64,000 nucleotides of DNA from assembly GCF_005405385.1 (NCBI RefSeq), contig NZ_BJDY01000003.1:186001-250000 (forward strand), read 5' to 3'. The notes beneath the pieces were generated by a model, which worked only from the letters and a program-made list of their open reading frames with translations, searched no databases and had not been told where the DNA came from. Below, in pieces: positions 1 through 64,000 of this stretch (its first letter is position 1; each line of letters begins with the position of its first letter). Both the position numbers and the translations under genes were made by a program. Origin of the DNA: Lactiplantibacillus mudanjiangensis. Its GTDB lineage: Bacteria; Bacillota; Bacilli; Lactobacillales; Lactobacillaceae.

Positions 1-1
1 T

Positions 2-892
2 ACCAATTTCGATTATTTAAATGATCCAATCCCACAAATGCCACAATCTGATTTCTTTAAAAATGGTGATGTGGCCATCACTAAGAATAATCGTTTCTCT
101 TATGTCCCTGCCCATACTCACAGTTTTATTGAAATTAACTATATGTACTCTGGTAGTTGTACCCAATATATTAACGGGGAAAAGATTGTCCTTCATCAAC
201 ACAATTTAATTTTAATGGACAAAGATATCGTGCAACAAATTGACTACACTGACAAAAATGATCTATTAGTCAACATTTTAATTAAAGACGATTCTGCTAT
301 GGACCAATTATTTGACTACATTCCAATTGAAGAAAATAAAATCACACAATTTTTATATAATGCCTCACGGGTTAACACAATGCATAACAATTTCATTCTG
401 TTCAATCTTAACAATCATGACGTTGCCATCAATGCCGTTGAAAGTTTAATTATCAAGGGCTTAACTGATGATCGACAGCGTAATCGCTCAATGGGACTCC
501 TACTATCTACACTGATTATTGAATTATCACAATCAATCGAACAAGAATATACCAATTTTTCCAATGCGACTGATGATCGAATGCTGGCGATTACCCAATA
601 TATTAACACCAATTTCAATCATACTTCACTTGCTGAGGTTAGTGAGAAATTCTCCTACAACCCCAATTACTTAGGTAATAAAATTAAAGAGTCAACTGGC
701 CATACGTTCAAGGAATTATTAGACCATCGCCGACTCTCAGTAGCACAGAATTTCATGATCAAAACAAACTGTACTTTAAGTCAAATTTGCGAAAATATTG
801 GCTATGAAAACACGTCGTCATTATTTCGATTATTCAAGAAATACTTACAGACTACCCCTTCTGCTTATAAGAAAAAGGTTAGTGGTCGTTAG
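2..892 (+). CDS. AraC-family transcriptional regulator, 5' truncated by window edge
   Basis: DNA-binding regulator with an N-terminal cupin-like sensor (PAHTHSFIEINY) and a C-terminal double helix-turn-helix of the AraC/XylS type (TSLAEVSEKFSYNPNYLGN and LSQICENIGYENTSSLFRLF). The reading frame is open without a stop back to base 2. The ATG at 38 has no ribosome site, and the neighbouring paralogue has about 45 more residues in front of the matching DFF/DYFF segment, so the true start most likely lies outside the window. It probably senses a sugar and controls nearby glycoside genes. The ligand is unknown. Confidence 0.85.
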   Translation, partial: TNFDYLNDPIPQMPQSDFFKNGDVAITKNNRFSYVPAHTHSFIEINYMYSGSCTQYINGEKIVLHQHNLILMDKDIVQQIDYTDKNDLLVNILIKDDSAMDQLFDYIPIEENKITQFLYNASRVNTMHNNFILFNLNNHDVAINAVESLIIKGLTDDRQRNRSMGLLLSTLIIELSQSIEQEYTNFSNATDDRMLAITQYINTNFNHTSLAEVSEKFSYNPNYLGNKIKESTGHTFKELLDHRRLSVAQNFMIKTNCTLSQICENIGYENTSSLFRLFKKYLQTTPSAYKKKVSGR

Positions 893-925
893 TTATTAAT
901 TCCCACTTAATCTCGGAGGTCTCTT

Positions 926-1888
926 ATGGAAAGAAAGCTTTTAGAACAACTGAGTCAACTAACACCAATCGAACATCGGCAACAACAAACTCATCAATTT
1001 ATTGAGGATCTAGATGCCGCTGCTATCGATCAGCAGGCCCAATTACGAACGCTAACTGATTACTTTTTCAATAGTCAAGATATCTACATCAGTCGCCATA
1101 ACCGCTATGCTGACTACCCTGAACACACGCATACTTTTTTAGAAATCAACTATGTTCTCAAAGGTATTGCTCATGAAGTTGTCGACCAACAATCGGTTAC
1201 GCTACACACTGGCGATCTTATTTTATTGGATAGTGGCTCAACACATTCAATTCAAGCCCTAGGTGACCACGACCTCCTAATTAATATCTTATTTCGAACC
1301 AAAAACATTAGTTTGGAATTATTAAATGATCTTCGCCATAGCGATAACATCTTATATGATTTTTTAGTCAGCCATATCACGGGTGATCAATCGCATCCAC
1401 AAAACTATTTGGTATTTAATCAGCATCCAAACCATCAAGTACAGACGACTTTAAATCGAATTATTGAAGAATATTACCAACACCATGAATTTGCTAACAG
1501 TATTATTAAAGCCTACCTCTCAGCTTTAATCGTTCAACTGATTCGAGAATATCCACTTAATCGGGTGTCCCAAGCGAACAAACCACAACAACTCGCCATG
1601 CAATTATTAACAGATATTACGACCAACTATCGAACGATTAATTTGACTCAATTGGCGCATAAATATAACTATAATAGAAACTATCTAAGTAATCTATTCA
1701 AAACAGAAGTCGGTAAAACATTTAGTACCGTTGTCACCCAACAGCGCTTAATTCAAGCCCATCTCCTACTGGCTTCAACATCTTTACCAATCAGTCAAAT
1801 CATGCGTCGAGTGGGCCTAACTAACAAAACTTTCTTCTATCAAAAATATCAAGCTTATTATCACACGACCCCACAAAAAGACCGTTAA
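926..1888 (+). CDS. AraC-family transcriptional regulator
   Basis: Full-length paralogue (320 residues) of the upstream regulator, 33 bases behind it and preceded by a good CGGAGG ribosome site. Residues about 60-130 form the cupin-like ligand domain (PEHTHTFLEINYVLKG). Residues about 220-315 form the AraC DNA-binding domain (LTQLAHKYNYNRNYLSNLF, then a second helix-turn-helix ISQIMRRVGLTNKTFFYQKY). The two genes look co-transcribed and convergent with the 6-phospho-beta-glucosidase gene. One or both may regulate that gene, which is inference from position only. Confidence 0.88.
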   Translation: MERKLLEQLSQLTPIEHRQQQTHQFIEDLDAAAIDQQAQLRTLTDYFFNSQDIYISRHNRYADYPEHTHTFLEINYVLKGIAHEVVDQQSVTLHTGDLILLDSGSTHSIQALGDHDLLINILFRTKNISLELLNDLRHSDNILYDFLVSHITGDQSHPQNYLVFNQHPNHQVQTTLNRIIEEYYQHHEFANSIIKAYLSALIVQLIREYPLNRVSQANKPQQLAMQLLTDITTNYRTINLTQLAHKYNYNRNYLSNLFKTEVGKTFSTVVTQQRLIQAHLLLASTSLPISQIMRRVGLTNKTFFYQKYQAYYHTTPQKDR

Positions 1889-1890
1889 AA

Positions 1891-1927
1891 AAAGCTCAGC
1901 ATCGCCAAAATGGCAGTGTTGAGCTTT
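1891..1927. terminator. Bidirectional intrinsic terminator
   Basis: Hairpin with arms AAAGCTCAGCA and TGTTGAGCTTT and an inner GCC/GGC pair, between two convergent genes. Read on the minus strand it is followed by a run of seven T, so it mainly serves the glycosidase gene. Confidence 0.85.
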
Positions 1928-1930
1928 CGC

Positions 1931-3424
<1,494 letters not shown>

Positions 3425-3503
3425 TTATTCTCTTCCCTTCATTGTTAGATTAAATTAGCAATTAAACTTAATCTAATATGTAATACTTTTATGCTAACAA
3501 CGG

Positions 3504-3518
3504 ATGCAAGCGCTGTCA
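3504..3518 (-). promoter_or_regulatory. Candidate cre (CcpA) site of the glycosidase gene
   Basis: ATGCAAGCGCTGTCA fits the catabolite-responsive consensus WTGNAARCGNWWWCA with one mismatch and lies about 80 bases upstream of the glycosidase start. It implies glucose repression. Confidence 0.7.
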
Positions 3519-3537
3519 ATATCATAGTTATTAGTTT

Positions 3538-3585
3538 AGTAAAACTCAAAAGGAGCTGCCAACTATCCGACAACTCCTTTTGAGT
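3538..3585 (-). terminator. Intrinsic terminator of the mannose-family PTS operon
   Basis: Arms ACTCAAAAGGAG and CTCCTTTTGAGT form a 12-bp stem, followed on the minus strand by TTTT. It lies about 70 bases past the EIIA stop codon. Confidence 0.85.
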
Positions 3586-3653
3586 ACATAGCACAATCTC
3601 ATTTTTATCTTTATCATTAAAACCAAGTATATGCTATTTCTGAACTTATTAAT

Positions 3654-4079
3654 TTAAATTCCATCCTCATCATCAGAAGGTTCTACAATGGCATGATGAT
3701 GAAAGACCTTAGTTTGAGCTTTACTAGTTGTAACTAACTGTTCTGCCAATGTGGTTGCATTAGCTTTATAATCACCAAGTTGCAATCCTATTTCTAATAG
3801 CGACCCAATATTACATCCAGTGATAACTGCAATATCTTTTCCTAACTGATTACTAAGCTTAACCGCTTCTTTAAAGGGTGTTCCGCCTAACAAGTCACAA
3901 AAGAAAACTGCTTGATCAGTGTCCGCTAACACTTGTTTAAATCGGTCGCTGAGTGAACCATCATTCATATCACCGGTGAAATCAATAAACGCCACATTGG
4001 GCAATTCACCAGCAAGTAGTTTGACGGTAGATTGTAAACCTGTCGCAAAGTTACCATGACCTGTAACAATAATCTTCAT
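3654..4079 (-). CDS. PTS mannose-family EIIA
   Basis: Soluble EIIA (141 residues) that passes phosphate from HPr to EIIB. The active histidine is His8 in IIVTGHGNFATG. LLGGTPF in the middle is the usual family turn. It is the last gene of an operon read GntR, EIIB, EIIC, EIID, EIIA, starting one base after the EIID stop. The sugar is not evident. Mannose-class systems carry mannose, glucosamine, N-acetylgalactosamine, fructose or sorbose, and no catabolic enzyme is inside this operon. Confidence 0.9.
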   Translation of the reverse strand: MKIIVTGHGNFATGLQSTVKLLAGELPNVAFIDFTGDMNDGSLSDRFKQVLADTDQAVFFCDLLGGTPFKEAVKLSNQLGKDIAVITGCNIGSLLEIGLQLGDYKANATTLAEQLVTTSKAQTKVFHHHAIVEPSDDEDGI

Positions 4080-4080
4080 C

Positions 4081-4899
4081 TTAAAGAACTCCTAACCATG
4101 AAAGTACAATCGCCAAAACGAAAGTTGCTAGGATTAAAATAACTGGACTAACATTCTTTTTCTTCAATAACCAATAAAGTAAGAACGTATAACCTAATGG
4201 CAAAATATTAGGAAAAATCCGATCAAAGAATTGACTTTGAATAGAGATCGTATGACCAGCTGAAACTGGGATCTTCGTTTTAACAGAGATTTGAACATAG
4301 GTCGCGATTAAACCACCAATGACTGTACAGCCTAAAATACTGGCCGCATGGGACACAATCGCCGAGTTTTCACGAATTTTAGAAATAGCTTTAGTCCCAG
4401 CATTATAACCAAGTTGTGCGATTGGAATTCGTGCAAAGAATAAGGCAACGTAAACTAGGAAAAACACTAACGGTCCTAAAATACTACCTTGTTTGGCAAA
4501 TGAAGCGGTAATCCCAGCAACAATTGGTAAAATGGTAAACCAAGTAATCGCATCGCCAATTCCGGCCAAAGGTCCGAATAATGCAATCCGTAGACCATCA
4601 ATCGTTGAACGTTTTTCACCGTGTTCTTCTAAAGATGCTTCCAAACCTAACAACAATGGCGCTGCATAATTATTCGTATTGATGAACTGTAGGTTGGCAC
4701 CCATAGCATTGGCCAAACCTTCTTTGTCATCTTTGTAAATCTTTTTTAAAGCCGGTAGCATCGCTAACGTCCAACCGTCTGCTTGCATCCGTTCATAGTT
4801 CATCGCGGATTGGTTAAAAAGTGAACGCATTCCTAAACGACTGATATCGCGTTTGGTTAATTTACCACGTTCTTTAGTTTCAGGTGCATTAGATGCCAT
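4081..4899 (-). CDS. PTS mannose-family EIID membrane subunit
   Basis: EIID subunit (272 residues from the chosen start) of the membrane channel, with the family opening KLTKRDISRLGMRSLFNQSAMNYERMQ, the conserved FGPLAGIGDAITWF segment and C-terminal hydrophobic helices. The frame is open to an ATG at 4926. The ATG at 4899 is preferred because a GGGGA ribosome site sits 8 bases before it. Either way the gene overlaps the end of the EIIC gene, so translation is probably coupled. Confidence 0.88.
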   Translation of the reverse strand: MASNAPETKERGKLTKRDISRLGMRSLFNQSAMNYERMQADGWTLAMLPALKKIYKDDKEGLANAMGANLQFINTNNYAAPLLLGLEASLEEHGEKRSTIDGLRIALFGPLAGIGDAITWFTILPIVAGITASFAKQGSILGPLVFFLVYVALFFARIPIAQLGYNAGTKAISKIRENSAIVSHAASILGCTVIGGLIATYVQISVKTKIPVSAGHTISIQSQFFDRIFPNILPLGYTFLLYWLLKKKNVSPVILILATFVLAIVLSWLGVL

Positions 4900-5698
4900 C
4901 ACTATCATCCCCATTTCCGCTAGCATTGTCGATCATAGTCTTAATTTTCTTTTCGTTATCTTGATTACGTTTATTGTGATAATACTCGATGAAAGCCAAA
5001 GCAACCCCAATAACCGCGACTGGCATCAAATTACCGAACTTAATGAAGCAGGCAGCAGTAAAACCTAATAACAAGTATGGAACGTATTCGGCCTTAAGCA
5101 TACTCTTGAGTAAAAGCCCAAACCCAACAGCCGGTAAAATACTACCTGCAATTTCAAATCCATGGCTTAGCCAAACTGGCATGGAGTTAACCAAAACTTT
5201 CATTGGTTCCTGTGCACCATAAACACATAAAAACGCAATTAACCCATATGAAAGTGCCACAATCCAAGTTGGCAACAATGCTAACTGCGTGAACTTTTTG
5301 GTTTCACCGTTAGCAGCGTACGTATCTAGTTTTTTAGTTAAAACTGAAAAAGCTGAGTAATAGAATAAAATAATGTATTGCATTAAAATACTAAATGGCA
5401 ATGCTAAACCAATTGCAGTCGCCGGAGTTTTGCCGGTTGTATAAGCTAATACAACGGTCATAATCCCAGCCATAATTGGGTTCGGTGGCTGCGTCCCACC
5501 AACTGGTGTCAAACCAGCAAAGGCTAATTCTGTTAGCCCACCAGCAATAATCCCCAAGGTCAGATTACCTAAAATTGCACCCGTTACGGTACAAACAATC
5601 ATCGGCCGGAAAATATAAAAACCTTCCAACCAAAAATCAATCCCCGCAATGATCGCAAACAAGGCAATTAATAGACCTTGAATAAGCGTGACTTGCAT
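4889..5698 (-). CDS. PTS mannose-family EIIC membrane subunit
   Basis: Integral membrane EIIC (269 residues) with about eight hydrophobic segments and the family signature GGLTELAFAGLTPVGGTQPPNP. It forms the sugar-translocating unit with EIID. It starts immediately after the EIIB stop codon, and its last codons overlap the start of EIID in another frame. Confidence 0.9.
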   Translation of the reverse strand: MQVTLIQGLLIALFAIIAGIDFWLEGFYIFRPMIVCTVTGAILGNLTLGIIAGGLTELAFAGLTPVGGTQPPNPIMAGIMTVVLAYTTGKTPATAIGLALPFSILMQYIILFYYSAFSVLTKKLDTYAANGETKKFTQLALLPTWIVALSYGLIAFLCVYGAQEPMKVLVNSMPVWLSHGFEIAGSILPAVGFGLLLKSMLKAEYVPYLLLGFTAACFIKFGNLMPVAVIGVALAFIEYYHNKRNQDNEKKIKTMIDNASGNGDDSDGI

Positions 5699-6181
5699 CT
5701 AGATCACTTCTTCCAAAGGTTGTTTTTTGTCTTCTGGAACTTCTTGAACATAAACGTTAACACCAGCATCAGCACAGGCTTTTAAATCCGCCTTATCCTG
5801 ATCGTCCATGTAAGTATACTTAGTGACTTGGGTTTTACCTTGTGAAAAGTGCATATTACCAATGTTTAGATCCTTAATTGGCACACCACCTTCAACTAGA
5901 CGCCTTGCATCCTGTGGATTGCGCACAATTAGAAAGATTTTTTGACGCGCGCTTGCTTTACTAATCGTGCTGACAGTTTTATCAATCGTCCAAAAACGAA
6001 TTCCAACACCAGACGTTTCGGCAGTTGCCGCCATGAGTTCTTGTTGTAATTGATCATTGGCTGTTTCATCATTAGCAACAAGTAGTAAGTTAGCGCCCGC
6101 TGAAGATGTCCAAACAACCCCAACTTGACCATGCACTAATCGATTATCAATTCTCGTCAATACAATATTTGGTTCACCCAT
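5699..6181 (-). CDS. PTS mannose/sorbose-family EIIB
   Basis: Soluble phosphocarrier (160 residues). The phosphorylated residue is His17 in TRIDNRLVHGQVGVVW, a family hallmark, and GNMHFSQGKTQVTKYTYM is also typical. It is the first PTS gene of the operon, 38 bases downstream of the GntR regulator gene. Confidence 0.9.
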   Translation of the reverse strand: MGEPNIVLTRIDNRLVHGQVGVVWTSSAGANLLLVANDETANDQLQQELMAATAETSGVGIRFWTIDKTVSTISKASARQKIFLIVRNPQDARRLVEGGVPIKDLNIGNMHFSQGKTQVTKYTYMDDQDKADLKACADAGVNVYVQEVPEDKKQPLEEVI

Positions 6182-6219
6182 ATCTATCCCTCTATTCCAA
6201 TTAATCCGTCAATAGTCAC

Positions 6220-6927
6220 TTAACCAACGATATACATGATCAAGTCTCCTACCACGGTTGCTCTGCTGTAATACATAACCTCACGACTCTCAATGCCACT
6301 AGTTTGTACATTTACCAGAGGATCTCCAACATTTAGTTCAAAAGTCTGCCGATTTTCTTTTGTAATTAAGCCTGCTTGAGTGTGGGTAAAGAATTCAGCT
6401 TTAAGCCCATACTTTTTGACTAAAAATGGCACTAAGTCATTATGACTGATCTCACTATTGTAAATGTGTGGAAAACGAGTAAATGGCAAATAAACTGTCT
6501 CATGAAAGACCGGGTGTTCACCAGCATAGAACATGTACCGCATCTGATATAAATAATCATCGGTATTCAATCCCAATACTTTACGCACCTCAGATTCGCT
6601 ACCATCAACTATTAACTTGAATGATTCCAATTTAACTAGTGGAACTGCATCCATATTACTAATAGCTTCTCTAACATTTAAATAACGAACCCCTAAGTCA
6701 GTATCATCTTTCTTTAAAACAAACGATCCTTGTCCTTGCTTCTTGTAAATATATTGTTTCCGTTCCAATTCAGCTAGTGCGCGTCTAACCGTAATTCTAG
6801 AAACATGATACATTTCGCCAAGCTTTTGTTCTGAAGGTAGCTTACTATTCTCAGTAAGTTCTCCAGCTTCAATCTGTCGAATTAATTCATTTAGCATGCT
6901 TTGATAAAGTGGAACAATATTAGCCAT
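6220..6927 (-). CDS. GntR-family (HutC subfamily) regulator of the PTS operon
   Basis: Transcription factor of 235 residues. Residues about 5-70 form the winged helix (SKLPSEQKLGEMYHVSRITVRRALAELE split over two helices), and the remainder is a UTRA ligand domain ending in SRATVVGDLIMYIV. It is the first gene of the operon, so it is probably autoregulated through the palindrome 26 bases upstream of its start. UTRA proteins usually bind a phosphosugar or amino sugar. The ligand here is unknown. Confidence 0.88.
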   Translation of the reverse strand: MANIVPLYQSMLNELIRQIEAGELTENSKLPSEQKLGEMYHVSRITVRRALAELERKQYIYKKQGQGSFVLKKDDTDLGVRYLNVREAISNMDAVPLVKLESFKLIVDGSESEVRKVLGLNTDDYLYQMRYMFYAGEHPVFHETVYLPFTRFPHIYNSEISHNDLVPFLVKKYGLKAEFFTHTQAGLITKENRQTFELNVGDPLVNVQTSGIESREVMYYSRATVVGDLIMYIVG

Positions 6928-6952
6928 TAGGTTTTTCTCCCTAACTTGTTAT

Positions 6953-6966
6953 GTTGTTATAACAAC
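6953..6966. promoter_or_regulatory. Candidate GntR operator
   Basis: GTTGTTATAACAAC is a perfect 14-bp palindrome just upstream of the GntR gene, as expected for an autoregulatory HutC-type operator. Confidence 0.6.
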
Positions 6967-6998
6967 CACACCAATATTAAAACACCATTCAGTTGCAA

Positions 6999-7013
6999 TG
7001 TCAACGCTTTCAT
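6999..7013 (-). promoter_or_regulatory. Candidate cre site of the GntR-PTS operon
   Basis: On the minus strand ATGAAAGCGTTGACA matches the cre consensus with one mismatch, about 75 bases upstream of the GntR start. Dual control by CcpA and the local repressor is likely. Confidence 0.65.
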
Positions 7014-7099
7014 CGTTAACCATCGGCGTTTCTTCATTTCAAATGATTATTACAATGCGATTGTATAAATTAACAAGTTTTCTTTTTAATTAGTATAAA

Positions 7100-7133
7100 A
7101 TAAAAAGCCATATTCATTATATGAATAATGACT
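7100..7133 (-). terminator. Intrinsic terminator of the CoA-thioester operon
   Basis: On the minus strand AGTCATTATTCAT pairs with ATGAATATGGCT (one bulged T, one G-T pair), followed by TTTTTATTTT. It lies about 75 bases past the last gene of the operon. Confidence 0.7.
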
Positions 7134-7205
7134 CTTGTATTATGAATAGTTTATGACTTTATTATAACAGCTATCTTAACTTTGAGAACTGCGACTATCT
7201 TAGAA

Positions 7206-7991
7206 CTAAATCGTCGTTAAAAATCTGAGCATTGCCTGATTAAACGCATCTGCTTGTTCCGCCATCACAATATGCCCAGCTTCCGGAACCACTACTGATT
7301 GTCCTCTAACCGCCAGCTTAGCCGTTACAGCTGCAAATTCCGGATTAAAATATGGTGACTGTCCTCCAGCAATAATTAACAAAGGAACGGTTAATTGGGC
7401 CACAACATCGCGCCAATCCTGAAAAGCATGATCAATCAACAATGGTTGCGTCAACTCATTATCAAAAGGTTCTATTTTTGCAATTCGCTTAACTGCTTGA
7501 TACGTCAAATTATCAATATGCTGATAAGTCGCTGAGCCAAGTGGCTGATAAAAGAACTCCGGAAAGTCTGCCCAAGTTACATCTTTAAAGCCATACGACC
7601 AATCAGGTGTATTGAGCATCTTAGGTGACTGGTCAACATCAATTACTGCTTTTAACCCGTCATCTCCGAATAATGACACATAGGCAAACCAGATTGCAGC
7701 CCCCATCGAGTTTCCCATCACAATTGGTTGCTGTAATTGCAATGCCTGCATCAGTTCATAGACATCCATTGCCAATCGACTGATTCGCAAACCTTTATCC
7801 GTATGCATTGATAAGCCGTGGTTACGACTATCAACATTAATAACACGATATCCAGCTGCGATTAATACGCTCACTTGCGACCGCCAAATTACTTTTGCCC
7901 CACCGAATCCTGTTAAAATAACAATCGGTTGGCCTTGACCCTCATCTGTATAATCTAATACCACATGATCTGAAGTTTCAAATTCCATCAC
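7206..7991 (-). CDS. Alpha/beta-hydrolase
   Basis: Cytoplasmic alpha/beta-hydrolase of about 260 residues. The nucleophile is Ser95 in GNSMGAA, the oxyanion region is LTGFGGAK, an acid is expected near the second half, and the catalytic His is in EAGHIVMAEQ. The fold resembles enol-lactone hydrolases and small esterases. It is the last gene of the acyl-CoA operon, so it may hydrolyse an ester, lactone or thioester of the substrate before or after the CoA steps. The first codon could be GTG 7991 or ATG 7988, and AAGGAGG precedes both. Confidence 0.8.
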   Translation of the reverse strand: MMEFETSDHVVLDYTDEGQGQPIVILTGFGGAKVIWRSQVSVLIAAGYRVINVDSRNHGLSMHTDKGLRISRLAMDVYELMQALQLQQPIVMGNSMGAAIWFAYVSLFGDDGLKAVIDVDQSPKMLNTPDWSYGFKDVTWADFPEFFYQPLGSATYQHIDNLTYQAVKRIAKIEPFDNELTQPLLIDHAFQDWRDVVAQLTVPLLIIAGGQSPYFNPEFAAVTAKLAVRGQSVVVPEAGHIVMAEQADAFNQAMLRFLTTI

Positions 7992-8011
7992 TTAATTTCC
8001 TCCTTATACGC

Positions 8012-8059
8012 AGAAAAGAGCCAACTGAATTAGAAACTTCAGTAAGCTCAGTTCTTTTA
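8012..8059 (-). terminator. Hairpin between thioesterase and hydrolase genes
   Basis: Nested arms GAGC/GCTC and ACTGAA/TTCAGT, flanked by AAAA and TTTT. It may be a weak terminator that lowers expression of the hydrolase, or an mRNA-stabilising hairpin. Confidence 0.45.
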
Positions 8060-8497
8060 GACATTAAATTTAATTCGTATTTGTTCAATGAAATCACGCT
8101 GTTCAACATCCTGAACGGTAAATGGGGCAACACTAATTGGCTTTAAATCTGCGTTAACAGCCACGAAAACAAAGATTCCTGTCCCAATAACTTCCGATTT
8201 ACTCTCAAACGTTTGCCGCCAAGCTTCCACATAAAAAGTCATTGTATGATGGCCCGTTTTTAATAGCGTCACACTAAAGCTAATGTGATCACCAACCCGC
8301 GCTGGTTGCATAAAATTAAATGTCTTGATTGCCACTGTCAGAACTCGCGACTGCGTGTAGCGATTTGCAATTAGCCCAACGGTTGAATCACAATGTTTCA
8401 CTAAGACCCCACCATGCAAAATATTTAAATGATTTAGCATATCGGGTCCCACAAAAAAGTCACCAGCTTCAACTTGATAAAACGCATTCTCCGCCAT
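8057..8497 (-). CDS. Hotdog-fold acyl-CoA thioesterase
   Basis: Small protein (146 residues) of the hotdog 4HBT/YciA type. NILHGGVLVKHCDSTVG contains the family's HGG turn and a likely catalytic Asp at the start of the long helix. It should release the free acid and CoA from an acyl-CoA. It lies between the CoA-ligase and hydrolase genes of the same operon and so could regenerate CoA after the substrate has been reduced or oxidised as a thioester. Confidence 0.82.
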   Translation of the reverse strand: MAENAFYQVEAGDFFVGPDMLNHLNILHGGVLVKHCDSTVGLIANRYTQSRVLTVAIKTFNFMQPARVGDHISFSVTLLKTGHHTMTFYVEAWRQTFESKSEVIGTGIFVFVAVNADLKPISVAPFTVQDVEQRDFIEQIRIKFNV

Positions 8498-8523
8498 CTT
8501 TATCGACCTCTTTTAATTTAAAC

Positions 8524-10128
8524 TTAGCGTCCCCAGCCATTATCGCCACTGACGTGCTGAAGAACCGGTTTAACATCATTTAAGCAGCCATGTTCAACCA
8601 TTTTAATCAACAAGTGTTTTTTAATTTTTCCCGAACTAGTCATAGGAAAATCAGTGACAACTACAACTTTTTCTGGCCAAAACTTCTTAGCCATGTGGTT
8701 TTCTGCAAAAAACTTTTTTATCTGGTCTAAAGATAATGGTACATAGTCTGGTTGCATGATAATAAAGGCACCGATGATTTCTCCTAGCCGACGATTCTTT
8801 AACCCAACAACAGCAGCTTCCTTAATTCCTGGATGACGTCGCAATTCACGTTCGACAATATACGTAGAAACATTTTCGCCACCCCGAATGATCATGTCTT
8901 TACTCCGACCATCTATCTCTAATGCCGAATCATGATTCCAATGCCCCAAGTCCCCCGTCTGAAACCACCCGTCAGCATTTAACGCTTTTTGTGTTTCAAC
9001 CGTATCACGATAATAACCTTGAAAAACAACCGGACCACGCACAATAATTTGACCAATGCGATCGGTTTGTTTGATCTCACGCTGTTGCTCATCGATCAAT
9101 TTCACCTGGACACCATCAATCGGATAACCAGCCGTTGTTTCAGCTTGTTTCATTTTAAAATAAGCAGGCGAGGTACATAAGAATGGCGCACTCTCTGTTA
9201 ACCCATAAATATTATAAATCGGTAGCTGCACGGCTTTAGCCGCCATCATTAAGTCATCATCCAGTCGAGCGCCGCCAGAGATAACTCTAGTTAAAGAACT
9301 TGGTCGCTGATACCAATTTAAAACATCGTAAATAACCGTCGGCACGGTTACTAGATAAGTACAGTGGTAACGATCAATTAATCGATGTAGCCCTGCCACT
9401 GAATAATGCTGCATCAACACCATTGAACTCCCTGCCAAAATCGTTGAGACTAAGCCATGATGAAACCCAATCGCGTGATAAAATCCCGAAGGCAAAACCA
9501 AGACATCCGTTGCTGTTATGCCATATATCCGATTAAACTGTAACTCACTGTATAGTACATTTTGGTTAGACAACATCACACCCTTAGCAAAGCTTGTGGT
9601 TCCAGATGTACAAAGAATAACAACTGGTTGAACCTGGTCAGCCGAGTGGTTGGTTTGCCGTTGAGCTGACGACAATGTAATCAGCGGTACAGATGTTAGC
9701 TTAGTGTGATTGGCCATATAACCGATCTGGCTAATATTTTCAAAACTTAATGAGTTACGACCATCTGCTTGAGTCACAATCAAATTTGGTTGAAATCGTC
9801 CAATTAATGCCAATGCTTCCTCTTGATCCAGATGTGGATTCAACGGTAAGATTGTAAGCTGCCGTTTTAGGCACGCAATCATCAACTGAACTGAGGTCAG
9901 ACAAGTCGCCATTTGGATCGCCACGACATCTCCAGCAACCAATTGCTGTTGATCCAAAAAGGCTACCGCTTGATCACTTAATTGGTCAAACTCATGATAA
10001 GTTAATTGCTGGTCAGCTTGGGCTACAAAAATATGATCAGGCGTTTTTTCACAACGCTCTCGCCAAACTTCTGCAATTGTCAGTGGGAAGGCATTGGCTC
10101 CGAGTAATTCATCTGAACTAATCATCAT
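8524..10128 (-). CDS. AMP-forming acyl-CoA ligase
   Basis: ANL-superfamily enzyme of 534 residues that activates a carboxylic acid with ATP and CoA. The P-loop is VILCTSGTTSFAKGVMLS, followed by the GLTESAP motif, GWFQTGDLGHW, GRSKDMIIRGGENV and the C-terminal catalytic lysine in SSGKIKKHLL. All core motifs are intact. Long-chain, CaiC-like and aryl-acid ligases share them, so the substrate is open. It sits 12 bases behind etfA with a GGAGG site. Together with the CoA-transferase it provides two routes for loading CoA. Confidence 0.88.
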   Translation of the reverse strand: MMISSDELLGANAFPLTIAEVWRERCEKTPDHIFVAQADQQLTYHEFDQLSDQAVAFLDQQQLVAGDVVAIQMATCLTSVQLMIACLKRQLTILPLNPHLDQEEALALIGRFQPNLIVTQADGRNSLSFENISQIGYMANHTKLTSVPLITLSSAQRQTNHSADQVQPVVILCTSGTTSFAKGVMLSNQNVLYSELQFNRIYGITATDVLVLPSGFYHAIGFHHGLVSTILAGSSMVLMQHYSVAGLHRLIDRYHCTYLVTVPTVIYDVLNWYQRPSSLTRVISGGARLDDDLMMAAKAVQLPIYNIYGLTESAPFLCTSPAYFKMKQAETTAGYPIDGVQVKLIDEQQREIKQTDRIGQIIVRGPVVFQGYYRDTVETQKALNADGWFQTGDLGHWNHDSALEIDGRSKDMIIRGGENVSTYIVERELRRHPGIKEAAVVGLKNRRLGEIIGAFIIMQPDYVPLSLDQIKKFFAENHMAKKFWPEKVVVVTDFPMTSSGKIKKHLLIKMVEHGCLNDVKPVLQHVSGDNGWGR

Positions 10129-10140
10129 GCCGACCTCCTT

Positions 10141-11109
10141 TTAACTTGGAACCGGTGTTGACAGTTCACTTAATAATCGCTTAACAACAGTCTCGCCGTC
10201 ACCAATAATCCCGTAATCGGCTAACTTAAAGATTGGTGCGGTTGGATCAGTGTTAATCGCAATGATGCACTTTGACTGATCCATGCCAACCGTATGTTGT
10301 AACGCACCCGAAATGCCAACAGCAATATATAAATCTGGTGCCACGACTTTACCCGTTTGACCGACCATTGTACTTTCATCGACCCAACCGTTATTCACGG
10401 CGACCCGTGATGCACCTAAAGCGCCATGCAGTTGATCGGCCAACTTTTGTAAGAGTTCAAAGCCCGCTGGTCCTTGCATACCACGACCACCAGCCACCAC
10501 AATTTTAGCGTTTTCTAAATCATTCGCTTTAACTGGTAAATCTGCATACGTCACATCATCAGCAACGACTAATTCACCTGCTGTCTTCACCGTAATCGTT
10601 GCAGTTGTATTAGTCGTAATCCGATCATTAATTCCTGTCACATCACAAGTAATCACGGCTTTAGCAGCAGCTGTTAACACAGTTTGTTGTAACATTGTTC
10701 CAGCTTGGACTTTCTTTTGCGCTTGAAGTCCAGTTGTTGTCATCGTTAATTGATTGGCCTGCGTAATCACGTTCTCTTTCAAGGCTGCACCCAAACGTGT
10801 TGCAATACTTGTAGTTCCTTTATCATTGGCAAATAAAATTAATGAGTGTGCTTGACTCACAAAGTAGTCACTCAAGACACTCGCAGTTTGCGCTAGATTA
10901 ATTTTTGAAAATTGTGAATAAGCTAAAATATCTATTTCATTTAATCCAGTTTCACCGTACTTTTCTTCAATGCCTTGATCCGATGGCGCTACCACCACTG
11001 CATTCAAGTCTTCATTTTCAAAATTAATTTGAGCAAAGTGAATCAAATTTAAATTTTTATCTTCAAACTCAGGATCAGCTAATAATACTAAATAAATTGA
11101 TTTTTTCAT
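10141..11109 (-). CDS. etfA: Electron transfer flavoprotein alpha subunit
   Basis: EtfA (322 residues from the ATG at 11109, preceded by AAGGTGG; the upstream GTG codons lack spacing). The C-terminal FAD-binding domain is nearly canonical: [57 protein letters not shown] and ADYGIIGD. It carries electrons to or from the two acyl-CoA dehydrogenases encoded in the same operon. Respiratory ETF-quinone reductase is not encoded here, so NADH or the GlcD-type dehydrogenase may be its redox partner (inference). Confidence 0.93.
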
Positions 11110-11124
11110 GGTAAACACCACCTT

Positions 11125-11925
11125 CTATAAAATACTCTGTGCCTTTAGCGTTGTAATTAACTTGGTCACTGCCGCTTCATCATCAGCTAATTGATATACA
11201 ACCGATTTCTTTTTTTGAACTGGTAACGGTGCCAAACGACTTGTTGGGGCTTGCTTATTAAGATCATCCCAAGCAGATTGATCAATAACCGTAATACTAT
11301 CAATCGTTAGCTGTTCTAGCTCCGCACGTTTGGCCATCATCTTAGTTTTAAAACTCGGTAACCGTGGTTTATTAATCGAGTCAGTCACAGAAATCACGGC
11401 TGGTTCTTGGACTTTACCCGTAATCGTCCCCTTTTCCCATAACGTCGTATATACCAATTCATCATCAACAGTAGCCAACGCGTTGACATTATCGAAATAT
11501 GGTAGATTTAAACTATTTGCAACCAAAGCACCAACATACCCTTGTGGCATATCTAGAGCTTGACTCCCTGTTAAAATCAAATCAAATTGACCTAACTTTC
11601 TGGCAGCTTCCGCTAATACCACACCAATCGCACTATCATTATCCTTATCAGTCGCAACTAATGGGCTATCAATCGCGACCGCTTTTGTGGCACCTAAAGC
11701 TAGTCCTGCTCGTAAAGCTGGTTCAGTTGTAGTTGCTACTCCATATGAGGCTACCGTAACATCGCCATTATGATCATCAACTAACTGTAAAGCTGCTTCA
11801 ATGGCGTTCTTATCATAAGGATTCAAAATTGCTGTACTTGTTTCAGCAGTCAATTGCCCTTTTTCATCAAAAGCTGGTTTTTGTGTGGGGACAATCACCC
11901 CTTTAATTAAGACTAGAATATCCAT
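11125..11925 (-). CDS. etfB: Electron transfer flavoprotein beta subunit
   Basis: EtfB (266 residues) partner of EtfA, starting MDILVLIKGVIVPTQ, with nucleotide-binding region NPYDKNAIEAALQL and GYVGALVANSLNLPY. The ATG at 11925 is preferred over the one at 11934 because the latter abuts the AGGAG site. The usual DTGQVG-type stretch is replaced by DMPQGYVG. Whether this means AMP or a second FAD (bifurcating type) cannot be judged by eye. It lies between acyl-CoA dehydrogenase 1 and etfA. Confidence 0.92.
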   Translation of the reverse strand: MDILVLIKGVIVPTQKPAFDEKGQLTAETSTAILNPYDKNAIEAALQLVDDHNGDVTVASYGVATTTEPALRAGLALGATKAVAIDSPLVATDKDNDSAIGVVLAEAARKLGQFDLILTGSQALDMPQGYVGALVANSLNLPYFDNVNALATVDDELVYTTLWEKGTITGKVQEPAVISVTDSINKPRLPSFKTKMMAKRAELEQLTIDSITVIDQSAWDDLNKQAPTSRLAPLPVQKKKSVVYQLADDEAAVTKLITTLKAQSIL

Positions 11926-11937
11926 AACAGTCATCTC

Positions 11938-13083
11938 CTAATCGCGATATTCATGATTCAATTCATTTGCGATGGTTACGCGTTGAATTTGGTTTGTACC
12001 CTCAAAGATTTGGAAAACTTTACAATCTCGCATTAATTTTTCAACTGGATAATCTTTTGAAACCCCATAACCACCAAAGATTTGAACCGCATCAGAAGTC
12101 GCCTTTTGAACAGCATCAGTAACAAACAGCTTGGTCATCGCTCCTTCTTTACGGACTAGGCTTCCGGCATCCATCATCTTCATGGTATTGTTGACCATTA
12201 AGCGGGCAGCTTCAGTTTGAGTCGCCATGTCAGCTAACATTTCTTGCACTGCTTCAAACTTAATAATTGGTCGATTGAATTGTTGCCGTAACCTAGCGTA
12301 CTTCACGGATTCATCCAAAGCCCGTTGCATAATACCAACAGCCAAAGTTGCCACAAAAGCACGTGATAAGTTCAAGCTATTTAGGGCCACTTTTAAGCCA
12401 TGACCCTCATCACCAATTCGGTTAGCGGCTGGTACTTTTACATGATCAAAAGCAACATCCGTTGTATTCGACAAACGTAACCCCATCTTATCTTCATGCT
12501 TGCCGGCCGTAATACCGCCACGCGATTTTTCAACAATAAACGCACTTAAGCCCTTATTACCATCATCAGTGGTCCGGAAAATACCGACAAAAACGTCCGC
12601 CAAGCTCCCGTTAGTGATAAACGTCTTATCACCATTTAAGATATAATAATCACCTTCACGCGTTGCTGTCGCTTTGACGGAACCAGCATCAGTCCCGGCA
12701 TCAGGTTCGCTTAACGCAAAAGCCGCAAACTTGCCAGGGGCAATAATATCGGCAAAATGCTGAACTTGTTCATCGGTTCCGGCAATCATCACCGACCGTA
12801 AAGCCACAAAAGTTGAGACCAACGTAATCGCATAACCAGGATCATAACTGGCCAGCTTTTCAAAGATCATCGCGGTTGTTTCATAAGATAAACCCGCACC
12901 GCCAAACTTTTCGGGGATTTCCAACATGTGTAATCCCATATCAAATGCTGGCTTAAACAACTCTTCTGGACAGCTTCCTGCTTCATCGCAGGCTTTGACG
13001 ACTGATGGTGTCAAAGTTTCATCAGCAAATTCTGTAACCATTTTTAAAAAGTCTTTTTGTTCATCTGTATATTGCAGTGCCAT
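11938..13083 (-). CDS. Acyl-CoA dehydrogenase 1
   Basis: FAD enzyme of 381 residues, the standard length, catalysing alpha,beta-oxidation of an acyl-CoA or, run backwards with reduced Etf, reduction of an enoyl-CoA. LSEPDAGTDAGS and NGDKTFITNG form the FAD/substrate core. The catalytic base is Glu361 in FEGTNQIQR, in the position used by short- and medium-chain enzymes. It is directly upstream of etfB, the classic arrangement for a dehydrogenase that uses that Etf. Confidence 0.92.
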   Translation of the reverse strand: MALQYTDEQKDFLKMVTEFADETLTPSVVKACDEAGSCPEELFKPAFDMGLHMLEIPEKFGGAGLSYETTAMIFEKLASYDPGYAITLVSTFVALRSVMIAGTDEQVQHFADIIAPGKFAAFALSEPDAGTDAGSVKATATREGDYYILNGDKTFITNGSLADVFVGIFRTTDDGNKGLSAFIVEKSRGGITAGKHEDKMGLRLSNTTDVAFDHVKVPAANRIGDEGHGLKVALNSLNLSRAFVATLAVGIMQRALDESVKYARLRQQFNRPIIKFEAVQEMLADMATQTEAARLMVNNTMKMMDAGSLVRKEGAMTKLFVTDAVQKATSDAVQIFGGYGVSKDYPVEKLMRDCKVFQIFEGTNQIQRVTIANELNHEYRD

Positions 13084-13099
13084 TATGACTCACACCCTT

Positions 13100-14338
13100 C
13101 TATTTAACGGGGTCGCCAATATGTCTCGTGGTAGCGGCCGCACCGTCTGCTAATAACTGGTTAATTTTTTCATCTGAATATCCGAGTTCACTCAGAACGT
13201 TCCTAGTATCTGCACCTTGTGGCCGTGATACTTTCAACTCTGGGTTCCCCATAGATTCAAACCGAACCGGATTGGTTGGAATCATCCGTTCATTTCCAGA
13301 TGGAAACTTAATTTGCCGTATTTCATCGTTATCTAACGCTTCCGCGTCCTTGTAGATTTCTGTTGGCACATAACAAGCCTCTAATGGCAAATCATTTTCT
13401 TTGAAAATATCGACCCAATGTTGTAATGGCTGTTGCTTAAATTGGGTATCCAAGATATTGATAAATTCTTGATTCAGCTGCTCAGCATTAATATGATCAA
13501 TGTTGTTATAGCGTGGGTCATCAACTAAATCTTCGCGACCAATTAACGTCATGACCTTGTCATAATCTCGATTGAAGACTGGCACACACATGACAAACCA
13601 ACGATCATCGCTTGTCTTGAAACAATCGTTAAATGGATTAGCAACATTTAACCGACTCTTGGGATATTCATTGCCATATTGTGCCGAAACCATCGCCACA
13701 TTTTGCATGAAGATCGCGGCATGATGCAAACTGACCGTTAATTTATCGCCCTTGCCTTCACGTGCTTGCTTCAACAACGCACCACAAATACCAGCAGCTA
13801 AACACATAGAAACCTGAAAATCACCATAACCATTAGCTGGATTCATTGGACTTTGACCAGCTTCTAACGTGGTTCCTAAGACTCCACCACGAGCCATATA
13901 AGCAGTTGCATCAAACCCTGCAGCGTCCTTTTGCGGACCATGTTCACCGTACCCTAGAACTTGAGCGAAAATTAATTTGGGGAACTTTTGCTTCAATGTT
14001 TCATAATCAATACCTAAGTGTTCCAAGGACTTTGTCCGCACGTTAGTAACAAAGACATTGGCATCTTTTAACAAGTCGTAAAAAGCTTGTCGACCATCAT
14101 CTTTTCGCAAGTTCAATGTCACAAAACGCTTGTTTAAGTTTGAAATATCAAACCCTAAATTTTCATCATCTGAATAGTGCATGTTGAAAACGGCGCCTTG
14201 GGTCCGTTCAGCATCCCCTTTAGGGGGTTCAACCTTAATGACATCTGCTCCCCATTCACCTAATACTCGTGTAACCGTAGGAGCTGCCAGGAACGTTGTC
14301 ATGTCAACAATACGTACACCATCTAAAGTCTTACTCAT
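13100..14338 (-). CDS. Family III CoA-transferase (CaiB/BaiF type)
   Basis: CoA-transferase of 412 residues that moves CoA between carboxylates without ATP. VRIVDMTTFLAAPTVTRVLGEWGADVIKVEPP is the family start (split here by my reading). The catalytic aspartate is Asp143 in GFDATAYMARGG. Family members include CaiB, formyl-CoA transferase and the cinnamoyl-CoA:phenyllactate transferase FldA. Paired with dehydrogenases and Etf it would recycle CoA from the reduced product to incoming substrate. It is separated from the gene before it by an intercistronic hairpin. Confidence 0.92.
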   Translation of the reverse strand: MSKTLDGVRIVDMTTFLAAPTVTRVLGEWGADVIKVEPPKGDAERTQGAVFNMHYSDDENLGFDISNLNKRFVTLNLRKDDGRQAFYDLLKDANVFVTNVRTKSLEHLGIDYETLKQKFPKLIFAQVLGYGEHGPQKDAAGFDATAYMARGGVLGTTLEAGQSPMNPANGYGDFQVSMCLAAGICGALLKQAREGKGDKLTVSLHHAAIFMQNVAMVSAQYGNEYPKSRLNVANPFNDCFKTSDDRWFVMCVPVFNRDYDKVMTLIGREDLVDDPRYNNIDHINAEQLNQEFINILDTQFKQQPLQHWVDIFKENDLPLEACYVPTEIYKDAEALDNDEIRQIKFPSGNERMIPTNPVRFESMGNPELKVSRPQGADTRNVLSELGYSDEKINQLLADGAAATTRHIGDPVK

Positions 14339-14357
14339 GAAAACTTCCTCCTAAGTA

Positions 14358-14402
14358 AACATGCCGATAGCATGTGTTATTCACCTATACTATCGGCATG
14401 TT
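14358..14402 (-). other. Intercistronic hairpin inside the CoA operon
   Basis: Perfect 13-bp inverted repeat (AACATGCCGATAG and CTATCGGCATGTT) around a 19-base loop, between acyl-CoA dehydrogenase 2 and the CoA-transferase gene. It has no T run on either strand, so it is more likely an mRNA processing or stability element than a terminator. Confidence 0.6.
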
Positions 14403-14413
14403 ATGTGTGTTTA

Positions 14414-15643
14414 TTATTCGATAATACCGTCGTTAGCAATTAACTTACGAGCAGCGGTTAAGCGTTGAACTGAACGAGGGCCTTCTTCAAGCCACATCGC
14501 ACGGCAGTCACGATACATCCGTTCAACCGGACCATAAGGGTTATCTTCAAAGTAACCAATGCCACCAAAGATTTCGAGGCAGTAGTCAGAAACTAATTTA
14601 ACCGTATTAATACTGAACAACTTGCACATAGCTGCTTTTTCTTCAATATCTTCACCACGATCATATTGATCAGCTAAGTTATGAAGCATTGTGCGCAAAG
14701 CAAAGATCTCAGTCCCCATGTCAGCAATTTCCTGTTGAATAGCTTGACGTTTTGCTAATGGTTTACCAAAAGTTACCCGGTCTTTAGCTCGAGCGATTGC
14801 CATTTCAAGCATCCGTTGACTCATTCCTAAGTTACTTGATGCGATATGAGCCCGTGAGATTGATAATGACGCAATCGCAACGTGTAAACCGTCGCCTTCT
14901 TCACCAAGCAAATACTTCTTGTTAACCCGCATGTTGGTGAACTTCAAACCGGCATGACCAGCACCACGGCAACCCATCATGTGAGGCATTGGTACAATTT
15001 CGTATCCTGGAGTGTCAACAGGTACATAGAAGGCGCTCAAACGCTTATCACCTTCAGCATCTGGATCGGTGACAGCGATTACATATGCAGCATCCGAACA
15101 GTCGGTATGTGAAATCAACGTCTTTTCACCGTTTAAGATGTAATCATCACCATCTTTAACAGCGGTCGTATGCAAATCAGCACCAGTCCCACCAGTTTCT
15201 TCAGTTAACGCGAAACAAGTAAAGATACTTTTATCTTGTAATTTTGGCATCACATCAGCTTTTAATTCTGGTTGGCCAAATTCATCCAAAATCCGCCAGT
15301 TTAAATCAGCAGCATAGTGTAAATGCATCCGCATACCACCAGGGCCACGAGAAAACATCTCTTGAACTTGAAAGATTTGACTACAACTAAGGCCGAAGCC
15401 ACCATACTTCAATGGTAAAGCGAACCGATACAGGTCATTATCAATGGCTAATTCAAAGAATTTCTTTGGAAAACGATTTGTTACTTCAACTTCGCCTTGT
15501 AAATAATCAAATTCATTTTCTGCCAAATGCTTGATTTGCTGTAAGTACAATGCGAATTCTTCATTCGTCATCTTGGTACCTGGCTTAGTATGCACTAACT
15601 TTTTAGTTGGTTCGTAAGGTAATTTTTCTGTTGTTGCTTCCAT
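14414..15643 (-). CDS. Acyl-CoA dehydrogenase 2
   Basis: Second acyl-CoA dehydrogenase (409 residues), divergent from the first, with an N-terminal extension of about 25 residues. FALTEETGGTGADLHTTA and NGEKTLISHTDCSD match the family core. The base is probably Glu387 in LEEGPRSVQR, where the neighbour has FEGTNQIQR. The start codon shares a base with the transporter stop. The two different dehydrogenases may form one hetero-oligomer or act on different acyl groups. Confidence 0.9.
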   Translation of the reverse strand: MEATTEKLPYEPTKKLVHTKPGTKMTNEEFALYLQQIKHLAENEFDYLQGEVEVTNRFPKKFFELAIDNDLYRFALPLKYGGFGLSCSQIFQVQEMFSRGPGGMRMHLHYAADLNWRILDEFGQPELKADVMPKLQDKSIFTCFALTEETGGTGADLHTTAVKDGDDYILNGEKTLISHTDCSDAAYVIAVTDPDAEGDKRLSAFYVPVDTPGYEIVPMPHMMGCRGAGHAGLKFTNMRVNKKYLLGEEGDGLHVAIASLSISRAHIASSNLGMSQRMLEMAIARAKDRVTFGKPLAKRQAIQQEIADMGTEIFALRTMLHNLADQYDRGEDIEEKAAMCKLFSINTVKLVSDYCLEIFGGIGYFEDNPYGPVERMYRDCRAMWLEEGPRSVQRLTAARKLIANDGIIE

Positions 15644-16875
15644 TATTTTGCACGCTCCTTAGTTTGTGATGCTCCTACGCCTTTCGACATTAAGAACAAA
15701 TCAATTAATAGACCGACTACTGCTACACCAATGGCCACCATATAAGCGGGATAATATGCCGCTGTCCCCGCGCTCTTATTAATAAACAAGGCCGCAATTT
15801 GGGGACCAACTAGTGAACCAATCGCATAACCGAAAAACATTAACCCATAATTTATACCTGAATGCGTCGTTCCAAAGGTATTTCCCGTCAAAGTCGGGTA
15901 GACCACGAGCACGCCACCGAACGAAGCTCCTAGGAGAATCAAGAAGATCGTAAAGCTAACCAAGCCAGTTGAAAATCTCAAACCAGCTAAACCAATAATC
16001 GTTAACGCTAAAATACCAGCTAGCGTCTTACTTTGCCCTAGCTTATCGGTAATCGTTCCCGTAAGAATTCGACCGCCAAAATTAGCTAAAGTGTTAACGA
16101 CAACCATGTTTGCTGCAACAATCGGCGTCATGCTTAGTTGCACTTGCGCAATCATTGATAACGATCCGATCAACATGATCCCAGCCGTACAAGCAATTGA
16201 GAATAGTAACAATAATAGCCAGAATTGCCACGTTTTAAGCATTGCTTGCGGCGTATAATCATTGTCTTGTACGGCTGTTACCGTCACAGCACTTTGATCC
16301 TGCTCCGTTGGGGTATCCATCATCCAACCAACTGCCCAACAAATGATGAGGTATGCCAGGCCGATTGGAATAAACCCATTCATCCCATATTGATCACATA
16401 GAATTGCGCCAGCTTTAGCCAAAACCAATGGTCCTAATGAGGCGGCGGCTAATAAGAATCCAGAAATTGTCCCCCGTTTTTCAGGGAACCATTTCAAAGC
16501 TGTTAGTAAGGCAGGGTTATACATAACCCCATTCCCAGCACCAGCCATTAGCCCAACAGTGAGATATAGGAAAAATAAATTATGCACGAAAGCGGTCAAC
16601 AACCAGCCCAGCCCGAAGATTAATCCACCAAAATACATTAACTTCTTAGCACCAAATTTATCCATAATATGTCCGGAGGCAACTCCGAAGCACGCCATGA
16701 AAAATTCATATAAGGTTAACGTCAACGCCACTTGTGACTCAGTGCCACCGGTGGCTTTTTGTAACGGAACTGAAAATACCGAAAACGCTGAAGATGCTGC
16801 ACAACAAAAGATAATTAGGAACGCGGCGGTAAACACATGCGAGCGTCGAACTACTTTTGCATTGGTTGTTTCCAT
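15643..16875 (-). CDS. MFS transporter, OFA (oxalate/formate antiporter) type
   Basis: Twelve-helix membrane carrier of 410 residues. GHIMDKFGAKKLMYFGG is the MFS loop 2-3 motif, and AGNGVMYNPALLTALKWFPEKRG is typical of the OFA subfamily that exchanges carboxylates. The ATG at 16875 is chosen because AAGGAGG lies 7 bases before it; the frame is open further upstream. As first gene of the operon it probably imports the acid substrate or exchanges it for the product. Confidence 0.9.
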   Translation of the reverse strand: METTNAKVVRRSHVFTAAFLIIFCCAASSAFSVFSVPLQKATGGTESQVALTLTLYEFFMACFGVASGHIMDKFGAKKLMYFGGLIFGLGWLLTAFVHNLFFLYLTVGLMAGAGNGVMYNPALLTALKWFPEKRGTISGFLLAAASLGPLVLAKAGAILCDQYGMNGFIPIGLAYLIICWAVGWMMDTPTEQDQSAVTVTAVQDNDYTPQAMLKTWQFWLLLLLFSIACTAGIMLIGSLSMIAQVQLSMTPIVAANMVVVNTLANFGGRILTGTITDKLGQSKTLAGILALTIIGLAGLRFSTGLVSFTIFLILLGASFGGVLVVYPTLTGNTFGTTHSGINYGLMFFGYAIGSLVGPQIAALFINKSAGTAAYYPAYMVAIGVAVVGLLIDLFLMSKGVGASQTKERAK

Positions 16876-17226
16876 CACGAACCTCCTTCCTTTCGGGGTG
16901 ATTTGGTATCGCTTTCTTACAAGTTCTAGTGTAGGTTGCCAACTCATAAAATAAAAATTCTTAAAATAGTGAAATTCATAACTTTCGTGAATAGTGTTGA
17001 AATCTAGGCATTTAAAACAAATGTTGACCTATTCAATCATCTACATTTTTTGTGATTTTAATATCAATATGACCTTATTTGAACGTTATTTATGAAGGGC
17101 TTTTGCTTGACATAGCGTGAAACTATATATTTATAGATAAAGCCTATTTTTACTTGGTAGCGGTTTCATCTATGATATAGATGATAATTGTCAACCAAAT
17201 TATGACATTATTAGGAGGGGTTTTTG
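16876..17226. promoter_or_regulatory. Divergent promoter region of the CoA locus and LysR gene
   Basis: AT-rich 351-base gap between the transporter operon and the LysR gene. A TTGACA at 17107-17112 is a likely -35 for the LysR gene. A second palindromic stretch, CTATATATTTATAG, lies at about 17132-17145. No cre match was seen. No coding sequence was found. Confidence 0.55.
17167..17183. promoter_or_regulatory. Candidate LysR-type binding box
   Basis: CATCTATGATATAGATG has perfect 7-bp arms around GAT and the T-N11-A layout of LysR operators. It is 44 bases upstream of the LysR start codon, in the divergent promoter region. Confidence 0.55.
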
Positions 17227-18126
17227 TTGAACTTAAATCAACTCTATTATTTTCGAACCTTAGCAGAATACCAACATTACACTAAAGCGGCGGCAAAGCT
17301 TTACATTAGTCAGCCTAGTTTAAGTAATGCAATGAAATCTTTAGAGAAAGAATTAGGATGCGTTTTATTTAAAAAATCGGGTCGTAATGTCCAGTTAACC
17401 GAATACGGACGCATGTTTTATAACACTACATGCTCAACCCTTAACATATTAGAAGATGGCAAACGTGAACTTCAGCAAAAGATTAAAAGCGATGCTGGCA
17501 TTATCAATGTCGCTTGTATTCCAACCTCTATCGGTACACGCTTGCCCAAATTTATTAAACACTTTCAAACCGATAATACGAGCTCGCCTTACTTTATTTT
17601 GCACGATGAGTTTTCTATTCCAATTTTAGAAGGCTTAACTAATGGAAATTATGACGTCGGCATTTGTTCTCGAGATGCAACATATAAAGATTTATCTTTT
17701 ATCCCGTTCTTCTCAGAACCAATCACCGTCGTCGTTCGACCAGACCATCCTCTAGCTAATGAAGAACGAATTGATCCAAATTCATTACGTCCGTATGACT
17801 TAATGACCTATAACGAACAGACACCAATTGGGCAAGTTATCCGTAACGCCCTCAATGCTCGCTGCCCCAACCTTAATATTGCAGAATCATTGGATAGTGA
17901 ACTAACTATTGCCGGTCAAATTATTGAAAATAATTCCGTTGGTATTGTAGCTAACACGATTCTTTTAGATTCATTTAACTTGAAGAAGATCCCTCTGGAT
18001 GTTCCAAGTGATACACGCGTTGTTTATATCGTCTATAACCATACGCGGCAACTTTCACCGGTAGTCCAACATTTTATTGATTATCTTAAAGAGACTAAAG
18101 CCGAAGCAACTGGAAAGAAGGATTAG
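17227..18126 (+). CDS. LysR-family regulator of the CoA locus
   Basis: LTTR of about 299 residues. The N-terminal helix-turn-helix (NLNQLYYFRTLAEYQHYTKAA, then LYISQPSLSNAMKSLEKELG) is followed by a periplasmic-binding-like effector domain. It starts at TTG: two TTG codons stand in tandem at 17224 and 17227, and AGGAGG is 8 bases before the second, giving the usual MNLNQLYYF opening. Divergent from the transporter operon and two bases before the FAD dehydrogenase gene, so it probably controls both in response to the carboxylic acid. Confidence 0.88.
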   Translation: MNLNQLYYFRTLAEYQHYTKAAAKLYISQPSLSNAMKSLEKELGCVLFKKSGRNVQLTEYGRMFYNTTCSTLNILEDGKRELQQKIKSDAGIINVACIPTSIGTRLPKFIKHFQTDNTSSPYFILHDEFSIPILEGLTNGNYDVGICSRDATYKDLSFIPFFSEPITVVVRPDHPLANEERIDPNSLRPYDLMTYNEQTPIGQVIRNALNARCPNLNIAESLDSELTIAGQIIENNSVGIVANTILLDSFNLKKIPLDVPSDTRVVYIVYNHTRQLSPVVQHFIDYLKETKAEATGKKD

Positions 18127-18128
18127 AA

Positions 18129-19526
18129 ATGACAACAATAACAACTACCTATCAACCCATATATCAACAATTGGTCAGCCATTTAGACCCATCATTGGTA
18201 CTGATTGGCAAACAGATTAACACTGAACTCGGTCACGATGAACTGAATACTTTTCAACATTTACCAGACTTAGTCGTCAAACCCCAGTCTACCGAACAAG
18301 TTGCCTTAGTGATGCGACTCGCCACCCAATACCAAGTACCAGTCACAGCCCGCGGTGCTGGCACTGGTCTAGTTGGGGGTTGTGTTCCCATTGAAGGCGG
18401 TTTGTTGATCGATCTAACTTCCATGAATCAGATTATTGAGTTAGACACAGAAAATTTAACGTTAACTACCCAAGCTGGGGCACTATTAAAAGATGTCGCC
18501 GCTTACGCAACTAATCAAGGTTACTTATATGCTCCCGATCCTGGTGAAAAAGCCGCAACTATTGGTGGTAACATTGCCACAAATGCTGGTGGCATGCGTG
18601 CCGTCAAGTATGGCACCACTCGCGACTCTGTTCGTGCATTGACCGTTGTCACTGCGCAAGGTAAGATTCTAGAACTTGGTAGCAAAGTGGTTAAAAATAG
18701 TTCAGGTTTAGATTTAAAAGATTTGTTTATTGGTTCTGAAGGGGTTCTAGGGATCATTACTGAAGCAACTTTACAGATTCGATCGTTACCTAAAGCTAGT
18801 GCTAGCTTACTGATTCCCTTCGACAATTTCGAAACTGCTTTGTCTGCAGTTCCTAAAATCTTACGGTCTGGCACACAACCAACGGCAGTTGAATTCTTTG
18901 AAGCCGACACCATTAAATGTTGGGAAGCATTTGCCAATCAATCATTTCCACAAGCTGGTGCAGCGGTTTATCTACTGCTGACAGTCGATGGTCAACAATC
19001 TGACGTGGTCACCACCGATTACGAAAAAATTGCTGAACTCTGCCTAGATCAAGGTGCAATTGATGTCTATGTTTTAGATACTGATGTTTTAAAAAAACAA
19101 ATTTGGTCGGCACGTGATGCTTTCTTAGAAGCAATCAAGGCATCGACTACAACCATGGATGAAGCCGATGCTGTAGTGCCTCGTAGTGCCACCACTGAGT
19201 TTGTCGCCTTTACTCATCAACTTGCTGCCGAAGAACATGTTCGTATTCCTAGTTTTGGCCATGTTGGTGATGGTAATCTTCATCTCTATATTTGCCAAGA
19301 TGATTACGACGATGACACATGGAAATTCAAACTAACCACAATTTTCAAGGCGTTATATGATAAGGCCATCGCGCTAAATGGCAAAATTTCTGGTGAACAT
19401 GGCATTGGTTATGCTAAGCGTCCTTATTTACAGGCCGCCAGTTCACCGGCTGAACTAGCAATTATGCAGGCAATTAAAGCCGCATTAGATCCTGATAGCC
19501 TATTAAATCCCGATAAAATCTTTTAA
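18129..19526 (+). CDS. FAD-linked 2-hydroxyacid dehydrogenase (GlcD/D-lactate dehydrogenase type)
   Basis: Flavoprotein of 465 residues of the GlcD/Dld2 group. The PCMH FAD domain has ARGAGTGLVGGCVPIEGG and PGEKAATIGGNIATNAGG, and the C-terminal half has FGHVGDGNLHLYI and SGEHGIGYAKRPYL. It oxidises a D-2-hydroxyacid such as D-lactate to the oxoacid. Relatives in anaerobes (LctD of Acetobacterium) work in a complex with EtfAB, and an etfAB pair is in this locus. Co-transcribed with the LysR gene. Confidence 0.9.
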   Translation: MTTITTTYQPIYQQLVSHLDPSLVLIGKQINTELGHDELNTFQHLPDLVVKPQSTEQVALVMRLATQYQVPVTARGAGTGLVGGCVPIEGGLLIDLTSMNQIIELDTENLTLTTQAGALLKDVAAYATNQGYLYAPDPGEKAATIGGNIATNAGGMRAVKYGTTRDSVRALTVVTAQGKILELGSKVVKNSSGLDLKDLFIGSEGVLGIITEATLQIRSLPKASASLLIPFDNFETALSAVPKILRSGTQPTAVEFFEADTIKCWEAFANQSFPQAGAAVYLLLTVDGQQSDVVTTDYEKIAELCLDQGAIDVYVLDTDVLKKQIWSARDAFLEAIKASTTTMDEADAVVPRSATTEFVAFTHQLAAEEHVRIPSFGHVGDGNLHLYICQDDYDDDTWKFKLTTIFKALYDKAIALNGKISGEHGIGYAKRPYLQAASSPAELAIMQAIKAALDPDSLLNPDKIF

Positions 19527-19531
19527 CATTA

Positions 19532-19579
19532 AAATAACGCTCAGTACAATCTTTAATTCGATTGTACTGAGCGTTATTT
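19532..19579 (+). terminator. Strong intrinsic terminator
   Basis: A 20-bp perfect stem (AAATAACGCTCAGTACAATC and its complement) around an 8-base loop, immediately after the FAD dehydrogenase gene. Confidence 0.92.
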
Positions 19580-19617
19580 GTTTATTGAGCAATAATTTTA
19601 ACCAATTATCACCAAAA

Positions 19618-19636
19618 TGTCACCGATCAAGTGACA
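19618..19636. promoter_or_regulatory. Inverted repeat upstream of the fructose-family PTS
   Basis: TGTCAC and GTGACA flank a 7-base spacer, about 70 bases before the EIIA start. It is a candidate operator for the PRD regulator encoded in this cluster. Confidence 0.45.
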
Positions 19637-19651
19637 AAGTTGATATTAACG

Positions 19652-19666
19652 ATGTAAGCGTTGCCA
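19652..19666 (+). promoter_or_regulatory. Candidate cre site of the fructose-family PTS
   Basis: ATGTAAGCGTTGCCA keeps the WTGNAARCG half and the terminal CA of the cre consensus, 42 bases before the first gene. Confidence 0.6.
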
Positions 19667-19707
19667 TATATACTGAACTTGTAAATTAAACAAGGGAGGC
19701 ATTACCC

Positions 19708-20151
19708 ATGGCAATGTTTGAAATCAGTCATATGAATATGACTTTAACTGGAACCACTCAAGATGAAATTCTCAAAGATCTCGCCCATTTAGCAAAATCA
19801 CTCGACCTCGTTACTGACGAAGCAGAACTCGTTAACGATTATCACGAACGTGAAAAAGAATCCACGACCGGTTTTGGTAACGGCGTAGCTATTCCACATG
19901 CTAAATCTAATAATGTTAAAACAGCCACGATTCTCTTTGGCCGTAGTCAAGCAGCTATCGAATGGGACTCATTGGATGGCAAGCCCGTCAACACATTCAT
20001 TAGCTTACTCGTACCCGCAGATGCTGGTGACGTTCATTTGAAGTTATTAGCTAGTTTGAGCCGCAAGCTAGTTCACAAAGACTTTGTTGAAATTCTAAAA
20101 ACCGGTGATCAACAAGCCGTATTAAACGCGATCAACGAAGCCATTAGTTAG
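19708..20151 (+). CDS. PTS fructose-family EIIA
   Basis: EIIA of the fructose/mannitol type (147 residues). The phosphorylated residue is His64 in GNGVAIPHAKS. It is encoded as a separate protein before the EIIBC gene, with GGGAGG as ribosome site. It passes phosphate from HPr to the EIIB domain of its neighbour. The exact sugar is uncertain because this family also carries mannosylglycerate and other substrates. Confidence 0.9.
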   Translation: MAMFEISHMNMTLTGTTQDEILKDLAHLAKSLDLVTDEAELVNDYHEREKESTTGFGNGVAIPHAKSNNVKTATILFGRSQAAIEWDSLDGKPVNTFISLLVPADAGDVHLKLLASLSRKLVHKDFVEILKTGDQQAVLNAINEAIS

Positions 20152-20168
20152 CAAAGGAGAGATTCAAA

Positions 20169-21626
20169 ATGGCAGAAACTAAAATTGTTGCCGTAACGAA
20201 TTGCCCCGCTGGGATTGCCCACACCTATATGGTTGCCGAAGCGATTGAAGAAAAAGCAAAATCATTAGGCTATGAAGTCCACGTTGAAACACAAGGGGCC
20301 AGCGGGATTGAGAATAAATTAACACCAGATCAAATTGCTGCCGCTAATTACGTCATTTTAGCCCTTGGTAAAGGGATGACCGATGAAGACAAGCAACGCT
20401 TCAATGGCAAAAAGGTGGTCGAACTACCCGTTTCTGAAGCGCTCAAAGAAGTCGATACCTTGTTCGACGATATTGATGATAAAGCTAAAGTCTTCACCGC
20501 TTCAAAGGTTAAACTCGGTAGCGAACAAGATGCCGTCACTGATGGGGTCATGAGTTACCTCATGGCTGGTGTCTCAGCCGCCCTACCATTTGTGATTGGC
20601 GGTGGGTTATTAATTGCCATCGGGAGCATGATGGTACAATTTGGGATGCCTAATACGGCCTTAGCCAAAGGTGTGACGCCTTCACTAGCTTGGGTCATTA
20701 CCAGCATCGGGAACTTAGGTTTCCAATTCATGATTCCAATCATGGGGGCTTACATCGCCTTTGCAATTGGTGACAAACCAGCCTTTGCACCAGCTTTCTT
20801 AGTCACTTACTTGGCTAATGATACGGACTTATTGGGTACCCAATCTGGGGCCGGCTTCTTAGGTGCGATTGTTGTTGGGCTTTCCATTGGATACTTCGTT
20901 AAGTACTTCAAGAAAGTTAAATTGGGCAAAAATTTCCAATCTATCTTAGGATTCATGATTATTCCATTTGTCACGTTACTCGTTTTTGGCCTTTTGACCT
21001 ATTACTTGTTAGGCCCATTCATGGGTTGGATCATGAGTATTTTGCTCGTCTTCTTGAAGAACATTCCAACATCAATGAAACTCGTTGGTGGCTTCCTAGT
21101 CGGCTGTATGTTGGCTTTCGATATGGGCGGTCCAATCAACAAAACTGCTTGGTTCTTTAGTTTTTCACTACTCAGTTCTGGTGTTTACAACTGGTATGGA
21201 ATTGTTGGCGTTGTAACCTTGTTACCACCAATGGCTGCTGCCATCGCCACTTGGATCAAGCCATCACTCTTCTCTAAACAAGAACGCGCTGCTAGTTGGA
21301 GTGCCTTCATTGTTGGGATGACCGTTGCTACTGAACCAGCGATTCCCTACGCCTTAGCCGCACCATTACCAATGATCGCCGCTAACACTTTAGCTGGTGG
21401 GATTACTGGTGCTATCACGATTATGTTAAATGTGGAACGGATGGCACCCGGGATTGGGATTTTCGATCCGCTAATCGGTCTTGAAAAACCATGGTACTGG
21501 TTCTATCTCTGTGTCGCCATTGGCCTTTTCTTAAACGTCTTCTTTATCATCACCTTCAAGAGTGCTTGGTTAAAGCGTCGTGAAAAAAAAGAACAAGCTA
21601 AATTAGCACAAGTTGAAAACCACTAA
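20169..21626 (+). CDS. PTS fructose-family EIIBC
   Basis: Fusion of EIIB and EIIC (485 residues). EIIB occupies residues 1-100 with the phospho-cysteine Cys12 in VTNCPAGIAHTYM. A linker of about 30 residues follows, then EIIC with about nine hydrophobic segments and the motifs GGGLLIAIGSM, FDMGGPINK and TEPAIPYA. It imports and phosphorylates a fructose-like sugar. It lacks a fused EIIA, which is the gene upstream. No phosphofructokinase gene (fruK) accompanies it, which speaks against plain fructose use. Confidence 0.9.
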   Translation: MAETKIVAVTNCPAGIAHTYMVAEAIEEKAKSLGYEVHVETQGASGIENKLTPDQIAAANYVILALGKGMTDEDKQRFNGKKVVELPVSEALKEVDTLFDDIDDKAKVFTASKVKLGSEQDAVTDGVMSYLMAGVSAALPFVIGGGLLIAIGSMMVQFGMPNTALAKGVTPSLAWVITSIGNLGFQFMIPIMGAYIAFAIGDKPAFAPAFLVTYLANDTDLLGTQSGAGFLGAIVVGLSIGYFVKYFKKVKLGKNFQSILGFMIIPFVTLLVFGLLTYYLLGPFMGWIMSILLVFLKNIPTSMKLVGGFLVGCMLAFDMGGPINKTAWFFSFSLLSSGVYNWYGIVGVVTLLPPMAAAIATWIKPSLFSKQERAASWSAFIVGMTVATEPAIPYALAAPLPMIAANTLAGGITGAITIMLNVERMAPGIGIFDPLIGLEKPWYWFYLCVAIGLFLNVFFIITFKSAWLKRREKKEQAKLAQVENH

Positions 21627-21650
21627 TAATTAAATTATTGCAGTACGACC

Positions 21651-21682
21651 AAAGGCAGTTAAGCATTCGCGACTGCCTTTTG
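21651..21682 (+). terminator. Terminator or attenuator after EIIBC
   Basis: Arms AAAGGCAGT and ACTGCCTTT around 12 bases, followed by only a short T-rich stretch, so read-through into the C-S lyase gene is possible. Confidence 0.65.
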
Positions 21683-21719
21683 TTGCATGATCACTTAAAT
21701 TAACGATTGCGAGGTATAG

Positions 21720-22886
21720 ATGATGAACTATGATTTTGATCGAGTAATTAATCGCAAAGGTACTTACAGCACGCAGTGGGACTACATTCAGGATCGTTTT
21801 GGTCGTGACGACATTATCCCATTTTCAATTTCAGATACTGACTTCCCAGTACCAGCAGGCGTACAGGCGGCTTTAGAAAAACGTATCCAGCACCCAATCT
21901 ATGGCTATACGCGCTGGAATCATGCTGACTATAAAAATAGCATCATCAATTGGTTCCAACAACAGAATAATTACACCGTTAATGGGGACTGGATCTTATA
22001 CAGTCCTAGTGTTGTCTTTTCAATCGCCACATTTATTCGCTTGAAGTCTGAGCCGGGCGATGGGGTTGCCGTCTTCACCCCGATGTATGATGCGTTTTAC
22101 AATGTCATTCAGGCCAATGACCGCCAACTAATGCCAGTTCGACTTGGCAGTGCACAACAGGGTTATCAAATTGACTGGGATTCTTTAGAGACAATCCTAG
22201 CGCAAAAGAACACCAAAATTTTGCTACTCACTAACCCACATAATCCGACTGGGAAAGTCTTTTCAAAAGCCGAACTCAAACAATTGGTGACCCTCTGTCA
22301 GCATTATCATGTGTTTATCATTTCAGATGACATTCATAAAGATATCGTCTATGCGCCCAACAGCTACACGCCCGTGACGACCTATACCCAAACCGATGTC
22401 GTCCTTTGTTGCTCGGCAACTAAAACGTTTAATACTCCCGGACTAATTGGCTCCTACTTATTTGTCCCGGAAGAAACGTTACGAGACGCTTTTCTACTTG
22501 AACTAAAACAAAAAAACGCCCTATCGTCCGCCAGTATTTTCGGAATTGAGAGCCAAATCGCCGCGTATGACACCGGGAATGACTATTTGGTACAATTAAC
22601 AGATTACCTACAAAACAATTTCGACTATTTAGGACATTTTTTACAAGATAACTTGCCAGAAGTTGGGTTCAAACAACCACAAGCGACCTATCTCGCTTGG
22701 ATGGATATTTCCAAGCTGGGTCTAACATCTGATCAACTTCAAGACAGATTAATCAACACTGGTCGTGTCGGTATTATGCCAGGTAAAACTTATGGTGATC
22801 GTCACTATTTACGCATGAATATTGCCTGTCCACTTTCGAAATTACAGGAAGGACTGAAAAGAATGGAGCACGGGATCCGTTCGTAA
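21720..22886 (+). CDS. MalY/PatB-type PLP-dependent C-S lyase (aminotransferase fold)
   Basis: Fold-type I PLP enzyme of 388 residues. SDTDFPVP near residue 38, GYTRWN, NPHNPTGKVFS and the PLP lysine Lys235 in SATKTFNTPG identify the MalY/PatB group, whose members cleave C-S bonds in cystathionine and cysteine conjugates. It is followed after 3 bases by the PRD regulator gene and preceded by a PTS. Its grouping with a sugar transporter is unusual and may mean that the imported compound carries a thioether or amino-acid part. Confidence 0.87.
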   Translation: MMNYDFDRVINRKGTYSTQWDYIQDRFGRDDIIPFSISDTDFPVPAGVQAALEKRIQHPIYGYTRWNHADYKNSIINWFQQQNNYTVNGDWILYSPSVVFSIATFIRLKSEPGDGVAVFTPMYDAFYNVIQANDRQLMPVRLGSAQQGYQIDWDSLETILAQKNTKILLLTNPHNPTGKVFSKAELKQLVTLCQHYHVFIISDDIHKDIVYAPNSYTPVTTYTQTDVVLCCSATKTFNTPGLIGSYLFVPEETLRDAFLLELKQKNALSSASIFGIESQIAAYDTGNDYLVQLTDYLQNNFDYLGHFLQDNLPEVGFKQPQATYLAWMDISKLGLTSDQLQDRLINTGRVGIMPGKTYGDRHYLRMNIACPLSKLQEGLKRMEHGIRS

Positions 22887-22889
22887 CTT

Positions 22890-24644
22890 ATGCTAAATTC
22901 ACGAGAATTAAGAATCATTTTGTTACTACAAGAACATGATCTATCGGGGGAAGAATTAGCCACCTTACTCGCAACTTCGCGTCGCACCATTATTCGTGAT
23001 ATTGCACGTATTAATGCCTTGTTAGCAGATGAAAAGATTGGTTCGATTGAAAGCATTAAAAAGTATCACTTGCTCATTTTGAATACCGCTAATTTCAATC
23101 AATTACTGACTAAATTTAATAACGAGAGCAACTTAGTCTTATTTTACTTACTCATTCATCCCAATATTACGTTGGCGGAACTCATGGAAAAAACCTTTTT
23201 ATCACGACAAAACATTTTGAACTGTGTTGAAAAGATTAATCGTCAATTTCAACGAGTTTTAAAAATTAGCCTACGACCACGTATTGGGACTACTGTTAAG
23301 GTTCAGCATATTTCCAAAGTTGACGTTTTAGCGGCCTTGATTTTGGACAATCGTCCCCTGATTACTAGTCAGCTTAAGCAACTAGATTGGCAACTTGATC
23401 CACTGCTACCTGCAAAATTGGTTCGAGACGCACTGCCTGAACGATTGTTTGACTATCTCACCGAAGCTCAATTTAATGCACAAATTTTAGCTTGTCTGCT
23501 CGTTGCGCCACAATCCATTGCGACAACAACCAATGCATTAGCCACGCAATTGATGTCGACTGGCCTTGATGCATCAGTAGTCACAACCCTAGCTTTATTC
23601 TTTGATGCAAAAATCACGTTGCTAAATGACCTAACGATGCGCCAAGTGCATGCGACCATTGAAGCCACCAAAATCCACTATACGTTAGATAGTCTCAATC
23701 ATGATTTTACCGAAGAAATTTTTAATCATCTCTGCCGCAGTTCTATGTTTCCAACCTTTGTCCCGGCTTCACTTTCGGAACAAATTCGTTACTTAAAGAT
23801 TCAAAACCCATTTGCATTCGATTTTGCATTTGATTTAGCACAAAAGTTACAACAAGATTTTGATGCGATCCAAATCGACGCTGACTACATTGCCTTATAT
23901 GTCTTACACGCCGTTGAAACACCAGCGGCCCGCAATGTTCGAACTTTAATGTATGCAACACGACAATCAGTCGCCAACATTAACAAGATGATTATCACCG
24001 AACAAGTCCCAAATATGACGATCGAGATGGTTTTTTCAAAGGAACAATTAACGACTCGACTAGACTATACCGACTATGATTTAATCATTGGCAATGGTCT
24101 ACATCCAAACGATTTACACTTGCCAGTGCACTTTGACAGCACCTTCAATGGCGTTATCAATCAGGACGAATTAGATCGCTTAAAAAATCTAAGTAGCGAA
24201 AGCTATATCCAAGAAAACCTTGTTAACTTCTTTCCGGCTAGTCACTTTATTCATTTGGATGGTCACTATCACCATGCTAATCAAGTCCTACAAGCTGGTT
24301 TGGATAGCTTCGAATCACAAGGTTTGCTCACTCATGAGGCAGTGACTGCACTAATTGCTCGTGAAGCCGCTGGAAATCAATTGATTTTGAATCATGTTTC
24401 GATTCCACACGCATCAGCACGACTTGTCGATGCCTATGAGGTTTTCGCCATTGCATTTGATGATGAACTCAAAATTGATGATCGCCAAATCTACTTGATG
24501 TTGATCGTTTTAGCTAATCAAAACCGACCCGATAGTGGACAGGTGTTTGGTTATATCTACACCAAGCTAAAAAATCTCAAACCGGTTCAATTAAAGCAGC
24601 TCAATACACATCAGAGTTTGCTAACTGAATTGACCGAAAACTAA
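22890..24644 (+). CDS. PRD-type transcriptional regulator with C-terminal EIIA-like domain
   Basis: Regulator of 584 residues. The N-terminal helix-turn-helix has SGEELATLLATSRRTIIRDI. A second helix-turn-helix (LAELMEKTFLSRQNILNCV), a PRD-like middle and a C-terminal EIIA-2-like domain with HVSIPHASAR follow. The layout is that of MtlR/LicR-type activators controlled by PTS phosphorylation. It has no clear ribosome site of its own and is probably translated by coupling to the C-S lyase gene. It most likely controls the adjacent fructose-family PTS. Confidence 0.83.
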   Translation: MLNSRELRIILLLQEHDLSGEELATLLATSRRTIIRDIARINALLADEKIGSIESIKKYHLLILNTANFNQLLTKFNNESNLVLFYLLIHPNITLAELMEKTFLSRQNILNCVEKINRQFQRVLKISLRPRIGTTVKVQHISKVDVLAALILDNRPLITSQLKQLDWQLDPLLPAKLVRDALPERLFDYLTEAQFNAQILACLLVAPQSIATTTNALATQLMSTGLDASVVTTLALFFDAKITLLNDLTMRQVHATIEATKIHYTLDSLNHDFTEEIFNHLCRSSMFPTFVPASLSEQIRYLKIQNPFAFDFAFDLAQKLQQDFDAIQIDADYIALYVLHAVETPAARNVRTLMYATRQSVANINKMIITEQVPNMTIEMVFSKEQLTTRLDYTDYDLIIGNGLHPNDLHLPVHFDSTFNGVINQDELDRLKNLSSESYIQENLVNFFPASHFIHLDGHYHHANQVLQAGLDSFESQGLLTHEAVTALIAREAAGNQLILNHVSIPHASARLVDAYEVFAIAFDDELKIDDRQIYLMLIVLANQNRPDSGQVFGYIYTKLKNLKPVQLKQLNTHQSLLTELTEN

Positions 24645-24647
24645 GCT

Positions 24648-24697
24648 AATAATCCCCGCAATTAAGCCTGACGGCCGACTTAATTGCGGGGATTATT
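24648..24697. terminator. Bidirectional terminator between PRD regulator and sorG
   Basis: Perfect 19-bp stem (AATAATCCCCGCAATTAAG and complement) around 12 bases, followed by TTTTT on the plus strand. It serves both converging transcripts. Confidence 0.92.
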
Positions 24698-24703
24698 TTT
24701 CAT

Positions 24704-25669
24704 TTATTTTTGTGTAACCAAGGTTTCATCTGGTTGTTGATCATAAATAATATGGTCGACAATATCACAGCTATATGGATAAAGTGGGTTTAGATGAACA
24801 GAATCTTCAAAGTATAAATCAGCTTTATCATCGCTACTGAACAACCGCATCTTCTCACGAACAACAGCCTTTTGGGCTTCATCCGCATCCGGTGTCATCA
24901 TCCATGGTTCATAGTCCTTAGGCCGGTTGATAACCGTGTCTTTAATCGTATGATAAAATGGCATCTTAATATCGGTTGAAATATTCACTTTGGCAATGCC
25001 ATGGGCCACCGCTTCGCGGATCTTATCATCAGGATTGTTAGAACCACCGTGTAAAACTAACGGCATGTGCAGCGCATCGTTTAAGGCATCTAAACGATCA
25101 ATTTTAATGTCATTATCACCACTTGGATATGGCCCATGAACCGTTCCAATGGCGACGGCTAAGTCATCAACACCGGTAGCGTCAACAAATTGCTTGGCAC
25201 TTCCTGGAGCAGTGTAAACTCGCCCCATATTCTCGGCAGCACTGGCATTTCGATTGCCAATACTCCCTAATTCCGCTTCAACCGCTACCCCAATCCGATG
25301 ACACAAGCCAACCGTTTGCTTCGTAATGGCCAGATTATCTTCAAAGGATAAACCCGACGTATCAATCATCACCGAATTCATTTGATCACGAACAGCGCGC
25401 ATGACATCATTCAGATCCCGACCATGATCCAGATGAATGGCCACCGGGACATTGGCAGTTAGTGCCATTTCACGCGCATATGACACAATGCCACTACCCA
25501 TTAAATCATATTCATAAGGGTGAATTTGTAAGATCACCGGTGCACGCAGTTCTTCAGCTACACTAATAATATTTTTAACAAATTCACTATTACCAACGTT
25601 AAACGCCCCAATGGCGAAATGATGTTGGTAAGCTTTATCGACTAAATACTTTGAAGATACTAGAACCAT
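24704..25669 (-). CDS. sorG: Class II ketose-bisphosphate aldolase of the sorbose operon
   Basis: Zinc-dependent class II aldolase (321 residues) that splits fructose or tagatose 1,6-bisphosphate into triose phosphates. Metal ligands are in HLDHGRD and in VLHGGSNNPDDK, and the phosphate site is KVNISTDIK. The usual HGGSGT reads HGGSNN, a mild deviation. The ATG at 25669 is chosen (GAGGTG site); the longer frame would run through the small gene upstream. Last gene of the operon, as in sorFABCDG of L. casei. Confidence 0.87.
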   Translation of the reverse strand: MVLVSSKYLVDKAYQHHFAIGAFNVGNSEFVKNIISVAEELRAPVILQIHPYEYDLMGSGIVSYAREMALTANVPVAIHLDHGRDLNDVMRAVRDQMNSVMIDTSGLSFEDNLAITKQTVGLCHRIGVAVEAELGSIGNRNASAAENMGRVYTAPGSAKQFVDATGVDDLAVAIGTVHGPYPSGDNDIKIDRLDALNDALHMPLVLHGGSNNPDDKIREAVAHGIAKVNISTDIKMPFYHTIKDTVINRPKDYEPWMMTPDADEAQKAVVREKMRLFSSDDKADLYFEDSVHLNPLYPYSCDIVDHIIYDQQPDETLVTQK

Positions 25670-25679
25670 AATTAACACC

Positions 25680-25838
25680 TCAATATGACAGAAATGGGAA
25701 GGCATGAACAGCCAAGAGAATAATAAAGATTCCCATACCAACGCTTAATGAATCGGTTTTACCACGTTTCTTCTTATTAAGATATCCTGCAAAAATTAGT
25801 AGGATGCCAATCATAATGGCAAACGTACGCTCATTCAT
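25680..25838 (-). CDS. Small predicted membrane protein in the sorbose operon
   Basis: A 52-residue protein (MNERTFAIMIGILLIF at the start) with two hydrophobic segments, about residues 7-20 and 34-48, separated by a basic loop NKKKRGK. It suggests a hairpin with the lysine-rich loop in the cytoplasm. GGAGG lies 8 bases before the ATG at 25838; an ATG at 25844 is too close to that site. It fits tightly between EIID and the aldolase gene, 10 bases before the latter. Not recognised. It may assist or regulate the EIICD complex. Confidence 0.75.
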   Translation of the reverse strand: MNERTFAIMIGILLIFAGYLNKKKRGKTDSLSVGMGIFIILLAVHAFPFLSY

Positions 25839-25861
25839 TTTCATGCCCTCCTCAAGAATTA

Positions 25862-26698
25862 TTATTTAAGCCAACCCAAGCCGTATCCAAGAATACCAAC
25901 ACCAAACAAAGCAAAAATCAAAATAATCGGATTAACCTTCTTACGTAATAAATACATCATTAGTAATGTTAAACCTAAGGCCGGCAACCCTGGGCAAAGT
26001 TCATCAAGAATCGTTTGAATAGTTGTTACAACCTCTTTGCCACCATTCTGCGTTTTTGAAACGACTAGTGGAATATTGATTGTTGTCCACTTTGTAACCA
26101 ACACACCCATTACAAAGAGTCCTAGGACTGTCGCACCTTCCGTCAACTTAGGCAACAGGTTGCCAGACACATCTTTAACTAGCGCCAAACCACGATTTAA
26201 ACCAAGCTTCAACCCATACCACTTTAATGCCAACCGAATTGCATTAAAGGCAAAGAAGAATAAGAAAGGTCCCATCCAAGAACCCTTAACGGCCAGCGAA
26301 GCGCCTAATGCTGCTAAAATTGGTCGTAGTGTCCCCCACATTACCGGATCACCAACTCCGGCCAGTGGTCCCATTAAGCCGACTTTAAAACTTTGAATAG
26401 TCCCAGCATCGATATTTTCACCTTGTGCCTTACCTTCTTCAAGGGCCATCGTGACGCCAACAATTGGCCCACAAACACCCGGTGTTACGTTAAAAAAGGT
26501 TAAATGCCGCTTTAACGCCTCTGCTTGGTCTTCTTTAGTCTTATAAACTCGTCGAATCGTTGGAATCATATCTACACAAAATGCTAAGCCATGAATCGTT
26601 TCATAATTGAATGAGGCTTGTTGAAAGTTTTCAAATACAAAAGTTTGGAAAATATCACGTTTGGTCAAAGTACTGACAATTTCTTCCGCTGAACTCAT
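25862..26698 (-). CDS. sorD: PTS sorbose-family EIID
   Basis: EIID membrane subunit (278 residues) of a mannose-superfamily PTS. TLTKRDIFQTFVFENFQQASFNYE (two pieces) is the family start, GLMGPLAGVGDPVMWGT the conserved core, and GLTLLMMYLLRKKVNP the C-terminal helix with basic turn. Possible starts are GTG 26707, ATG 26704 and ATG 26698. The last has a GGGGTG site at suitable distance. Follows EIIC after a few bases. Confidence 0.89.
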   Translation of the reverse strand: MSSAEEIVSTLTKRDIFQTFVFENFQQASFNYETIHGLAFCVDMIPTIRRVYKTKEDQAEALKRHLTFFNVTPGVCGPIVGVTMALEEGKAQGENIDAGTIQSFKVGLMGPLAGVGDPVMWGTLRPILAALGASLAVKGSWMGPFLFFFAFNAIRLALKWYGLKLGLNRGLALVKDVSGNLLPKLTEGATVLGLFVMGVLVTKWTTINIPLVVSKTQNGGKEVVTTIQTILDELCPGLPALGLTLLMMYLLRKKVNPIILIFALFGVGILGYGLGWLK

Positions 26699-26711
26699 AC
26701 TCATCACCCCA

Positions 26712-27524
26712 CTAGTCTTCTAATTCGTCTTCGGCCAGATCATTTTCAACTGCCGTATTACTTACCGGTGTCGCACTCATTTGTTTACTAAACTTAGGAT
26801 TCAATTGAACATATACCAAAGCCAAAATTAATCCAACACCACCAAAAGCTAGTAGACTAAGTTTTAAATAGCCACCCAGAATAAAACCTAAATAGAAGAA
26901 TGGCATTAAATATTTAACACTCATCATATTCATAACCATCGCATATCCAACGACTACAATGAAGCCACCAGCAACCGTCAAACCACCAGTGACCACGTCA
27001 GGCAAAGCGTTCAACATTGACTGTACCATTGTTGGACTGACAAAAATCGCCACAAGTGTTGTTGGAATTGAGACCCGAAGTGCTTGTACAAATAGTGCTG
27101 AAAAATGTAGCCACTCTATTGCTTTAAAATTTGCTTTTGCGGCCTGTCGATTAGCAGCGTGTTGAAAGGCCACTGTAATTGTTCGAGCAAAAACCGTTAA
27201 AACTTGTCCCGCAGCGGCAACTGGTAATGCAATCGCAATTCCTTTTTGAATACTTTGACTACCTACAATAACTAAAATAGTAGAGATCGTACTTGCTAAA
27301 GCCGAATCAGGAGACTGGGCCGCACCAATATTCATCCAACCCAATGCGATTAATTCCAAGGTTCCCCCTAAAATAATCCCTTTAACCGGGTCACCTAAAA
27401 TTAATCCAGTCACACTACAAGCAATCAATGGCCGATGAGTTTGAAATTCATCGAGTACACTACCAGCACCTGTAATTGATGACCAAATAAAAATCAGGAT
27501 TAATTGAAAAATTGTAATCTTCAT
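26712..27524 (-). CDS. sorC: PTS sorbose-family EIIC
   Basis: EIIC membrane subunit (270 residues), with about eight hydrophobic segments and GGTLELIALGWMNIGAAQSPD, the sorbose/mannose EIIC signature. The C-terminus is acidic (ENDLAEDELED). It forms the sorbose channel with EIID. Confidence 0.9.
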   Translation of the reverse strand: MKITIFQLILIFIWSSITGAGSVLDEFQTHRPLIACSVTGLILGDPVKGIILGGTLELIALGWMNIGAAQSPDSALASTISTILVIVGSQSIQKGIAIALPVAAAGQVLTVFARTITVAFQHAANRQAAKANFKAIEWLHFSALFVQALRVSIPTTLVAIFVSPTMVQSMLNALPDVVTGGLTVAGGFIVVVGYAMVMNMMSVKYLMPFFYLGFILGGYLKLSLLAFGGVGLILALVYVQLNPKFSKQMSATPVSNTAVENDLAEDELED

Positions 27525-27538
27525 AATAGCTTTCCCCC

Positions 27539-28030
27539 TTACTTATCAAAGGTTTCATCAATCTTCTTTAAAATATCAGTATGCGGATCAGTCTTAACAA
27601 CTTGAAGATCCAACTTCACACCCAATTGACCTAGATGTCGAAAAGCATCAACATCCACTTGAGTTAAAGAAACCGACTTTGTTATTTGGGTTCGTCCTTC
27701 TGAATATTGCATCCCACCAATATTCAAAGTTTCAAGCGGTACACCGCCCTGAACTAAAGCTAATACCTCGCTCGGATTGGTAAATAAATAGAAAACCTTG
27801 TCATCTTTGTACTTTGGATTATTGAACACAGCAATTGCTTTAGGTACATCAACAATATTTACCTTCATACCGGGAGGACAGGCTTGCTTTAACAAGGTTT
27901 TGCGAATTGTATCTTGAAAAACATCTTTACTTACAATAATGATTCGGTCTGCATGTGATTCCTTCGACCAAACTGTCGTTACTTGACCGTGAATCAGACG
28001 ATCATCGATTCTAGCTAACGTAATAATCAT
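27539..28030 (-). CDS. sorB: PTS sorbose-family EIIB
   Basis: EIIB (163 residues) with phospho-histidine His14 in ARIDDRLIHGQVTTVW. GGMQYSEGRTQITKSV matches the family. Its start codon overlaps the EIIA stop by one base, so the two are translationally coupled. It transfers phosphate to the incoming sugar, giving L-sorbose 1-phosphate. Confidence 0.92.
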   Translation of the reverse strand: MIITLARIDDRLIHGQVTTVWSKESHADRIIIVSKDVFQDTIRKTLLKQACPPGMKVNIVDVPKAIAVFNNPKYKDDKVFYLFTNPSEVLALVQGGVPLETLNIGGMQYSEGRTQITKSVSLTQVDVDAFRHLGQLGVKLDLQVVKTDPHTDILKKIDETFDK

Positions 28031-28446
28031 TAGAAGTCCTCCTCTGCTGCTTGTTCTTGATTTATAATGCTAAGTGCTTTGGTATAATCGCGACTATTTT
28101 TCATGATATAAGTAACTAATTCAGTAACCGATAATTGATTCATTTGACTAGCTATTTCTAAACAAATCGGTAATGACATGCCTGCAATCACATCCTGAAC
28201 TTCATGTTGTAACGCTAAAGTCGCTGCAGCATTGTAAGGTGTACCCGCAAATAAATCAGCAATCACTAAAGTGTCTTTCGCTTCAAAATCGTCAGTAACC
28301 GTTTTCATTTTAGTGATAAGCTCTTGTAATCCTTCTTTAGGAAGAAAAGCTACTGGGTAGAAATCAGCCACTTCACCAAAAATCATTTCAACTGCGCCTT
28401 TCATCGCTTCGGCAGTATGACCATGTCCAATAAGTACAACTTTCAT
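28030..28446 (-). CDS. sorA: PTS sorbose-family EIIA
   Basis: EIIA (138 residues) with phospho-histidine His8 in VVLIGHGHTAEAM, and DLFAGTPYNAA in the middle. Second gene of the operon, after the dehydrogenase gene, matching the sorF-sorA order of L. casei. Confidence 0.91.
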   Translation of the reverse strand: MKVVLIGHGHTAEAMKGAVEMIFGEVADFYPVAFLPKEGLQELITKMKTVTDDFEAKDTLVIADLFAGTPYNAAATLALQHEVQDVIAGMSLPICLEIASQMNQLSVTELVTYIMKNSRDYTKALSIINQEQAAEEDF

Positions 28447-28466
28447 ATTTCTTACCTCACTAACAT

Positions 28467-29264
28467 TTAGCCTCTAGACTTACCACCTGCAACATTAATA
28501 GTGACGCCCGTAATATAACTTGCACGATCAGATAAAAGATAACTAACAAGATCTGCCACTTCGCTCAACTTACCGGAACGACCCATTGGCGTTGTACTAG
28601 TACTCTTATAACCTGCACGTAGTGTATCCACACTAATATTGCGAGTGTAAGCTAAGGCTTCCTCATAGCTAGGTGTTCGTAAACCGGTTGCTTCCATAAT
28701 TCCTGGAGCCACGCCTACTACTCGTACATTACTAGATCCTAATTCTTTAGCCCAAGAACGGGTAAAACCATTGATTGCACCTTTAGTTGCAGAATAGGCA
28801 CTTTGACCTTGCGAACCTTCCAAACCCGCTTCTGATGACATATTAACAATGACACCAGCATGATTTTTAACTAGCTCATGTCCAACAGCTTGCGACATGA
28901 GATACATGCTTTTAACATTGACTGCAAACATTTTATTAAATTCAGTTTCACCTAATTCATATTGCCCCTCTGGATGTTGGGCATCCACTAACAATCTTGG
29001 TAAATTAATGCCAGCATTATTTACTAAACCATCTATTTGGCCAAATTCAGTTGTAACAGTTTGAATCAATGCCTTAATTTGTTCATGTGACGTCACATCA
29101 GTCTGAATGAAAGTCAATTTATCAGCTTTCAACTCACCTTCTTTTAAGTCAGCATTTACAACTTGGGCACCATTATTGATTAATTCGTTAACAATGGCTG
29201 CACCTATCCCCGAAGAACCACCTGTAACTACATACGTTTTATTTGTTAAATTCAACCAATCCAT
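28467..29264 (-). CDS. sorF: Sorbitol-6-phosphate 2-dehydrogenase (SDR)
   Basis: Short-chain dehydrogenase of 265 residues that interconverts glucitol 6-phosphate and fructose 6-phosphate with NAD. The cofactor motif is TGGSSGIG, then NNAG, and the catalytic Ser-Tyr-Lys in NMSSEAGLEGSQGQSAYSATK. It is closely similar, along its whole length, to the gutF product 8 kb away. First gene of the sorbose operon, with GGAGG 9 bases before ATG. The two SorR site candidates upstream suggest sorbose induction. Confidence 0.92.
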   Translation of the reverse strand: MDWLNLTNKTYVVTGGSSGIGAAIVNELINNGAQVVNADLKEGELKADKLTFIQTDVTSHEQIKALIQTVTTEFGQIDGLVNNAGINLPRLLVDAQHPEGQYELGETEFNKMFAVNVKSMYLMSQAVGHELVKNHAGVIVNMSSEAGLEGSQGQSAYSATKGAINGFTRSWAKELGSSNVRVVGVAPGIMEATGLRTPSYEEALAYTRNISVDTLRAGYKSTSTTPMGRSGKLSEVADLVSYLLSDRASYITGVTINVAGGKSRG

Positions 29265-29281
29265 TTCGAATTCCTCCGTTT

Positions 29282-29291
29282 CACATTTGTG
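29282..29291. promoter_or_regulatory. sorR: SorR site candidate 1
   Basis: CACATTTGTG, 18 bases upstream of the sorF start. One of four identical copies found only around the sorF-sorR and sorR-sorE promoters. Confidence 0.7.
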
Positions 29292-29368
29292 TTATTGATG
29301 AATGTTATTTATTTCACTTGCTATATTATCACCATAAAAAGCTTTTTCAATATCGATAAACGGTTTTG

Positions 29369-29378
29369 CACATTTGTG
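29369..29378. promoter_or_regulatory. sorR: SorR site candidate 2
   Basis: CACATTTGTG, 87 bases from copy 1, in the divergent sorF/sorR promoter region. Confidence 0.7.
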
Positions 29379-29446
29379 ATAGCATCTGGTATTTTTTCTA
29401 AAAAAGGATTACAATCAATTTATTAAGATATTAGAGGTGACTAACT

Positions 29447-30412
29447 ATGTCTAAATTTGATATTGAACGCGTCAATCAACTAATAGAAATATCCAAGCTT
29501 TATTACGAAGACGGTTTAAATCAAACAGATATTTCAAAACAAGTTCATATCCATCGAACCGAGATCAGTCGATTACTCAAAGAAGCTCGTGAACTCGGAA
29601 TTGTTAAAATAAACATTGATTCTTCTTTTGGTGCCAGTGAAAAGCTTTCTGCAGAATTCCAATCAATTTTCCATTTAAAAAAAGCAATCATTGTCCCCAC
29701 AACACCTGGCAGTAGTTATAGTGATGACTTAAGTTCTATCGGTATGTATGCTGGCAACTACTTGCAGCAGCAACTAAATTCAAATAATATCGTTGGTCTC
29801 TCTTGGGGACGCACTTTGGCTACTGTTATTAATTCGGTTAATGAACTAAACAATATTTCAAATATCACAACAGTGCCTCTAATCGGTGGTCCAATTGGCA
29901 AGCTTGATGTTGATTATCAAGCGAATAATTTAGTACACACACTTGCTAATCGTGTTAAAGCTTCCACTTCTTACACACTAGATTCACCCGTAATGATTAG
30001 CAGTCCTGCTTTAAGAAAAGAATTATTAGATAATCCCAACAATAAAGCTGTTACTAACTTCTGGAAAAAACTAGATATTGCAATCTTCGGTATTGGTAGT
30101 TCTAGAATCACCAACAACTTAACTTGGCGTGGGTTTTACAAAGGAACCGGATTTGAAGACGTTTTACAAGGTTCAGCCGTTGGTGATATTCTTTCCCAAC
30201 CATTTACAATCGATGGTCGGCTAATCAAAGAGGCCAATGGTAGTCTGGTTGGTATGGAATTGTCCGCGCTCAAAAACATTCCGTTGCGTATCGGTGTTGC
30301 AACTGGTGAAAATAAAGCCGAGGCAACTCTAGGTGCCTTACGTTCTGGGACATTGAATGTTCTGATAACCTCCGACAAAACTGCCGTGGCAGTCAAAAAA
30401 CTAATCAATTAA
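29447..30412 (+). CDS. sorR: SorC-family sorbose operon regulator
   Basis: SorC/DeoR-type sugar-responsive regulator (321 residues). The N-terminal helix-turn-helix reads YYEDGLNQTDISKQVHIHR and ISRLLKEARELGIVKI. The large C-terminal domain is the SorC phosphosugar-binding fold, with VGLSWGRTLA, VPLIGGP and FGIGSSRI. Divergent from sorF and upstream of sorE. In L. casei the equivalent protein activates the sor genes with sorbose; that role here is by family and gene order. Confidence 0.9.
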   Translation: MSKFDIERVNQLIEISKLYYEDGLNQTDISKQVHIHRTEISRLLKEARELGIVKINIDSSFGASEKLSAEFQSIFHLKKAIIVPTTPGSSYSDDLSSIGMYAGNYLQQQLNSNNIVGLSWGRTLATVINSVNELNNISNITTVPLIGGPIGKLDVDYQANNLVHTLANRVKASTSYTLDSPVMISSPALRKELLDNPNNKAVTNFWKKLDIAIFGIGSSRITNNLTWRGFYKGTGFEDVLQGSAVGDILSQPFTIDGRLIKEANGSLVGMELSALKNIPLRIGVATGENKAEATLGALRSGTLNVLITSDKTAVAVKKLIN

Positions 30413-30414
30413 GC

Positions 30415-30482
30415 AAAGCAGTCAATATGCACGCGCCATTTTCACATTTGTGAGTAATGGCGCGTGCGTATTGACTGCTTTT
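30415..30482 (+). terminator. Long terminator hairpin after sorR carrying a SorR site in its loop
   Basis: Arms of about 25 bases (AAAGCAGTCAATA-GCACGCGCCATT and the matching right arm) close a loop that contains CACATTTGTG. It ends with TTTT and separates sorR from sorE. Confidence 0.85.
30443..30452. promoter_or_regulatory. sorR: SorR site candidate 3
   Basis: CACATTTGTG in the loop of the sorR terminator, within TTCACATTTGTGAG. 112 bases upstream of the sorE start. Confidence 0.65.
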
Positions 30483-30530
30483 AAAGTGCCGTTTATTATT
30501 GGTCTTGTAAATGAAATCACACATTTTAAA

Positions 30531-30540
30531 CACATTTGTG
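30531..30540. promoter_or_regulatory. sorR: SorR site candidate 4
   Basis: CACATTTGTG ending directly at the AGGAGG ribosome site of sorE, 88 bases from copy 3. A regulator bound here would lie at or after the start of transcription. Confidence 0.65.
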
Positions 30541-30554
30541 AGGAGGAACAAGTA

Positions 30555-31811
30555 ATGAACAGTATTGGATTACGAATTCACGGTAAAAAGGATCTGCGAG
30601 TTGAACAATTTGAATTACCAGAAATTAAAGACGATGAAATCTTAGCAACGGTGGTCAGCGATACCATGTGTATGTCGTCTTGGAAACTTGCCCAAGAAGG
30701 TGAAGACCATAAAAAAACGCCAGATAATCTGGATAAAAACCCGGCACTAGTTGGTCATGAATTTTCAGGCAAAATTTTAAAAGTCGGTAAAAAGTGGGCT
30801 GATAAGTATCAAGCTGGTGATGATTATGCCATTCAGCCAAATTTGGCACGTGATGACACACCGTTTGTACCTGGCTATTCATACCCCTACATCGGCGGCG
30901 ATGCCACGGCTATTATCATTCCAAACGAAGTAATGGCATTAGATTGTCTAGTGCCTTTTCACGGTCAAGCTTACTACGAAGGTTCGCTTTGTGAGCCACT
31001 TAGCTGTGTCATTGCAGCGTTTGAGGCACAATTTCACCTCATTCCACACACCTATAATCACAAAATGGGTATCAAAGCTAATGGGAATATCTTAATGCTT
31101 GGTGGTACTGGTCCAATGGGACTATTGGCAATCGATTACGCTTTACATGCTGGCGTAAAACCTAAGAACTTAGTCGTTACGGATATTGACCAAAGCAAAC
31201 TAGATCGTGCTAAAGAGTTGTATCCTTCTGACGAAGTTAACGTTTCTTTCGTAAATGTAAACGGTTTATCAGTTGATGAACAAAAAGCAAAATTAAAGGC
31301 GACGGTGGATGGTGCTGGCTTTGACGACATTTTCTGCATGATTAGCGTACCAGCTTTAGTGACAATGTCTGGCGAACTTCTCAATCCTGATGGCTGCCTT
31401 AATCAATTTGCCGGTCCAATGCACAAAGACTTCACAGCACAGCTGAATTTCTATGATGTACACTACAACTTTACTCACGTTGCTGGTACCTCTGGCGGTA
31501 ATGCTCAGAATGAGGCAACCGCTGCACAGTTAATCGCCGAGCGTAAGGTCAACGTTGCTAAAGTAATCACCCATGTGTTAGGTCTCAACGCTGCTGCAGA
31601 AACCACTTTGACACAGCCCGAAATTGGCGGTGGTAAGAAGCTTGTTTATTCCCAAAAGAAATTCGACCGTATTGAATTAGCCAAAGTTGATCCAGAATCT
31701 GGTTTAGGTAAAGTCTTAGCAAAACATAATGGCTTATGGTCACCAGAAGCTGAACAATGGATTATGACTAATATGCCGGACATTTCAGCTGAAGATACAG
31801 CAAACATCTAG
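30555..31811 (+). CDS. sorE: L-sorbose 1-phosphate reductase (zinc-type dehydrogenase)
   Basis: MDR-superfamily dehydrogenase of 418 residues that reduces L-sorbose 1-phosphate to glucitol 6-phosphate, feeding SorF. GHEFSGKILKVGKKW, EPLSCVIAAFEA and the Rossmann motif LMLGGTGPMGLLAID are visible. Insertions make it longer than ordinary alcohol dehydrogenases, as in known sorbose-phosphate reductases. The ATG at 30555 is chosen (GAGGAGG site); the open frame extends 35 codons further upstream into the regulatory region. Flanked by terminators, so it has its own promoter. Confidence 0.9.
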   Translation: MNSIGLRIHGKKDLRVEQFELPEIKDDEILATVVSDTMCMSSWKLAQEGEDHKKTPDNLDKNPALVGHEFSGKILKVGKKWADKYQAGDDYAIQPNLARDDTPFVPGYSYPYIGGDATAIIIPNEVMALDCLVPFHGQAYYEGSLCEPLSCVIAAFEAQFHLIPHTYNHKMGIKANGNILMLGGTGPMGLLAIDYALHAGVKPKNLVVTDIDQSKLDRAKELYPSDEVNVSFVNVNGLSVDEQKAKLKATVDGAGFDDIFCMISVPALVTMSGELLNPDGCLNQFAGPMHKDFTAQLNFYDVHYNFTHVAGTSGGNAQNEATAAQLIAERKVNVAKVITHVLGLNAAAETTLTQPEIGGGKKLVYSQKKFDRIELAKVDPESGLGKVLAKHNGLWSPEAEQWIMTNMPDISAEDTANI

Positions 31812-31837
31812 CTATCAGAAATCACTGCAAACAATCA

Positions 31838-31886
31838 AAACTGATCCTTAAATTGATAAACAATCAATTTAAGGATCAGTTTATTT
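31838..31886 (+). terminator. Terminator after sorE
   Basis: Arms AAACTGATCCTTAAATTGAT and complement (20 bp) around a short loop, followed by a T-rich stretch. Confidence 0.9.
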
Positions 31887-31910
31887 TCTTCCAAGGATAT
31901 CGTTCATAAT

Positions 31911-31942
31911 AAAAAACACCTACATTTTCAGTAGGCGTTTTA
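31911..31942 (-). terminator. Terminator of the gut operon
   Basis: On the minus strand AACGCCTAC pairs with GTAGGTGTT, followed by TTTTT, just past the gutA stop. Confidence 0.85.
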
Positions 31943-31949
31943 GGTTAAT

Positions 31950-32333
31950 TTACTCTGCCACTTGAACGCTGACCCGACTCCCTACCCTAATATGTGGATA
32001 TGGTTTATCTTCAACATACATGGTTCCCGCTAATCCGGCCTTAGTTTCACCAGTGAAACTAACGGCAATATGGCCAAGGTTTTGTAGATTCCGTTCAACT
32101 TCTTTGCCTACAGCCGTGATCTGATAGCTTTCATCATCAATAACTAAAAACATTCCTGGTTTAATATCACCAGCGATCGAATTAACATCCACAATATAAC
32201 AGGACGGCCGTAAAGCCTCCGGTGCTTCATCACCAAAGAAAATCACCATTTTAATTTCGGCAAAATCTAATGCTTCATTGCCAATTTCTTTGACCACTGT
32301 TTGATATGCTATATGTTTATCAATTTCCATCAT
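31950..32333 (-). CDS. gutA: PTS glucitol/sorbitol EIIA
   Basis: EIIA of the glucitol family (127 residues), which has its own fold. FFGDEAPEALRPSC and LGHIAVSFTGE are family motifs, and the histidine of the latter is a plausible phosphorylation site. Last gene of gutFRMCBA, the same order as the sorbitol operon of L. casei. Confidence 0.9.
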   Translation of the reverse strand: MMEIDKHIAYQTVVKEIGNEALDFAEIKMVIFFGDEAPEALRPSCYIVDVNSIAGDIKPGMFLVIDDESYQITAVGKEVERNLQNLGHIAVSFTGETKAGLAGTMYVEDKPYPHIRVGSRVSVQVAE

Positions 32334-32363
32334 TCAAATTCACCTACTCAATAATTTTCAACA

Positions 32364-33386
32364 TTATTTGCCAGGATATAAACCGAAACTGGCAATCCAA
32401 GCAACAAATACTCGAGGTACCCCGTTAAAGAACCGCGAATACAGAACTGACGGCACCCCAACTTCAACTGTTTTAGATTCGGCTTCTTCCAAACCTAAAC
32501 CAACTGGAATAAAGTCACAGGCATTCTGCGTATTAATCGCAAACAATGCTGGTAATGCATACTGTGGCGAAATATTACCTTTACCGATTTCAACACCAAT
32601 TAACGTCCCAATCACTTGGCCAATAACTGCTCCGGGTCCTAATAATGGCGATAAAAACGGTAAAGAGCAGATAAAGCCCATAATCATCAGTCCCCAGACA
32701 TTTCCGGCCAGTGGCGTCATTAACTTGGCAAAAACCTTACCGATACCAGACCCCTGAATAATCCCAATTAGCAATGCGACAAAGGCCATAAATGGAATAA
32801 TGGTATTGATTACGGTTTGTACCGAATCCTTAGCCGCCTGATTGAACGTGGCAACAACTTTACCAGCACCAACCCCAATCTTTGCAATAAAACTTTTATG
32901 TTCCATCTGTTGGGTAATTGTCTTGCTATTATCGTATTTGGCTTCGCTATCACTAGTTTCAGCAGGCGCTTCGTTCTTCGCCATATCATCAACTGACTGT
33001 GCTTGTTCTGCAACGGCATCAGTTAACTTAATCTGATTAACACCGACATTTGAAACATACAATTCAGGTGTAATATATTTCGCTAGTGGACCACTCTTCC
33101 CAGTTGGTAACACATTAATCGTCAAAATACCTTTTTTAGGATAAATACCACATCGAAGCGTACCACCACAGTCGATAATGGCTACGGCAATTTCATTATC
33201 TGGAATTGAGGTCTTAAACCCATCAATAGCCTCCATACCCGTTAACTCGGCAATCTTATCGACTATTGCCGGTTTGTTTCCACCAGTCACATAAATAAAC
33301 TTATGCTTCTCAGCTGTTGGTGTAATTGTGAGTGGGCCACCCCAGCCACCAGTTCCGTGTTCAACTTGAATACTTTTCCATGACAT
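32364..33386 (-). CDS. gutB: PTS glucitol/sorbitol EIIBC
   Basis: EIIB plus half of the membrane domain (340 residues). The opening [16 protein letters not shown] and the phospho-cysteine region [17 protein letters not shown] define the glucitol EIIB. Membrane helices follow from about residue 180. It pairs with the separate gutC half to form the sorbitol channel. AAGGAGG precedes the ATG. Confidence 0.92.
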
Positions 33387-33400
33387 GATTAGACCCCTCC

Positions 33401-33958
33401 TTAAGCATTAGTGACAACATTGACATCCTTAGATAATTTAACGCCACTGGTTCGACAAACGTAAGCGGTCGTATAATCGGTTACCCAACCCCCAATAAAA
33501 TTCATCACCAATCCAACTAATAAGTAGCGCATGGCTAAGTCCATCGTATTTAGGCCAAGTTTTTCAACCCCTTGGGCAATCCCCAACCAGATGAACAACT
33601 CCCCAGGATTAATGTGTGGAAAAACCCCATTACTAGTATGACAAAATTGTGCTTGCGCCGCGTAGTAACTTGGTTTGTAAAATTCTGGCAAGAACCGTCC
33701 CATGGTAAATGACATCGGATTGCCTAACATAAACGCTGATAAAAATGGCAAAATCATATAACGAGTTAACACATTTCGCGAAGATGCTCGCGCTAACTTG
33801 TTCATTCGTTCTTCCCCAAGATAAGCAATAATCGTATTCATTAAAACCAATAAAAGTAATACTACGGGGACGATTGAACTCATCCAACCGATAAACGTCT
33901 TAGCACCGGTCTGGAACAAGCCCATAAAACCCGAGGCAAATGCTGTAATATATTTCAT
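33401..33958 (-). CDS. gutC: PTS glucitol/sorbitol EIIC
   Basis: Membrane half-subunit (185 residues) with four to five hydrophobic segments, the conserved [20 protein letters not shown] and [18 protein letters not shown]. Its first codons overlap the gutM stop by four bases (ATGA). Confidence 0.92.
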
Positions 33959-34473
33959 AGTTCATTTCTCCTAACTTTATTGAGTTGGTGGCCGATAAGC
34001 CGATTCAGTTGATGATATAGCTGCTTGATTTTTTCGAATAGTGGCATTGAGAAGATATTGACATTCGTATTGAGATCATCGTATGCCAATTGTCCTGTCT
34101 TAAAGTTAACAAAGTTACGATAAGCATTTAGAATACAACCACGAGTTAATTTATCAACTTGTTGCATCATCTCGTTATCTGCAGCAACTACCACGATATT
34201 ATGCTGCTTTAACAACGGTAGTTGCTTAAAATGAGCAAATATCGTAACCCCTTTCATTATTCGAGCCTCTTTAATGTTGCCATCAAGATCAATCGCTAAT
34301 AATAATAAGCTTCCAGCCTGGAGTCGCTTAGGATTTTTACCAATCAATACTCGGCCATGCTGTCGTAATTCACGATAGTTTTGCGAAAAATTTTTAATCT
34401 GAATAAATCCTAATAATCCCTGTAAAAGGAAAGCAGCGACAAGCCCGATACCAAGATATAACGTTAATGTCAT
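33955..34473 (-). CDS. gutM: GutM-like glucitol operon activator protein
   Basis: 172 residues: one N-terminal membrane segment (about 4-24), a conserved GRVLIGKNPKRLQAG stretch and a soluble remainder. GutM proteins accompany GutR and the PTS in sorbitol operons of enteric bacteria and lactobacilli and are needed for full activation in L. casei. The mechanism is unknown. The start abuts the gutR stop. Confidence 0.87.
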   Translation of the reverse strand: MTLTLYLGIGLVAAFLLQGLLGFIQIKNFSQNYRELRQHGRVLIGKNPKRLQAGSLLLLAIDLDGNIKEARIMKGVTIFAHFKQLPLLKQHNIVVVAADNEMMQQVDKLTRGCILNAYRNFVNFKTGQLAYDDLNTNVNIFSMPLFEKIKQLYHQLNRLIGHQLNKVRRNEL

Positions 34474-36339
34474 TTAAATGCCCTCCGTAATTTGAGTTAA
34501 GGGTTGTTGCTGATCATAATTCAATAACCCTTGATAAATATTGCTGTTACTTGCAATTAAGAAAATCAAGTCATACACCTGTGACAGAACTTTGTTTAGC
34601 TCATGATTCAGTTTTTGGGGAATTCCAATCAAAAAGACAAACTGAACATCTCGATCTTGATATTTCGTTCGCCGATCAAAAACACCTAATTGCAATAAAA
34701 TCCGTTGATGCCCAGAATTATCAATCACATGCGGAATCGCAATACCATTCTCAAAAACGCTTGACCCTTGTTGTTCACGCTGCTGCCATGACTTCATAAA
34801 ACTAGTATTTAGGCTACCATCATCAATCCGTGCTTCAATCATCGTTTTAACGGCATCAAGATATGGTGTCTGATGCTTTAAGTTCCAAAAATCAAACTCA
34901 CAGTTACTGTTCAAGATCGCCCTTTCGACTAATGAGACTTGTAATTTCACACGTAGTTCATTAGCCCGAAAGGCGGCACTAATTCGTACAACTGGAGTGG
35001 TAGTATCGCCATATTCAATTGGCCGATCGGAAAAGATAAGCAAGTAATGACCATAATTCATATTCAGTTGTTTAGCATTTGCAAAAACCGTCACCACCAC
35101 TTCATCTTCAAAAATCTCATCCAATTGATGTTGAATAAATTTGATAACACTAGCGCCTACTTGTCCAACAATCGCCACTTCAAAACTTGGTTGCCCTTTA
35201 TTCTGACGATCCTCTAATTCCATTTCAAAATAGAGCACCAAGTAACCCATTTCGGCAGGATCAACTGGGACACCTAGATGTCCCTCTAGTACTTTCAACA
35301 TTGTTTGTGCCAAGTCATAAGCAATTGGGTATTTCTCTAATAAGTTACTCGGTAATAATTGATTGGTTTGCACATGAAAGATCGTCCGATTAATTAAAAA
35401 TAAACAATGATATTTAATTTGGTCGTACATATGCTCAAAGTTCAAAGCGCTAGACAACTCACTTTGTTGTCTAATTCTTTCAAAAATGATGCCATTTTGA
35501 GTCAACTGACTGTCAATCAACGCTTCTGATAACAGTCCATTCGCTTTAAATGCCAGCGGTGCCATCAAATAGTCGAGTTCATTATCGCTGAGTTCAGTCT
35601 TAAAACCTATTGATAAAACCGTTGCTAACTGGAGTGGATTCTCTGATAATTGCCACAATCGATGGAAATTTGGAATCTGAGATGTTATTCGATAACCACT
35701 ATTAATCGAAAAATTTAAAACAATCAGATGACGACGAAGCAATTTACTCATTGACGCCTCTAATCCCAATCGATAACAACATTGCCGTACGCGATCTAAC
35801 CATTCTGATGTGACCATTGCTTGCAAGTCAAAGTAGTCGTATACAAAATGGTCAACAATAATCGGTGCCTCATAATCATCGTAAATCATTAACTTAATAC
35901 CATTGTTAGTCATTGCATAAATCTCAGCATCATAGCTAGCCAAGGCTTGCCTTAACTGCTTCAAGTCACGATTCAATGTTGTTTTACTAATCGTTAGCTC
36001 ATCTGCCAAGTCATCCAAAGTTATATAATCAGTACTTTGAAATAACCGTTTTACAATATAGGCATAGCGTTTATTTGCATCATTGAAATCCAAACTCTTT
36101 TTTAAGTGTCCAGTTTGTAACTTAGCCAATCGCTGGTAATCATTAACCTGTAAATAATATCGCCGCCGCTTTTCATGAACTTGAGCGGCCCCAGCTAGCT
36201 CTTCATTCAATTGTTGAATGTATTTGTTCATCGTTCGTTCGGAAACATGTTCGACTGCCAATAATTCATTTATCGTTACTGAATCATTAACGATAAAAAA
36301 GCTTAGCAACCGCAGATATTGACTATTCAACGACATCAT
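34474..36339 (-). CDS. gutR: GutR, PRD-type transcriptional activator of the sorbitol operon
   Basis: 621-residue PTS-controlled activator. Two N-terminal helix-turn-helix units (VTINELLAVEHVSERTMNKY and ITLDDLADELTISKTTLNRD), PRD domains (the second around CLFLINRTIFHVQ to GYLVLYFEMELEDR), an EIIB-like part (VAIVGQVGASVIKFIQ) and a C-terminal EIIA-like domain with NGIAIPHVID. It sits second in the operon it should activate. Phosphorylation on PRD histidines would report PTS activity and glucose supply. Confidence 0.9.
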   Translation of the reverse strand: MMSLNSQYLRLLSFFIVNDSVTINELLAVEHVSERTMNKYIQQLNEELAGAAQVHEKRRRYYLQVNDYQRLAKLQTGHLKKSLDFNDANKRYAYIVKRLFQSTDYITLDDLADELTISKTTLNRDLKQLRQALASYDAEIYAMTNNGIKLMIYDDYEAPIIVDHFVYDYFDLQAMVTSEWLDRVRQCCYRLGLEASMSKLLRRHLIVLNFSINSGYRITSQIPNFHRLWQLSENPLQLATVLSIGFKTELSDNELDYLMAPLAFKANGLLSEALIDSQLTQNGIIFERIRQQSELSSALNFEHMYDQIKYHCLFLINRTIFHVQTNQLLPSNLLEKYPIAYDLAQTMLKVLEGHLGVPVDPAEMGYLVLYFEMELEDRQNKGQPSFEVAIVGQVGASVIKFIQHQLDEIFEDEVVVTVFANAKQLNMNYGHYLLIFSDRPIEYGDTTTPVVRISAAFRANELRVKLQVSLVERAILNSNCEFDFWNLKHQTPYLDAVKTMIEARIDDGSLNTSFMKSWQQREQQGSSVFENGIAIPHVIDNSGHQRILLQLGVFDRRTKYQDRDVQFVFLIGIPQKLNHELNKVLSQVYDLIFLIASNSNIYQGLLNYDQQQPLTQITEGI

Positions 36340-36345
36340 TCCTTT

Positions 36346-37149
36346 TTAGCCGCGCGATTTACCTCCGGCTACATTAGTGGTTACGCCAGTAATATAACTT
36401 GCTCGTTTCGATAAAAAGTAACTAACTAAATCAGCCACTTCATATAAGTGCCCGCTACGACCTAGTGGTGTGGTTGTTGTACTCTTATATCCTGCTCTTA
36501 AATCAGCTACCGTTTTGTGACGTGAATAAGCTAATGCTTCTTCATAAGCAGGTGTACGTAAACCAGTTGCTTCCATAATGCCGGGTGCCACACCAACGAC
36601 ACGAATATTGTACTCACCTAGTTCTTTGGCCCATGAACGAGTTAATCCATTAATTGCACCCTTAGTTCCTGAATAAATGCTCTGGCCCTGTGAACCCTCT
36701 AATCCGGCTTCAGATGACATATTCACAATAACGCCATCCTGTTGTTTAGCCATATACCGCCCGACTGCTTGCGAAAGCAGGAACGTACTTTTGACATTAA
36801 CGGCAAACATCTTATCAAAAGCCGCCTCATTGAGTTCATATTGGCCACGTGGTGTCTGACTATCAACTAATAAACGTGGCATGTTAATTCCAGCGTTATT
36901 TACTAAACCATCAATATGACCAAACTTAGTTGCTACTCTATCTACCGCTTCATCAACGGCCGTCCCCGATATTACATCACATTTAATAAAAGTTAATTGC
37001 TCATCGTCACGTTCACTTGGGTTAAGATCCAAATCAATAACATTAGCACCATGTTTCAAAAGCTCTGATACAATGGCATCGCCAATTCCTGATGATCCCC
37101 CTGTAACAATAATGACGCGATCTTCTAACGCTAACCAATCTGTTGACAT
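36346..37149 (-). CDS. gutF: Sorbitol-6-phosphate 2-dehydrogenase (SDR)
   Basis: SDR of 267 residues, very similar to sorF along its whole length (for example GIMEATGLRTP, LRAGYKST and ITGV-NVAGGKSRG are shared). TGGSSGIG and YSGTK are the cofactor and catalytic motifs. It turns PTS-delivered sorbitol 6-phosphate into fructose 6-phosphate. The ATG at 37149 is preferred; an in-frame GTG 18 bases earlier overlaps the GAGGAG site. Confidence 0.92.
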   Translation of the reverse strand: MSTDWLALEDRVIIVTGGSSGIGDAIVSELLKHGANVIDLDLNPSERDDEQLTFIKCDVISGTAVDEAVDRVATKFGHIDGLVNNAGINMPRLLVDSQTPRGQYELNEAAFDKMFAVNVKSTFLLSQAVGRYMAKQQDGVIVNMSSEAGLEGSQGQSIYSGTKGAINGLTRSWAKELGEYNIRVVGVAPGIMEATGLRTPAYEEALAYSRHKTVADLRAGYKSTTTTPLGRSGHLYEVADLVSYFLSKRASYITGVTTNVAGGKSRG

Positions 37150-37199
37150 AATTAATACGCTCCTCACAACTTATATTTAATTTCTATGATTACATCATA

Positions 37200-37214
37200 A
37201 TGTAAGCGCCTACA
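37200..37214 (-). promoter_or_regulatory. Candidate cre site of the gut operon
   Basis: ATGTAAGCGCCTACA matches the cre consensus with one mismatch, about 50 bases upstream of gutF. The 230-base gap around it otherwise shows only AT-rich promoter-like sequence. Confidence 0.68.
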
Positions 37215-37344
37215 TTAATTAATATCGTTAATTTCCAACATCCCTGACAAAGTGGTTTACTAATGAGACATAGCTCCTTGATATCATTAATGAATTCAGT
37301 TGCCAACGCTTTACAACTAAAACTCCATTTTTGTTCGTTAACAA

Positions 37345-37383
37345 AATAAAAGAACAATTATTAGCCTTGCTAATGATTGTTCT
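37345..37383 (-). terminator. Terminator of the HAD phosphatase gene
   Basis: AGAACAATTATTAGC pairs with GCTAATGATTGTTCT (one mismatch), followed on the minus strand by TTTTATTTT. Confidence 0.85.
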
Positions 37384-37391
37384 CCTAGTCT

Positions 37392-38012
37392 TTAAATTAA
37401 TTTTAATAAAACATCTGGTCGTGCCAACTGATACTTAGCATAATTACATTCGATATCTGGCAATGCACCCCAATCAGCGCTTGCAAAGTCCATCCGCGCT
37501 GCTTGAGCCGCCTGCATATCATAAACACTATCTCCGACATATAACGTCTGTTCTAGATCTAGTTGATGCATCTTTACAGTATATAGTAACGGCTCTGCAC
37601 TAGGTTTAGACTTCGTTGTCAGATCTGAGGTTGTGACAATTTTAGCAGCCGCAATTAGTGGAAAATACTTCGTCTCCCTGGCAAACTGCACTTGATCCTT
37701 AGATGTCACTACACCAGTTTGAATCCCCAACTCATTTAAATTCGACAATAATACTTCGATACCAGGGAAATAGGTTAACTGATCCATATTTCGCTCAAAT
37801 TCAACCATATAATCCGCTAAAACTTGCTTCCAATTCGTTACCCCAAATTCCTTTAAAATCTCATCACCAGGTCGGCCAATTCGTTTACGATATTCAGACA
37901 CGGGAACATTAACCCCAGTTGCTGCAGCACCTTTCTGCAACGTCTCGGCAATTAGGTCGGCAGAATTAATCAAGGTATTATCAATATCAAATAAAATCGT
38001 TTGATAGGTCAT
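37392..38012 (-). CDS. HAD-family hydrolase (phosphatase/phosphoglucomutase-like)
   Basis: Haloacid-dehalogenase superfamily enzyme (206 residues). Motif I is LFDIDNTLINS with the nucleophile Asp and acid/base Asp, motif II is VVTSKD, and the C-terminal motif is LYVGDSVYDMQAA. The helical cap inserts after motif I, as in phosphoglycolate phosphatase-like proteins. It probably dephosphorylates a small sugar phosphate. Its own terminators on both sides make it a single-gene unit between two polyol operons. Confidence 0.85.
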   Translation of the reverse strand: MTYQTILFDIDNTLINSADLIAETLQKGAAATGVNVPVSEYRKRIGRPGDEILKEFGVTNWKQVLADYMVEFERNMDQLTYFPGIEVLLSNLNELGIQTGVVTSKDQVQFARETKYFPLIAAAKIVTTSDLTTKSKPSAEPLLYTVKMHQLDLEQTLYVGDSVYDMQAAQAARMDFASADWGALPDIECNYAKYQLARPDVLLKLI

Positions 38013-38032
38013 TAACTATCTCCTTAATCTCC

Positions 38033-38069
38033 AAAAAAGGTGCCCAGCCATCGTAGCTGTAGCACCTTT
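38033..38069 (-). terminator. Terminator of the galactitol-type PTS operon
   Basis: AAAGGTGC and GCACCTTT with an inner AGC/GCT pair, followed on the minus strand by TTTTTT. Confidence 0.82.
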
Positions 38070-38125
38070 ACAAGGAGGTTTGTCATTCTAGTAATTACTT
38101 AATATATTCATTGCCAAGCCAGTGA

Positions 38126-39214
38126 TTATTCAGCTAAATCTGGATCATCAGGATTTGATGCAATCATGACTTTCAATTCTTTGCCGGCCATCATGGCATC
38201 AAAAGCATCACGCCAGTGTTCCAAATCAAAGACTTTTGTAATCATGGCATCTTGGTTGATAGCACCTTTACTTTCAAGGTGTAACGCAATTGGCCAATCA
38301 TATGGGTTTTGTGAACGTGAACCACGATAAGTGATTTCATGTTGAATGATTGAACGTTCGTCCAATTCATTCATTGGTTTAGCAAACAGTCCAACTTGTT
38401 GGAAAGTTCCACCTTTACGAATTAATGGCAAAGCAGCGTTAACAGCTGGGGTGGCACCAGAGCAATCATAAACTTTTGTAACACCAACACCATCAGTAGC
38501 ATCCATAATGATCTTTTCAAGGTCTTCTTTTTGCGTATCAATAACAATATCAGCACCAAGTTCTTTAGCAATTTGGAGACGGTCAGCATCTTTAGTAATC
38601 CCAGAAACAAAGACCCGTGCACCAATTTCCTTGGCAATCTGTAATGAAAGTAAGCCCATTGGTCCTGGTCCGATGATAAGTAACGTATCATGTAACGTGA
38701 ATGGTGTCTTTTGATACATCGCATGAACACATGAAGCAAGTGGTTCAGACATTGCAGCCATCTTGTATGACACATTGTCTGGCAGGATATGGGCACTTTC
38801 TTCACGAGTTAACACGTAGTTGGCCATCGAGCCATTAGCCTTAGTCCCAATCCCTTCACGGTTAGGACATAAGTTGTATTCCTTGTCTTGGCAATAAATA
38901 CAAGTTTCATCAGTAGCAAAAGTCGTTTCACTAGTAACTCGATCGCCAGGCTTTAATGTTGTAACGTCTGGGCCTACTTTAACAACTTTCCCTGAGAATT
39001 CATGACCTAAAACCAATGGGGTGACAGCGTTTGCATATTGACCTTTAAAAGTATGGATATCCGTCCCACAAATTCCAGTATAAGCAACTTTTAATAACAC
39101 CTTGTCCCCAGTAACTTCGGGTACAGGGATTTGTTTTAATTCCATATTGTCATAACCAGCTTCGGTCTTAACAACAGCTTCCATTGTTTCTTCATTAAAT
39201 TCTTCAGCAGACAT
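38126..39214 (-). CDS. Zinc-dependent polyol-phosphate dehydrogenase
   Basis: MDR-type zinc dehydrogenase of 362 residues. The catalytic zinc ligands are in TGICGTDIHTF and LGHEFSGKVVKVG; the structural zinc cysteines are reduced in number (CIYCQDKEYNLCPNREG), and LIIGPGPMGLLSLQIAKE is the NAD site. Relatives include galactitol-1-phosphate and arabitol-phosphate dehydrogenases. It is the last gene behind a galactitol-type PTS. Since no tagatose-phosphate kinase or aldolase is present and phosphoketolase is adjacent, a pentitol phosphate is a reasonable substrate (inference). Confidence 0.86.
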   Translation of the reverse strand: MSAEEFNEETMEAVVKTEAGYDNMELKQIPVPEVTGDKVLLKVAYTGICGTDIHTFKGQYANAVTPLVLGHEFSGKVVKVGPDVTTLKPGDRVTSETTFATDETCIYCQDKEYNLCPNREGIGTKANGSMANYVLTREESAHILPDNVSYKMAAMSEPLASCVHAMYQKTPFTLHDTLLIIGPGPMGLLSLQIAKEIGARVFVSGITKDADRLQIAKELGADIVIDTQKEDLEKIIMDATDGVGVTKVYDCSGATPAVNAALPLIRKGGTFQQVGLFAKPMNELDERSIIQHEITYRGSRSQNPYDWPIALHLESKGAINQDAMITKVFDLEHWRDAFDAMMAGKELKVMIASNPDDPDLAE

Positions 39215-39249
39215 AATTCATGTTCCTTTCTGAGTATCTAAAAATTTTT

Positions 39250-40521
39250 TTAGTTAAATAAAGGTTGGACCAATTGTGAAACTTTCAAAATAATCCAGTT
39301 CAAAATGTTACCACCGGTATCCAAGTTAGTAACTTCGGATGCGCCTTTAGGGAATGAAACAATCCCATGCATCATTGAAGTTAAAGTTGGACCAAAGTCC
39401 GTTGCCATTAACAAAGCAAAGGTCATAACAATCGTTGCTGAAATGACAGAATGAACGATATTCCCTTTACGACTAGGTACAATCAAGGCCGCAAAGAATG
39501 GAATTGTTGCTAAATCACCGAAAGGCAAAACTCGGTTACCAGGTAAAATAATTGCTAAGAATAACGTAATCGGAACCATCAGCAACCCAGTTGCCAACGT
39601 AGCTGGTGAACCAGTTGAAAGTGCAGCATCCATCCCTAAGTAAATCTTCCGATTGCCATATTTTTCTTGAAGTAATTTTTGGGCACCTTCTTGAATTGGA
39701 ATTAAACCTTCCATCAAGATCTTAACCATCCGTGGCATTAAGAACATAACACCACCCATAGACATCCCAAGTTTGAGGATATTTGGTACGGAATAGCCAC
39801 CTAAAGCAGCTAATAACATCCCAATCACAATCCCCATAACCATTGGTTCGCCGAACACACCGAAGCGCTTCTGAATCGTTTGTGGATCAACATCCCACTT
39901 CTTAATACCAGGAATCTTGCTAACAACCCAACCAATTGGAATACCAAGTAATCCATAAGCTGCAGCAGAACCAGTTGGAAAACTGATCCCCTCTAATCCA
40001 TAAAATTCCTCGACCATCGGTGCTGTCTTATCAGCAATAATTAAGACTGCAACTTCATAAATAATTCCGGCAAGAATTGCAAACCACCAGTTCTTAGTTA
40101 CAACATAAGCTGTAGCAGAAGCGGCAATCATATGCCAATAGTTCCAAATATCGATATCCAAAGTCTTGGTCCAATTTAAAAGAATCAAGGCAACGTTTAC
40201 GACTAAGATAATTGGAATCATAATAGCTGAAATCGGTTGCGCCCAGGTTCCGGCTGAGACGGCTGGCCAACCAGCATCAATAATCGTCAAGTGGAAGCCA
40301 AACCGTTTAACCATGGCTTGGGCAGCCGGACCAACACTCGTGGTCAATAAATTAATAACTAAGTTGATCCCGATCATCCCAATACCAACCGTAATCCCAG
40401 CGGTGAGTGCTTTTCCAGGTTTCACTCGGAAAATTAACCCAACGATAAAGATAATAATTGGTAGCATTACGCTAGGGCCAACGTTGATGACGCTTTGAAC
40501 CACGTCAGATAAGACTTTCAT
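39250..40521 (-). CDS. PTS galactitol-family EIIC
   Basis: Membrane subunit of 423 residues with about eleven hydrophobic segments. VKPGKALTAGITVGIGMIG, GTWAQPISAIMIP, EEFYGLEGISFPTG and PFGDLATIPFFAALIVPSRKGN mark the galactitol EIIC family, which transports polyols such as galactitol, arabitol and ribitol. It lies between the EIIB gene and the dehydrogenase gene. Confidence 0.92.
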   Translation of the reverse strand: MKVLSDVVQSVINVGPSVMLPIIIFIVGLIFRVKPGKALTAGITVGIGMIGINLVINLLTTSVGPAAQAMVKRFGFHLTIIDAGWPAVSAGTWAQPISAIMIPIILVVNVALILLNWTKTLDIDIWNYWHMIAASATAYVVTKNWWFAILAGIIYEVAVLIIADKTAPMVEEFYGLEGISFPTGSAAAYGLLGIPIGWVVSKIPGIKKWDVDPQTIQKRFGVFGEPMVMGIVIGMLLAALGGYSVPNILKLGMSMGGVMFLMPRMVKILMEGLIPIQEGAQKLLQEKYGNRKIYLGMDAALSTGSPATLATGLLMVPITLFLAIILPGNRVLPFGDLATIPFFAALIVPSRKGNIVHSVISATIVMTFALLMATDFGPTLTSMMHGIVSFPKGASEVTNLDTGGNILNWIILKVSQLVQPLFN

Positions 40522-40568
40522 AATGTTTCCTCCTACTAAGTGAATCTAAAAACTTTTCAAAGTATTAA

Positions 40569-40865
40569 TTATTGTGCTTGAATTTCATGAACTTTAGTAA
40601 TGATCTCATCCTTTAACTTATCAACGCCAATTCCTGTTAAGAATCCCATGGCTTTAATGGCTGGAATCTTGTATTCAGTAGGTAAAACCGTTGTTGAGAT
40701 CAACATGTCTGCGTCATCTTGCTTACCAGCTGCTTCAGCAATTTTAATTTGAATTAAATTAGCATCAATGTTATTTTCAGCAAATAAATCTTCAACCTTC
40801 TTCATAACAACCGTTGACGTTGCAATACCAGCACCACATGCGACTAAGACGTTTAATTTTTTCAT
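40569..40865 (-). CDS. PTS galactitol-family EIIB
   Basis: 98-residue EIIB with the phospho-cysteine at residue 10 in LVACGAGIATSTVV. It passes phosphate from EIIA to the polyol. Middle gene of the PTS operon. Confidence 0.93.
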   Translation of the reverse strand: MKKLNVLVACGAGIATSTVVMKKVEDLFAENNIDANLIQIKIAEAAGKQDDADMLISTTVLPTEYKIPAIKAMGFLTGIGVDKLKDEIITKVHEIQAQ

Positions 40866-40907
40866 AATAAGTTCCCCTTTTCTTTCTATATAAATAGATC
40901 TTAATTT

Positions 40908-41378
40908 TTATTTACTTAATAATTGATGAATTGTTTCATTACTGTTAGCGCTTTCAATTTCAGTTATCAACGAATCATCCTGAATAATAGCCATTAATGC
41001 TTGTAGCATGTCCAATTGTGCATGTGGCTTGTTCAGTCCTAAAACAAAGACTAGTTTTGCACCAACCTTTTGTTCCGGATCATCCATGCGACTAAAGTTG
41101 ATTGGCTCATCATTAACAATAACTGCAACGAATTCCTTTTTAATAGTGTCAGCATCAGTATGCGGAATCGCAACGCCTCGCTTCTCTAATTGCAAACCAG
41201 TTGGAAAAGTTGCCTCACGTTTAATGATCTTTGGTAAAAACTGATCGGTAACGAAGCCGCCAGCTTCTGCCTTGGCATTAACTGCCGTAAATAATTCCTC
41301 TGATGATTTAAAAGAAGTATGTAAGAGAATTAATTGATCTCTTAGGTAATCGCTAACTTCTACAACATTCTCACTCAA
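40908..41378 (-). CDS. PTS galactitol/fructose-family EIIA
   Basis: EIIA-2 protein of 156 residues with phospho-histidine in EKRGVAIPHTDADT and the following VNDEPINFSRMDD segment. First gene of the operon, and transcribed away from the DeoR regulator gene. Confidence 0.92.
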   Translation of the reverse strand: MSENVVEVSDYLRDQLILLHTSFKSSEELFTAVNAKAEAGGFVTDQFLPKIIKREATFPTGLQLEKRGVAIPHTDADTIKKEFVAVIVNDEPINFSRMDDPEQKVGAKLVFVLGLNKPHAQLDMLQALMAIIQDDSLITEIESANSNETIHQLLSK

Positions 41379-41408
41379 AATATGTCTCTCCTTTCGTGGA
41401 TCGATAAA

Positions 41409-41423
41409 ATGTAATCGCTTTCA
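41409..41423 (-). promoter_or_regulatory. Candidate cre site of the polyol PTS operon
   Basis: ATGTAATCGCTTTCA fits WTGNAANCGNWNNCA completely, 31 bases upstream of the EIIA start. Confidence 0.7.
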
Positions 41424-41442
41424 ATGATTAAATTGTATCATT

Positions 41443-41459
41443 TTGCAATTCTTTTGCAA
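41443..41459. promoter_or_regulatory. Candidate DeoR operator 1 (tandem TTGCAA)
   Basis: TTGCAATTCTTTTGCAA: two TTGCAA palindromes 11 bases apart, upstream of the polyol EIIA gene. The same TTGCAA-N5-TTGCAA layout occurs before phosphoketolase. Confidence 0.6.
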
Positions 41460-41567
41460 GACTTTTCTTTTAAAAACTTTTGTTCCCGTATTTGCAAAAT
41501 GCAGTTGGCAAGACATAGTGGTTGGCAACCAGCAAGTAAATGAATTCACAATGTTGTTTAATTAATG

Positions 41568-41582
41568 ATGTAAGCGGTTGCT
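41568..41582 (+). promoter_or_regulatory. Second cre-like site, DeoR side
   Basis: ATGTAAGCGGTTGCT matches the cre consensus except for the final base, about 130 bases upstream of the DeoR gene. Confidence 0.55.
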
Positions 41583-41710
41583 AAATCAGTGTTTATCTTA
41601 TTCTTTTTTTCACTTGGTCAAAACATGTTGCAAACAATTGCCAAAAGTGTGCTATGATAATAGCGAAAATTTAATTAATCTACCTATCTAATTAAAAGGA
41701 GATGAACTTT

Positions 41711-42478
41711 ATGGACGTCATGCAGCGACAAAAATATATCTTAGATCAACTAAATCAACAAGGAACTATTAGAATTGCTGATATTAGTAAACAAATCGAT
41801 GTCTCACGCGAAACGATTCGTAAAGATATTTATAATCTAGATAAACAAGGCCTCGTTCAGGCTATTCGTGGAGGGGCAACATTACCACAAAGTGTTAGTG
41901 AAACCAAATACGGTCGTCGTCAACATGAAGCAGTCAGTGAAAAAAATCAAATTGCCGTCAATGCATTACGGTTAATTCATGATGGGGAATCAATCTTTTT
42001 AGACTATGGTACAACCTCATTTCAAGTTGCCGAAGAGATTAAGCACAGCCATCTGCACAATTTAACGGTAATTACCAATTCAACTTTTGTCTTAAACTCA
42101 CTACAATTTGTCAAAGACATCCAGATCGTCCTATTAGGCGGTACCATGCGTACTAGTGAAGGTTCCCTTTCCGGCCCAATTACGCTAAGTAATATCCATA
42201 ATATCTATGCAGATATCGGTTTCTTTGGTTGCGGTGGGGTTAATTTACAAGCCGGTATCACAAACCACTATATAGAAGAGGTTGAAGTTTCCAAAAAGAT
42301 GATGGCACATTGCCGCATGAAAGTTGTTTTGGCTGATCACACCAAATTCGAAAAAAATGCGCTTTATAAAACTGCTAGTGTCGATGATATTGATGTCATT
42401 ATTACAGATGATCAATTAGATCAACGAATTGCCAAGCAAATTCGCTTGACTGACATCTCTTTAATCAGTGGAAAATAA
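41711..42478 (+). CDS. DeoR-family regulator
   Basis: DeoR-type repressor of 255 residues. The helix-turn-helix is RIADISKQIDVSRETIRKDIYNL, with the C-terminal phosphosugar-binding domain FLDYGTTSFQVAEEI, VITNSTFVLNSL and VVLADHTKFEK. The ATG at 41711 is chosen since AAGGAG touches the ATG at 41702. It stands between the polyol PTS operon and phosphoketolase, both of which carry the tandem TTGCAA motif, so it may control both. Confidence 0.9.
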   Translation: MDVMQRQKYILDQLNQQGTIRIADISKQIDVSRETIRKDIYNLDKQGLVQAIRGGATLPQSVSETKYGRRQHEAVSEKNQIAVNALRLIHDGESIFLDYGTTSFQVAEEIKHSHLHNLTVITNSTFVLNSLQFVKDIQIVLLGGTMRTSEGSLSGPITLSNIHNIYADIGFFGCGGVNLQAGITNHYIEEVEVSKKMMAHCRMKVVLADHTKFEKNALYKTASVDDIDVIITDDQLDQRIAKQIRLTDISLISGK

Positions 42479-42530
42479 CAAATCAAAAATCTGACAGAAT
42501 CCCTATTTAGCAAGCTTTAGTGGCATTCGC

Positions 42531-42556
42531 ATAATATCCATTCCCTATGAATGCCA
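42531..42556. promoter_or_regulatory. Inverted repeat just upstream of the xpk promoter
   Basis: TGGCATTC and GAATGCCA around 10 bases, extended imperfectly by AGCAA/TTGCT. It has no T run, so it is more likely a binding site or weak end of the DeoR transcript than a proper terminator. Confidence 0.4.
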
Positions 42557-42564
42557 AAATTTGC

Positions 42565-42592
42565 TTGACTTTATTTTTGAAACCGCTATCAT
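42565..42592 (+). promoter_or_regulatory. xpk promoter with overlapping cre
   Basis: TTGACT (42565-42570) and TATCAT (42587-42592) are spaced by 16 bases. TTGAAACCGCTATCA at 42577-42591 fits the WTGNAANCGNWNNCA cre consensus and covers the -10, so CcpA would block the polymerase. Confidence 0.68.
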
Positions 42593-42622
42593 AATAACCG
42601 TAATGATAAATAAAACAAAGAT

Positions 42623-42639
42623 TTGCAAAGGAGTTGCAA
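42623..42639. promoter_or_regulatory. Candidate DeoR operator 2 (tandem TTGCAA) over the xpk ribosome site
   Basis: TTGCAAAGGAGTTGCAA: two TTGCAA words 11 bases apart, with the AAAGGAG ribosome site between them, directly before the xpk start. Confidence 0.58.
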
Positions 42640-42643
42640 AACG

Positions 42644-45037
42644 ATGAGCGAAACAATTACCAAAGATACTTCTGTTGATTACTCTTCAGATGAATACTTA
42701 AATCGTGTTGACGAATATTGGCGGGCTGCCAACTACGTATCAGTTGGTCAACTCTACCTATTAAATAATCCTCTATTAAGAGAACCCTTAAAGGCAACGG
42801 ATGTTAAAGTCCATCCAATTGGCCATTGGGGCACCATTGCTGGTCAAAACTTTATTTATGCCCACTTAAACCGGGTTATTAATAAGTATGGTTTGAACAT
42901 GTTCTACATCGAAGGCCCAGGTCATGGTGGTCAAGTCATGGTTTCAAACTCCTACTTAGATGGAACCTACACCGAAACTTATCCAAAAATCACCCAAGAT
43001 ACTGCCGGGATGAAACGTTTATTCAAACAATTCTCATTCCCAGGTGGTGTGGCTTCTCATGCTGATCCTAAGACACCAGGTTCAATCCACGAAGGTGGCG
43101 AACTTGGTTACTCAATCTTGCATGGCGCTGGTGCCGTTCTTGATAATCCTGGCTTAATCGCCGCTACGGTTGTTGGTGATGGGGAATCTGAAACTGGTCC
43201 ATTGGCAACTTCTTGGCAAGTTAACAAGTTCATCAACCCAATCAGTGATGGGACTGTCTTACCAATCTTGAACTTAAATGGCTTCAAGATTTCTAACCCA
43301 ACAGTGCTTTCACGTGAATCACACGAAGAACTTGAAGATTACTTCAAGGGCCTTGGTTGGGATCCTCACTTTGTTGAAGGTACTGACCCTGCTGAAATGC
43401 ACAAATTAATGGCAGCCGAATTGGACAAAGTTATCGAAGAAATCCATGCTATTCGTAAGAATGCCAAGGATAACAACGATGAATCACGTCCCAAGTGGCC
43501 AATGATTGTCTTCCGCGCACCTAAGGGCTGGACAGGTCCTAAGACTTGGGACGGCGAACCAATTGAAGGATCATTCCGGGCTCACCAAATTCCAATTCCT
43601 GTTGACCGTAATCATATGGAACATGCCGATAAATTGGAAGCTTGGCTCAAATCATACAAACCAGAAGAATTATTCGACGAAAATGGGACTTTGAAACCAG
43701 AAATTGCATCACTAGTACCAACTGGTGATGCTCGAATGGCTGCTAACCCTGTAACCAACGGTGGGAAGTTAACCAAAGATTTAATCACACCAAATGTCGA
43801 TGACTATGCTCTAGATAACAAGGAACATGGTAAAGCAGACGGTTCAGATATGACTGAACTTGGGAAGTATATCCGTGACTTGATTAAATTAAACGAACAT
43901 AACAAGAACTTCCGTGGTTGGGGTCCTGATGAAACCTTATCTAACAAGTTAGGTGCGGCTTTTGAAGACACTAAACGTCAATGGATGGAACCAATTCACG
44001 AACCTAACGATGCTTTATTGGCACCTAAAGGTCGGATCATTGACTCCATGTTGTCAGAACACATGGACGAAGGAATGTTGGAAGCATACAACTTAACTGG
44101 TCGTTATGGTTTCTTTGCAAGTTATGAATCATTCTTGCGCGTTGTGGACTCAATGTTAACCCAACACTTCAAGTGGTTACGGAACTCACACGAAGAAACC
44201 CCTTGGCGGGCTGATGTGCCTTCACTTAACGTGATTGCCTCATCAACAGCTTTCCAACAAGATCACAATGGGTACTCACACCAAGATCCAGGTATCATCT
44301 CACATTTGGCTGAAAAGAAGACTGAATATATTCGGACTTACTTGCCAGGTGATGCCAATACTTTGATTGCCACCTTTGATAAAGCTATTCAAAGTAAGCA
44401 ATTGATCAACTTGATCATTGCCAGCAAGCATCCACGTCCACAATGGTTCACCATGGATGAAGCTAAACACTTAGTTCGTGATGGTCTCGGTGTGATCGAC
44501 TGGGCAAGTACCGATAACGGTGAAGAACCTGATGTTGTCTTTGCAACGGCTGGTTCAGAACCAACGACTGAAAGTTTAGCTGCGGTCTCAATCTTGCATG
44601 CGGCGTTCCCAGAAATGAAGATTCGTTTCGTCAATGTCGTTGACCTCTTGAAGTTGAAAAAAGACGATCCTCGCGGCTTAACGGACGCTGAATTCGATTC
44701 AATCTTCACGAAGGACAAGCCAGTCATCTTCGCTTATCACGCTTACGATGACCTTGTAAAGACCCTCTTCTTCGATCGTCATAACCATAACTTACACGTT
44801 CATGGCTATCGTGAAGAAGGCGACATTACTACCCCATTCGATATGCGGGTCCGTAATGAACTCGACCGCTTCCACTTAGTTAAGGCTGCCATCTTGGCAA
44901 CACCAGCTTACGCTGAAAAAGGTGCTCATTTGGTTCAAGAAATGAATACGACGCTTGATAAGCATCATGACTTCATTCGGGCCGAAGGAACTGATCTTCC
45001 TGAAGTTGAAAACTGGAAATGGTCACCACTTAAATAG
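42644..45037 (+). CDS. xpk: Xylulose-5-phosphate/fructose-6-phosphate phosphoketolase
   Basis: Thiamine-diphosphate enzyme of 797 residues that splits xylulose 5-phosphate into acetyl phosphate and glyceraldehyde 3-phosphate, the key step of pentose use in lactobacilli. [29 protein letters not shown] and [15 protein letters not shown] (diphosphate/metal site) are intact. The ATG at 44 bases into the segment (42644) is preferred over a TTG at 42623. Likely one of two copies in the organism. It is placed beside a polyol PTS and a DeoR regulator. Confidence 0.96.
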
Positions 45038-45075
45038 CTCATCTAAGTTTTGCTAATTCCTTAATTTGGTACTAA

Positions 45076-45116
45076 AAAGACTCATCTAACCGTATGGCTG
45101 GATGAGTCTTTTTTTG
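45076..45116. terminator. Bidirectional terminator after xpk
   Basis: AAAGACTCATC and GATGAGTCTTT arms, followed by seven T on the plus strand and T-rich on the minus strand. Confidence 0.9.
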
Positions 45117-45118
45117 TG

Positions 45119-45796
45119 CTAGTATCGCCAAATCAAGCGCATCGTCATCAAATCATGCGCATACCACCGCAGATCCACTTGGTCACCCACTTGTAACTGC
45201 ATTTGTGCTACAACTGATTGCGGAATCACATAAGGATACGGCATCCCGCTGTCATCCACCAAGGTTGTCTTGTTATTATGAGTTACAATCAGACGTTCTG
45301 GCATACCTAGCATGTCGCCACTCTCAATGAATGCTCGTGTTAGCGTCATCAGTTCACTTTCAATATTAACATGATCAAGTTTTCGAATATCGCTAACTTG
45401 TTTTGCATCGTTAATTTTGGCCGAAACTATATCTCCACCGATTAATGCTTTTTGCCGAAGCTCGATTTCTGATAACAGTCCTTTTTTGATGGTCTTATCA
45501 CCATTTGACCAAACCAAATCTACGCCGCCTTCAACTCGTGGCCATAACGTATAATGGCTTTGAGGAATCACTGATGGTGCTGACCCATTCACGATTTCAG
45601 CACGTAACGCCGAATCAGACAACTGTAAACCGTAAGTTAGTGCCGTGGTTAACTTTTTTGCATCAAACTTCACGATTCGATCTTTACTTTCTACTTGAGC
45701 AGCCACCAGCAATTTCGTTAACTGCTGCCACTGCTGATAAGCTTTTAAATCAATTTGAACGGTTCCATTAGTACTTGGCATAATTGGTTTAGACAT
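45119..45796 (-). CDS. Uncharacterised protein with an internal AbrB-like repeat
   Basis: 225 residues, not recognised. Two segments look alike: SVIPQSHYTLW followed by VEGGVDLVW near residue 75-97, and YVIPQSVVAQM followed by VGDQVDLRW near residue 190-215. The second resembles the swapped-hairpin DNA-binding fold of AbrB/SpoVT proteins. No signal peptide or membrane segment. Divergent from a LysR gene and ends at the xpk terminator. A DNA-binding or scaffold role is possible but unproven. Confidence 0.7.
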   Translation of the reverse strand: MSKPIMPSTNGTVQIDLKAYQQWQQLTKLLVAAQVESKDRIVKFDAKKLTTALTYGLQLSDSALRAEIVNGSAPSVIPQSHYTLWPRVEGGVDLVWSNGDKTIKKGLLSEIELRQKALIGGDIVSAKINDAKQVSDIRKLDHVNIESELMTLTRAFIESGDMLGMPERLIVTHNNKTTLVDDSGMPYPYVIPQSVVAQMQLQVGDQVDLRWYAHDLMTMRLIWRY

Positions 45797-45888
45797 GATT
45801 AACCTACCTTCTGAATAATATCTATGCTATAAATGAACGTATATATCCATACCATTAAACTTTACACTTGATTTCTGAGGAGGAAAAC

Positions 45889-46764
45889 ATGAATTTCACT
45901 CGCCTTCATTATTTCTGTGATGTAGCTAGACTCCACAGCTTTTCTCAAGCTGCGGAAGAAAATTTCATTTCTCAAACAGCCATTAGTCAGCAAATCGCTA
46001 AACTGGAATCAGAGTTAGATGTTACGTTGATTGACCGAACTAAGCTTCCTATCGAGTTGACTAGAATTGGTGAGGTGGTAAATAAACGTTCATTGATCAT
46101 CCTTGGACAATACAATGTTCTTAAAGGCGAAATCGCCCAATTAAAGCAAACTCCTAAATTACTAACAATTGCTTATCCCAATGGCGCTGTTGAGCCTGTC
46201 GAAAAATTCGTATTACCGATTGTTAAGCCAATCAGCGATTTAGAACTCTTTTTGGTCAAAAGTGACCTAAACGACATTCAAGATAAACTATTAAACAAAA
46301 CAGTTGATTTAGCTGTTAGCTTTGATTCAGAAATCACTGCTACTGATCAATTATCTACACTAGTTTTAGCTCAAGGCAATTACGATATTGTCGTTGGCCC
46401 AAGCCATCCCTGGTACCAACTGACTACGATTACACCAGAACAATTGCTGAATCAAGCTGTGATTTATGTCGCAAACCGGCCCAATACTAACTCTTATCTC
46501 AAGATGAAAGACCATTCAAAAGCAGATAGTGTGCCGTTAAAAATTACTGCCACAGTTTCCGATATTGATACTGCCTTACTATTGGTTCAACTCAACAAAG
46601 GCATCACCTTCATTCCAGACTATAAGCGCCTAACCCATGAATTTACAACCTTACATCGTGTCAAAGTCGTTGGTAGTCAACACAAGTATCAGGTTTGTTT
46701 AGCTTGGCAGAAAAATGATACGAACCCAGAATTAAGACGTATCCTTCAATTATTTCAAAGGTAG
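45889..46764 (+). CDS. LysR-family regulator
   Basis: LTTR of 291 residues with the N-terminal helix-turn-helix FTRLHYFCDVARLHSFSQAA and FISQTAISQQIAKLESEL, followed by an effector-binding domain. The ATG at 45889 is chosen (GAGGAGG 6 bases before). It is upstream of and in line with the NmrA-like and FAD-reductase genes, which it may control. Confidence 0.88.
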   Translation: MNFTRLHYFCDVARLHSFSQAAEENFISQTAISQQIAKLESELDVTLIDRTKLPIELTRIGEVVNKRSLIILGQYNVLKGEIAQLKQTPKLLTIAYPNGAVEPVEKFVLPIVKPISDLELFLVKSDLNDIQDKLLNKTVDLAVSFDSEITATDQLSTLVLAQGNYDIVVGPSHPWYQLTTITPEQLLNQAVIYVANRPNTNSYLKMKDHSKADSVPLKITATVSDIDTALLLVQLNKGITFIPDYKRLTHEFTTLHRVKVVGSQHKYQVCLAWQKNDTNPELRRILQLFQR

Positions 46765-46860
46765 AAGCGTTTACTTATGTGGCACTTAAATTCGATGTTG
46801 GCAATTGTTAACTAATTCACATAGAATTAAATTAACAATTAATAAAGGTGGTCTACTCTC

Positions 46861-47796
46861 ATGGATAAATATGTCTTTACTGGTGTTGACGGTAACTTTG
46901 GCGGTCAAGCAGCCACAGTGGCCTTAAAACTTCTTGATAAATCGCAATTAATCTTTACCGCACCTACGGAAAAAGGTCTCGCTAAATATCAGAATCAAGG
47001 GATCACAACCAAAGTCACTGATTTTAATGATCCTGATGGCTTGGCCCAAGCCTTTACTGGTGCAAAAAAGGTCTTATTGATTTCAATGCCTTTTGTTGGC
47101 AAGAAACGCCGTCAGGCCCATAAAAACGTCATCGATGCCTGTTTAGCTAGCGGCGTTGAACAACTCGTCTACACATCCTTAGTAAACGCCGCCGACCCAA
47201 CTAATCCAAGTATTGAAAAATTGGATCACGCCTGGACGGAGTCTTATGTCGAGAATACTAACTTAGATTATATTTTCTTGCGTAACTCCCAATACGCTGA
47301 AGCGATGATTTCTAACTATTTCGCCATGGCAAAAACCGGCGTTCTAGCTAACAACCAGGCCGATGGTAAAATGGCCTATATTTCCCGGCAAGATTGCGCA
47401 ACGGCTGCTGCCTACGCAATGGCTTCTGATTTAAAACATTCAATTTTAAATATCAATGGACCAGAATTAATGACGATTAGTGACTTCATTAAGATTGGTA
47501 ATGAAGTCACTGGCAATAATGTTCGCTACCAAGAAGTTAGTGATGAAGAAGATTACGCCATTTTTGATAAAATGGGCGTTCCTCGCAATACAGACGGCCA
47601 CTTTAAAAAGGGTAGCTCAGCGCCATTCTCGTCCGACGGTATGGTTACTTTCGGTAAAGCAATTCGTGAAGGTAAAATGGCTACTTATTCTGACGACTAC
47701 TTTAAACTAACTGGTCAAAAAGGACGCACCGTTCAGGCTATGTTTGAAAACTCCGCCGACTATCAAATCGGTGAACGCCATTCGGTCGACGCTTAG
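46861..47796 (+). CDS. NmrA-like NAD(P)H-binding oxidoreductase
   Basis: Atypical short-chain dehydrogenase of 311 residues in the NmrA/QorB group. FTGVDGNFGGQAATVAL is a degenerate glycine-rich nucleotide site, and VYTSLVNAADPT with TESYVENTNLDYIFLRNSQYAE follows the QorB pattern. QorB members reduce quinones. The Ser-Tyr-Lys triad is not evident. It is followed after 16 bases by a flavoprotein gene and probably acts with it. Confidence 0.83.
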   Translation: MDKYVFTGVDGNFGGQAATVALKLLDKSQLIFTAPTEKGLAKYQNQGITTKVTDFNDPDGLAQAFTGAKKVLLISMPFVGKKRRQAHKNVIDACLASGVEQLVYTSLVNAADPTNPSIEKLDHAWTESYVENTNLDYIFLRNSQYAEAMISNYFAMAKTGVLANNQADGKMAYISRQDCATAAAYAMASDLKHSILNINGPELMTISDFIKIGNEVTGNNVRYQEVSDEEDYAIFDKMGVPRNTDGHFKKGSSAPFSSDGMVTFGKAIREGKMATYSDDYFKLTGQKGRTVQAMFENSADYQIGERHSVDA

Positions 47797-47812
47797 AACG
47801 GAGGCTACCAAA

Positions 47813-49279
47813 ATGACACAATTAAACACAGATATTGTGGTTGTCGGGGCTGGCGCCTCTGGCATTGGTGCCGCATTAAGTGCCGTTGAAAACGGTGTAC
47901 AAGTAATTCTCTTAGAAAAAGGCACCAAATTTGGCGGTGCTGGCATGTTTGGTGCACAAGGATTATTTGCTGCTGGTAGTCATCTGCAACAAGCCGCTCA
48001 CATTGATTATTCACCAACTGCTGCTTATCAAGAGATGATGGCTTATACTCACTATCGATCCAATACTCGGTTAACAAAAGCGATTATTGACAAGTCTGCC
48101 GATACGATTGATTGGCTAGCCAAGAATGGGTTAAAAACAGAATTGGTGAACAATACTCAAGAGGTGCACCAAGATCATCCCCGCGTGTATCACCAATACC
48201 TTGATAAATTTGCTGGTTTTCAACGATTAATGGAACGTTTTATTAGTTTCGGTGGCCAATTGTTCACTCAAACTTCAATTATTTCGTTAGATTATCAAGA
48301 TGGCACAATTAAGCAAGTTTTAATTGACCATAATGGTATCCAACAACCAATTAACTGTACTAAAGTTATTTTTGCTGACGGTGGATTTGTCGGCAATACC
48401 AAAATGGTTGATCATTACTTGAAAATAAATAGCGAGAACCTTTATAGTATGGGTGAACGAAAAGCAACTGGTGATGGCATTCAGCTTTTAAACCAACTAA
48501 ACGCTGATACTAGTGGTTTAGGAACGTTTGAAAATCATGCTGCCTCAGTTATTTCTAAAGCTGATCCCAAATGGCACAATAACACTATTTTCTCATTGAC
48601 TAATCTCCCATTTCTCTGGATTAATCGTCGCGGTCAACGATTTGTGAATGAAGACATCGTCTATGATTTTGCACTTTGGGGTAACAGCACTTATACCAAT
48701 GGTGGGTACTATTATTTTGTGCTGGATCAAGCAACCATTAGTTACCTTAAAACCAATCAATTAAATTGGACTGACTCATTTGAACGGACGTTTAAAACAC
48801 TTTCCCATGACCCAATGACTCATACGGTTGGACCCTTTTCAGAAATAGAAAGTGATCTTAAGGAAGCTATTGACCAAGGTGCCGCAGTTAAATCAGAAAC
48901 ACCTGAACAATTAGCCTCCGCTTTAAAGATTGACTCTAAAACGTTGAAAAACACTTTTGAACAATACAACCAGATGATCAATAATGGTCATGATTTGGAA
49001 TTCAATAAAGATGACTCATTTCTCCGGTTCAAGGTTGCTGATGGACCCTTCTACGCAATTAAAGCACAATCAACAACTCTAGGTACCATCGGCGGCGTGG
49101 CAGTTGATGACCATTTACATGTACTCGATAAGGATGGTCTAATTATGACTAATCTTTATGCCACTGGTAACAATGCCAGTGGCATGTATGACACCTCATA
49201 TCCTACGCTAGAAGGTATTAGCTGTGCTTTTGCCTGGAACTCTGGCCGGATTGCTGGTGAAGACGCTGCAAAACACTAA
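47813..49279 (+). CDS. FAD-dependent oxidoreductase, fumarate-reductase/flavocytochrome c type
   Basis: Soluble flavoprotein of 488 residues. VVVGAGASGIGAALSAVENG is the FAD dinucleotide motif, VIFADGGFVGN and LYATGNNASGMYDTSYPTLEG the C-terminal FAD/substrate part. Related enzymes reduce fumarate, urocanate or other enoates; the usual HGANRLGG loop is replaced by MYDTSYPTLEG, so a different substrate is expected. No secretion signal. The ATG at 47813 has a CGGAGG site. An electron-sink role together with the NmrA-like protein is possible. Confidence 0.87.
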   Translation: MTQLNTDIVVVGAGASGIGAALSAVENGVQVILLEKGTKFGGAGMFGAQGLFAAGSHLQQAAHIDYSPTAAYQEMMAYTHYRSNTRLTKAIIDKSADTIDWLAKNGLKTELVNNTQEVHQDHPRVYHQYLDKFAGFQRLMERFISFGGQLFTQTSIISLDYQDGTIKQVLIDHNGIQQPINCTKVIFADGGFVGNTKMVDHYLKINSENLYSMGERKATGDGIQLLNQLNADTSGLGTFENHAASVISKADPKWHNNTIFSLTNLPFLWINRRGQRFVNEDIVYDFALWGNSTYTNGGYYYFVLDQATISYLKTNQLNWTDSFERTFKTLSHDPMTHTVGPFSEIESDLKEAIDQGAAVKSETPEQLASALKIDSKTLKNTFEQYNQMINNGHDLEFNKDDSFLRFKVADGPFYAIKAQSTTLGTIGGVAVDDHLHVLDKDGLIMTNLYATGNNASGMYDTSYPTLEGISCAFAWNSGRIAGEDAAKH

Positions 49280-49307
49280 TCATTAAACCCAAAGATTCTT
49301 TTTAATA

Positions 49308-49366
49308 AAATTAAAGCGTCGTTCCGAGAAGACAACACATTCTTTCTCGGAACGACGCTTTAATTT
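49308..49366. terminator. Strong bidirectional terminator
   Basis: A 23-bp perfect stem ending AAGCGTCGTTCCGAGAA on the left arm, between two convergent genes, with T run on the plus side. Confidence 0.93.
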
Positions 49367-49375
49367 TTATGTGCT

Positions 49376-50191
49376 TCACTCAATCCGCTTATCAATAATC
49401 GATCGCAAAACACGTTCCCGCAAGGCCACCGCATCGACCTGGTTACGCTGTTCATAGCCTTTAACGAGGACCTCACCAATATACAACTGTGAAATCCGGC
49501 CAGCTACGGAACCCCCGTTTAACAATTCTTCAATAGCCGTTTGTAAGACAACTTCGCCTAACTGTGCCACCGGGCTATTGAGATTATTCGTCACCGCGAT
49601 AATACGCGCACCATTGTCGGCAGCAATCTTCAATGAGGCATACGTATCTTTGGTTCGGCCAGTCAATGACAAGCCAATCACTAAATCACGCGGTGTCAAT
49701 AATGACGCAACTTGCGCTTGTAGATGTGGGTCACTAATCGAAGTCGTTTGAACACCAGCCCGCAACAGCATCGCACTAAACGCATCACCGGTCTGCCCAC
49801 TACCACCAACGCCAAAGAGGTAAATATGGCGTGCTTGGCTCAATAAATCAATCGCTTGATTCAGCTTAGTTGGTTCAATTAACTTGGCAGTAGCCGTTAA
49901 CGCTTCTTGCAAATGACGACTAATATCATCATAATAATCAGCTGGCCGCGTTTCTGCCTGTTGCGTAAAATCTTCCTTGGCCAGCTCGATCTTAAAATCA
50001 GAAAAGCCGTTATAACCTAATTTCTGACAAAATCGAATAATGGTGGCATCGCCAACTTTAGTTGCGGCTTTAATGTCGCTCATCGTGGCATACATCAACT
50101 GACTACCAACTTTTAACACGTAGTCGGCCACCTTTTTTTCCGAACGCGTTAAACTTTCATACTGCTCATGAATCGCGTAATCATATCGCAT
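49376..50191 (-). CDS. RpiR-family regulator of the N-acetylmannosamine gene
   Basis: RpiR/MurR-type repressor of 271 residues. The helix-turn-helix is MSDIKAATKVGDATIIRFCQKLGYNG. The C-terminal SIS phosphosugar domain has LFGVGGSGQTGDAFSAMLLRAG and VIGLSLTGRTKDT. The ATG at 50191 gives the usual MRYDYAIHEQYESLTRSEKK opening. Divergent from nanE, so N-acetylmannosamine 6-phosphate or a related amino-sugar phosphate is a likely ligand. Confidence 0.9.
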   Translation of the reverse strand: MRYDYAIHEQYESLTRSEKKVADYVLKVGSQLMYATMSDIKAATKVGDATIIRFCQKLGYNGFSDFKIELAKEDFTQQAETRPADYYDDISRHLQEALTATAKLIEPTKLNQAIDLLSQARHIYLFGVGGSGQTGDAFSAMLLRAGVQTTSISDPHLQAQVASLLTPRDLVIGLSLTGRTKDTYASLKIAADNGARIIAVTNNLNSPVAQLGEVVLQTAIEELLNGGSVAGRISQLYIGEVLVKGYEQRNQVDAVALRERVLRSIIDKRIE

Positions 50192-50238
50192 GCCCGTCAC
50201 CATCCTTTTGGATAATATTATACCGTTTTTTCGTTCTT

Positions 50239-50258
50239 TTTGGAGAAATTCTCCCAAA
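50239..50258. promoter_or_regulatory. Candidate RpiR operator 1
   Basis: TTTGGAGAAATTCTCCCAAA is a near-perfect palindrome between the RpiR and nanE genes. Confidence 0.6.
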
Positions 50259-50295
50259 TCGTTTGAAAACGGTTTATTTATCTGTTAAATTGTAA

Positions 50296-50312
50296 TTGGA
50301 GATATTTTCCAA
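50296..50312. promoter_or_regulatory. Candidate RpiR operator 2
   Basis: TTGGAGATATTTTCCAA shares the TTGGAGA half with the first site, 57 bases away and 28 bases before nanE. Confidence 0.58.
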
Positions 50313-50339
50313 CAAATAACAGTTTTGGAGGATTAACGG

Positions 50340-51032
50340 ATGATGAAAAAAATAGACTTTTTAAAACAAATCAAAAACGGCCTGATCGTCTCTTGTCAGG
50401 CATTGCCGAACGAGCCCTTATACAGTCCCACCGGTGGCGTCATGCCGCTCATGGCTAAAGCTGCGGCTCAAGCCGGTGCCGTTGGTATTCGCGCCAACTC
50501 CATCCGTGATATCACAGAAATTCAAGCGGCCGTTGACTTACCAATTATTGGGATTATTAAAAAGGATTATCCACCAGAAGCCCCATTTATCACGGCAACC
50601 ATGCAAGAAGTTGACGCGCTAGTCACCACTGGTGTTGCCGTCATTGCTTTAGACTGTACGGATCGACCACGTCATGATGGCTTAGCCTTAAATGACTTCA
50701 TCCATCAGATCAAAACAAAATATCCAAATCAGCTTTTCATGGCCGATAGTTCTACCTTGGCTGAAGGTCTCAACGCTTGGGAACAAGGTATCGACTTTGT
50801 TGGCACAACGCTCAGTGGCTATACCGCTGAAAGTCCGCAACTAGCTGGACCAGACATTGAACTCATTAAAGGGTTAATCGCGCACAATGTTGATGTTATT
50901 GCGGAAGGTCGCATTCACACACCTGAACAGGCGAAAGAAGTTCATGATTTACACCCAGCTGGCATGGTTGTTGGCGGCGCGATTACACGACCTTTGGAGA
51001 TCGCCAGTCGGTTTGTCACTGCTATTCAATAA
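50340..51032 (+). CDS. nanE: N-acetylmannosamine-6-phosphate 2-epimerase
   Basis: TIM-barrel epimerase of 230 residues converting N-acetylmannosamine 6-phosphate to N-acetylglucosamine 6-phosphate. [53 protein letters not shown] and [11 protein letters not shown] are all characteristic. GGAGG is 8 bases before the ATG. It stands alone here, without sialic-acid lyase or kinase, so it may serve N-acetylmannosamine taken up by a PTS elsewhere. Confidence 0.95.
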
Positions 51033-51034
51033 TC

Positions 51035-51062
51035 TTGACACGACTCGGTCAGCTAGTATAAT
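51035..51062 (+). promoter_or_regulatory. Consensus sigma-A promoter
   Basis: Perfect TTGACA (51035-51040) and TATAAT (51057-51062) separated by 16 bases, directly after the nanE stop. No gene on the plus strand follows, so it should produce an untranslated RNA. Confidence 0.8.
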
Positions 51063-51068
51063 GACGAT

Positions 51069-51247
51069 ATAAGGTGTTTGCGGCTTAAACCGCAAAAAAA
51101 GCCGAGGTAATTGTCGTTACCTCGACCTTTGGCTTCAATTAATGCTTGCAACGTGCTTGACTTGATTGAAACGCGCCCTAAGAAGTTTTTGCGAAACTTT
51201 GATTCAAAAACCACTAAGGCCCGTTGGTGCGAACAACGGACTTTTTT
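51069..51247 (+). ncRNA. Candidate antisense small RNA (type I antitoxin)
   Basis: Predicted transcript of about 180 bases from the consensus promoter to a hairpin terminator at 51221-51247 (CCGTTG/CAACGG arms, then TTTTTT). It contains several stable hairpins: TTTGCGG/CCGCAAA, CGAGGTAA/TTACCTCG and GTTTTTG/CAAAAAC. It is complementary to the 3' part of a convergent transcript that carries a small hydrophobic ORF. No ORF with a ribosome site is seen in it. Prediction only. Confidence 0.6.
51094..51124 (-). terminator. Terminator of the small-ORF transcript
   Basis: On the minus strand CGAGGTAA pairs with TTACCTCG, then GC and seven T. Confidence 0.75.
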
Positions 51248-51261
51248 GTGGTCTGGTTTAG

Positions 51262-51393
51262 TTAGTCATGAACCAACGCGACAACACTAATAATGACAAT
51301 TGACCCAAAAAACATCAAAATTAGTATCCGTTGAACGTCGTGTGGTAGCTTGCGAAATTGTTTCAAAACTTTCGCGACGTCGAACTTGATCAT
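51262..51393 (-). CDS. Candidate type I toxin: small hydrophobic peptide
   Basis: A 43-residue ORF with a charged amphipathic N-terminal half (VAKVLKQFRKLPHDVQ) and one membrane segment (ILILMFFGSIVIISVVALV), ending VHD. This is the size and layout of membrane-acting type I toxins. The ribosome site AGGAGA is 19 bases before the ATG (13 before an in-frame TTG), farther than usual, which type I toxin mRNAs often show. An overlapping 53-residue ORF in another frame has a better ribosome site. Function unproven. Confidence 0.5.
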   Translation of the reverse strand: MIKFDVAKVLKQFRKLPHDVQRILILMFFGSIVIISVVALVHD

Positions 51394-51448
51394 AAACAAG
51401 TCGAAAAAGCCGTCTCCTAAATAAATTACCTAGCAAATAATCATCCAC
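51287..51448 (-). CDS. Small arginine-rich ORF overlapping the hydrophobic ORF
   Basis: 53-residue frame starting at GTG, with AGGAGGTG at good distance upstream. It is arginine-rich (LFRRRLFRLVYDQVRRRES) and resembles no family I know. It may be a leader translated to control the toxin frame, or chance. An extended -10 (TG-A-TACAAT on the minus strand, 51514-51522) precedes it. Confidence 0.3.
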   Translation of the reverse strand: MDDYLLGNLFRRRLFRLVYDQVRRRESFETISQATTRRSTDTNFDVFWVNCHY

Positions 51449-51562
51449 TGGCAACACCTCCTGTATTTAGGACGCGTCACCAGCAACTCAGCACAAGAAT
51501 TGTCACCGATTTAATTGTATCATTGCAGTTTAGTCCTGCCCACTATTTCCGTTTACATACAA

Positions 51563-51609
51563 AATCGCCCGATCAACTGGCTGCCCACTAGCCAGTTGAT
51601 CGGGCGATT
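51563..51609 (-). terminator. Terminator of adhE
   Basis: A 19-bp perfect stem (AATCGCCCGATCAACTGGC and complement) followed by TTTT on the minus strand. Confidence 0.9.
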
Positions 51610-51650
51610 CAATTTATACCGTTCAATTCACAAGGAGGAATTGTGACGTC

Positions 51651-54245
51651 TTATTTTTCAACACCTTTGCCATCCCATTCACGTTCCAAAATGGCTTTTA
51701 ATTCACTAATCAAAGGTTCACGAGGGTTAGCGGTCGTGCATTGATCTTCATACGCTAATTCGGCTAATTCATCAACGGTCGCGTCAAAGTGTTTCTTTTC
51801 AACGCGGTTAGCTTTCAAGGATAACGTCACATCCATTGAGTGTGCTAGGTCGATATACGCCTTAACCAAGCTTTCCTTCAATTCTTCATCGGTCTTGCCT
51901 GGTAAGCCCAAAGCCCGCGCGATGTTCGCATAGTCTTCTAGCGCCGTATTGTGATTATACTTCGGCCACATTGCTAACTTCGTTGGAATTTCAGCGTTGT
52001 AACGCACCACTTGTGGATACGTGATCGCAATTGCTAATCCGTGTGGTAAATTAAATTCCCCACCAAGTTTATGCGCGATCGAATGATTAATCCCAAGGAA
52101 CGCATTGGCAAACGCCATCCCTGCTAAAGTTGACGCATTATGCATCTTTTCACGGGCCAATTTATCGCCATCAAATGAGGCTTTCAAGTATTTGAAGGCC
52201 AATTGTAAGGCCTGGATTGACCAGCCACGAGTATAGTCTGAAGCCATCGTGGAGACATAAGCTTCCGTTGCATGGGTAATCACGTCTAACCCCGTCCAAG
52301 CCGTTGTCCGAGCTGGAACGGTTTCAACAAACTGCGGATCAATGATTGCAATATCCGGTTGCATCGCATAGTCGGTGATTGGGTATTTAACATGCGTTTC
52401 AGAGTCCGTGATAACCGCATATGGTGTCACTTCAGAACCCGTCCCAGAAGTCGTTGGAATCCCAATATAAGTCACTTTATTAGCAACTGGTACTTTGTAA
52501 GTCCGTTTCCGAATATCTAAGAATTTTTGTTTAGCGCCTAAGAACGAGGCTTCTGGATGTTCGTAGAATAACCACATCCCCTTAGCCGCATCCATCGCGG
52601 AACCCCCACCTAACGCAATAATCGTATCAGGTTGGAAGGCCTTCATCCGGGCAACCCCTTTATAAACGGTGTCCGTTGACGGGTTCGGTTCAACCTCAGA
52701 GAAGATATCAATATCCACTGGATCAGTCCGTTTATTTAAGACGGCCGTAACACGATCAGCATAACCGAATTGCACCATCCCAGGATCACAAACGAGAAAG
52801 ACTTTTTTGATGCCATCCATATGTTCAAGATACCGCACCGCGTTACGTTCAAAGTAAACCTTAGGTGGCATCTTTACCCATTGCATGTTGTTCCGGCGTT
52901 TCGCAACTGTTTTGATATTAATCAGATCCATATCTGTAACGTTATGAGAAATCGAGTTGCCCCCATATGAGCCCGTGCCCAAGGTCAATGATGGCGTCAT
53001 GTTATTGTAGATATTCCCTAAACCGCCCACTGAAGATGGCGTGTTAATTAAAATGCGGCAAGCTGGCATTTGAAGACCAAATTCTTTGATCAACTCGTCA
53101 TCGGTCGTATGCAACCCAGCCGTGTGACCTAAGCCACCGTAATGCAACAATTCATTGGCCCGTTTGAAGGCTGCTTCATGTGAAGTTGCCTTGTAAACCG
53201 TCAAAACAGGTGATAATTTTTCACCGGATAGTGGGTACTTCACCCCAACACCATTGATTTCGGCGATCAAGACCCGGCAATCAACCGGCACATCTTTTAA
53301 ACCGGCCATTTGGGCGATTTGATAAGCGGTCTTCCCGGCAACTGGCCCGCGAACCGTATGACGATTAGGATCAATCACGGCGTCACTCAAGGCTTGAACA
53401 TCTTTTGGCTTAACAAAGTAGCAGCCCAAACGACTGAATTCAGCTTTAACTTCCGCGTAGATTTCAGCATCCACAATCGCACTATTTTCAGATGCACAAA
53501 TCATCCCATTATCAAACGTCTTAGATAAGACAATATCGTTAACGGCTTGCTTAATATCTGCTGTCTTTTCAACATAAGTTGGGCCATTACCAGGGCCAAC
53601 ACCTAAAGCTGGTTTACCTGATGAGTAAGCCGCCGTCACCATGCTGGGACCACCAGTCGCTAAAATCGTCGCAACATCGGGATGATGCATTAAATCATTC
53701 GTCGCTTCAATACTTGGATGTTCAATATAGAGAATAGCATCAGCTGGACCACCAGCAGCTTCAATCGCGTCGCGCATGACTTTCGCTGCTTCAGCACTGG
53801 CTTTTTGCGCTTGTGGATGGAACCCAAAGACGATCGTGTTACGACCTTTTAACGAGATCAAGGCTTTAAAGACTACCGTTGACGTTGGGTTCGTCACTGG
53901 AGTGACCCCGGCAACAATCCCAACGGGTTCAGCAATTTCCATCAATTGTTCTTCGTCGTCATCTTTAATGATGCCAACCGTTTTATCATGGCGAATACTG
54001 TTCCAAATATATTCACTGGCGTAAATATTTTTGATGGCTTTGTCTTCAACCACACCCCGGCCGGTTTCTTCAACGGCCATCTTGGCTAACTTCATGTGTT
54101 TGTCTAATGCTGCGACCGCAACTTGTTCACATAAAGCATCGATTTGTTCTTGGGTGTAGTCTTTCAAGACTGCGAGGGCCTTCTTTGACCGTTTCACTAA
54201 TTGGTCAACTTCAGTTTCAACAGTAGTGGTTTTTTCCTTGATCAT
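51651..54245 (-). CDS. adhE: Bifunctional acetaldehyde-CoA/alcohol dehydrogenase
   Basis: Two-domain enzyme of 864 residues reducing acetyl-CoA to acetaldehyde and then ethanol. The N-terminal aldehyde dehydrogenase domain has the catalytic cysteine in DNGMICASENSAIV and ALGVGPGNGPTYVEK. The C-terminal iron-dependent alcohol dehydrogenase domain has ALGGGSAMDAAKG, PTTSGTGSEVTPYAVI and the metal histidines in GINHSIAHKLGGEFNLPHG. The ATG at 54245 with AGGAGGAACC is chosen. It regenerates NAD in the phosphoketolase pathway. Its promoter carries cre and Rex sites. Confidence 0.97.
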   Translation of the reverse strand: MIKEKTTTVETEVDQLVKRSKKALAVLKDYTQEQIDALCEQVAVAALDKHMKLAKMAVEETGRGVVEDKAIKNIYASEYIWNSIRHDKTVGIIKDDDEEQLMEIAEPVGIVAGVTPVTNPTSTVVFKALISLKGRNTIVFGFHPQAQKASAEAAKVMRDAIEAAGGPADAILYIEHPSIEATNDLMHHPDVATILATGGPSMVTAAYSSGKPALGVGPGNGPTYVEKTADIKQAVNDIVLSKTFDNGMICASENSAIVDAEIYAEVKAEFSRLGCYFVKPKDVQALSDAVIDPNRHTVRGPVAGKTAYQIAQMAGLKDVPVDCRVLIAEINGVGVKYPLSGEKLSPVLTVYKATSHEAAFKRANELLHYGGLGHTAGLHTTDDELIKEFGLQMPACRILINTPSSVGGLGNIYNNMTPSLTLGTGSYGGNSISHNVTDMDLINIKTVAKRRNNMQWVKMPPKVYFERNAVRYLEHMDGIKKVFLVCDPGMVQFGYADRVTAVLNKRTDPVDIDIFSEVEPNPSTDTVYKGVARMKAFQPDTIIALGGGSAMDAAKGMWLFYEHPEASFLGAKQKFLDIRKRTYKVPVANKVTYIGIPTTSGTGSEVTPYAVITDSETHVKYPITDYAMQPDIAIIDPQFVETVPARTTAWTGLDVITHATEAYVSTMASDYTRGWSIQALQLAFKYLKASFDGDKLAREKMHNASTLAGMAFANAFLGINHSIAHKLGGEFNLPHGLAIAITYPQVVRYNAEIPTKLAMWPKYNHNTALEDYANIARALGLPGKTDEELKESLVKAYIDLAHSMDVTLSLKANRVEKKHFDATVDELAELAYEDQCTTANPREPLISELKAILEREWDGKGVEK

Positions 54246-54270
54246 GATGGGTTCCTCCGTTTCAATCCCC

Positions 54271-54288
54271 TTGTGAATTATTTTACAA
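54271..54288. promoter_or_regulatory. Candidate Rex operator of adhE
   Basis: TTGTGAATTATTTTACAA matches the Rex consensus TTGTGAA-N4-TTCACAA with one mismatch. It lies 5 bases past the -10 hexamer, over the expected start of transcription, so NADH-poor Rex would block adhE. Confidence 0.75.
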
Positions 54289-54293
54289 ACATC

Positions 54294-54330
54294 ATTATAC
54301 ATGCTCGTTTTATTTTTGCAAGCGTTTTCT
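54294..54330 (-). promoter_or_regulatory. adhE promoter with cre over the -35
   Basis: On the minus strand TTGCAA (54316-54321) and TATAAT (54294-54299) are 16 bases apart. TTGCAAGCGTTTTCT at 54316-54330 matches the cre consensus except for the last base and covers the -35. Confidence 0.72.
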
Positions 54331-54485
54331 AAATAAAAATTTAAACCGTTTCATATCAATGTTTCTAAAGCCCTTACCCGGTGGGCTTTTACGTGTCCCA
54401 GTAAATTTTAAACAAAGTGCATTAATTAACAAGAATGGCCGGTCGATGTCACGTGTGGGACATCAGTAGTCCCGATGGTCATATT

Positions 54486-54516
54486 AAAAAAGTGCCACCT
54501 GTTTTAGGTGACACTT
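54486..54516 (-). terminator. Terminator of the universal stress protein gene
   Basis: AAGTGTCACCT pairs with AGGTGGCACTT (one mismatch) on the minus strand, followed by TTTTTT. The rest of the 54331-54532 gap shows only a weak hairpin (AAAGCCC/GGGCTTT, 54367-54389). Confidence 0.85.
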
Positions 54517-54532
54517 CGTTAAGTTCAATTAT

Positions 54533-54994
54533 TTACCGCACCACAATTACAGAAATCGGTGCTTTCCGTGCTAACCGTGGACCAATGGCACCGGCAATTT
54601 TAGAATGCGAAAATTCCGTATCGGCCCCCGTCACTAATAGATCCGGGTTAAAGTCGGGAATCACTTGTTCCAAAATCACATCGTCAACGTCGCCACCTTC
54701 ATAAACCAGTGGTTCGACCTTTTTAGCGCCATTCTGCTCGGCTAGGTCAACGTATTCTCGAACTACTTGCTCAACATGAGCTCGTTTTTCAGCAATTTTT
54801 GATGGGGTTAACGAATCAAAGATATTGATATCTTCACTTTCCATTACTGATGCAATCCCTAAAGTCACGTCATAATCCCGTGCTAACGTTAACGCATAAC
54901 GAAAGGCGCGTTCTGACGAGGTATTATCATCTTCGTCCACCGTTAATAAGACCCGACGATAGACTAGTGGATCACTAACTGCTTGATTTTCCAT
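54533..54994 (-). CDS. Universal stress protein (UspA family)
   Basis: UspA-fold protein of 153 residues: YRRVLLTVDEDDNTSSERAF at the N-terminus and the C-terminal nucleotide loop GADTEFSHSKIAGAIGPRLARKAP, a variant of the ATP-binding G-2x-G-9x-G-S/T motif in which the last position is less typical. It is a single gene between adhE and padR. Its role in acid or phenolic stress is inferred from location only. Confidence 0.88.
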   Translation of the reverse strand: MENQAVSDPLVYRRVLLTVDEDDNTSSERAFRYALTLARDYDVTLGIASVMESEDINIFDSLTPSKIAEKRAHVEQVVREYVDLAEQNGAKKVEPLVYEGGDVDDVILEQVIPDFNPDLLVTGADTEFSHSKIAGAIGPRLARKAPISVIVVR

Positions 54995-55072
54995 ATTGTT
55001 GCCCTCCTCATTAGGATGAATTGGTCAGTCCATGGTTATTATAACAGTTTCAATGCCGAATCGGTATCGTCA

Positions 55073-55621
55073 TCAACGCTTGGGTAATGCCGATAATGTT
55101 TGGTTAAGCCAATTTACATAATAATCCTCGCGGCCTAACGCGTGTTGCAAGATCAAATAATGACCATAATTGGCCGTTTGACTCGCTTTGGTTGGAAAGA
55201 CCGTCGCTAACCGCTGTTGCAGATGAGTGAGCTTATCGGTATGCAATTGTAATTGTTCTTGCACCATCGCCTTCAATCGTGGATCACGATTAGTTTGGAT
55301 AAAGTACAATTTTAAAATAAATTCGTCTTTAGTTGCGGTTAAATCTGGCGTTCCATCACTAATCCAACTGCCAAGTAACGTCTGTCCGATCGCCGTAATG
55401 TGATAGAGCTTCTTTTCAAGTTTTTCGCCACTGATGGTAATTTCATGTGTGATATAGCCTTGTTCTTCTAATCGTTTGAGCTGCGGATAAATCTGACTGT
55501 GCTGGGCTTGCCAAAATTCACCGATCTCGGTATCAAAGGCTTTCGTTAAATCATAACCCGTTAATGGTTGCTGATTTAAGAGCCCTAAAATGATAAATTG
55601 TAGCTTATTTTTTTGCGCCAT
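55073..55621 (-). CDS. padR: PadR-family repressor of phenolic acid decarboxylase
   Basis: Founding-type PadR of 182 residues. The winged helix (LQFIILGLLNQQPLTGYDLTKAF, QIYPQLKRLEEQGYI) is followed by a helical dimerisation domain. Divergent from padA with a palindrome between them. Known PadR of L. plantarum is released from DNA by p-coumaric and related acids. Confidence 0.94.
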   Translation of the reverse strand: MAQKNKLQFIILGLLNQQPLTGYDLTKAFDTEIGEFWQAQHSQIYPQLKRLEEQGYITHEITISGEKLEKKLYHITAIGQTLLGSWISDGTPDLTATKDEFILKLYFIQTNRDPRLKAMVQEQLQLHTDKLTHLQQRLATVFPTKASQTANYGHYLILQHALGREDYYVNWLNQTLSALPKR

Positions 55622-55682
55622 TGGAAGTTCCCCCTTGACGAATGTTTAACATCAGTATACACTAACCTTGTTGATTAAAACA

Positions 55683-55696
55683 TGTAATTTATTACA
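55683..55696. promoter_or_regulatory. PadR operator
   Basis: TGTAATTTATTACA, a perfect 14-bp palindrome in the padR-padA intergenic region, 42 bases before the padA start. PadR is known to bind ATGT/ACAT-type inverted repeats here. Confidence 0.75.
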
Positions 55697-55737
55697 CGTT
55701 TTAATTTACCTAATTTAAACAAAGAAGGCTTTTTATT

Positions 55738-56274
55738 ATGACCAAAACTTTTAAAACATTAGATGATTTTTTAGGCACCCACTTTATTTACACTTACGAC
55801 AATGGCTGGGAATACGAATGGTATGCAAAGAATGACCATACTGTTGACTACCGAATTCATGGTGGGATGGTTGCCGGTCGCTGGGTTAAAGACCAAGAAG
55901 CCAACATTGTCATGTTAACCGAAGGCATCTACAAGGTTGCCTGGACGGAACCAACTGGGACCGACGTGGCTTTAGACTTCTTACCTAACGAAAACAAAGT
56001 TAACGGGACGATTTTCTTCCCAAAATGGGTTCAAGAACATCCAGAAATCACGGTTACTTTCCAAAATGATCATATCGATGTAATGGAAGCTGCTCGCGAA
56101 AAGTACGCCACTTATCCTAAGATGGTCGTGCCTGAATTTGCCACGATCACTTACAAAGGTGATGCTGGTCAAAATAACGATGACGTTATCGCCGAAGCCC
56201 CTTATGAAGGCTTACCAGACGACATTCGTAACGGTAAGTACTTTGACGAAAACTACCACCGCTTGAATAAATAA
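55738..56274 (+). CDS. padA: Phenolic acid decarboxylase
   Basis: Cofactor-free beta-barrel enzyme of 178 residues that turns p-coumaric, caffeic and ferulic acids into vinylphenols. The residues shown to matter in the L. plantarum enzyme are present at the same positions: Tyr18 and Tyr20 (HFIYTY), Arg48 (GRWV) and Glu71 (AWTE). Induced through PadR. Its stop codon touches a parS site. Confidence 0.97.
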
Positions 56275-56292
56275 TTGTTTCACGTGAAACAA
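56275..56292. other. parS chromosome-segregation site
   Basis: TTGTTTCACGTGAAACAA is a perfect 18-bp palindrome whose core equals the ParB/Spo0J-binding parS consensus TGTTTCACGTGAAACA. Such sites cluster around the origin in Firmicutes. It follows the padA stop codon directly, before the terminator. Confidence 0.85.
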
Positions 56293-56295
56293 GTC

Positions 56296-56337
56296 AAAAA
56301 TGCCACCGACGACTTTTTAGTCATCGATGGCATTTTT
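56296..56337 (+). terminator. Terminator after padA
   Basis: AAAAATGCCA-CGA-GACT arms pair with AGTC-TCG-TGGCATTTTT, with T run on the plus strand and A run on the other side; probably bidirectional. Confidence 0.87.
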
Positions 56338-56369
56338 ACGTTGAAGTTATACTTGAATTTTACTATTGA

Positions 56370-57182
56370 TTAATCGTTAGTTACGTCTAAATCGACTTGA
56401 CCGAGTTGTTGATCAAAGGTTGCTTGCCAATGTCCCGCCGTTAAATGTGGTGGTAACACGAAGGTCCCGGATGATACCCGTTGACCTTTTGTTAACACCC
56501 GCCCTTGTTCTGCTAGCTTGCCCACCAGCCAGTGTAACGAATTCAACGGATTACCTAATACCTCACTTGCGACACCGGATTTAAGAGTCTCACCATCATG
56601 TGTTAACTCACATTTTACAGTTGCCACGGCATCAACTGAATCAAACTGTTGATCAGTATCGCGTTCCTCACCATAGACGACCAAGCCCCCGACCGCCGCA
56701 TCCGCGACGACTAAGTTCTTCGCTAAACTTGGGAACCAATCGGCAAAACGTGAATCAGGCAATTCAAGGCCTGGTGCAACCGTAGTCTTATGCCATAAAT
56801 CGGTTAAAGAATCCTCCGGTGACAACGTTTCTTTCGCCTTAAAGACCAATTCAACTTCCACGAGTGGATCCATTAATTGGCCTAGCCGAACCTTCGCTGG
56901 TGCAGCTAAAAAATGATCTTGCACTTGCGCACCGTACAACGGATTATGCGCATCAAACATCTTTTGCGTTTCTTCACTCGTCAATGAAACTTTATAACCG
57001 CCAACCGGCTGATTCTTTAAAGTTGTTAAATGATCTTGGACGCGATACGCAGCGTCTTCATCTGCGACGACATCTGCAAAGTCGGCCGCATTTAATGGAT
57101 GTTGTGTCCGTAACGCGTCAAATAATTGAGTGGCAAATTTTGTTTCAGTTTCAGTAGGTGTTGTTGTGGTGGTATTCGTCAT
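56370..57182 (-). CDS. 2-keto-4-pentenoate hydratase / FAH-family protein
   Basis: Fumarylacetoacetase-superfamily protein (270 residues) of the MhpD type. VGGYKVSLTSEETQKMF, the acidic cluster MDPLVEVELVF (metal glutamates), a valine-rich DAAVGGLVVYG segment and a late RVSSGTF turn fit the hydratase fold. No other meta-cleavage enzymes are nearby, so the true substrate is open. The ATG at 57182 with GGAGA is chosen. A T-box leader lies about 260 bases upstream on the same strand. Confidence 0.83.
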   Translation of the reverse strand: MTNTTTTTPTETETKFATQLFDALRTQHPLNAADFADVVADEDAAYRVQDHLTTLKNQPVGGYKVSLTSEETQKMFDAHNPLYGAQVQDHFLAAPAKVRLGQLMDPLVEVELVFKAKETLSPEDSLTDLWHKTTVAPGLELPDSRFADWFPSLAKNLVVADAAVGGLVVYGEERDTDQQFDSVDAVATVKCELTHDGETLKSGVASEVLGNPLNSLHWLVGKLAEQGRVLTKGQRVSSGTFVLPPHLTAGHWQATFDQQLGQVDLDVTND

Positions 57183-57445
57183 AAGCAAGATCTCCATTTC
57201 TATGTGTAACGTACTAGTTAAACTAACCTTATGTGTGTGGCGCTATTATGTGTTGTGTATCTATATATGTGTCACGCCTGCGCGTGGTTCATGTGACTAT
57301 GTGTCCCCTATGGCCGATTGCCGCCGGTTGCCAGGACGATTTGTCCCAGTACCGTCGTTGTGCGACTAGTTATCGTTGGCCAGACCTCTCGATAGCTAGC
57401 CACCTGAATGTCCGATTTCATCGTCCTCACCACCTTTCATGACTT
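57183..57445 (-). other. Gap between T-box terminator and FAH-family gene
   Basis: About 260 bases of odd composition, with TGTGTG and ATATAT runs. It contains a 37-codon frame at 57308-57421 on the minus strand (start MKSDIQVASYREVWP) with AAAGGTGGTGAGG in front. The frame resembles no family I know and may be a remnant of the gene once controlled by the T-box. Confidence 0.4.
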
Positions 57446-57745
57446 CAAAAAAAGACGTCCTTCACCAACTCCACTGAGTTAGTTAAAGGACGTCGATAAC
57501 GGGTTACCACCTTTGATTCATGTTCATCTCACGATAAACACCTTAGCGCGTACAGCAATTGCGATACGCCGGTACACTAATGGGTACCATCCAGAACCGC
57601 CTCCATTAACTTTCGGGGTTCAACTCAAAGGTGATCTGTCCTAAAACGTCGTGACTGCCTTGCACCAATCTACAGCTCGCTAACTTGACGATATTTAGGA
57701 TCGTTCCTTCTCAAAGTCTCTAATCTAAATTTAATTAATGATTAG
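57446..57745 (-). ncRNA. T-box leader (tRNA-sensing riboswitch)
   Basis: On the minus strand a TTGACA/TAAACT promoter (57769-57774 and 57746-57751, 17-base spacing) opens a leader with a long stem I containing the distal GGTG-AAGG element, the T-box antiterminator sequence AAAGGTGGTAACCCG (57500-57514; UGGU pairs with uncharged tRNA) and a terminator GACGTCCTT/AAGGACGTC ending in seven T (57446-57494). The specifier loop may read ATC (Ile, 57633-57635) or GAT (Asp); this is uncertain. The T-box core departs from the usual UGGUACCGCG. Confidence 0.8.
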
Positions 57746-57894
57746 AGTTTAGCGCCAGTTTTTTGGCCTGTCAACCCAAATCATTAAAAAAAAGTGAGAG
57801 TATTTTCAAATTTCGTTTAAGCTATCATGAAACTAATAGGGTCAGTTAGGGGGACTATGATACAATAGGCTGAAAAGTTGAGGTGGAGATTTAA

Positions 57895-58443
57895 ATGAAA
57901 AACAAGCGTCAATGGACGATTATTGGGACAATCGTCGTCATTGCAGCCGTCATTATCGGGGGCTGGTTGGCCACGAATCAAACTGGTTCAAAATCGGCTA
58001 AGTCATCGTCAGCAACGACCACACAAGCGGCCTTAAAACCGGCTTATGTGAAGAAAACTGTCCAAGTCACCAACCGATTATGGTATGTTGCTGGTAGCAT
58101 TAAGAATCCTAATAGTGGCAACGGGATGGAAGCTTATGACTTCAAGTCTAACGGCAAAGTTGTTATTTATAACATTCCTAAGTTCTATGCTGACAAGGCC
58201 GCTGCGAAAAAGGCTGGTAAACTAATCGTTTCTGGTACTGTGAAATACACGGTTAGTCAAAATAAGAAAAATCAAACAGTTATTAAATTAAAAGGGAAAT
58301 TATCTGGCATTGATTTTGCTCAGACTCTGACATTGAAAAAGACAGTTAGTGGGACACATGGTAAGCTCAGCTTAACTGGTTATCACGTTGCTCGCAATGT
58401 TGACAATGATGTCACCCAAGCTGTTTTTGTCCGCGTTAAATAA
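57895..58443 (+). CDS. Membrane-anchored or secreted hypothetical protein
   Basis: 182 residues: basic start KNKRQW, one hydrophobic segment (about residues 8-26), a Ser/Thr/Ala-rich linker (SKSAKSSSATTTQAA) and an extracytoplasmic domain with repeated beta-like stretches. No lipobox cysteine, so it is probably a signal anchor. Not recognised beyond the layout common to lactobacillar cell-surface proteins. GAGGTGGAG precedes the ATG. Confidence 0.75.
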   Translation: MKNKRQWTIIGTIVVIAAVIIGGWLATNQTGSKSAKSSSATTTQAALKPAYVKKTVQVTNRLWYVAGSIKNPNSGNGMEAYDFKSNGKVVIYNIPKFYADKAAAKKAGKLIVSGTVKYTVSQNKKNQTVIKLKGKLSGIDFAQTLTLKKTVSGTHGKLSLTGYHVARNVDNDVTQAVFVRVK

Positions 58444-58457
58444 CTTAATTTGTTAGT

Positions 58458-58490
58458 AAAAGCGATGATCTTACCGATCATCGCTTTGTT
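58458..58490 (+). terminator. Terminator
   Basis: AAAGCGATGATC and GATCATCGCTTT around TTACC, after the surface-protein gene. Confidence 0.87.
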
Positions 58491-58525
58491 ATTCTCACAA
58501 AAATTCAGTTTTCTAAACATCATTG

Positions 58526-58918
58526 CTACAATCCAGGAATTGGTTCGGCCAACAAGACTCGCTGTTGCGCGTCATAGTAACTCACGGTTTTTGTGCGCAG
58601 ATCACTCGTCCAGACCGGTACTCCCGCCTGACCCGCTAATTCGCAAAACCGCGTAAAATCAAACGTCCCCGCTTGCGCACCTTTAACGGCCGCTTTAATC
58701 AAGGTCGCATCTCCAGTTGTCGCGACCGGTTGCGGTATCCCATTCATTCGTAACTCGACATAGCTATCCGCATCATAATAGCGATATAGACCGTCCGCGA
58801 CCAAGTAGTCATAGCGGGTCACGCCTAGCTGACGAAAGGCCTGCATTAACTTGGCAAAGCCACTAGCATCGCCTTCTGCATTCACAGCTTGTTCAATTGC
58901 ATGATAATCTAATGTCAT
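58526..58918 (-). CDS. DUF1398 family protein (YbcV-like)
   Basis: 130-residue cytoplasmic protein. GVTRYDYLVADGLYRYYDAD, FDFTRFCELAGQAGVPVWTSDL and TVSYYDAQQRVLLAEPIP match the conserved pattern of the DUF1398/YbcV family as I recall it. Function unknown. Single gene, 50 bases after the WYL regulator stop and possibly in the same transcript. Confidence 0.75.
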   Translation of the reverse strand: MTLDYHAIEQAVNAEGDASGFAKLMQAFRQLGVTRYDYLVADGLYRYYDADSYVELRMNGIPQPVATTGDATLIKAAVKGAQAGTFDFTRFCELAGQAGVPVWTSDLRTKTVSYYDAQQRVLLAEPIPGL

Positions 58919-58972
58919 CTCAAAGCCACTCCTCTAAAGTTTAGTTACACTTAGCTTACGCAAAAAAGCGTG

Positions 58973-59932
58973 CTAAGACAATTGGTTTAACATGGTCGTA
59001 CAAAGCGTGGTAATCGCCGTAATCAATTCAGCTGGCGCTTGGGTTAATTGTGCCGTAGGACCTAAGAAAGTCACCCACGCTGCAAAATCCGTGACGAGCT
59101 GTGACTGCCGCACATCCAAGTAACAGGTAAACCGAGCCGTCTGTTGAAACGGATCTAAAAACTCTAAGACACTCGTCGGATGTGGCTGTTGCCGGAACCG
59201 TTGAATCGCTTCAGTCTTTAGCTGCAACTGCACATTAGGCGTTGGTTGCGCCGCTTTGATCGCAGCGGTAATCGTCGCATCATCCATTTCAGCAGCGTGA
59301 TCAAGCGGTACTGCTTGCAAAATATCACTAACCGTTAATTCAAGCGCCACTTGGTCGTTAAGATCCCAAGCCTCGAGTAGCCAAGTGGCCTGGCGTGTGT
59401 AAAAATGCTGAACCCACACGCGATAATCTCGCTCGGCTAACGTAACGATCAACTGTCGACTCGTTAAACACATATTCAGTAATTGTTTGAGCATTGGCGG
59501 TGCAAAATCTGTCAGCTCCGTTAGTTTCGGATTACGCGGATTTGTCTGATCAAAAATTAATAGCTCCTGCAACGTTAGTAGATCATCTTGTTGGGTTTGC
59601 GAGGCAATCGCCACTAGCTTTTCCGTTAAAGTATTTCGGTTCTGCAAATAGGGTAATTGTGTATTTAACGTCGCTAAAAAACTCACGAAAAGGGCTTTTA
59701 ACTCTTCACTATTAAATTGCACAGCCGGCAATAATTGATTTTGCATCACTGCGTAACCACCATCGCGTCCCACACTTGCAGTTAATGGCATCCCTAACTC
59801 TTGAATGTTATTTAAATCCCGAATGACCGTGCTGCGAGAGACTTTAAATTGGGTCATCAATTCTCGAATCGTGAAATATTGTCGATTATTGATATAACGC
59901 ATCATTGTATTGATGCGAGCCGTTTTTGTCAT
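58973..59932 (-). CDS. WYL-domain helix-turn-helix regulator (YafY type)
   Basis: 319 residues: N-terminal helix-turn-helix (YFTIRELMTQFKVSRSTVIRDLNNIQELG), a middle helical part and a WYL-type domain with YRVWVQHFYTR and a C-terminal WCX region (ARFTCYLDV). The ATG at 59932 is chosen (GGAG 6 bases before). Divergent from a GyrI-like effector-binding gene, which it probably regulates. Confidence 0.87.
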   Translation of the reverse strand: MTKTARINTMMRYINNRQYFTIRELMTQFKVSRSTVIRDLNNIQELGMPLTASVGRDGGYAVMQNQLLPAVQFNSEELKALFVSFLATLNTQLPYLQNRNTLTEKLVAIASQTQQDDLLTLQELLIFDQTNPRNPKLTELTDFAPPMLKQLLNMCLTSRQLIVTLAERDYRVWVQHFYTRQATWLLEAWDLNDQVALELTVSDILQAVPLDHAAEMDDATITAAIKAAQPTPNVQLQLKTEAIQRFRQQPHPTSVLEFLDPFQQTARFTCYLDVRQSQLVTDFAAWVTFLGPTAQLTQAPAELITAITTLCTTMLNQLS

Positions 59933-60011
59933 TATTTTCTCCAAACAGTGTCAGTTTTTGGTACTATTAGTCGCTATACTGAGTCTATCATATTTAAGGA
60001 GGCCATCACAC

Positions 60012-60482
60012 ATGGCAAATTATCAAATTGAAACCAAACCCGCTTTCGCAGTATTAGGTTTAGAAACAACGTTAACTGGAGATTATCTTAAAATGGGGCA
60101 ACAAAAGGCTGCCTTCTGGGACCAAATCAACGCCGCTCATTCATTGGCCGCACTTGCCGGTGTCAATGACTTTGAATTCGCCGTCAACGAATCGATTAAT
60201 GGTGTTTTACACTATTATGCTGGCCGACAAATTGATCCCGCAACGGTGGCGACAACCGGTCAACGCTTAATTGAATTTCCAGCTGGTAACTATTTAGTGA
60301 TCACCGCTACAGCAGATGATCAAATGGCCTTATATAACGCCTTGGAAGGACTCGCTTTTGGCCAGATTCTACCAACTTTAACCGACTATGCTTATGTTGG
60401 TGGTCCGAATACAGCTGTAAAAACGACGACAACTTCAACCGGCGTGAGTGGTGAAATGTGGGTGCCATTGGTCGAAAAATAA
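60012..60482 (+). CDS. GyrI-like small-molecule-binding protein
   Basis: 156-residue stand-alone effector-binding domain of the AraC/GyrI (SOUL-like) type. ETKPAFAVLGLETTL opens it, EFPAGNYLVITATADDQM is the conserved strand pair and GEMWVPLVEK ends it. Such proteins bind drug-like or hydrophobic small molecules. The ATG at 60012 has AAGGAGG 9 bases before; the longer frame would overlap the divergent regulator gene. Confidence 0.85.
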   Translation: MANYQIETKPAFAVLGLETTLTGDYLKMGQQKAAFWDQINAAHSLAALAGVNDFEFAVNESINGVLHYYAGRQIDPATVATTGQRLIEFPAGNYLVITATADDQMALYNALEGLAFGQILPTLTDYAYVGGPNTAVKTTTTSTGVSGEMWVPLVEK

Positions 60483-60490
60483 GTAAACAA

Positions 60491-60522
60491 AAAAACGACA
60501 GGACGATCGTCCTGTCGTTTTT
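60491..60522. terminator. Perfectly palindromic bidirectional terminator
   Basis: A 32-bp perfect palindrome (AAAAACGACAGGACGA and its complement) between convergent genes; the GATC at its centre forms the loop. Confidence 0.9.
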
Positions 60523-60549
60523 GTCTACACGATAATTCAGTTATCCAAA

Positions 60550-61002
60550 CTATCGATTCACTTGTACATATTGATGCACCTGCGTATCTTTCAAAGTATA
60601 GTTTGCCGGCAAAGCATCACGATTGGCCGCCACAATTTGAAACCCTACCTTGGCATAAAAACGTAACGCCGCTTCGTTATCCATGACACATTTTAAAGTC
60701 AGTGGCGCCGTCGCATATTGCCGTAACTCCGTTAACAATGCTAACCCGACCCCTTGTTGGCGGGCTGTGGGGGCAACAAATAGCAAGTGTACGAAATTAG
60801 CTGGCCGGTAAAAAGACGCAAAACCGGCCCGTTGATCGCCCTGCCAAGCAACCAAAACGAGTTCGCCTTGACTATCGGTGTCAAAATCTTCCAGCGTTGG
60901 GTTGGTCACCCATGGAAAGTCTTGCTGGCGATCTACTAAATAAAGCTGTGCCAGTGCTGCTTGATCTGCTGGTGTTGCGGGTCGAATTTGAATTGTACTC
61001 AT
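60550..61002 (-). CDS. GNAT-family N-acetyltransferase
   Basis: 150-residue acetyltransferase. TIQIRPATPADQAALAQL, the acetyl-CoA loop VAPTARQQGVGLALLTEL (Q/RxxGxG/A) and NEAALRFYAKVGFQIV are typical. The ATG at 61002 is chosen over an in-frame GTG at 61011. The acceptor substrate is unknown. Confidence 0.88.
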   Translation of the reverse strand: MSTIQIRPATPADQAALAQLYLVDRQQDFPWVTNPTLEDFDTDSQGELVLVAWQGDQRAGFASFYRPANFVHLLFVAPTARQQGVGLALLTELRQYATAPLTLKCVMDNEAALRFYAKVGFQIVAANRDALPANYTLKDTQVHQYVQVNR

Positions 61003-61076
61003 GAGCCCCACCCTTTCTAATATTTGCTCTTATTATCTATTTTTTTGAGAACGATTACAATTAAATTCATAAAATA

Positions 61077-61099
61077 AAAGCCACAATTATAGTGGCTTT
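61077..61099 (-). terminator. Terminator of the Panacea/toxin operon
   Basis: AAAGCCAC and GTGGCTTT around seven bases, followed by T-rich sequence on the minus strand, just past the broken gene. Confidence 0.78.
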
Positions 61100-61112
61100 C
61101 TACTAGTACTGA

Positions 61113-61799
61113 TCAATTTAGTAAATCTGCAACATCAAGAAACTGAACATTTCGAAACTCTTCCTTAAAGTAATTTTCATAAGTCTCATTATAATCTTTG
61201 ACCCGTTTAAAAGTACTAACCATAAATTCATCTTTTGTTTGTTTCTCCTGAGCAACCGGAAAAACCAAATGATATGGATCAAACAGTACTACAACCAGCC
61301 AATTCTTAGCCTTATCACTACCTGGATTACTAATTGCATAGATCAAAAAAGCCCTAAAAGCTCCTCGTCTCGTTAATTGCATCGCATAATTATCCATATC
61401 AGCCTCACGAATACCATCTCGATACTCATGTACTAAGTCAACTGGTAGATGTTATAACAATATCTTTTCAATGCGCTGATTCATTCTTACAGGCGTTGTT
61501 CTTCTCTTAATAAGTGCTGGTTCTCGGCAAATAGCTTGCACATCTTTTTCAATACGATCACCGTTGAGCCACATATCATTAGGAATGTAATTGGAAAATG
61601 ACAAATCAGTTATTTTTAGACACTTTCGACAAATTTCTAAAAATGCTACTTGAGCATCAGCATTATGCACATTCAGTGCGAGTGGCCGATTGCTACTCAT
61701 TAATCTGATTCCAGCATTTAATCGCGGTGCATTTTTCGGTTTGTTCGAAGACCCACTGCCTAATAATCGTGGTCTAAAACTCGGCTTGTTGTTTGACAT
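61113..61799 (-). pseudogene. Putative toxin partner of the Panacea antitoxin, interrupted by an in-frame stop
   Basis: Two open frames (61452-61799 and 61113-61451) are in the same reading frame, separated only by the TAA codon at 61452-61454. Reading through gives a protein of about 228 residues: basic N-terminus (SFRPRLLGSGSSNKPKN), then DVQAICREPALIKRRTT before the stop and VDLVHEYRDGIREADMDNYA after it. The start overlaps the antitoxin gene by 26 bases. The second half has no ribosome site. No known family recognised. Likely a full-length toxin inactivated by a nonsense change. Confidence 0.7.
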
Positions 61800-62283
61800 A
61801 GCCAATATAATCCTGTTTTATTTGTTTATTATCCATTTTACAATGGTCCTCACCTTTAAATGCTATTTTCCAAGCGTGATCTTGATGCGAACGCTCTACT
61901 AAGCCAAAATCGTTTACGCCATTAATTTGAACAAGTAAATCATCAATAAAAGAATAAATTTCTTTTTCATTAGCTGTGGTAGGAACCCATGTATCCTTTA
62001 AATCATCAAATTGACCACTCTTATTTTCAGCATATACTTTATTCAAAACCGGGCCATAACGCCAAGCCTCAAACTCAGCTTTAAATAATTCTTTTGGATA
62101 ACGCGTCCCTTGTGCGAATTCATTTTCTGAAACATCATAATCAATATTGCCATAGGTCGCTGTGTAAAATGCCCATAAAAAATACAAGCTCTTTTGAATT
62201 TTTAATGGTGTCGGATTGTCCAATTTATTCATTAAATGTGCAATTAACTCATTAACATCGTTAAAAACATACTGATTCAGCAT
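61774..62283 (-). CDS. Panacea-domain (SocA/GepA-like, DUF4065) antitoxin
   Basis: 169 residues. TPLKIQKSLYFLWAFYTATYGN followed by FKAEFEAWRYGPVLNKVY is the hallmark of the Panacea/SocA domain, which in toxin-antitoxin pairs neutralises very different toxins. The ATG at 62283 is chosen because GGAGGGGGG precedes it; the frame is open further upstream. Followed by an overlapping gene that should be its toxin but carries a stop codon. Confidence 0.86.
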   Translation of the reverse strand: MLNQYVFNDVNELIAHLMNKLDNPTPLKIQKSLYFLWAFYTATYGNIDYDVSENEFAQGTRYPKELFKAEFEAWRYGPVLNKVYAENKSGQFDDLKDTWVPTTANEKEIYSFIDDLLVQINGVNDFGLVERSHQDHAWKIAFKGEDHCKMDNKQIKQDYIGYVKQQAEF

Positions 62284-62491
62284 ACTTAGATCCCCCCTCC
62301 AATAATTCAACATATCATGTATCTTCATATTATATTGTTGCAGTAATCTTAACACAATACAACTACCTAGTACTAAACTTCAAGCAAACAATACCAAAGA
62401 TTTACAATTCACGTTTCGCCGTGAACTAGCTTCATCCCCGCGGTAGCGTTATAATACAACTTAAATCTTTCAGTATGGAAGTAGGGAAAAA

Positions 62492-63370
62492 ATGAGAACA
62501 GCAATTGTTACCGATAGTGCGAGTTACTTGTCCGCCGCGGATATTCAAAAATACGACATCCACGTCGTGCCGATCACCGTCATTTTCGGCCAACAAACTT
62601 ATCTAGAAAACGTCGAAATCACATCGAAAGAATTTTACGAACGGATGCGAACTGCGGCGAAACTGCCAACCACGACTCAAGTCACGCTGGGACAAATGCA
62701 ACAAATGTATGATCAACTAGCAGCTGACGGGTATGACGCGGTCATTAGTATTCATCTGTCTTCTGGGATCACTAGCTTCATCCCAAACTTAGAAAGCTAT
62801 TTACCAAACGTCACCAACATTAAAGTTTACCCATTTGATTCCTTAATCACCGCGGGTGGTGAAGCCAATATGGTCTTACTAGCAGCAAAACTCGTTGCAG
62901 CCGGCTATTCACCAGAACAAGTACTCCAAGAGTTAACCAAGCTGCGCGCCACAACACAAGTTTTCTTCATTGTCGATAACCTTAGTCATCTGGTTCGTAC
63001 TGGTCGTTTGTCGAATGCCTCCGGGCTAGTTGGGAACCTCTTACGGATTAAACCTATTTTGACTTTTGACGATGCTGGTAAGATTATCGCAATTGAAAAA
63101 GAACGGACCATGCGGCGCGCCTATCAAGGCATCAAAGCCAAACTAGCGCACGCCCTGGCAACCACGAAAGAGCCATTACGTGCCATGGTCGTTAATGGAA
63201 ACAATCCTAAGCTCCAAGCTGAATGGGTCGCAGATTTACATGCCAGTTTTCCAAATTTGATCATTGACGAAAGCGAAATCGGCCCAGTTGTCGGTGTTCA
63301 TGTCGGTGAAGGTGTCATGGGACTCTTTTGGGCCCAAGACTGGGAAAAATGGCCGATTACTAAAAATTAA
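62492..63370 (+). CDS. DegV-family fatty-acid-binding protein (FakB type)
   Basis: 292-residue DegV protein that binds a fatty acid and presents it to the kinase FakA for phosphorylation. TAIVTDSASYLS, TTTQVTLGQM, ISIHLSSGITSF, NLSHLVRTGRLSN and the late GPVVGVHVGEG are all family motifs. Single gene with its own promoter. Confidence 0.93.
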   Translation: MRTAIVTDSASYLSAADIQKYDIHVVPITVIFGQQTYLENVEITSKEFYERMRTAAKLPTTTQVTLGQMQQMYDQLAADGYDAVISIHLSSGITSFIPNLESYLPNVTNIKVYPFDSLITAGGEANMVLLAAKLVAAGYSPEQVLQELTKLRATTQVFFIVDNLSHLVRTGRLSNASGLVGNLLRIKPILTFDDAGKIIAIEKERTMRRAYQGIKAKLAHALATTKEPLRAMVVNGNNPKLQAEWVADLHASFPNLIIDESEIGPVVGVHVGEGVMGLFWAQDWEKWPITKN

Positions 63371-63374
63371 TCAT

Positions 63375-63405
63375 AAAAAATAGTCAACCATTAACGGCTG
63401 ACTAT
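63375..63405 (-). terminator. Terminator of the XRE regulator gene
   Basis: ATAGTCA-CC and GG-TGACTAT arms with TTTTTT on the minus strand, between convergent genes. Confidence 0.82.
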
Positions 63406-63420
63406 CGACATGAAGTCGAG

Positions 63421-63807
63421 TTAGCGTGATGCTTTCTTCGACTTTTTCTTTTTGCTTTTTTTAGTGGGCTTTTTGGTCGGTTCACTAGCTTTAGCAACCA
63501 GCTTATGACCCTTTTTCAAGAGCTTCGCGCGACCAATGACATCCAATTGTTCCCAAACGGCTAACAACTCAGGATCAATCGTTGGTTCACTAGCAACTGG
63601 TTCAGTTACCTCGGCACCAATTAACCACTCAGGTTCAACTTGCAAGGCTTGGGCCAAGACAACCACCTTATCATGTTTAGCCACATACTTACTGCTCAAC
63701 CACTGACTGATAGATGAACGACCAATCCCCGTTTGTTTCGCTAATTGCGCTGATGTGATTGGTACTTGTTGCATGGCTGCTTTCAATCGTTCGGCAAAGA
63801 TACTCAT
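63421..63807 (-). CDS. XRE-family helix-turn-helix protein with lysine-rich tail
   Basis: 128 residues. The N-terminal Cro/CI helix-turn-helix (ITSAQLAKQTGIGRSSISQWLSSKY) is followed by an acidic middle and a C-terminal tail made almost only of K, S, P and T (KPTKKSKKKKSKKASR). The tail could bind DNA or RNA non-specifically. The target is unknown. GGAGG precedes the ATG. Confidence 0.86.
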   Translation of the reverse strand: MSIFAERLKAAMQQVPITSAQLAKQTGIGRSSISQWLSSKYVAKHDKVVVLAQALQVEPEWLIGAEVTEPVASEPTIDPELLAVWEQLDVIGRAKLLKKGHKLVAKASEPTKKPTKKSKKKKSKKASR

Positions 63808-64000
63808 ATTAATAGCCTCCTTTAATATTTAAACAGACGCGATCACGCCGGCAATTATAGTTAGTACGGTTTCCGTTCTAAGGCCCCATTTAAGGGCTGT
63901 TACTCATTATTCTAACCTGCTTCTAATCAGAATTCAACTTTGAGTTCGTTTTTCTGAACGATTAGTCAAAAAAACGTAGTTGAACTGAATTTTCAGCTCA
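63808..64000. promoter_or_regulatory. Upstream region of the XRE gene to the window end
   Basis: 193 bases without a gene. Near-repeats GTTCGTTTTTCTGAACGA (about 63946-63963), TTCAACTTTGAGTTC and AGTTGAACTGAATTTTCAG may be regulator sites shared with a gene beyond the window. Confidence 0.35.

Follow-up and report, generated by a model that had tools for sequence, protein, structure and literature searches.

Decades ago, Whiting, Carr and Coggins reportedly observed that cider lactobacilli reduce quinate and shikimate with lactate as the hydrogen donor. We know of no genes that have been named for a CoA-dependent reduction of these acids. Among described gene clusters, the lct clusters of Fusobacterium and Lachnospiraceae (Ldh-EtfAB-Bcd) couple lactate oxidation to enoyl-CoA reduction, and in Fusobacterium nucleatum an LctD relative passes D-lactate electrons to Etf and Bcd, according to PMC12630350. 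In that paper, the criterion for electron bifurcation is a glycine in EtfB at A. fermentans position 123, and EtfB proteins with this glycine also occur in some lct clusters. As for quinate, PMC5726620 reports that bee-gut bacteria consume it and that pollen quinate vanishes in bee guts; where PMC10054779 and PMC9600256 discuss it, they take it as a precursor of aromatic amino acids rather than as an electron sink.

The window, a 64,000-nucleotide stretch of the Lactiplantibacillus mudanjiangensis genome, harbors at positions 7206 to 19526 a cluster of eleven confirmed open reading frames. No description of this cluster was found in the open PMC full-text literature, judged by titles and abstract openings among the matches listed. 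The features are as follows.

7206..7991, minus strand: alpha/beta hydrolase, accessory (Pfam; best NCBIfam model PcaD, 80 bits, cut-off 256)
8057..8497, minus strand: hotdog thioesterase, putative product release or CoA recycling (PF03061)
8524..10128, minus strand: AMP-forming acyl-CoA ligase, predicted priming step (PF00501 and PF13193)
10141..11121, minus strand: EtfA (Pfam)
11125..11934, minus strand: EtfB, predicted canonical, i.e., non-bifurcating (Pfam; Met129 at the bifurcation glycine position)
11938..13083, minus strand: ACAD1, butyryl/acryloyl-CoA dehydrogenase-like reductase (Pfam; AcrC model; PDB 5lnx)
13100..14338, minus strand: family III CoA-transferase (PF02515, 285.5 bits; alignment A1)
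14414..15643, minus strand: ACAD2, specialized acyl-CoA dehydrogenase fold, cluster core (Pfam)
15643..16947, minus strand: MFS transporter of the OFA/L-lactate SfMCT type, a likely acid importer or exchanger (Pfam MFS_1)
17123..17136, no strand: candidate LysR site, CTAT-N6-ATAG, within the divergent promoter (promoter comparison)
17224..18126, plus strand: LysR-type regulator (Pfam; effector domain nearest QuiR, Lmo0488, among solved structures)
18129..19526, plus strand: LctD-like FAD lactate dehydrogenase, predicted Etf electron donor (7qh2_C, 524 bits)

The gaps between the minus-strand genes are short (-1, 75, 16, 3, 3, 12, 26, and 65 bases), and LysR is separated from the dehydrogenase gene by 2 bases; the natural reading is therefore a single operon next to a divergently oriented LysR-GlcD pair, as an earlier note on this DNA had proposed. 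The gene families named in that note were likewise recovered by Pfam (ten of the eleven proteins, all except GlcD) and NCBIfam (ten of the eleven, all except LysR), and, in agreement with it, the ten Pfam-scanned proteins gave no match to a hydratase, dehydratase, or thiolase family. None of the ten operon-region proteins reached an NCBIfam cut-off among the models listed; the transporter scored 302 bits against the SfMCT model, slightly below the cut-off of 320, and the ligase reached no cut-off among the best 25 of 104 models.

A survey of carriers of the locus, suggested in the earlier note, was carried out with two peptide patterns from the CoA-transferase. It yielded 84 stretches that encode a relative, the best 80 of which were kept. 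The 77 related loci, many with identical gene order, come from lactobacilli, Bifidobacterium asteroides, gut clostridia, Eggerthellaceae, Halanaerobium, and others, among them bacteria of bee and human guts. The conservation of the locus is far beyond chance. Up to about 10 kb was fetched on each side; many of the genomes are drafts or MAGs, and genes were called by a simple longest-ORF method that breaks down in GC-rich genomes; ACADs, thioesterases, and hydrolases were counted by tblastn. In 70 of the 77 loci, ACAD2 is at least 55% identical over the greater part of the protein, and a thioesterase match was obtained in 13 of 77.

Our results favor lactate-driven reduction of a plant-derived hydroaromatic acid, either shikimate or a near relative formed from quinate, a reading to which we give a probability of about 0.58. 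From gene content and context we infer its substrate, product, and direction, the division of labor between the two ACADs, and the ligand of the regulator. The transporter would import the plant acid, the ligase would form the first acyl-CoA, and the CoA-transferase would then shift CoA from product onto fresh substrate, so that ATP would be needed for priming only. ACAD2 may act on a hydroxylated ring thioester and ACAD1 would perform the Etf-linked C=C reduction, with electrons predicted to flow from lactate through LctD to canonical EtfAB, yielding pyruvate. The thioesterase and hydrolase may free or trim products, and shikimate could be made from quinate by QuiR/AroE/AroD-type genes elsewhere in the genome. 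The earlier scheme of import, CoA loading, Etf-linked reduction, and CoA transfer fits this gene anatomy, with substrate and direction inferred; as anatomy, CoA loading by the ligase and CoA-transferase, Etf-linked reduction, and the proposed role as an electron sink are supported.

ACAD2 has conserved charged residues and an extra glutamate next to the catalytic one. The motif L-E386-E387-G and residues R105, H107, and H109 are kept in at least 97% of 71 sequences, and the position of Glu386 is occupied by Tyr in four of five aligned solved relatives and by Gly in one. The two best NCBIfam models for both ACADs are AcrC (338 bits for ACAD1 and 232 bits for ACAD2, cut-off 640) and cyclohexane-carbonyl-CoA dehydrogenase. 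One alternative is that the substrate is a hydroxycinnamate (caffeate, coumarate, or ferulate), reduced as in Acetobacterium, with any AroE and AroD neighbors processing the quinate half of chlorogenate. The activities encoded (CoA-transferase, ligase, ACAD, and Etf) equal those of the caffeate system, ACAD1 matches CarC with 284 bits, and the alpha/beta hydrolase could cleave esters. However, ACAD1 is no nearer to CarC than to 5lnx (299 bits) and 4l1f (286 bits), ACAD2 is further from CarC (157 bits) than from 5ol2 (196 bits), and a hydrolase match was found in only 3 of 77 loci. The EtfA protein (326 aa) is also shorter than the CarE chain (396 aa), their alignment spanning 202-321 only; EtfB lacks the bifurcation glycine; and the GntP-type permease found in clostridial relatives of the cluster may suit polyhydroxy acids better. 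We consider a hydroxycinnamate substrate improbable.

The protein that the earlier note called GlcD-type is a dehydrogenase as stated, and its label can be refined to LctD-like: its nearest solved match is the Acetobacterium woodii LctD (7qh2_C, 524 bits), the next scoring 220 bits. It is a divergent neighbor of the operon in the window; in two Agrilactobacillus loci (L025 and L026) and in Loigolactobacillus rennini (L084) it is encoded on the same strand as the operon, directly after the ligase region. A bifurcating Etf was considered for the window and rejected, as EtfB carries Met129 at the glycine position. We compared 52 EtfB sequences, namely, those of the window, of a second Lactiplantibacillus genome (G333), and one each from 50 of the 77 loci. 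The glycine is kept in 33 of 33 syntenic or neighboring clostridial and Halanaerobium proteins, and EtfB is of the non-Gly type in all nine loci with LctD, the window counted. Against the lactate-driven reading, eight Lactobacillus loci have a non-Gly EtfB and no adjoining LctD; six of these genomes encode an LctD-like protein (40 to 42%) elsewhere, and a convincing one is absent from the other two. G333 also carries the operon together with a non-Gly EtfB, and has no close LctD (best 33%). One of the 33 glycine-bearing proteins (L091) adjoins a distant CoA-transferase (39%).

With no bifurcation glycine in EtfB, the likeliest route would run from lactate through LctD and canonical Etf to enoyl-CoA, and the electron donor is thus probably lactate; this predicted donation would bring the divergent "GlcD" into the system. 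ACAD reactions are reversible, and the earlier note had also allowed an oxidative direction, in which a saturated ring or chain acyl-CoA is dehydrogenated and its electrons pass to Etf. The operon has neither a hydratase nor a thiolase, and the flow of D-lactate electrons to Etf and Bcd described for the F. nucleatum relative of LctD (PMC12630350) also argues against this direction, which we regard as very unlikely.

The preference for shikimate- or quinate-type acids comes from the context of the cluster; the GntP-type permease of clostridial relatives and the quinate consumption by bee-gut bacteria (PMC5726620) also speak for it. A phmmer search of the 77 fetched loci with two AroE queries detected genes for AroE (shikimate/quinate dehydrogenase) in 19, against an expectation of 0.776 if the 115 AroE genes over the cut-off in these 77 genomes were placed at random. 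In 10 of the 19 loci it is the sole AroE matched in the assembled genome, and AroD-I (3-dehydroquinase) occurs in 10 of the 77. A test of ten cluster-neighbor entries gave AroE or AroD three times (twice in L029 and once in L025); six others were CitG, NMO, choloylglycine-hydrolase-like, AstE/AspA-like, a PRK-type kinase, and one unmatched protein, and the tenth was a 33-aa placeholder with no meaning. This test was not blind, the idea having been set down after ORF lengths and the GntP permease were known. Against this preference, no AroE lies in the fetched stretch of the other 58 loci; the window itself has none, the nearest AroE/AroD pair lying about 130 kb away, and B. asteroides with the operon has a single weak AroE (58 bits) that does not adjoin it. 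In G333, of the same genus as the host, a quinate block lies five genes from the operon. Quinate-type AroE is present in 10 of 10 cluster-bearing Lactobacillaceae genomes versus 117 of 387 others, and outside the genus in 4 of 4 versus 103 of 372, both with kinship ignored; within the genus it is found in 20 of 21 genomes, cluster present or not, so the association is uninformative there.

The effector domain of the LysR regulator may point to the same acids. Its best solved match is QuiR (1.9e-11; next, 2.3e-7), a weak match compared with that of the host's own quinate regulator (1.2e-35). The sequence CTAT-N6-ATAG is found in five of six Lactiplantibacillus divergent promoters (the window and L020 to L023, not G333), in none of 15 other divergent promoters compared, and in two copies in the whole window versus 0.82 expected; because it was picked after the promoter alignment had been viewed, it is a weak candidate LysR site. 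Together, the AroE and AroD context, the QuiR-like effector domain, and the G333 quinate block lead us away from the cinnamate-like substrate of the earlier note. The linkage might instead be coincidental or an effect of plant habitat, the substrate being a different short enoate that resembles acrylate, crotonate, or crotonobetaine, or some other plant acid. The fetched stretch lacks AroE in 58 of 77 loci, and the top models for both ACADs, AcrC among them, would suit such a substrate. On the other hand, the linkage recurs in about eight lineages by our own grouping, no Acr or Cai model reached its cut-off, and the transporters recognized next to the cluster are of the MFS and GntP types, with no betaine carrier among ten neighbor proteins checked (some membrane-like neighbors had no match). 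We judge this alternative unlikely.

The lactate-driven reading would make the cluster a set of candidate genes for the old quinate/shikimate fermentation, which it could explain, and would tie the same possible chemistry across fermented plants, bee guts, gut clostridia, and Eggerthellaceae. If true, the old observation becomes testable. A wider and more tentative extension is a broadly transferred, hitherto undescribed route in which shikimate-type acids are activated to CoA thioesters and one double bond of the ring is removed; ACAD2, if it is an ACAD-fold enzyme with dehydrating activity, might also take off a hydroxyl. Its electron modules would be exchangeable: clostridia and Halanaerobium would use a bifurcating NADH/ferredoxin Etf, whereas lactic acid bacteria and Bifidobacterium would use lactate, LctD, and canonical Etf. 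This would be a natural swap of electron donor with the substrate enzymes unchanged.

The operon differs from each known system with which we compared it, and ordinary beta-oxidation and membership in the phenyllactate, acrylate, and carnitine systems were rejected. It lacks the enoyl-CoA hydratase, hydroxyacyl-CoA dehydrogenase, and thiolase of ordinary beta-oxidation, and no dehydratase subunits of the phenyllactate Fld/AcdA type occur among the ten scanned operon-region proteins. Clostridium propionicum AcrCAB shares Etf homologs and, in AcrC, the best NCBIfam model for both ACADs, but all scores are far below the cut-offs (EtfA, 124 of 600; EtfB, 82 of 475; AcrC as above). Escherichia coli cai/fix (CaiA/CaiB/CaiC/FixAB) likewise combines a family III CoA-transferase, a ligase, an ACAD, and Etf; the earlier note had named CaiA and CaiB for comparison, and the crotonobetaine/carnitine models are again below their cut-offs (CaiA, 197 of 540; CaiB, 109 of 413; CaiC, 169 of 651). 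The A. woodii caffeate system CarA-E (complex 6fah) is also alike in its ligase, CoA-transferase, ACAD, and Etf, but has an Etf with the bifurcation glycine and a longer EtfA, neither of which is found in the window, where neither ACAD is specifically CarC-like and LctD is extra. The qui loci (QuiR, AroE, and AroD; Listeria QuiR, 5ted) show linkage to the cluster in some relatives but lie elsewhere in the host genome, whose two quinate/shikimate blocks (L103 and L104) share only a LysR homolog with the operon and none of its CoA or Etf proteins. Streptomyces chc/ans, compared by description only, leads from shikimate to cyclohexanecarboxyl-CoA through CoA esters and ACAD-type enzymes and is biosynthetic, unlike the pathway proposed here. 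As a counterpart to the lactate permease of lct-type modules, the operon offers its transporter, with the SfMCT score slightly below the cut-off. With the lct clusters (PMC12630350), the operon shares an FAD lactate dehydrogenase near Etf, a canonical Etf, and a Bcd-type enzyme; it has, in addition, enzymes for CoA activation, another ACAD of divergent sequence, and a carrier for carboxylates, which suggests that its substrate is probably imported.

All eleven genes that the earlier note had placed at 7206-19526 are present with open reading frames and operon-like spacing in the 3.29-Mb genome of Lactiplantibacillus mudanjiangensis (window at G000:C3:186001-250000). The families claimed for them are borne out by Pfam (10 of 11, leaving out the GlcD-type protein) and NCBIfam (10 of 11, leaving out LysR). 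Among the matches listed, none of ten operon proteins exceeded any NCBIfam cut-off, and no paper describing this cluster appeared among the open PMC matches listed. We consider the operon to represent a form of CoA-dependent enoate reduction, its new elements being the proposed substrate class and electron donor. The transporter, the acyl-CoA dehydrogenase-fold proteins ACAD2 and ACAD1, and the CoA-transferase share 94 to 97% identity with their Lactiplantibacillus songbeiensis and L. dongliensis counterparts, whereas EtfB, EtfA, ligase, thioesterase, hydrolase, and the LctD-like lactate dehydrogenase ("GlcD") share just 70 to 76%. This abrupt step, seen across 7206-16947 in the comparison with these two species (L020 and L021; LysR at 86%), looks as though the half with Etf and ligase had been swapped or were evolving faster.

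The distribution of the cluster in the Lactobacillaceae is patchy. A survey of carriers, proposed in the earlier note, located it in 10 of 397 Lactobacillaceae genomes and, in a wider contig scan, at 77 distinct loci. The CoA-transferase (E ≤ 1e-60) was detected in 11 of the 397, 10 at no less than 66% identity; the eleventh (G028, 32%) was left out. Of 395 Lactobacillales genomes sampled, two, one of them that of the window, gave an ACAD2 match at E ≤ 1e-120. The window genome has a separate ACAD-like gene at G000:C3:418627-419727 (546-aa open frame), and several further members of Lactiplantibacillus carry equivalents of about the same length.

The contig scan covered one genome per species (84,980 species) with two CoA-transferase peptide patterns from a seven-sequence alignment; 170 stretches matched, 84 encoded a relative, and the best 80 of these 84 gave the 77 loci, all of which thus contain the CoA-transferase by selection. 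The order ACAD2, CoA-transferase, ACAD1, EtfB, EtfA, ligase is repeated in Lactobacillus, Agrilactobacillus, Loigolactobacillus rennini, Bifidobacterium asteroides, Halanaerobium, Lacrimispora, Hungatella, and Enterocloster. Because ACAD2 (at least 55% identity) occurs in 70 of the 77 loci and ACAD1 (at least 50%) in 56, and several Eggerthellaceae retain ACAD2, CoA-transferase, and ligase without ACAD1, ACAD2 and the CoA-transferase look like the core of the cluster. ACAD2 of the actinomycete B. asteroides is 88% identical to that of the window, which indicates that the cluster has probably moved by horizontal transfer. Two clostridial loci (L064 and L066) are rearranged, with AroE, EtfB, EtfA, and two ACAD1-like genes preceding ACAD2 and the CoA-transferase, and in L. 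rennini (L084) ACAD2 is called as two neighboring ORF fragments, which may reflect a frameshift or an error in the assembly. The window operon lacks a conserved Cys-rich protein that is encoded directly after the ligase at L045:15905-16459 and has homologs at 46 of the 77 loci. The motif CX4CX2CX3C occurs in the majority of nine sequences aligned, and neither Pfam nor NCBIfam gives a match; the fold predicted by AlphaFold (pLDDT 74.5) is similar to that of superoxide reductase/desulfoferrodoxin (1y07, Foldseek E 6e-6).

Judged by sequence, ACAD1 is an ordinary Bcd/CarC-like enzyme. In ACAD2, L-E386-E387-G and R105, H107, H109, W116, and R117 are kept in at least 97% of 71 sequences; the residue before the catalytic Glu is Tyr in four of five aligned solved relatives and Gly in the other. 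The helix bearing R105/H107/H109 aligns with the acyl-pocket helix known from MCAD structures. These features would fit a polar substrate.

The idea of a shikimate- or quinate-type substrate was formed after viewing neighboring ORF sizes and a GntP permease (GntP-type permeases occur in 29 loci, clostridial relatives), and ten neighbor entries were then tested. Shikimate dehydrogenase (AroE) and type I 3-dehydroquinase (AroD) adjoin the cluster in L. huangpiensis (L029), as does shikimate dehydrogenase in Agrilactobacillus (L025); the remaining seven entries gave other things or no match. Within the fetched stretches, AroE is present in 19 of 77 loci, compared with 0.776 expected by chance given 115 genes over the PF08501 cut-off in all 77 genomes (batches of 40 and 37), and type I AroD in 10. 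By our own grouping the AroE-linked loci fall in about eight lineages, and for 10 of these 19 loci the assembled genome gave no AroE match other than the linked one. In G333, another cluster-bearing Lactiplantibacillus genome, five MurNAc/PTS-type genes separate the operon from a block encoding a QuiR-type LysR, AroE, MFS, AroD, ApbE, and a flavin reductase of 763 aa. A comparable block lacking MFS is present in the window genome about 130 kb from its operon (L103), together with a second one containing two AroE genes (L104). Quinate-type AroE (E ≤ 1e-70) occurs in 10/10 cluster-bearing Lactobacillaceae genomes versus 117/387 others (Fisher 8.7e-6, uncorrected for kinship): in 20/21 Lactiplantibacillus genomes, cluster or not, and outside the genus in 4/4 versus 103/372.

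The hydroaromatic-looking L104:5442-11365 (G000:C3, about 482 kb) encodes LysR, TIM-barrel, SDR, two AroE paralogs, and an MFS carrier. L103:10061-12376 (G000:C3, about 338 kb) encodes a 771-aa FMN_bind/FAD_binding_2/FMN_red enoate reductase-like protein, possibly a CoA-independent reductase for a quinate-derived acid; with ApbE, it lies beside AroE/AroD.

The effector domain of the window LysR best matches the shikimate sensor Lmo0488/QuiR among solved proteins (1.9e-11 versus 2.3e-7 for the runner-up), and CTAT-N6-ATAG at 17123-17136, common to 5 of 6 Lactiplantibacillus promoters and 0 of 15 others, is a candidate LysR site. The weakness of the QuiR match counts against a shikimate/quinate substrate, as do the lack of AroE in the fetched stretches of 58 of 77 loci and beside the B. 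asteroides cluster. A caffeate-type role in chlorogenate use is a competing explanation; we regard it as less likely and tentatively favor a shikimate- or quinate-type acid. Several bee gut members consume pollen quinate, in vitro as well, described without gene names in the portion of the report consulted (PMC5726620).

With regard to the electron donor, "GlcD" scores 524 bits against LctD of the Acetobacterium woodii lactate dehydrogenase-Etf complex, over twice the next solved protein. High-identity LctD occurs in 8 of 77 loci; in Agrilactobacillus and L. rennini its gene shares the strand of the operon and comes after the ligase region. According to PMC12630350, position 123 (A. fermentans numbering) is always Gly in bifurcating EtfB and a bulkier residue in canonical EtfB; the window EtfB has Met129 at this site. 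Among 52 sequences (window, G333, and one each from 50 of the 77 loci), Gly is found in 33/33 from clostridia and Halanaerobium (one, L091, adjoining a distant 39% CoA-transferase), and other residues in 9/9 loci with LctD (D 6, M 2, T 1), eight Lactobacillus loci without adjacent LctD, G333, and the unlinked EtfB of L079. The lactic acid bacteria and Bifidobacterium therefore seem to use a canonical Etf in place of a bifurcating one, often with LctD. G333, in which no close LctD was found, is an exception to this pairing; six of the eight Lactobacillus genomes encode an LctD-like protein (40 to 42%) elsewhere, and two have no convincing one.

These results suggest a mechanism in which a plant acid would be imported by the operon transporter, primed as acyl-CoA by the ligase, supplied with CoA by exchange through the CoA-transferase, and reduced by the ACADs with Etf electrons. 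Lactate would be the donor via LctD, and AroE/AroD acting in trans could convert quinate to shikimate, so that the plant acid would serve as an electron sink while lactate is oxidized to pyruvate. Textbook potentials indicate that electrons can pass downhill from lactate to enoyl-CoA with no need for bifurcation. The cai and car systems follow the logic proposed here for the window operon, ligase priming followed by CoA exchange through a CoA-transferase. For the proposed LctD-Etf-ACAD route, a working precedent is Ldh-Etf-Bcd of Fusobacterium nucleatum, which was demonstrated in vitro (PMC12630350).
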